A stretch of 22,788 nucleotides of DNA from a virus. A program made the translations under genes and the position numbers. This document shows positions 1 through 22,788 of the stretch, in pieces. Where the stretch lies: positions 1-22,788 of IMG/VR virus record IMGVR_UViG_3300037011_000080, one strand, 5' to 3'. The notes under the pieces were generated by a model, which did no database searches, was not told the origin of the DNA, and was given only the letters and a program-made list of their open reading frames with translations. Position 1 is the stretch's first letter. Each line of letters opens with the position of its first letter.

Positions 1-2473
1 CAACTGGAGTTGACCCTCCTACTCCTAAAGGGCCTATTGTTGTACCATTTATTCTTACATAAATTCCTCCTGCAGAAGTAGTCCATAAATCCCCATCAAC
101 TGGGGCTGTAGGATCTACTCCATGAGGTAAATTAAATCCTGCTCTAGAAGTAGTAGAGGCATCAGTAATTACTCTACCCCTTAGTGTTGTTTGTATTATT
201 GATGTATTACCTAAAACTATAGTATTAGAACCTGTACCAATTGCTTGTGATCCTATTACTATTTGGTTGGTTTTAATATTACCACTTGATTTTGTCTGGT
301 CCCCTATAAAAATAGAGTTTTGGCTAGATGTAACTGGGGAACTAACTGAATAATAGGAACCCGCACTAAATCCTATTGCTATATTGTTTTCATTATTACT
401 TCCTAAATTGCTAAACGAAAGTTGCCCTATAGCAATATTATTTATAGTACCGGATATAGTAGAGAACATAGAACCATACCCGATAGCAATATTATTATCT
501 GCATTATCTGAAAACTTAAGGGCTTGATAACCAATGGCTATATTCCCGTCACCATTTGTAATTTGTAATAAAGTATCGGTCCCAATAGCAATATTGTAAC
601 CACCGGTTGTTAAAGACCCCAAAGTATTTGGCCCAATAGCAATATTTCTAAATCCAGTTGTTATAAGTCCCAAAGCATTATAACCCAATGATATGTTATC
701 ACTACCAAATGAATTATCATCAATATCTCCAATACTAACAGTACCACCGCCACCTATCCAAATATTATTACCATTAGAATATGCCCCTTTTCTAGTAGAA
801 AAAGTACAACTATCACCATTAGAAATAGTTATGATATTATTGAATACAATGGTATGGCTTGATGTATATTCTGCAATATGATCAGCCTTAAATAAATAAG
901 GAGATGATAAATATTCAGAACCAGATGACCATGACCCCTCTAATAAATAAGTTCCATTATAACCTATTCTTAATTGATCGTTAGTAGCCCCAGATGTTAA
1001 ATCAGCTCCATACCCTAAAATAAGATTTCTTGTTGCAGTAGTAGCAGAGTCCCCAGCTTGATACCCTATAAATATATTATTATTACCTGTGGTATTTCCT
1101 GCTGAACCCATCCCTGCATAAGACCCAATAAATATATTAGCTGATCCTGTAGTATATTGTCCAGTAGCATACCCAATAGTAATACAATCATTAAAGTTAT
1201 TCGCCGCATTATATGATTTCCAACCCATACAAATATTCCTGTTAGTAACTCTCATATTATAGGCAGCTTGAAATCCCATTATAATGTTATATAATCCATA
1301 ATTTAATGAATTATCCACTTGTGGTCCACATTCTTGACCTATATAAATTTCATAAGTACCAGCTCTCTGTACTCCTCCAGCTTTATATCCAATGGCAATA
1401 ACAGAATTTATAGTACCCTGATTACTACTAGAACCAATCAATGCAGAATTTCCTAGAATTATATTATTAATTCCACCAACTATATAAGTACCAGAATTTT
1501 TACCTATAAATATATGATCTGCCCCAGTAAGATTACCATTATAAGTATTACCTAAAAATAACCTAGCATTAGTATTATCATAATAATAAGACATAGTAGT
1601 TCCAAATCTAATATTTGGATAAGTTGCAAATGTCAGATAACTATCCAAAGATAGAATATCACCAGAAATAATAGGAGATATGATATTTGAGGTTCTTTGC
1701 CAAGGTGCATAATAAGAAGGTTTACCAGTTATGTCATTAGTCCAATCCCAAGTTAAACCATCTACTTCTGTTTTTGTATATACCTGTGTTTTTGTATAGG
1801 CATCTGTAATATTATAACCAGCTATAGTTGTCGGAGTATTAGTAAAATTAATCCAACTAAGGTAATAAGCCGGAAGCTGATTATTTAACCTTTCTGAATC
1901 ATCTACTATGCTATTGTTATTTGCATCATAAGTAGATTTTAACATATCTCCTATTCCAGAACCGCCCACTATCTCTTGAATAGCATTATCCACATATAGT
2001 TTTGTTGCTCTACAGGATGGGACTTCATTATCGGCTGAACTCAGGTCAGAACTAGTTTGTACTCTAGCTAATATTTCCCCATTACTCATAAAAAGAATAG
2101 AACTAGATGATGTTCCCACTTTAACTCCACCTATAATAGAACTTGTAGCAGTAGGGATTGAATTAACATATAACCTAAAAGTAAGAGGGTCATATTTAAT
2201 AGTTAAGTCATCTATCTTATCCCCCAAATAACCCGATATGGGATCTGATAAAGATGTCTTAACCTTTTCATCTGGAAATATACCACCACCCTCTTCATTC
2301 CACCATGATACAACATGTTCATGAATGGGAGAAGCTAACCTTGTCATGGCAGCGTTCATTTCATTCAACATAGCCATAGTCATTGGTTCTCCTGCCAATG
2401 CTTGGTATGGTGAATTAGTCACCATTTGTAATTTCAGAGCATCTGCTAAATGCAATTCATTATAACCAGCCAT
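1..2473 (-). CDS. Long tail fibre / receptor-binding protein with YadA-like repeats (3' end outside window)
   Basis: An uninterrupted minus-strand frame runs from an ATG at 2473 to the window edge, at least 824 codons with no stop. The start is well set because TAATG joins it to the spike gene's stop with a 1-base overlap. Residues 1-80 probably hold the virion-attachment part. Around 180-235 are fibre-typical phrases (NNQLPAYYL, TTIAGYNITDAYTKT). From about 315 to 760 come many irregular beta-roll repeats of the form N-I-x-I-G-x-x-A/T-L or I-F-I-G-x-x-A-G, as in YadA-type adhesin heads and phage fibres. Near 780-820 is a LPHGVDPTAPVDGDLW segment followed by YVRINGTTIGPLG, which in known fibres often precedes a C-terminal trimerisation or S74 chaperone domain. 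That domain would lie beyond the window. The role inferred is host recognition at the baseplate. Fibre identity is secure; the receptor is unknown. Confidence 0.86.
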   Translation of the reverse strand, partial: MAGYNELHLADALKLQMVTNSPYQALAGEPMTMAMLNEMNAAMTRLASPIHEHVVSWWNEEGGGIFPDEKVKTSLSDPISGYLGDKIDDLTIKYDPLTFRLYVNSIPTATSSIIGGVKVGTSSSSILFMSNGEILARVQTSSDLSSADNEVPSCRATKLYVDNAIQEIVGGSGIGDMLKSTYDANNNSIVDDSERLNNQLPAYYLSWINFTNTPTTIAGYNITDAYTKTQVYTKTEVDGLTWDWTNDITGKPSYYAPWQRTSNIISPIISGDILSLDSYLTFATYPNIRFGTTMSYYYDNTNARLFLGNTYNGNLTGADHIFIGKNSGTYIVGGINNIILGNSALIGSSSNQGTINSVIAIGYKAGGVQRAGTYEIYIGQECGPQVDNSLNYGLYNIIMGFQAAYNMRVTNRNICMGWKSYNAANNFNDCITIGYATGQYTTGSANIFIGSYAGMGSAGNTTGNNNIFIGYQAGDSATTATRNLILGYGADLTSGATNDQLRIGYNGTYLLEGSWSSGSEYLSSPYLFKADHIAEYTSSHTIVFNNIITISNGDSCTFSTRKGAYSNGNNIWIGGGGTVSIGDIDDNSFGSDNISLGYNALGLITTGFRNIAIGPNTLGSLTTGGYNIAIGTDTLLQITNGDGNIAIGYQALKFSDNADNNIAIGYGSMFSTISGTINNIAIGQLSFSNLGSNNENNIAIGFSAGSYYSVSSPVTSSQNSIFIGDQTKSSGNIKTNQIVIGSQAIGTGSNTIVLGNTSIIQTTLRGRVITDASTTSRAGFNLPHGVDPTAPVDGDLWTTSAGGIYVRINGTTIGPLGVGGSTPV

Positions 2474-3129
2474 TAGTGTAAGACTTTAGTATTTTCAATC
2501 TCTGATTGTTCTGTTTCTGTTAAATCAAAAGGTACTATTGTAATTGTATCAGGACTAGTTAAAGGTGGCATTAATACCCCTGTATAACCTGATAAAGGGT
2601 CTATATGAACATGACCTTTATAATGGGATAGAAAATCATTAACTTTAATCTCAAGGTTATTTAATTTTTCTGTTAATGGTATTACTTTAACTAACCCCAT
2701 ATTTTCCCCGTGATTAATTATTATTTTCTCAATATCAAATCTGTCATCAATAATAATAACCTGACCTTTAGGGGTTTTAAAACCATATACTTGTGAGGTA
2801 GCAAATTCTTGTGGTTTTCCATCTGTGATAAAATGACCATGTGACCAAATAGGGAATCTGGGATTTCCAGTTTCAAATTCTACCCAAACTATATCACCCA
2901 CCTGAGGTAATACTTGTATACCATAATTTTTCCCAGAAAACTGGTTTTTAGGATAAGCCCACTTTACATGAGTTTTATCTTTAGTAATAGCAGGAACTAT
3001 AACTTCTACCCTCCCCAGATTTTCTGGATCTTCATTACTAATCACATATCCCCTGTAAGCAGAATAATACTTACCTAATGCTTCTAACCCCTGAAAAATT
3101 AATGCCTTGGCAAATTCCTGAATTGTCAT
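2473..3129 (-). CDS. Baseplate central spike protein (gp5/gpV-like OB-fold)
   Basis: A 218-residue protein. Residues about 25-100 match the OB-fold domain found at the N-terminus of T4 gp5-type and in P2 gpV-type spikes: Y-R-G-Y-V-I-S-N-E-D-P-E-N-L-G-R-V-E-V, a W-A-Y-P segment, then G-D-I-V-W-V-E-F-E-T-G-N-P-R-F-P. Near the C-terminus, HVH at 173-175 followed by G-Y-T-G resembles the short H-x-H tips of membrane-piercing spikes, where the histidines bind metal; metal binding here is inference. No lysozyme domain is visible, unlike T4 gp5. The gene overlaps the hub gene by 4 bases (ATGA) and the fibre gene by one base, so translation is probably coupled. The product should cap the tube tip below the hub. 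Confidence 0.82.
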   Translation of the reverse strand: MTIQEFAKALIFQGLEALGKYYSAYRGYVISNEDPENLGRVEVIVPAITKDKTHVKWAYPKNQFSGKNYGIQVLPQVGDIVWVEFETGNPRFPIWSHGHFITDGKPQEFATSQVYGFKTPKGQVIIIDDRFDIEKIIINHGENMGLVKVIPLTEKLNNLEIKVNDFLSHYKGHVHIDPLSGYTGVLMPPLTSPDTITIVPFDLTETEQSEIENTKVLH

Positions 3130-4964
3130 CTCGATTCTGGATCAGTACTGGTTATCTTAATAGTTAAATTACCCTTATTTTTAGCCTCAACATATTCATT
3201 TAATTGAGTAGCTAATATATCTGGGTTATTAGTTAATAGCATTTCATCAAAAGTAACTGAATTCTGTTTATATTCTCTAGTCCCCACTTTAGCCAGACCA
3301 TAGCTAGGAACCAATATATTAAATGTAATTATGATATCCCAATTAGCAAATACCCTTTGTTGCTTATGGTATATATTTTTTATTTCTTCTTGGGCTATTT
3401 TAGAATTATAATCAGTTCTTAATGATTTAACTATAGCCTCATCCTTAACTCTTGTTGTTTCCAAACTAGTCCTATAACCCATTTGAGTTATATTATGTTC
3501 GCATTTTTTAATATAATATTTACCTATATGGGCTAACTGTACATTACTAATTGCAAGAACATGTTCACTCATAAGCCAAGGATCACCCTCAACAATAATA
3601 TCGGCTTCTTCAGTTTCCATTTGAAGTTTTCTAAATGTATTATCATCTCTATGGGCTGAATCTTCAGGAGTATCTAAAGGATAACAATATAATACTACAC
3701 TACCTACATCAATTTGAAAAGGTGTGAAGTTAGGTTGACCTTCTCTTAATATAATATATTGTTCATTAGCTTTAGCTGCATAATCTGCCCTGCTTATATT
3801 GGGGTTTATGTTATTATCAGTGTAATTAGTTTCATAACCATAACTACCTGTCTTCACATCATATACAACTCTCTTTACTCCGGATTTTTTAAAAGCTATA
3901 TAATTAAGGATAAATTCTTGTATTAATTTTTGCCTTTCTTCCTTAATTACAGTTTTATCTTCTATTATATCCTTGAATGATTTTGCATTAGCTAATCTTT
4001 CTAGGTAAGCTTCAAAATTAGAAGTGATACCTGTCTTAGGATCCATTGAAGTATTGGATATAACCTGTTTTTCAAAAGAATCATATTTAGTTTCTGGAGT
4101 GAAATCCATTAAGTAGCCTGGTTCTTTAGCATAACTATATTCCCTATAAACCTTGTTACCCATATTCCTATTATGAATAAGTAACGTATTACCCCTACCC
4201 GTAATAAACCAAGGACCATAGGGACAGGTTTGAAGGTATTCTTCTATAATAGTATATGGAGACCTATTAATTGAAACCATATCTATTTCTTTCTCGAAGA
4301 ATTTTTTTATATCAGCCCATTTCGCAGATTCATACCATTCCCCTAAATCTTCTCCGCTTACTGTCAATTCCCTTTTACCATTAACTGGTCTTTCTATTGG
4401 ATTAAAAGGAAATATTAAATCTACTTCTGGGTTTATACTTAAAAGACCATTAGGCGTAAGTATTATTCTCTCCTCTACTTCTGGTCTTAAATTTATAAAT
4501 TTTTTATAAATAACATCATTACCACTTTGAATAACTATATTAACTGTATTAGCTGCATAAAAACTTATAAATTGCACTAATGACATTTTCCTAATATCCT
4601 GAGCTCTTACTAATCTTAGGAATGCAGTTAAATCTGTACATTGGTATTCTGTATAAATTATATTAGGTCCGTATTTACTTTTAATATCCCTAACAGCAAT
4701 AGAGGCTAAAGGACTTAATGGTCCACCAATATAACCCCATTTAACTTTTAAAACAGAATTCCTAGAAATATTTAAAGCATCTATGCTACCATGATTAGAG
4801 GCCTGTATTTTTATTGTACATTTATCTTCCTCTTCGTCATCATAATTATATGTAAATTCCACTATACCTAAATCCATACTTTCTAAGGTAGAAGTCAATA
4901 AAACTCCTGCCTCATTATATAAGTACACAATCGGGGTTTTTATGGAATCATTAAGATTGCCCAT
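3126..4964 (-). CDS. Baseplate hub protein (gp27 / late-control-D-like)
   Basis: A 612-residue protein in the standard hub position, between the LysM protein and the spike. The N-terminal third is beta-rich and resembles the tube-like domains of gp27/gpD hubs, with an early Y-N-Y-D-D-E-E-E-D stretch followed by a K-W-G-Y turn near residue 76. The middle contains a helical insert around 330-365. The last part (about 460-612) has H-I-G-K-Y-Y-I-K-K-C-E-H, typical of the hub domain that packs beside the spike. It would form the trimeric adaptor between the six-fold tube and three-fold spike. The start ATG lies inside the end of the LysM gene (14-base overlap), and its TGA overlaps the spike ATG. 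The assignment rests mainly on order and general character, since sequence conservation in this family is low. Confidence 0.72.
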   Translation of the reverse strand: MGNLNDSIKTPIVYLYNEAGVLLTSTLESMDLGIVEFTYNYDDEEEDKCTIKIQASNHGSIDALNISRNSVLKVKWGYIGGPLSPLASIAVRDIKSKYGPNIIYTEYQCTDLTAFLRLVRAQDIRKMSLVQFISFYAANTVNIVIQSGNDVIYKKFINLRPEVEERIILTPNGLLSINPEVDLIFPFNPIERPVNGKRELTVSGEDLGEWYESAKWADIKKFFEKEIDMVSINRSPYTIIEEYLQTCPYGPWFITGRGNTLLIHNRNMGNKVYREYSYAKEPGYLMDFTPETKYDSFEKQVISNTSMDPKTGITSNFEAYLERLANAKSFKDIIEDKTVIKEERQKLIQEFILNYIAFKKSGVKRVVYDVKTGSYGYETNYTDNNINPNISRADYAAKANEQYIILREGQPNFTPFQIDVGSVVLYCYPLDTPEDSAHRDDNTFRKLQMETEEADIIVEGDPWLMSEHVLAISNVQLAHIGKYYIKKCEHNITQMGYRTSLETTRVKDEAIVKSLRTDYNSKIAQEEIKNIYHKQQRVFANWDIIITFNILVPSYGLAKVGTREYKQNSVTFDEMLLTNNPDILATQLNEYVEAKNKGNLTIKITSTDPESR

Positions 4965-5247
4965 AAACAGTATTAATTAAATTTAAATCTGGTATTAATA
5001 AAGTAGTACCTACCACTAATGAAAAAATATCCTCAATTAAACTCGCATTAACATCAGCTATAACATACCAAGGAGCCTGAGAAGTATAATACTTTTGAGC
5101 AATACTCAATAATGAATCCCCATCAGCAACTACATGATACTGATCAGATACTAATGTATAATACTGTAAAGGAGTTCTATAGAAAGCTTTGTCGCCTTCT
5201 TTAAACTCTATCACATAACCCCTATCATATAAACCTTCTTTTACCAT
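4951..5247 (-). CDS. Small LysM-domain baseplate protein
   Basis: A 98-residue protein. Residues 37-86 form one LysM domain: Y-H-V-V-A-D-G-D-S-L-L-S-I-A-Q-K-Y-Y, then W-Y-V-I-A-D-V-N and a closing G-T-T-L-L-I-P-D. LysM proteins of this size, such as P2 gpX and the LysM portion of T4 gp53-like proteins, sit at the hub or inner baseplate of contractile tails, where the domain may clamp the tube or contact peptidoglycan. The N-terminal 36 residues are not recognised. It lies 12 bases after the CIS-tube-like gene and overlaps the hub gene by 14 bases. In many contractile injection systems the tube-like and LysM parts are one polypeptide; here they appear to be split. Confidence 0.83.
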   Translation of the reverse strand: MVKEGLYDRGYVIEFKEGDKAFYRTPLQYYTLVSDQYHVVADGDSLLSIAQKYYTSQAPWYVIADVNASLIEDIFSLVVGTTLLIPDLNLINTVYGQS

Positions 5248-5259
5248 TTCTTATAATTT

Positions 5260-6132
5260 TTATCTTAATCCACCGATAATCATAGGAGTTGATTTAGGTA
5301 ATGAGAGATTACTAGTTCCTGCTTTATTTGCTACATATTCCAATTCATATTTCTTTAAATTAGTACTAGTAATACGTGCTAAAGTTACCTTTTGGTATGC
5401 CTGTATTGGTAACATGTGAGTACGTTCCACTTCACCAGTTTTCTGATTAACTTGGGCTTTATTAAATTGTACTAATCTGTAAGGAGCACTTAATACCATG
5501 AATATGTGATCTTGAAATAATAAATTAGAAGTACCCCATTTTAATATAACTCTATGGGGTGGGTTATTATAACCATCGCCTTTAGTTAAAGCCTCCACTG
5601 CTCTACATTTAGTTATTACATCATACCTATCTAAATTAAATGAATGCCAATCTATTTCAAATTCTATTTTATCTTCAGAACCAGTATAATGATATTTAGC
5701 ATTATTCCTAGCTACAGGTTTTATAGCAGCAAAAGTAGAGTCTGTATTATATTCTATTTCTTTAGGAATAAATGGAAATTTAATTTCATTATAACCCCGA
5801 TTATACCCCAAATAATCTATATCTACCAATGATACATAATCATCTACCCTATCTGCTCCTATTGCCGTTAAAAAACTATGACCTCTAGTATCCGAGTAAT
5901 GATCTAAAGTTTCTCTTTTAGCTATTAATTGTCTTTGTGCTCTTTCAAAGTCTAATTGCCTTCTAGTATCGGGTCCATCATGGCCAATTAATACACCACC
6001 TATAGCTCTCTTACCAAGAATAATTAATCTACGAGCATCTAATGCCCATTGAATGACTTGTTGGGCCTCATGAGATGGTATCCATCTGGTATAAGCACTT
6101 AAGGCTTCATCTATAGGTCGTATAGTTGCCAT
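5260..6132 (-). CDS. Tube-initiator / CIS-tube-like baseplate protein
   Basis: A 290-residue protein directly after the tape measure (1 base between them). Residues from about 118 resemble the CIS-tube family that joins hub to tube: F-P-F-I-P-K-E-I-E-Y-N at the start, an E-I-D-W-H-S strand, D-V-I-T-K-C-R-A-V-E-A-L, then P-P-H-R-V-I-L-K-W-G and F-Q-D-H-I-F-M-V-L-S. The family usually reads 'F-x-Y-N-P-x-E-I ... P-P-x-v-x-F-x-W-G ... f-x-G-v-v'. The N-terminal 100 residues are charged and helical, with no match I recognise. In related systems the LysM domain follows on the same chain; here the next gene supplies it. The likely role is the first ring between the hub and the tube protein. The family assignment is from memory of its pattern, not a search. 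Confidence 0.66.
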   Translation of the reverse strand: MATIRPIDEALSAYTRWIPSHEAQQVIQWALDARRLIILGKRAIGGVLIGHDGPDTRRQLDFERAQRQLIAKRETLDHYSDTRGHSFLTAIGADRVDDYVSLVDIDYLGYNRGYNEIKFPFIPKEIEYNTDSTFAAIKPVARNNAKYHYTGSEDKIEFEIDWHSFNLDRYDVITKCRAVEALTKGDGYNNPPHRVILKWGTSNLLFQDHIFMVLSAPYRLVQFNKAQVNQKTGEVERTHMLPIQAYQKVTLARITSTNLKKYELEYVANKAGTSNLSLPKSTPMIIGGLR

Positions 6133-6133
6133 A

Positions 6134-8122
6134 TTATTGTCTTATTAGAAGTGAATCCCTTTTTAAAGGTATCTTAGTAGTTATTATACTATCTCCTATG
6201 TGTATAGTAGCAGTTAGTGGTTGTTCTGAATTAGATATAAACTTTTCTAATAACCCCTGTAGGGTTTTTAAATAATCGTCATCCATCTTGCTACGTTCAG
6301 AACCAGGAATACTTAATGATCTCATAGATCCTATCCTTTCCTGATTGTTATATATATATTCTATAGCAGCTACCCTAGCATTGGCATCAGCATAACCAGA
6401 GATAACGCTATTGTTTTCATTTAAAGCATCGGTATTATTATCTACTGATTTTTTATTACCATGTAAGGCATTTATGATAAGGTTTAGTAAACCTGGTATT
6501 ATAAATGATAATGCTATACCTACTGGACCACCCATAAAACCAACTGCTTTACCTAATACTCCACCACCTACCCTAGTTGCAAATTTAGCTCCTACTCCCA
6601 TAGCAGCACCAGCTGCAACCCCAGCAGCGGCTTTACTAACAAACCTACCAGTAGATTTATTATAGAATTTACCTGCAGCATTAACTCCTACTTCAGATCT
6701 TCTGCTAGCAGCTAATGGCCCAGCAATATTCATCGTACCTGCTGCTATATGGTATGCTCTAGCAGCTGCAGTCATTTTGGTATATCCTATTAAAGTTGAA
6801 GTAGTCATAAAAGCCATAGAACCCGCCATTTGTCTATGTATTAGTATGATGCCAGATAATACTGCCCTAAAAGCCATTGCTACGGTTTTAATAGCAATAA
6901 AACCTACTATAGCTGATGTAAGAAATTTATTTTTAGCAATAGCCGCTATACCCAATCCTATCCACCTTACGACCTCTAAAATACCTGTTAGTATGGGGGC
7001 TACTGATTTAGCAAGATTTTGACCTACTTGTTTCCAAGCGTTACCAGTCATCATTATCTGGGCTTTCAGAGTCTGCATCATCTGAGCTGTAGTATTAGTA
7101 GCGAAATCAGCAGACTTAGTGGAAACATCATTAGTGTATTGTTTTAACTGTTCTAGGTTCCTTAGGAATAGTGATGCTGATCTTTTACCTCTTACACCGA
7201 ATATAGCATTTAATACAGATTGCTTTTCAATACACATACCAGGACCAAATGTCCTATTAATAGCTTTACCCATATTCTCAAAGACTTCAACTACTGGCCG
7301 CATATTACCAGCAGAATCTTGAACGTCTTCCAGAGTCATGCCTATATCGGCAAGAGCTTTTTTCTGTTGACCAGTACCATACTTGCCAATTGCTCTACCC
7401 ATATATCTTAGAGCATTTTCTACTGCAACCCCAGCCATAGACCCCTTTAAACCAGCCTGACCTAATGTCATAATCATGCCTGTTACCTCTTCTATTTTAG
7501 CACCTACATCTATAGCAGTAGCACCAGCATATTTCATGGCTTCTGCTAAATCGGGCATATCTATAACTGAGGCATTTACAGCATAAGACATCATATTGGC
7601 AACTCTAGCAGACTCTGTAAAACTTAATTGCCATTGCTTCATTACACCAATCATCATATCTGTTGAAGATGCCAAATCAAAATCTGTAGATATGGCAAGT
7701 TCTATAGCTGACCTTATATTGGATAATGTTTCCTCGACACCCATACCAGCTTTCCCCATCTCTTTCATACCCGCAGCTACTTGATCTGCTGAAAAGAGAT
7801 ATTCATTAGAGAGTGATTGGGCATTTTTTATTAATTGTTCGTATTGTTTTCCCTGAGCTGAAGTTACAATTCCCGTGAATTCCATTTGATATTGGAACTC
7901 AGCCCCTTTCTTAATAGCTTTACCTAATCCAGCTAGAGCACCTGCCCCAATCATAGCCATACCTGCTGAAAGGTTACGGGTATATCTTAATTGATCATCA
8001 AACAGATCTTGAGCAGACTTCTTCATAGCATTAGAAGCTGCAGTTATTTTTGCTGCAGGTCCGGAAAACTCGTCCCTAAGGAACATAGTTAACCCTATAC
8101 CTAAATTAGAACTGCCTGTCAT
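6134..8122 (-). CDS. Tail tape measure protein
   Basis: A 662-residue protein, placed after the tail-assembly chaperone as usual. The N-terminus has the common M-F-L-R-D-E-F-S-G-P-A-A-K-I start, then long Ala/Met-rich helices. A conserved core around 90-330 (E-M-G-K-A-G-M, M-M-I-G-V-M-K-Q-W, A-M-K-Y-A-G, then F-G-V-R-G-K-R at about 312-318) matches the phage tape-measure family. Hydrophobic helices lie at about 375-425 and 525-555, which could cross the host inner membrane after ejection. Using the rough rule of 0.15 nm per residue, the tail would be near 100 nm. Its ATG overlaps the TGA of the chaperone frameshift product (ATGA). No muralytic domain is seen. Confidence 0.9.
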   Translation of the reverse strand: MTGSSNLGIGLTMFLRDEFSGPAAKITAASNAMKKSAQDLFDDQLRYTRNLSAGMAMIGAGALAGLGKAIKKGAEFQYQMEFTGIVTSAQGKQYEQLIKNAQSLSNEYLFSADQVAAGMKEMGKAGMGVEETLSNIRSAIELAISTDFDLASSTDMMIGVMKQWQLSFTESARVANMMSYAVNASVIDMPDLAEAMKYAGATAIDVGAKIEEVTGMIMTLGQAGLKGSMAGVAVENALRYMGRAIGKYGTGQQKKALADIGMTLEDVQDSAGNMRPVVEVFENMGKAINRTFGPGMCIEKQSVLNAIFGVRGKRSASLFLRNLEQLKQYTNDVSTKSADFATNTTAQMMQTLKAQIMMTGNAWKQVGQNLAKSVAPILTGILEVVRWIGLGIAAIAKNKFLTSAIVGFIAIKTVAMAFRAVLSGIILIHRQMAGSMAFMTTSTLIGYTKMTAAARAYHIAAGTMNIAGPLAASRRSEVGVNAAGKFYNKSTGRFVSKAAAGVAAGAAMGVGAKFATRVGGGVLGKAVGFMGGPVGIALSFIIPGLLNLIINALHGNKKSVDNNTDALNENNSVISGYADANARVAAIEYIYNNQERIGSMRSLSIPGSERSKMDDDYLKTLQGLLEKFISNSEQPLTATIHIGDSIITTKIPLKRDSLLIRQ

Positions 8123-8283
8123 TTCTTACTGATTTCCTTTTTTAGAAATTCCTGATACTGATCGCAAAGCTTTAGAAATTCTACCCTTTCCTTAACCGGT
8201 AAAGCTTTCCATTCTTTAAATGTAAGATGTAATTTATTTTGAGAAATATAAAAATATTCAGATTTTATATTTCTCGAGGAAAG
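8119..8283 (-). CDS. Frameshift extension of tail-assembly chaperone (gpGT-like T domain)
   Basis: In the -1 frame relative to the chaperone gene, 54 sense codons stay open from CTT at 8283 to TGA at 8119-8121. The TGA overlaps the tape-measure ATG. The extension begins L-S-S-R-N-I-K-S-E-Y and ends with a charged helical part containing T-F-K-E-W-K-A-L-P-V-K-E-R-V-E-F and C-D-Q-Y-Q-E-F-L-K-K. It has no start codon of its own that makes sense, and sits behind a U_UUU_UUC site and hairpin. The expected fusion has 258 residues from frame 0 plus 54 here, 312 in all. By analogy with lambda gpG/gpGT, the long form would bind the tape measure and recruit tube subunits during tail assembly. The frame is seen directly; expression is inferred. 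Confidence 0.8.
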   Translation of the reverse strand, partial: LSSRNIKSEYFYISQNKLHLTFKEWKALPVKERVEFLKLCDQYQEFLKKEISKK

Positions 8284-8289
8284 AAAAAA
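8241..8289 (-). promoter_or_regulatory. -1 programmed frameshift signal (slippery heptamer plus hairpin)
   Basis: The minus strand reads T_TTT_TTC at 8289-8283, in register with frame 0 (GAT TTT TTC), which fits the X_XXY_YYZ rule. After a 7-nt spacer (8282-8276) comes a perfect 13-bp stem: arm GAGAAATATAAAA (8275-8263), a 9-nt loop (8262-8254), and its complement (8253-8241). The frame-0 stop TAA (8267-8265) lies inside the first arm. This is the standard layout for -1 frameshifting in tail-assembly chaperone genes. Confidence 0.85.
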
Positions 8290-9056
8290 TCCGGCGTACC
8301 AACTATTAGGAATGGGATTTTATTATGAGTTATGGGATTTTCCAATTCGGTGGTAAGTTCTGTAGTGGCATCATTCTCTAATACCTCCTTTCGAATTTCT
8401 ACCATTTCAAGAGGATTAAAGTTTTTAAAATTTTCAACTTTTATCCATTTATTATCCAACCATAATTGAATATTACGAGCAAGTAATTCCTGATTCTTAC
8501 TTTGTAATAATGGGTCTAATGTTAAAAGGTATTTTTCACCATTCCCATTCATATAATCATACATAAGTTTTTTACCAGTAGCTATAATGAATTCTCTAGA
8601 GAAATCTTTTCCATACGTATGAGGTTTAATCCTATTTTCAAAATATCTAGGATCTTTCTTTTCAGAAGGGAAATCTGGTTTAGAATAATCCCAAATATAT
8701 TTTGCAAGGTCTTCCTCATATTCTACAGGTTCAACTATATCTTTCCATTGAAAAGAGAATTTCATTATTTGACCAAGAGAAAATATCCTACTAGCTATGA
8801 TGATAAAGTATTTATCGCATAATTTTAACCTTAAGATATCTTCTAAGCTAAGTTTACCAGTAACAGTTAAATCAGTATCTATTACTATACCGGAAACAAA
8901 TCTGTTTATAGATGTACCATCCTCAGACCCCACTGCATTAGAAATGACATCATCATCATCTCCATTTTGTTGTCTTAAGGTAACTTTAAATCCAGAAGGA
9001 GTTATGAGTTCTACTGTCTCTCCATAAAGTTCGTGAAGTTTTGTTGGGTCTTTCAT
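8265..9056 (-). CDS. Tail-assembly chaperone, frame-0 product (gpG-like)
   Basis: A 263-residue acidic protein between the tube gene and the tape measure, the usual place for tail-assembly chaperones. An early segment, residues about 15-30, reads V-E-L-I-T-P-S-G-F-K-V-T-L-R-Q, then Q-N-G-D-D-D-D; the rest is mostly helical with a long charged region and is not recognised by motif. The identification rests on position and on the -1 frameshift signal at its 3' end, where the sequence ...T-P-D-F-F can switch to the T-like extension. The frame-0 chain adds only F-P-R-E-I before TAA. It is the first gene after a terminator at about 9.1 kb and a promoter-like motif, so it likely starts a unit continuing through the tape measure and baseplate genes. 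It is larger than lambda gpG (140 residues). Confidence 0.75.
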   Translation of the reverse strand: MKDPTKLHELYGETVELITPSGFKVTLRQQNGDDDDVISNAVGSEDGTSINRFVSGIVIDTDLTVTGKLSLEDILRLKLCDKYFIIIASRIFSLGQIMKFSFQWKDIVEPVEYEEDLAKYIWDYSKPDFPSEKKDPRYFENRIKPHTYGKDFSREFIIATGKKLMYDYMNGNGEKYLLTLDPLLQSKNQELLARNIQLWLDNKWIKVENFKNFNPLEMVEIRKEVLENDATTELTTELENPITHNKIPFLIVGTPDFFFPREI

Positions 9057-9059
9057 GAT

Positions 9060-9076
9060 TTTTATTTTAAATAGTA
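9060..9076 (-). promoter_or_regulatory. Promoter-like TACTA/TAAAA motif upstream of chaperone gene
   Basis: The minus strand reads TACTATTTAAAATAAAA ending 4 bases before the chaperone ATG, and lies just after the tube-gene terminator. It equals the motif upstream of the genes at 20223 and 21988 with one A missing. Promoter function is inferred from recurrence and position. Confidence 0.45.
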
Positions 9077-9106
9077 CTTTATGGATTTAATCATAAACCA
9101 TACTAG

Positions 9107-9136
9107 AAAAGAAGGGGCTTCAAATGAAGCCCCCTT
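9107..9136 (-). terminator. Rho-independent terminator after the tube gene
   Basis: The minus strand forms GGGGCTTC-ATTT-GAAGCCCC (arms 9133-9126 and 9121-9114, tetraloop between), followed by TTCTTTTC. It lies 26 bases past the tube stop codon. The strong GC stem in an AT-rich background and the U-rich tail make termination very likely. Confidence 0.85.
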
Positions 9137-9161
9137 ACCAATTGATAACGAGATCTTGGTT

Positions 9162-9623
9162 TTAAATCCTCTGAAGTTTATCCACCGAAAATTCTATCGT
9201 TTCAATTGCATTTCCGGTATCAGCTCTGTTAAATTCAGCTGAAGTAAGTTTAGTTGGCCATACTCCAAATGCCAACCAAGTATTAAGTACTGTAACACCA
9301 TCTTCTGCCATCTCAGTAATCTGGATAGTCTTCTTGTAAATATCTGGAATAGCTCCACCACCAATAACAGAACTCTGACAGGTATCAAACCAAGCCCACA
9401 TATAATTATCCCCAGACCTTGAAGACATGAGTTTTTCTGCAACTATGTTTGCATAATCAACCCTACCTGCAGTTTTAATATCGTGGTTAGTATCACCATG
9501 TTTATCCTGTTCAATTGTGGAATCAATCCCATTAACCTTCTGAAATAAGAAGGGATTAATTGGGTCAGGAGTAATCTGTATTGACCAATTAAATTTTTTC
9601 CTTGGATTAGAAAATTTTGCCAT
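9162..9623 (-). CDS. Tail tube protein (T4 gp19-like)
   Basis: A 153-residue protein 19 bases after the sheath gene. It shows the T4 gp19/major tube family pattern: N-P-F-L-F-Q-K-V-N-G-I-D-S-T-I-E in the N-terminal third, Y-M-W-A-W-F-D-T-C in the middle, and a C-terminal W-P-T-K-L-T-S-A-E-F-N-R-A-D-T-G-N-A-I-E-T-I-E-F-S-V-D-K-L. The last segment is the hallmark where W-P-x-K and a late beta strand complete the ring fold. Length is close to the 150-165 typical of the family. Product: hexameric rings stacked inside the sheath to form the DNA channel. It shares a unit with the sheath and is followed by a strong terminator, as expected for abundant proteins. Confidence 0.92.
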   Translation of the reverse strand: MAKFSNPRKKFNWSIQITPDPINPFLFQKVNGIDSTIEQDKHGDTNHDIKTAGRVDYANIVAEKLMSSRSGDNYMWAWFDTCQSSVIGGGAIPDIYKKTIQITEMAEDGVTVLNTWLAFGVWPTKLTSAEFNRADTGNAIETIEFSVDKLQRI

Positions 9624-9642
9624 ATCGTTAAGATTTTATTAA

Positions 9643-11166
9643 TTACGAAATATATACTCCTTCTCCCTGTACTAACATAAGGTTGAATGTAAGTTCCTGC
9701 ATTGATGGTATAGGCCATATTTTAAGGTTAATTTTGTATTTGCCATTCTGAACATCAACCTTATTGTTAATCTGTAAATCATCAAGAGTATCAGCATACT
9801 GATCACCATAATATTCATATTTGTATAAAGCACGATAATCTGGTGACATGAGTTTATCCAAGAATGGCTTAAGATGATAAAATATCTTCTTGAATGTGGG
9901 GGTATCATTTGGTTCTTCCAAATACTGTTCTAGTATAGGTTTTAAAATTCTTTTTAACCAGATGGTAAGGAAGGTAACACTTAAGAATTTCATCTGGTCA
10001 TTTGCCTGCTGACCAGAAAAATTACCTGAAATTTGAACAATACCATTTTTCTGGACCATCAAGTTAATCTGAGCATTTGCCAATTCATTAAGATCATTAA
10101 ATGAGGCTGGAGTTCCAAAATTATTAACTACCCCAAGTGCATCCTTAACTTGGCTTCTATTCCAACCAGCAAGAGAATACCAGGGGCCAAAATTATTGTG
10201 AACATAAGCTGCAACACCTAATATATCCCCCATTTCAGAAATAGAAGCTTCCACTAATGTCCTTTCCCTTCTTACCCTTATGCCACCTGCAAATATACCA
10301 AAATATGGGGAATTATTTGCTATTGATGTTCTTTCTCCAGTTAAAGTGGTTTTAGTTGTAAGTGAGTTTGAAAGATGAGCAAAAAATACCATATCCTGAC
10401 GGTTAGCTGCATAAGTTGCCCCACCTTGGTTAATTGCAGTAGTACTCATTTCTGGTACTGCAAGAATAAGGCAATCTTCTACATTATTAAACTTAGTCAT
10501 AGCTGCTGTATAATCAGAAGCAACATGACCTGAAGGATTAACCCCAGCAGTAAAAGCTGAAGCAGCTAAAACTGCCGGATACTGAAATGTGGCTGTAGAA
10601 GTATCAACATAGGTAAAATCAAGTAATTGAGACATAGATTTTACTTCATCCAATATGGTTTGAGCACTTGCAGGTCCATTAGTAAATTGAGGTAGGTTAA
10701 TGTAAGTCTCATTAAGATCGGGTTCAAGATCATGAGTAATTAACATATTCCAATACCCAGTTATACCATTGGAACCTGCAGTTATCTGGATCTTTATATT
10801 ATTGTAATCTGAACCATGATATTTAGGTTGAACAGAAAAAAGAGTTTTGGGTGAACCATCACTGTTTGATATATTTTTAGAAGATGCTTTTACAGCAGCA
10901 ACCGAAACTGCATTAGGGCGACATACTCTTAATCTAGCCCCCATAGCAAAAGCTCTTTTGCAGAGGAATGGGAAATCTGAAGTTGAATCTATCAGACCTC
11001 CAAATAGTCTTTCGAATTGTGACCAACTATTCATGATAAAAAGCTCAGGTGATTCAATAGGACCCCTTTTGGTAATTCCTATCACCCCGAATATAGCTGG
11101 TTGTGGATCAGAGATTCCAGGAGTAAAATTCTTTACATTAAACTGGACTTTAGCTGTGTTGGGCAT
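9643..11166 (-). CDS. Contractile tail sheath protein
   Basis: A 507-residue protein of the phage tail sheath family. The N-terminus reads F-T-P-G-I-S-D-P-Q-P-A-I-F-G-V-I-G-I-T-K-R-G-P (about 14-36), the usual start, followed by S-W-S-Q-F-E-R-L-F-G-G (47-57) and a F-L-C-K-R-A-F-A-M-G-A segment. In the C-terminal third are W-Y-S-L-A-G-W-N-R-S-Q and N-G-I-V-Q-I-S-G-N; the last 30 residues (I-N-L-K-I-W-P-I-P-S-M-Q-E-L) form the arm that interlocks neighbouring subunits. It is the clearest marker that this tail contracts. It starts a sheath-tube unit: a terminator and structured leader of about 100 bases precede it, and the start region is A/T-rich without a strong Shine-Dalgarno site. Confidence 0.95.
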   Translation of the reverse strand: MPNTAKVQFNVKNFTPGISDPQPAIFGVIGITKRGPIESPELFIMNSWSQFERLFGGLIDSTSDFPFLCKRAFAMGARLRVCRPNAVSVAAVKASSKNISNSDGSPKTLFSVQPKYHGSDYNNIKIQITAGSNGITGYWNMLITHDLEPDLNETYINLPQFTNGPASAQTILDEVKSMSQLLDFTYVDTSTATFQYPAVLAASAFTAGVNPSGHVASDYTAAMTKFNNVEDCLILAVPEMSTTAINQGGATYAANRQDMVFFAHLSNSLTTKTTLTGERTSIANNSPYFGIFAGGIRVRRERTLVEASISEMGDILGVAAYVHNNFGPWYSLAGWNRSQVKDALGVVNNFGTPASFNDLNELANAQINLMVQKNGIVQISGNFSGQQANDQMKFLSVTFLTIWLKRILKPILEQYLEEPNDTPTFKKIFYHLKPFLDKLMSPDYRALYKYEYYGDQYADTLDDLQINNKVDVQNGKYKINLKIWPIPSMQELTFNLMLVQGEGVYIS

Positions 11167-11190
11167 AATTATTTATTTTTAAGTTTCTAT

Positions 11191-11215
11191 TCCTATATAT
11201 AAGTATAAATTAGTA
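11191..11215 (-). promoter_or_regulatory. Promoter-like motif upstream of the sheath gene
   Basis: The minus strand reads TACTAATTTATACTTATATA starting at 11215, 49 bases before the sheath ATG and after the terminator at 11.26-11.29 kb. It fits the looser TACTA-n-TATA form of the motif seen at other unit starts. AT-rich background makes a chance match possible. Confidence 0.35.
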
Positions 11216-11249
11216 TTGTTCTTTAGTTATCACAGATTAGGTTTCGTCA

Positions 11250-11276
11250 CTCCCAGAATAAGAAAAAATCTGGGAG
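11250..11276 (-). promoter_or_regulatory. Alternative hairpin in the sheath leader
   Basis: CTCCCAGA (11276-11269) can pair with TCTGGGAG (11257-11250), an 8-bp perfect stem around a T-rich loop. The same CTCCCAGA arm is needed for the terminator just upstream, so the two structures exclude each other. This hairpin lacks a U tract of its own. Confidence 0.45.
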
Positions 11277-11294
11277 ATTTTAACCCCCCAGATT
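11263..11294 (-). terminator. Rho-independent terminator after the fibre-like gene
   Basis: On the minus strand AATCTGGG (11294-11287) pairs with CCCAGATT (11274-11267), and the run TTTTTT (11268-11263) follows directly. It lies 20 bases beyond the stop of the 536-codon gene. The stem and U run are as expected for intrinsic termination. Confidence 0.78.
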
Positions 11295-11313
11295 ATGATT
11301 TTTATTATATAAA

Positions 11314-12924
11314 TTAATTAGAACCCATATCAACCACAGTGAGTATTCTTTCCGAGTCAGTAGAACCTCTCTGCTGAACTGTAGTACCACCGCTCCACCT
11401 GATTTTAACTGTAACAGAAGTTCCGGGAGTTACGGAAGCTATATGCTGAAATGACAGGTTGAAAGGTTGTCCTGAAGCATTGTATTGTTTTGATTTCCTT
11501 ACGTTACTTCCTGCAACATTTATAAATACTGTGTAGGTTACATTTGAAGTAGTATAGAAAGGAGCTGAAAACATTATGAATATATAATCTCCTTTGGGAG
11601 TTAATGTAACACTCATAGTTGTCATATCCCCTTCTGATGCTCCGCAGGTTATATCAGATGTCCCGGCAGTTATTGAAGGGGCAAGTTTAAGTTTCGACTT
11701 TGCATCCAACTGAGTCTGTATGGCTGATGTTACCCCATCGGTATAATTAAGTTCTGTTCCCGTAGAAGTAATGGTAGTACCACCAAGAGAAAATCCATCT
11801 GGAGCCTTAAGAAGCCCATTAACAGTAAGAGATTGGCTTGTTCCTGCAGCGGTCATTACCCCATAAAGTAAAGCATCTGCCTGCATACCTGCCACGCCAG
11901 TTCTATTATTTCCATAAGCATCAATAGCTAAAATTCCTTCCTGAGTGGTTAAATCCTTTCCGGCATAAGAACCAATTCCAATATTATCCCCACCAGTAGT
12001 TAGCGCAGCTAATGCGCCTGAACCTATTCCTATGTTACTACTCCCAGTTGTTAGAGATAGTACAGCACTTGATCCAATCGCTACATTATCAACAGCATAA
12101 GCTTGTGCTGAACCACTTATTGAAGAAAGGGCACCATTCCCCAATGCAGTATTTTGAGTAGAATAAGCATCATGTACTCCTGTAGAACCTCCTGCTCCTC
12201 TTCCAAAATATTCATTATACTTACCATCATTAGTAGTAGTTATGATTGGAGAAAGGAAAAACTGGGATTTCATCGAGGCATTAACTGTAAGATACTGATC
12301 TGCTCCACTATTAGTCATAATCCCATATATTAATCCCTCGTTCTGTATATCTGACAAACTTGATCTTCCATCTCCATAACCATCTATAATTAGTATACCA
12401 TCGCCTATAAATTGTTTACCGGCCTGTGGTCCTATTAATATATCTCTGGAATTTGTAGTTAACAGTGACCCTGCTTCCCATCCGAGAGCTACATTGACAC
12501 TCCCAGTTGTAAGGTTGCAAAGAGCATGAGAACCTAATGCCGCATTATAACTACCCGTAGTTACATCATCATATACATAAAGCCCAAGACCCGCATTGTA
12601 TTCTGCTGTTGTCGCATCAGATAATGTTAATATCCCAACAGAGGTATTCCCCTGTCCTGTAGTACCAGAACGTCCCGCATTTGTCCCAAATGTTTCATTA
12701 CCAGTACTCATTACAGAAGAAATTGTAGTAAAAGCCCCCGCCCCCGGAGTAACATTACCTACGGAACCATTAAATGTTCCGGTATAATCACCAGGTATAG
12801 GAGCAACGAGAGGCACATTATCTCTCATCTTCTCCATGATAGTTCGTCCGTCTTTCGGACCATCAAAGGCAGTGATCCCTATGAATATTGCCATTAGACA
12901 TAGGATTGTAAATAATTTTTTCAT
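11314..12924 (-). CDS. Fibre-like protein with N-terminal signal peptide
   Basis: A 536-residue protein. Residues 1-19 look like a classic signal peptide: M-K-K, a hydrophobic core L-F-T-I-L-C-L-M-A-I-F-I-G-I, then T-A before F-D-G; no lipobox cysteine follows. The rest is fibre-like: G-N-V-T-P-G-A-G-A-F-T-T-I (about 56-68), YadA-type beta-roll repeats such as N-T-S-V-G, Y-N-A-A-L-G-S-H-A-L, N-I-G-I-G-S-G-A-L and N-I-G-I-G-S-Y-A-G (about 90-335), then E-L-N-Y-T-D-G-V-T-S-A-I-Q-T-Q-L-D-A-K near 390, and a beta-rich C-terminal domain (about 420-536). By eye its base composition is less AT-rich than its upstream neighbour. A start at M30 would remove the signal peptide, but the first ATG begins such a typical signal that I keep it. 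It stands alone between gaps and has its own terminator. Function unknown: an exported adhesin or an extra virion fibre. Confidence 0.75.
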   Translation of the reverse strand: MKKLFTILCLMAIFIGITAFDGPKDGRTIMEKMRDNVPLVAPIPGDYTGTFNGSVGNVTPGAGAFTTISSVMSTGNETFGTNAGRSGTTGQGNTSVGILTLSDATTAEYNAGLGLYVYDDVTTGSYNAALGSHALCNLTTGSVNVALGWEAGSLLTTNSRDILIGPQAGKQFIGDGILIIDGYGDGRSSLSDIQNEGLIYGIMTNSGADQYLTVNASMKSQFFLSPIITTTNDGKYNEYFGRGAGGSTGVHDAYSTQNTALGNGALSSISGSAQAYAVDNVAIGSSAVLSLTTGSSNIGIGSGALAALTTGGDNIGIGSYAGKDLTTQEGILAIDAYGNNRTGVAGMQADALLYGVMTAAGTSQSLTVNGLLKAPDGFSLGGTTITSTGTELNYTDGVTSAIQTQLDAKSKLKLAPSITAGTSDITCGASEGDMTTMSVTLTPKGDYIFIMFSAPFYTTSNVTYTVFINVAGSNVRKSKQYNASGQPFNLSFQHIASVTPGTSVTVKIRWSGGTTVQQRGSTDSERILTVVDMGSN

Positions 12925-12965
12925 CTTAAAGGTTTTTTGGTTTGTATTAATAAATATATATATAA

Positions 12966-13718
12966 TTATAGTATTCCACTGATACTAGATATTCCACTAG
13001 AAACTCCCCTTAATGAAGACCAGACTTGTAATTTATCAACTATGGTTTCTCCCCAATCCCCATCTATGTATTTCATGATATTGGGGTGTAATGTTATTTG
13101 ACTCATTTTAGCTATTACCTCTCCAAATACTTTATCTTCAGTATCATAACAATCTTCCACTACATAAGCATAAACTTTTTCCATTAACCCCTCATCAACA
13201 TCATCAATATGAAAAAAGTTTAAATACCTACAAAAAAAGGTTTGAGAATTGTCATTATAAAAAGGCACGTAACCCCTGCGTTGCATAGCAAGAGATATTA
13301 TAGAATTTAATAATCTTTCTTGTTCCACTGTTTCACTAACAAGATGTATATTAATAAAAAAGTCTACGGTTTGAGGGGGAGTGATCAGGGCCTGGTAATA
13401 TGTACCCTGATCAGAATAAATCTTTTGAGGGTCTCCCCCCAAAGCTCCGGGTAAAAAATTGCCAGTATTAATTACAATACGGGGAATTTTCTTAACCCCT
13501 TTAGCATAATTTGAACCCTCATTATAAATTTCTATTGCAAATCCTTTTGAAGTCACTATAGATGAGATGGCAATATTATAATTATCATAACCTACCTTAG
13601 TATCTGGGTAAAGAACTATATCGGGTAAATAATTTTTATCCACTAGTTCTTTACGTATTACCTCGAATAAGCTACGTTCAATTAATTCTTGAGTAGATGA
13701 TAAAGCAATGGTACTCAT
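12966..13718 (-). CDS. Probable tail terminator / tail completion protein
   Basis: A 250-residue protein between the HK97 gp10-like neck gene and the tail genes, the standard place for the tail terminator that caps the tube and sheath at the head end. The N-terminus (S-S-T-Q-E-L-I-E-R-S-L-F-E-V-I-R-K-E-L) is helical, and the middle contains D-F-F-I-N-I-H-L-V-S-E-T-V-E-Q-E-R-L-L, which alternates strand and helix as in terminators of the gpU/gp15 type. I do not recognise a specific family. Its ATG overlaps the previous gene's stop (ATGA), which ties it to the neck genes. It is the last gene before a 41-base gap and the signal-peptide gene. Confidence 0.55.
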   Translation of the reverse strand: MSTIALSSTQELIERSLFEVIRKELVDKNYLPDIVLYPDTKVGYDNYNIAISSIVTSKGFAIEIYNEGSNYAKGVKKIPRIVINTGNFLPGALGGDPQKIYSDQGTYYQALITPPQTVDFFINIHLVSETVEQERLLNSIISLAMQRRGYVPFYNDNSQTFFCRYLNFFHIDDVDEGLMEKVYAYVVEDCYDTEDKVFGEVIAKMSQITLHPNIMKYIDGDWGETIVDKLQVWSSLRGVSSGISSISGIL

Positions 13719-14329
13719 TTGAATGTCTTTTTAACTCTTACACCTATAGTGGCGAATTTTTTCATTACTGCTAATTCTACTACCTTAGCTAATCCAGATT
13801 TTCCCCCCATACCCGCAGGAGGAGGAGATTTAAATGTATCAGAAAATACTGGTCTAGGTTCTACTATAGCTTTAGAATTTGAATACCCATGTTCCACTAT
13901 ATTAGCATATTCATGAACCTCTAATTCATTCTTATCACTAGTCCAATAAGTAGGTCTAGTTAAACCTTCTGGTATTCCCACCATATAACGTGTTTCAGTA
14001 GAATTAGGCCAAGCTTCTACTGAATCATGCATAGCTTTACTAACTACTAATGGCTTACTTGCTCCCCAATATTTTTGTTTTCTTTTCAAATATTCTCCCT
14101 CATTAGAAGCGTATCCAAATCTTTTACCACCTTCCCTAATATTTCTTTTAACCCTATCTTTATAAGTCTCAGCAAATTTTGCTTGAGCAGCCATAGCAGC
14201 AGCAGCTAATAGTTTATCCTTATTTCTCATAAGAAGATCGAATTTAATCCAATCTCCATTAAGATAAACCCTAACATTATATGAACCCCTGGGTCTTAAA
14301 CCAGTTTGCCCCTCTTCAAATAAAGCCAT
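13715..14329 (-). CDS. HK97 gp10-like neck / tail-completion protein
   Basis: A 204-residue protein. An Ala-rich helix (A-A-A-A-M-A-A-Q-A-K-F-A-E-T-Y) is followed by basic stretches and, in the second half, by Y-A-N-I-V-E-H-G-Y, then a P-R-P-V-F-S-D-T-F motif. That E-x-G ... P-R-P-x-F pairing is characteristic of the HK97 gp10/virion morphogenesis family, which sits at the head-tail joint. C-terminal K/V-rich strands (I-G-V-R-V-K-K-T-F-K) close the protein. It follows the previous stop without any gap (TAA then ATG) and overlaps the next gene by 4 bases. Confidence 0.68.
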   Translation of the reverse strand: MALFEEGQTGLRPRGSYNVRVYLNGDWIKFDLLMRNKDKLLAAAAMAAQAKFAETYKDRVKRNIREGGKRFGYASNEGEYLKRKQKYWGASKPLVVSKAMHDSVEAWPNSTETRYMVGIPEGLTRPTYWTSDKNELEVHEYANIVEHGYSNSKAIVEPRPVFSDTFKSPPPAGMGGKSGLAKVVELAVMKKFATIGVRVKKTFK

Positions 14330-14794
14330 TTAATATTTATTAGAACCCGTAGGTATTTGTGTTCTTCTTGCTATTATGTAAATCAGTAAAGGATCATCAC
14401 CAGCTTGAGCAGCAGGTGTTTCTCCTGCAGGTTTTAATATCTGACCTTGATGAATAAAATAGTCTCTGCCAGGATCAAAATCCAAATTATTATTTGAATT
14501 AATGTAACCTAAACTACTAAGATAAGCTTTATTAAAAATAATACAAATACTTTCCTTATCTATCTGACCAGAAGGAGTTTCTTCCGACATTGGCCAAGAG
14601 CGGTATACATTATAATTCATAAGGCATTTTAAATCTATATTAACAGATTTATCTATAGACTTACTATCTTCACCAAACCTTTGAAGCCCATGAGTATGTC
14701 TTACCCATGTAACTGTATCTTGGTTAAAATAATCATGGGCGTTATTGATTATACCCTTATAAGCAGCCCATTGAGCATCAGATATTCCACTCAT
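14330..14794 (-). CDS. Probable head-closure (stopper-type) protein
   Basis: A 154-residue protein, beta-rich after a short helical start (W-A-A-Y-K-G-I-I-N-N-A-H-D-Y-F). It includes D-P-G-R-D-Y-F-I-H-Q-G-Q-I-L-K-P-A-G and ends L-L-I-Y-I-I-A-R-R-T-Q. Between a connector-like protein and the HK97 gp10-like neck protein, the expected gene is the head-closure protein (SPP1 gp16/HK97 gp7 class), and size and beta content agree. No diagnostic motif is recognised, so the call rests on gene order. It begins 4 bases after the preceding stop. Confidence 0.5.
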   Translation of the reverse strand: MSGISDAQWAAYKGIINNAHDYFNQDTVTWVRHTHGLQRFGEDSKSIDKSVNIDLKCLMNYNVYRSWPMSEETPSGQIDKESICIIFNKAYLSSLGYINSNNNLDFDPGRDYFIHQGQILKPAGETPAAQAGDDPLLIYIIARRTQIPTGSNKY

Positions 14795-14798
14795 GTTT

Positions 14799-15668
14799 TT
14801 ATTCTTGTTCTATTGACCCCTGAGATATAACAGTATTCTCTATTTCTTCAGCTGTTGGCATATGCCAATTAGCATTTTGATAATATTTGGGTCCTATGAT
14901 TACATTAACATATTTACACATAGGGACTTTAACCTTTAAGAAAGAAGCTAATCCACAAATATCCTTTACTAAAGAATCCAATACACTGTTCCCAGCAGTA
15001 TCTTGTTTAAATATCTGTTGTATTGTATCCCCTGCAGGAAAAAATTCAACTTCAGCTGGTCCAGTAACTATTCTCTTAACCCCACCTTCAGATGACGAAG
15101 TAGTCGTATTATATGTTCCACCCAGAACTGATAATAAACTACCTTTAGCAGCCAATGTTAAAACCTCATAAGCCACTAATTTAGCAATAAGAGCATTCTG
15201 CATTGGTGACCAAACTGAGTCATTATATATAGTGCTTATGTTAAAAGCCGACATTAAAAATGTTCTCCAATATATGATTTTCTGAGTTACGAAATTATCA
15301 TTTAATGTAATATCTATTGGTAACTCTGTAGCAAGAAAAGCTTCAACACTTAGGCTAAAAGGGACATATTCTTTTATGATTATATTACCCCTTGTAAGTA
15401 ATACTTTAGAGGTATTCAATTTTGTTTCCTCTATAATGTATTCATAAATACCTGTATTATCAGTATTACTGGTATTAAATGTGAATGTTACTTTTCCCGT
15501 AATAATGTTAATAGTACCAGAGATTGTTACAGGACTAGAGGGGTCCAAATATAATAGCATATCAACAATACTTCCTGTAAGATCATAAATGGAATTATCT
15601 TGATTAGTAAAACCGAAAGTCCTAGATCCAGTTTTATCGGCATATAAAGTAAAATCAATTTCTTTCAT
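14799..15668 (-). CDS. Head-tail connector-like protein with N-terminal BppU-like domain
   Basis: A 289-residue protein with two unlike halves. Residues 1-105 look like the Ig-type domain seen at the N-terminus of phage baseplate proteins of the BppU type: T-F-G-F-T-N-Q-D-N-S-I-Y-D-L-T-G, a S-G-T-I-N ... G-K-V-T-F-T-F turn, then G-I-Y-E-Y-I-I-E and R-G-N-I-I-I. Residues about 125-185 are helical (Y-W-R-T-F-L-M-S-A-F, M-Q-N-A-L-I-A-K-L-V-A-Y-E-V-L), as in gp6-type head-tail adaptors, and the end carries a strand-rich acidic tail. The gene starts the neck set that runs to the tail terminator. The adaptor role is by position and helical pattern; the fusion is inferred. Confidence 0.5.
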   Translation of the reverse strand: MKEIDFTLYADKTGSRTFGFTNQDNSIYDLTGSIVDMLLYLDPSSPVTISGTINIITGKVTFTFNTSNTDNTGIYEYIIEETKLNTSKVLLTRGNIIIKEYVPFSLSVEAFLATELPIDITLNDNFVTQKIIYWRTFLMSAFNISTIYNDSVWSPMQNALIAKLVAYEVLTLAAKGSLLSVLGGTYNTTTSSSEGGVKRIVTGPAEVEFFPAGDTIQQIFKQDTAGNSVLDSLVKDICGLASFLKVKVPMCKYVNVIIGPKYYQNANWHMPTAEEIENTVISQGSIEQE

Positions 15669-15705
15669 ACCATTGGAGTATTTATTATAAGAAATGCTGA
15701 GCTTG

Positions 15706-16941
15706 TTAATCTAATGAAGCCTTTATAGTATCATTCAGAGTAACTTTAATAACCTCGGGGTCATCATTTATAGTAACATTGATTTTCCCTAATACAGTTT
15801 TACCCTTAAATTCTGAAATTAAAGAACTTAGATTTATTAAATTTCCACTTAATAAAGTCTTACCAAATATACTACCTATTAAAAAACTAGGGGGTATCCA
15901 TAAACTAAGGTCACCAATTATTATAGATTCCCCGTTTATTTGACCAATAAGATTACCTTTCCCAGAAATAATCCCCTCAAGAATAGATTGTTCTCCTAAT
16001 TGACCTTTTAATTCTCCTTTTGCATTAATAGTAGCCTGAAGTAAAGAGAATAAATTAATAGAGGCTAATAAAGACCCCTTAGCCTTTAAAATTGGGCTAT
16101 TAGATGCAATGCCATTAGTTTGCCCAGATATAGAGGATTTCTTTATACTAAGAATACCAGCATTAGATGCAATACCAGAAGTAGAACCAATTAATTTACC
16201 CTTACTTTTAATTATACCAGCATTAGATGCAATACCAGAAGTAGAACCAATTAATTTACCCTTACTTTTAATTATACCAGCATTAGATGCAATACCAGAA
16301 GTAGAACCAATTAATTTACCCTTACTTTTAATTATACCAGCATTAGATGCAATACCAGAAGTTACACCTCTTAAGGCACTTGATGGTTTATCCGCAATTA
16401 TACCAGCATTAGATGCAATACCAGAAGTAGAACCAATTAATTTACCCTTACTTTTAATTATACCAGCATTAGATGCAATACCAGAAGTAGAACCAATTAA
16501 TTTACCCTTACTTTTAATTATACCAGCATTAGATGCAATACCAGAAGTAGAACCAATAAGTATACCCTTACTTTTAATTATACCAGCATTAGATGCAATA
16601 CCAGAAGTAGAACCAATAAGTATACCCTTACTTTTAATTATACCAGCATTAGATGCAATACCATTAGTTTGCCCAGATATAGGGGTATTCTTTATATGAA
16701 GAATACCAGCATTAGATGCAATACCAGAAGTAGAACCAATAAGTATACCCTTACTTTTAATTATACCAGCATTAGATGCAATACCAGAAGTAGAACCAAT
16801 TAATTTACCCTTACTTTTAATTATACCAGCATTAGATGCAATACCATTAGTTTGCCCAGATATAGAACTAACACTAACAGTGGATAGAGTTATATTAAAA
16901 CTGCTACCAGAATTCTTTAATATTATATCTGCAAATGCCAT
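15706..16941 (-). CDS. Repetitive protein with 20-residue G-I-A-S-N-A-G-I repeats
   Basis: A 411-residue protein. After about 28 leader residues come 13 repeats of 20-22 residues centred on T-S-G-I-A-S-N-A-G-I-I-K-S-K-G (the last reads S-P-I in place of A-G-I). A degenerate series follows with the same rhythm (G-K-G-N-L-I-G-Q-I-N-G), and a C-terminal part ends T-L-N-D-T-I-K-A-S-L-D. Regular Gly, Ile and Ser spacing suggests a beta-solenoid or a stacked fibrous shaft. No catalytic motif is seen. It sits 3 bases after the 643-codon gene, in the block between head and neck genes. Such repeats are found in phage virion proteins, but I cannot name the family. It may form head or neck fibres or a spacer element. 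Confidence 0.7.
   Translation of the reverse strand: MAFADIILKNSGSSFNITLSTVSVSSISGQTNGIASNAGIIKSKGKLIGSTSGIASNAGIIKSKGILIGSTSGIASNAGILHIKNTPISGQTNGIASNAGIIKSKGILIGSTSGIASNAGIIKSKGILIGSTSGIASNAGIIKSKGKLIGSTSGIASNAGIIKSKGKLIGSTSGIASNAGIIADKPSSALRGVTSGIASNAGIIKSKGKLIGSTSGIASNAGIIKSKGKLIGSTSGIASNAGIIKSKGKLIGSTSGIASNAGILSIKKSSISGQTNGIASNSPILKAKGSLLASINLFSLLQATINAKGELKGQLGEQSILEGIISGKGNLIGQINGESIIIGDLSLWIPPSFLIGSIFGKTLLSGNLINLSSLISEFKGKTVLGKINVTINDDPEVIKVTLNDTIKASLD
16094..16860 (-). repeat. Tandem 60-bp coding repeat, 13 copies
   Basis: A 60-bp unit whose core (plus strand accagcattagatgcaatac) occurs 12 times unchanged, plus one variant at the low-coordinate end (16094 onward). Units from 16201 and 16261 are identical over all 60 bases. 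Two kinds of insertion give unit lengths of 63 and 66 bp, always multiples of three. Linkers alternate among a few variants (K-G-K-L, K-G-I-L, S-G-Q-T-N). Confidence 0.95.
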
Positions 16942-16944
16942 ATC

Positions 16945-18876
16945 TTAAGTTGCTAAACCATTAGCAGAACGACCTAAATGAGTTCCATCTTCGTAAGCTG
17001 AAACATAAACATTTTCTGTATTATCAAACCAATCAAATGAATATGCCCCATTACCAGAACGAGAAGTAGATTTAACCAATTCCCCAGGTTGAGAAGTGTT
17101 ATTGTCTGATCTATGCAAATAAAGATTTACAGTACCAGCATTGGAATTACTTATTGTACCAGATACTGTTTTTATTATGGTATGGTAAGTAAAACAGCAT
17201 AGTATTTGGAAATAACATGTAGTAGCTTGACTAGATAAAAACCTCCATCTTCTTGCTGTTTCTATATCCATTCTTCCAGTATCTGGATCAGTAGGCCAAC
17301 GTTTAAAATATGCTCTCATCATTCCCCAAAATTGCCTTAATCCAACTTCTGGGTCATCATGAGTAGGGCTTGCATAAACTCTTTCCCATTGTATTCCCCC
17401 TTCACCAGATAACCTTTCTACAAAAATTGAATAAGCATACATAGCCGTAGTACCACTGGTCATTATATCGCATTTTATACCTAGAGCATTTATAAGATAA
17501 TCTGCTTCTGGTATAGCTGGATTAGTAGCAGAAATAGTAGAATCTGCTGTAGCAGCACCAGTACCATATAAACTTATAGGCCAAAAAACTGTATGATTAG
17601 ATGCTCCCCATCCAGCAGTAGGTTTAGCACATTTATAATTTATAATCCACATTCCAGATAGATTCCAACCTTTATCTGTAGTATCTGAATTATAGCAATC
17701 ACATGTTAAACTATTTCTACCCCTTGCCAAAGTTATATTGTCATGTACTGTTCGCTGATGACAATTACCACCACACAAAGCCGCAGCAGTATCAGTTATT
17801 GAAACAAATGATTGTGTTCCACATCTAAAATAGGCGGTAGCGATAGCTCCCACTTGTTCCCAATGCCAACGAAATGCTGAATTCTGAATTGCTACAGTTG
17901 CTCCTTCTTGAATCCATAATTCTCTTAACCCCCTCTGATAATCAGAAGAGGTAGTTGCACCCATTGGACTTTCTATTTCTTGGGGTAAAATTAAACTTAT
18001 ATTACCATCATTAGCTGAAGTAGCATCAAAAGTAAATACGATAAGAATTGTAAAAGCTGCATGATTCATCCTTGTTACTGCTCCTGTCGATATCCAAGAA
18101 TAAAAACTATGAGTAGCACTAGTTGTAAATATTGGACTACCACCAGACATTAAATCGAAATGAGCTTTTACATATCTATCAGAAGCCAAAGCTCCAACAA
18201 AGTTTGAACTTACCTGAGTTGTTGTTGCATCTAATTGAACAGATACCTGAAAAGTAGTAGTACCCGCACCATGAGATTCATTACCTTCCATTAACATCAT
18301 AATGTTTTTATAAGATATAGAACCATACCCCAAAAACGTATCTATGTTTGGTACTGTATCTTGAGCTGCTCCTTTTGATGACGGTAATGCACCTACAGCA
18401 CTTGTCATCGGAATCCAAGCATTCATTACTTGAGTTGCACTTGTATCATCATATTCATAAGTTACCCAAATTAATCCCCACCCATTTGTAAAATTAAAGG
18501 TAGTACCAGTAGTCTGATCAAGATATATTTGAACATCACAAGTCATAGACGATCCTGACCAGTTAGTAGTAAAATGCGTAGTAAAATCTGCACAAATATG
18601 AGGAGCCATATTCTCTCCTGAATTAACGATATCGTTAAGTTGTGTAACTGTGGTATAAGCAACGGCAGCTAATCTTAAACCTATTCTCCATTCTCCTATA
18701 GTACCACCAGTAGCCGATATTATATCAGTAGCTCCGCATTCCACCCAAACCTTTTTAAAAGATAATGATGACTCAGGTATATTTAAAGTTACCTGAGTAA
18801 AATTAGTTACACTTGCATCTGTTATAGAAGAAAGTGGTGGTAATGGGAAACAAATCGTTTTTAATCTTGTTGCCAT
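16945..18876 (-). CDS. Large beta-rich virion-associated protein, family unknown
   Basis: A 643-residue protein, rich in Thr, Ser, Trp and aromatic residues in an alternating beta pattern, without transmembrane segments or a signal peptide. It has notable cysteines: C-G-G-N-C-H, then T-C-D-C-Y, and Q-I-L-C-C-F. The last 75 residues (V-S-G-T-I-S-N-S-N-A-G-T-V-N-L-Y-L ... G-A-Y-S-F-D) resemble a carboxypeptidase-regulatory or Cna-B-like beta-sandwich. Two long internal parts look alike in character (W-x-E/G-C-G-A-T near 45; W-I-Q-E-G-A-T near 325), which hints at an ancient duplication. It starts 4 bases after the methyltransferase-like gene and ends 3 bases before the repeat protein. A head fibre or decoration role is inferred from location only. 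Confidence 0.6.
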   Translation of the reverse strand: MATRLKTICFPLPPLSSITDASVTNFTQVTLNIPESSLSFKKVWVECGATDIISATGGTIGEWRIGLRLAAVAYTTVTQLNDIVNSGENMAPHICADFTTHFTTNWSGSSMTCDVQIYLDQTTGTTFNFTNGWGLIWVTYEYDDTSATQVMNAWIPMTSAVGALPSSKGAAQDTVPNIDTFLGYGSISYKNIMMLMEGNESHGAGTTTFQVSVQLDATTTQVSSNFVGALASDRYVKAHFDLMSGGSPIFTTSATHSFYSWISTGAVTRMNHAAFTILIVFTFDATSANDGNISLILPQEIESPMGATTSSDYQRGLRELWIQEGATVAIQNSAFRWHWEQVGAIATAYFRCGTQSFVSITDTAAALCGGNCHQRTVHDNITLARGRNSLTCDCYNSDTTDKGWNLSGMWIINYKCAKPTAGWGASNHTVFWPISLYGTGAATADSTISATNPAIPEADYLINALGIKCDIMTSGTTAMYAYSIFVERLSGEGGIQWERVYASPTHDDPEVGLRQFWGMMRAYFKRWPTDPDTGRMDIETARRWRFLSSQATTCYFQILCCFTYHTIIKTVSGTISNSNAGTVNLYLHRSDNNTSQPGELVKSTSRSGNGAYSFDWFDNTENVYVSAYEDGTHLGRSANGLAT

Positions 18877-18880
18877 AGAA

Positions 18881-19510
18881 TTATCTTTTTTTGAGCTCTG
18901 TATTCATATTAGCTATGGTATTATTATAAGAACGCATAGCTAATTTTTTAGCATCTTCTGATTTAAAATTAAGATCAGTATAAATATCATAAGATTTTAA
19001 TTCAATCTCAAAATCGCATTTTATAGGGTAATGGTCTAATTTACTATCAATTCTCCATTGCCTATTAAAATACATGAAGGTTTTTTCAGTTATAGCCCTT
19101 CTATGAGTAGGGTCACTCCAAGCTCTTTCTCCTTGATAGTATGGAGTTGTGAATTTTATAATACCACCAGGTTTAAGTATTCTATAAACCTCTTCCATAA
19201 AAAGGATTAACCCATCTGAAGGTTCCTCTAGATTTATTTTATTAACCATAAATTTTAATTGGTCAAAATTATCAGCTACCTGGATTATTCTGATTAATTT
19301 ACGAATATAGGTTTCTGTGGGAATATGCTCAATATAATGTTGGCAAATTATTTCTTCTGCACTATCATTATCTATAGGCCAGGGGAAATCTTCAAGATTA
19401 ATAATAAAATCTGCATCTGAGTTTGGTTCTTTATCTATATTAATAAAGCCTTTTATTTTCTCTTTGCCACTGGCTAAATGCAATTTTGGAGAATTTATAG
19501 ATGTAAACAT
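18881..19510 (-). CDS. SAM-dependent methyltransferase-like protein
   Basis: A 209-residue protein with the class I methyltransferase layout. Motif I region is K-L-H-L-A-S-G-K-E (9-17), followed by G-F-I-N-I-D-K-E (21-28) with the acidic residue that binds the SAM ribose. Next come D-F-P-W-P-I-D-N-D-S (41-50), H-Y-I-E-H-I (58-63), the R-I-L-K-P-G-G-I-I-K-F motif (110-120), and D-P-T-H-R-R (133-138). This matches predicted small-molecule or sugar methyltransferases more than DNA methyltransferases, as no D/N-P-P-Y motif is present. Residues 64-100 are an extra helical insertion. It starts 2 bases after the glycosyltransferase-like gene, so the pair is co-translated and may act on one product. 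Confidence 0.72.
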   Translation of the reverse strand: MFTSINSPKLHLASGKEKIKGFINIDKEPNSDADFIINLEDFPWPIDNDSAEEIICQHYIEHIPTETYIRKLIRIIQVADNFDQLKFMVNKINLEEPSDGLILFMEEVYRILKPGGIIKFTTPYYQGERAWSDPTHRRAITEKTFMYFNRQWRIDSKLDHYPIKCDFEIELKSYDIYTDLNFKSEDAKKLAMRSYNNTIANMNTELKKR

Positions 19511-19512
19511 AA

Positions 19513-20223
19513 TTATAACTTTTTATCGAACCCATAGACAAATCCCGCTATATTCCATATTTTAATGGCTTCCTCCATTTTCTGTCTTTTAATATCATTA
19601 GACATCATAAAACCATGTACCACAAAACCCATACCCTTAAAAGCCGGTATATCATCCCTAACATCTTGTAATTTTATGGTTTTTAACCCAAATCTTGATA
19701 CATTATTTGTAAGAGCAAAATCATCTACAAAATGTTCTGACCTAAGTCCAAAATTCATTTCTTCGTGAGTGGGGTTAATATAATCTATAGCTTCTTCAGG
19801 AGTAATATCTAAAGGTCTCCAAAGATCAAGACACCAATCTGAAGCTATTGTGAACCAATTAGCAGATCCCCATCCTCTTCCATCTCTTAGCATATACTCA
19901 TTAAAACGATGACGAACACTAGATACATCACTACCCCAATGTGCAATTGTATCTTTCTTCATATAGATAGTCCAATCCGGCATACAAGGGTGAATCATAG
20001 CATCTGCATCAAAAAAGAAATTCCAATCATTACTCATTTGTTTTGCTAACTCATAAATTTGCAATTTCTCATACGTCACAGGCCAATCAGGAAACTTCCT
20101 TTCTGTTATTTCAAAAAAGTCAGCCCCAATCTTATGGGCATAAATTTTCATAAGGGGGTAGGTAATTGCTGTAAGTTCTGGAGCATAATTACCTATGTTC
20201 AAGGTAAAAATAGTTTTTTTCAT
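19513..20223 (-). CDS. GT-A-fold glycosyltransferase-like protein
   Basis: A 236-residue protein resembling compact GT-A glycosyltransferases such as the GT8/GT34 groups. K-L-Q-I-Y-E-L at 53-59 precedes W-N-F-F-F-D-A-D-A-M-I (67-77), which holds the D-x-D metal and nucleotide-sugar site at 72-74. G-W-G-S-A-N-W-F (117-124) may be the acceptor loop, and H-F-V-D-D-F-A (164-170) and V-V-H-G-F (201-205) supply late acidic and histidine residues typical of the fold. Substrate and acceptor are unknown. It is the first gene after a terminator, with a promoter-like motif and AAAGGTG just before the ATG. The setting in a virion cassette suggests glycosylation of capsid, fibre or host surface. The fold call is from motif pattern. 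Confidence 0.7.
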   Translation of the reverse strand: MKKTIFTLNIGNYAPELTAITYPLMKIYAHKIGADFFEITERKFPDWPVTYEKLQIYELAKQMSNDWNFFFDADAMIHPCMPDWTIYMKKDTIAHWGSDVSSVRHRFNEYMLRDGRGWGSANWFTIASDWCLDLWRPLDITPEEAIDYINPTHEEMNFGLRSEHFVDDFALTNNVSRFGLKTIKLQDVRDDIPAFKGMGFVVHGFMMSNDIKRQKMEEAIKIWNIAGFVYGFDKKL

Positions 20224-20227
20224 AACA

Positions 20228-20247
20228 CCTTTTATTTTATAATAGTA
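20228..20247 (-). promoter_or_regulatory. Promoter-like motif and ribosome site before the glycosyltransferase gene
   Basis: The minus strand reads TACTATTATAAAATAAAAGG from 20247, then TGTT and the ATG at 20223. Nineteen bases are identical to the region before the 122-codon gene at 21988. AAAGG also serves as a moderate Shine-Dalgarno site. Promoter function is inferred. Confidence 0.5.
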
Positions 20248-20281
20248 TTATGTATATATACCTTGATTATAAACTTAAGCT

Positions 20282-20313
20282 AAAAAGGCCCTACCTATTA
20301 CGATAGAGCCTTT
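20282..20313 (-). terminator. Rho-independent terminator after the 150-codon accessory gene
   Basis: On the minus strand AAAGGCTCTA (20313-20304) pairs with TAGGGCCTTT (20293-20284), 10 bp including one G-U pair, with a 10-nt loop and a TTTTT tail (to 20282). It lies 22 bases after the stop codon. Confidence 0.8.
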
Positions 20314-20335
20314 CTATTTTCAACCATGAAAAGTG

Positions 20336-20788
20336 TTAATCTTCATATACGTCCAAATCTCCTACAGTAAATTCCGGTGTAATACCATTACTTACAGCAA
20401 GGTTAGAAGTAAGATCTCCCCAGTAAATAGCATCATTAGCTGCAAGAGTACTACCAGTATTAATGGTAAAAGCAACTACTGTACAAGAGTTAGCAGTACA
20501 TTGGGGGAAAGTAATTGCAGCCGTATTATAGGCATTATTTGCTGAGGTAGTCCAGCCACCAGCAGAACGTGCAACTGCTACCCTAGCATAAGAATTCCAC
20601 CCAGATGCTGTAACTTCTGTACCCTGAGCTGAATCAGTTGGAGCTGCTGTATAAAGAGCTATGTAAAAGTTACCAGGAGTTGATGAACCCCTTAACCCAG
20701 TTGCATCGCCTATATTTGCTAAATTCGAATTCTTGAATATAAGGTCAAGAATTGCTGTTTCGAAAGAATCTTTTTTTGAACCGGCCAT
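20336..20788 (-). CDS. Small phage virion accessory protein (tail fibre-like / decoration family)
   Basis: A 150-residue protein. After a helical start (F-E-T-A-I-L-D-L-I-F) it reads P-G-N-F-Y-I-A-L-Y-T-A-A-P-T-D (residues 38-52), then S-G-W-N-S-Y-A-R-V-A-V-A-R-S-A-G-G-W-T, and ends with S-N-G-I-T-P-E-F-T-V-G-D-L-D-V. This pattern recurs in small phage proteins commonly labelled tail fibre-like; their true role is not settled. Here its position soon after the capsid gene fits an external capsid or accessory structural protein. It has its own unit: a 118-base gap with a promoter-like element before it and a terminator after it. The protein has no transmembrane segment or signal. Confidence 0.62.
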   Translation of the reverse strand: MAGSKKDSFETAILDLIFKNSNLANIGDATGLRGSSTPGNFYIALYTAAPTDSAQGTEVTASGWNSYARVAVARSAGGWTTSANNAYNTAAITFPQCTANSCTVVAFTINTGSTLAANDAIYWGDLTSNLAVSNGITPEFTVGDLDVYED

Positions 20789-20906
20789 GATATTTAGGTA
20801 TTAAAAGTTATACTAGTATTTAAAAAGAAGAAATTCTATATTTAATGTAAAATAGTTTGCTAGATGTTGCCTGTATGATTTTAAATGAATACCTATTAGA
20901 TAGTCA
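20789..20906 (-). promoter_or_regulatory. Gap holding a promoter-like palindrome
   Basis: This 118-base gap between the beta-rich protein and the 150-codon gene has no clear terminator. It contains the palindrome ATACTAGTAT (20810-20819), read on the minus strand as TACTAGTATAAC, which fits the TACTA-n-TATAA pattern at other unit starts and lies about 30 bases before the ATG at 20788. Confidence 0.35.
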
Positions 20907-21536
20907 TTAAGCAATTTTATTCCATTTAATTACTATGGTACCAGTTGCTGTTAAATTTCCAGTATTATTAACATTCCAAGTACCGGCAGAATTTAGGAAA
21001 AGATTTTTAATACTAGCTGTTACGTTAAGAGAAATACCCGCTACGTTACCCCTAAGTAAAGCAACTGTTACTGCACCACCAGTTGCAGCAGTGGGAATAG
21101 TTTGACCAGTAAGTCTATCCTCAGAGGTTGTACCAACCCCACTCAATAGATTTTGAACTCCTGAACCAACAACAGAGCCTAATCCCGTATCAGTGTTTAC
21201 CGCATTACCAGCACACTTTAAAGAAAGACTTTGAAAAAATGTGTCTTCAATATGTACACCCGCTGGAAATGCTGCAACTATATTCCCCATAGCAAGAGCA
21301 GCTGCAGTTCCAGCTAAAGCCCCCACTATAAAATCAGTAAGAGTTAGGATAGTAGTCATATCTTTACCATCCCCGTATTCTTGAACAATTACAGTCCCAA
21401 CAGGAGTAGTTACTAAAGGAGCACTTAACCCATTTGGGTAATATAATTCTGTTAACATAGAATTCAAATCATCTCGAAGACTAGCCCATAAATCCAGCCA
21501 ATGCCTAAAAGTTTTATTGAGTATAATTCGTGCCAT
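20907..21536 (-). CDS. Beta-rich head-region protein, probable decoration protein
   Basis: A 209-residue protein from ATG at 21536, preceded by TTTAAGG. A longer frame from a TTG at 21563 exists but would begin inside the terminator's U run, so ATG is preferred. The first 30 residues are helical and aromatic (H-W-L-D-L-W-A-S-L-R-D-D-L). A Gly/Ala-rich part follows (G-A-L-A-G-T-A-A-A-L-A-M-G), then a Thr/Val/Gly-rich beta region ending G-T-I-V-I-K-W-N-K. I do not recognise the family. Location two genes after the capsid protein and the beta-rich end suggest a capsid decoration or fibre role. Confidence 0.55.
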   Translation of the reverse strand: MARIILNKTFRHWLDLWASLRDDLNSMLTELYYPNGLSAPLVTTPVGTVIVQEYGDGKDMTTILTLTDFIVGALAGTAAALAMGNIVAAFPAGVHIEDTFFQSLSLKCAGNAVNTDTGLGSVVGSGVQNLLSGVGTTSEDRLTGQTIPTAATGGAVTVALLRGNVAGISLNVTASIKNLFLNSAGTWNVNNTGNLTATGTIVIKWNKIA

Positions 21537-21561
21537 AGCCTTAAATTTTTTTAGTGTATTC

Positions 21562-21597
21562 AAAAAAAGGGTATTCTTTACAGGATACCCCCTTTTG
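21562..21597 (-). terminator. Rho-independent terminator after the 122-codon gene
   Basis: On the minus strand GGGTAT (21590-21585) pairs with ATACCC (21574-21569), with a further C-G pair inside and AAAA-TTTT pairing outside after a 2-base bulge. The run TTTTTTT (21568-21562) follows. It lies between two genes in the proper orientation. Confidence 0.72.
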
Positions 21598-21619
21598 TAA
21601 TTACACAGAAAACATGAAA

Positions 21620-21988
21620 TTAATCTTGAGCCTCTTCCAGATCAATTAGATACTTGACTTTACCTTCAAGAGATTTTTTATTGAAGGCTTTTACATCTTT
21701 TGCTGTTACCTCATAAGTTTTCTTGTAGAAAGCAAGAAGTTCTTCAGCTGTTGATCCGAATTTACTGGATATTGTTTCTTTTTCTTCAGGTTCGATTTTA
21801 CCAGTAAAAACCTCATAATCCCTTTCAGAAGCTATTGAAAGATGACCACCACTTAGACCCTGTCTAACTCTGTTACTAACCTCCATCTTGGGGGTTAATA
21901 CCACAACTTCTCCTTTTGCTAAACTTAGTTCAGAATAAGGGTCATTGAACGATTCGGCATTCGGACCCAACTTAATGTACTTTGCCAT
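21620..21988 (-). CDS. Small head-region protein of unknown function
   Basis: A 122-residue protein. The first half is beta-like (Y-I-K-L-G-P-N-A-E-S-F-N-D-P, G-E-V-V-V-L-T-P-K, G-L-S-G-G-H-L-S-I-A). The second is charged and helical (E-E-K-E-T-I-S-S-K-F, A-E-E-L-L-A-F-Y-K-K). Short proteins with this 'K-L-G-P ... G-G-H-L' opening are found next to capsid genes in other phages, but I cannot assign a role. It has the best ribosome binding site in the window (AGGAGG, 7 bases from the ATG) and is followed by a terminator, so strong expression is likely. It may be a capsid-associated or head-completion protein. Confidence 0.55.
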   Translation of the reverse strand: MAKYIKLGPNAESFNDPYSELSLAKGEVVVLTPKMEVSNRVRQGLSGGHLSIASERDYEVFTGKIEPEEKETISSKFGSTAEELLAFYKKTYEVTAKDVKAFNKKSLEGKVKYLIDLEEAQD

Positions 21989-21991
21989 AAT

Positions 21992-22018
21992 TATTCCTCC
22001 TTTTATTTTATAATAGTC
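21992..22018 (-). promoter_or_regulatory. Promoter-like motif with strong Shine-Dalgarno site
   Basis: The minus strand reads GACTATTATAAAATAAAAGG (22018-21999), nineteen bases of it identical to the element before the glycosyltransferase gene. AGGAGG (22001-21996) overlaps its end and lies 7 bases from the ATG at 21988. Confidence 0.5.
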
Positions 22019-22062
22019 TAAACCTTAGTACCCGTTAAATCGGGTACTAGAGTCTAGGACTA
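22014..22062 (-). other. Intercistronic hairpin after the capsid gene
   Basis: A perfect 9-bp stem, TAGTACCCG / CGGGTACTA with a 6-nt loop (22026-22049), lies 22 bases past the capsid stop. Outer TAGTC/GACTA arms (22014-22018 and 22058-22062) can extend it across an internal loop. No U tract follows, so it may be an RNA-processing or stabilising element, or a non-canonical terminator. Confidence 0.6.
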
Positions 22063-22071
22063 ATAGGAAAA

Positions 22072-22788
22072 CTATTTTATAACTACATTCTGAAGGGTAT
22101 CGACATCCATCCAGGCCGGGAATCCATAACCTGAGAATAATTTCGATTTGTCCAATATTACTGCAGCATCTCTGAAAAGTTTTGCAAACCCCGTCTGAAG
22201 TGTTACATAGAAGGCCTCTGTCTGATTAGATACTATCCTTTCCGATTCAACTTTAAGCGGCCAACCATTAAACTTAATGATTGCTCCCTGAGGATCAAGC
22301 ATAAGAGTCTGACTAACTGTAACATTACCATGAACGAAAAGATTAGTTGAACCGGGGATAGGTGACTGAAGGTTCATTGTTGCAAGAGGAGCCCCAATCG
22401 TTGGAGTTTTGAATTCTGTTAGGTCAAGAATATCTGCTGACATATCTTCCCCTGCAACCATTGTATTAGGAACTCTTCCCATACGACCCAGTCTTACCCA
22501 AACCTTAAGAAGATCTTTATAAACAATCCCACTACCCGAAGCAGTTCCAATAACTGGTGCTGATTCTGAACCATCAGCCTGTTCTCCATTATAGAGACAG
22601 TTAATAGCAAGTACATCAGTTGCATGTCCCAGTTTTACTCCAAAATCCCTCATGAAAATTGATACAAGGTTCAGAGAAGCATAGGCAACTACTTCATCGG
22701 AAAGTTTTATACCGCGTCCAATCTTAAAAATCTTAAATTGTTTCGATCCATAAGATATAGCACCGAGAGGGATTGTTTCACCTTCTCC
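22072..22788 (-). CDS. Major capsid protein, HK97-like (5' end outside window)
   Basis: The frame is open from the right edge of the window to the stop at 22072, giving the C-terminal 238 residues. The ATG at 22653 is internal, since 45 codons before it read on in frame with capsid-like sequence: G-E-G-E-T-I-P-L, then K-I-F-K-I-G-R-G-I-K-L-S-D-E. This E-x-x-x-I-P ... K-x-G-R-x-I-x-x-S-D-E segment matches the E-loop/spine region of HK97-fold capsid proteins. Further on, V-E-S-E-R-I-V-S-N-Q-T-E-A-F-Y-V (about 65 residues from the end) is the usual late P-domain strand, and A-V-I-L-D-K-S is near the end. It forms the icosahedral shell. The start, and any upstream protease or scaffold gene, lie outside the window. 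Confidence 0.85.
   Translation of the reverse strand, partial: GEGETIPLGAISYGSKQFKIFKIGRGIKLSDEVVAYASLNLVSIFMRDFGVKLGHATDVLAINCLYNGEQADGSESAPVIGTASGSGIVYKDLLKVWVRLGRMGRVPNTMVAGEDMSADILDLTEFKTPTIGAPLATMNLQSPIPGSTNLFVHGNVTVSQTLMLDPQGAIIKFNGWPLKVESERIVSNQTEAFYVTLQTGFAKLFRDAAVILDKSKLFSGYGFPAWMDVDTLQNVVIK

Follow-up and report, generated by a model that had tools for sequence, protein, structure and literature searches.

Evidence for a -1 programmed ribosomal frameshift in the tail-assembly chaperone gene of a contractile-tailed phage

Introduction

The tail-assembly chaperone gene of a contractile-tailed phage almost certainly carries a -1 programmed ribosomal frameshift module, by which a 312-residue long form would be made in addition to a 263-residue short form. 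The module was studied in a 22.8-kb virus fragment with a GC content of 34.6%, and the whole analysed stretch of 22,788 nucleotides is referred to here as the window. The slippery signal is conserved in relatives, the downstream hairpin shows covariation, the -1 frame is coding, and the gene order around the site is that of tailed-phage chaperone loci. Taken together, the locus is convincingly an ordinary member of the G/GT (TAC-N/TAC-NC) class of -1 frameshifts. In addition, the chaperone is distantly related to gp26 of phage T4. The site, its conservation, the competing explanations and the protein family are discussed below.

Gene neighbourhood and phage type

On the minus strand of the window, the tail genes follow each other in the order sheath, tail tube, chaperone and tape measure, after which a protein without assignment is found. 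The neighbours of the chaperone gene are:

9643..11166, minus strand: tail sheath protein, indicating a contractile tail (phrog_23, 7e-29)
9162..9623, minus strand: gp19-like tail tube protein, immediately upstream of the chaperone (PF06841, 1e-19)
6134..8122, minus strand: tail tape measure protein, 662 aa (PF10145, 3e-32; phrog_28, 3e-46)

Further along the same strand are a LysM baseplate protein, a hub-like protein and a gpV-type baseplate protein (PF04717), and this order of sheath, tube and baseplate genes indicates a contractile-tailed phage. The 263-aa ORF between the tube and tape measure genes occupies the usual place of tail-assembly chaperones. The initial annotation had described the layout as G/GT-type, and this agrees with the domain matches: the chaperone gene lies between the tube (PF06841) and the tape measure (PF10145), with a short extension that ends at the tape-measure start. 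A Bacteroidota-like host is suggested by the gene starts of the window, which are A-rich and for the most part have no Shine-Dalgarno sequence.

Other features of the window were also observed. A 411-aa protein (15706-16941, minus strand) is encoded by a 60-bp unit (GIASNAGIIKSKGKLIGSTS) repeated about 11 times and has no Pfam match. In the tail gene cluster, a 536-aa protein (11314-12924, minus strand), also without a Pfam match, has an N-terminus that resembles a signal peptide (MKKLFTILCLMAIFIGITAFD) and contains GxxNxAIG-type repeats similar to the ones in the tail fibre at 2-2473. Two proteins encoded at 18881-20223 on the minus strand, within the structural gene cluster, look by eye like a methyltransferase and a glycosyltransferase, and no Pfam match was obtained for this pair at a threshold of 0.01.

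The frameshift site

The elements of the site, in the direction of translation, are as follows:

8265..9056, minus strand: chaperone frame-0 ORF, the TAC-N short form, 263 aa, ending in GTPDFFFPREI*
8283..8289, minus strand: slippery heptamer T_TTT_TTC, which starts at the third base of a codon and is thus in frame-0 register
8276..8282, minus strand: 7-nt spacer TTTCCTC, with the same spacing in the close clade
8241..8275, minus strand: stimulatory hairpin with a perfect 13-bp stem and a 9-nt loop, from sequence, folding and covariation
8275-8263 and 8253-8241, minus strand: the two stem arms, GAGAAATATAAAA and TTTTATATTTCTC
8265..8267, minus strand: frame-0 stop TAA, located within the 5' stem arm
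8122..8283, minus strand: -1 frame extension (T, or TAC-C), 54 codons
8119..8121, minus strand: -1 frame stop TGA, overlapping the tape-measure ATG (8122-8120)

When the window was re-read, the heptamer, spacer, stem, loop, buried frame-0 stop and TGA/ATG overlap were each found where the initial annotation had placed them. The lengths that it had given for the extension and the fusion were also correct, since the 54 residues read after a -1 slip (LSSRNIKSEYFYISQNKLHLTFKEWKALPVKERVEFLKLCDQYQEFLKKEISKK) follow 258 residues of the upstream frame and give a predicted long form of 312 residues. The -1 frame of the extension contains no ATG, GTG or TTG in the window, and the same is true of most close relatives; normal initiation of the extension on its own is therefore not expected.

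The combination of a heptamer and a stem of at least 12 bp at a distance of 5-9 nt occurs only once in the window. Order-1 Markov windows contain a mean of 0.33 such sites, in a count that disregards register, the presence of a stop nearby and whether the -1 frame is open. It is the conservation of the heptamer and the frame across relatives that removes chance as an explanation of the site.

Conservation of the heptamer and the -1 frame

Relatives at 28-67% identity were collected from scans of IMG/VR, prokaryote genomes and GenBank phages. Loci that are identical around the site were counted once, as were three that are near-identical; loci that end before the site were excluded, leaving 65 distinct relatives. 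The -1 extension is present in all 65, and 61 of them have an in-register T_TTT_TTN heptamer (T_TTT_TTC, T_TTT_TTT or T_TTT_TTA). At one locus (L029) the contig ends within the extension, with the frame still open there. The other four relatives (L058, L060, L061 and L064) have kept the extension, with the heptamer replaced by T_TTC_TAC in L058 and L061 and by T_TTC_TTC or T_TTT_TAC in the other two; these noncanonical sites seem to allow re-pairing of the P-site tRNA only. The position of the frame-0 stop is also well kept: in 41/48 loci, it follows the start of the heptamer by 22 nt.

The reading frames were compared over the 2,266 codons between the frame-0 stop and the -1 stop of 48 loci, window included. 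No stop codon occurs in the -1 frame, whereas frame 0 has 145 and frame +1 has 250. The extension shows a codon-position pattern of 0.42, 0.32 and 0.60, and in the close clade its pN is 0.36 against a pS of 0.79, with most pairs saturated at synonymous sites. Together, this pattern and the excess of pS over pN point to purifying selection on the protein of the -1 frame. Conservation of the extension starts at the slip site itself (FFLS..), within the upstream ORF. The comparison of homologues proposed in the initial annotation thus showed a conserved heptamer and a -1 frame that is never broken, and a hairpin that is conserved in the closer clade.

In public phage records that contain relatives, the module lacks annotation or bears an unrelated call. 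By eye, two relatives (L028 and L034) have a Cys-rich, HNH- or zinc-ribbon-like ORF between the extension stop and the tape measure gene.

Stability and covariation of the hairpin

The hairpin folds at -12.5 kcal/mol, compared with a mean of -2.9 for dinucleotide shuffles (z -5.54), and none of the 200 shuffles was as stable. Across 25 sequences whose alignment from the heptamer onwards is gap-free, 84.9% of the stem cells are paired, compared with 79.2% in shuffles; the observed figure is flattering because these sequences were picked partly for a visible stem. Compensatory change on both sides was observed for 8 of the 13 pairs, where 3.1 were expected, and none of five covariation measures was reached in 500 shuffles of this set. 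Sliding the partner strand by 1-3 columns lowered pairing to 27-63%.

Across all 39 gapless loci, the pairing score of 404 exceeds the maximum of 400 in 5,000 whole-arm shuffles. For the 18 closest loci the same shuffle gave a weaker result, with 217 against a mean of 211 and a maximum of 219. The stem at the window spacing is clear in the close clade and weak, shifted or unclear in many distant relatives, and the heptamer and extension are therefore more universal than the exact hairpin.

Alternative explanations

Multiple other explanations of these elements can be considered. Slippage could occur during transcription, with RNA polymerase adding a base at the T run so that some mRNAs encode the long form directly. 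There is a T run at the site, of 6 T and in a few relatives of 8, but it is mostly just 6 T, which is short for polymerase slippage, and the four relatives with interrupted or shorter runs (TTTCTAC, TTTCTTC and TTTTTAC) keep the extension. Furthermore, ribosomal slippage requires a hairpin at ribosome spacing downstream of the site, and such a hairpin is conserved here. The short and sometimes interrupted run and the conserved hairpin together make transcriptional slippage very unlikely.

The extension could also be a separate small gene that is translated by re-initiation after the frame-0 stop. An open frame does lie between the two genes, and the best match of the extension model is a 47-aa stand-alone protein (A0A8S5VPS8), so annotators may call a separate ORF elsewhere. 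This reading leaves the slip site and hairpin unexplained, conservation begins inside the upstream ORF, and it was rejected because the extension has no in-frame start codon; its probability is put at next to nothing. The least probable explanation, which can hardly be entertained, is that the hairpin acts as a transcription terminator or a processing site, with the frame being open by accident. A strong hairpin at the end of a gene would fit such a role, but this one is located within the coding sequence of the extension, a search for terminator-like sites gave none, and the candidate was rejected because no T run follows the hairpin on its 3' side. The purifying selection on the -1 frame largely refutes it.

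Proposed mechanism

In the ribosomal frameshift that is preferred here, the majority of ribosomes would stop at TAA 8267-8265 and release the 263-aa short chaperone (TAC-N). A minority would pause at the hairpin while tRNA-Phe on TTT_TTC re-pairs one base back, and these slipped ribosomes would continue through the extension and produce the 312-residue long form (TAC-NC). Judging from lambda gpG/gpGT, the shared part may coat the tape measure protein and the extension may recruit tail-tube subunits, and both forms would be expected to be absent from the virion. The slippage, the ratio of short to long form, for which the initial annotation had proposed a low fixed value, and the division of labour between the two forms are inferred.

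The chaperone family

Pfam and PHROGs searches gave no informative match for the chaperone or the extension of the window, and weak matches to PF12322 and phrog_150 were found in some relatives. None of 16 family members matched a Pfam model of P2 gpE, and a sequence search of the PDB with the family profile returned nothing meaningful. An AlphaFold2 model of the 263-aa chaperone, built with 48 aligned relatives, has a pLDDT of 93. When this model was compared with the PDB using VIA-align, the top three matches were RBSTP2171 (Z 6.7), the HK97 tail assembly chaperone (Z 5.7) and YqbN (Z 5.4), all of modest Z and covering the first ~100 residues only, with the next row at Z 3.6. RBSTP2171 is a Bacillus stearothermophilus protein titled uncharacterised in the PDB; it and YqbN are presumably prophage chaperone-type proteins. 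The best PDB match with Foldseek was again the HK97 chaperone, at a non-significant E of 0.37.

Among the predicted viral proteins of BFVD, whole-chain fold matches of 1e-12 to 1e-5 were obtained. Several of these are named baseplate hub (assembly) protein, T4-like, which is the gp26/gp51 group. Alignment of the chaperone family with nine gp26 sequences using hhalign gave a score of 44.3 (E 7.6e-6), whereas 100 column-shuffled controls reached at most 25.5, and the gp26 profile alignment stops at the same terminal FF motif. Both the profile comparison and the predicted fold identify the 263-aa protein as distantly related to T4 gp26; it is not a demonstrable homologue of lambda gpG.

The extension

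The extension is predicted to form three helices (pLDDT 88). The initial annotation had called it T-like; its position and the logic of the module support this name, whereas neither chaperone nor extension has a Pfam or PHROG chaperone family match that would. No match at E 0.001 or better was found for the model with Foldseek, the best being the above-mentioned 47-aa phage protein from BFVD at E 0.04. By eye, the extension resembles the tail of T4 gp51. In hhalign and hmmsearch comparisons the two align at the right place with a score no better than that of shuffles. With the same programs and shuffled controls, comparisons with the short gp51-like ORF of phage Melnitz and with the extension of Bacillus phage SP-15 were non-significant.

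SP-15 itself (KT624200; L117:35640-35950) encodes a gp26-like 'baseplate hub subunit' that ends in ..EFFHARFDD*. Starting at TTT_TTT_C, its +1 frame stays open across the annotated 39-aa ORF SP15_046 and nearly to the tape measure gene, and this looks like a +1 frameshift extension without annotation.

Significance

The corrected gene model has a joined product of 312 residues and closes the gap before the tape measure gene; in public relatives of the phage family this region is left blank or is mis-annotated. The relatives also make up a deep natural alignment in which a slip site is followed by a covarying hairpin. Through its distant relationship to T4 gp26, the family ties chaperones made by frameshifting to the two-gene arrangement of T4, and this bears on the evolution of chaperones with two forms. 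A broader proposal can be put forward tentatively, with somewhat less than even confidence: T4-gp26-type chaperones would include a widespread family, so far undescribed, in which the long form arises by -1 frameshifting and not from separate genes 26 and 51 as in T4. If so, the family could show the frameshift state from which a T4-like gene pair was derived, and its members with sites of the T_TTC_TAC type would be natural cases of P-site-only slippage.

Comparison with known systems

Frameshift-made chaperones are already well known in tailed phages, and the window locus adds one more. In lambda, gpG/gpGT are produced by a -1 frameshift whose mechanism is described in PMC5009743 (citing Levin 1993; Xu 2004, 2013, 2014). 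As in lambda, the gene in the window is directly upstream of the tape measure gene and the predicted longer form, a minor product, has a small C-terminal domain. The lambda tail is flexible, whereas that of the window phage is contractile, and the window differs further in its T_TTT_TTC site, its clear downstream hairpin and, unlike gpG, a protein without a match to the Pfam or PHROGs chaperone families.

Phage P2 makes E/E+E' by a -1 shift at a T6G site (PMC3931495, describing Christie 2002). It shares with the window phage a contractile tail, a -1 shift at a six-T run (T6G in P2, T6C in the window) and an extension frame that overlaps the start of the next gene, which in P2 is T. Unlike the P2 protein, the window chaperone has 263 aa and no Pfam chaperone-family match, and the P2 extension has a possible GUG start, whereas the window extension has no in-frame start. 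The myophage Adele of Pseudomonas (Vandenendeviridae/Andersonviridae) was reported in 2025 to have a chaperone with a conserved -1 frameshift, on the same kind of evidence (PMC12846349). It resembles the window in its T-rich site and in a -1 frame that is always open ahead of the tape measure gene, and differs in its GTTTTT motif and its phage lineage; the likeness drawn here is one of layout. Prediction tools have already been aimed at this class of frameshifted chaperone genes (PMC10274946).

The less ordinary aspect is the link of the family to T4 gp26, given that gp26 and gp51 are encoded in T4 by separate genes on opposite strands. Work by Vladimirov, Gautam and Davidson from 2022 on the T4 gp26/gp51 chaperones reportedly concerns, as its title suggests, a mechanism other than frameshifting. 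The long form in the window needs a frameshift, whereas T4 pairs gp26 with the separate gene 51. The two systems are alike in the profile match that ends at the same FF and in the whole-chain folds that match gp26/gp51-type proteins.
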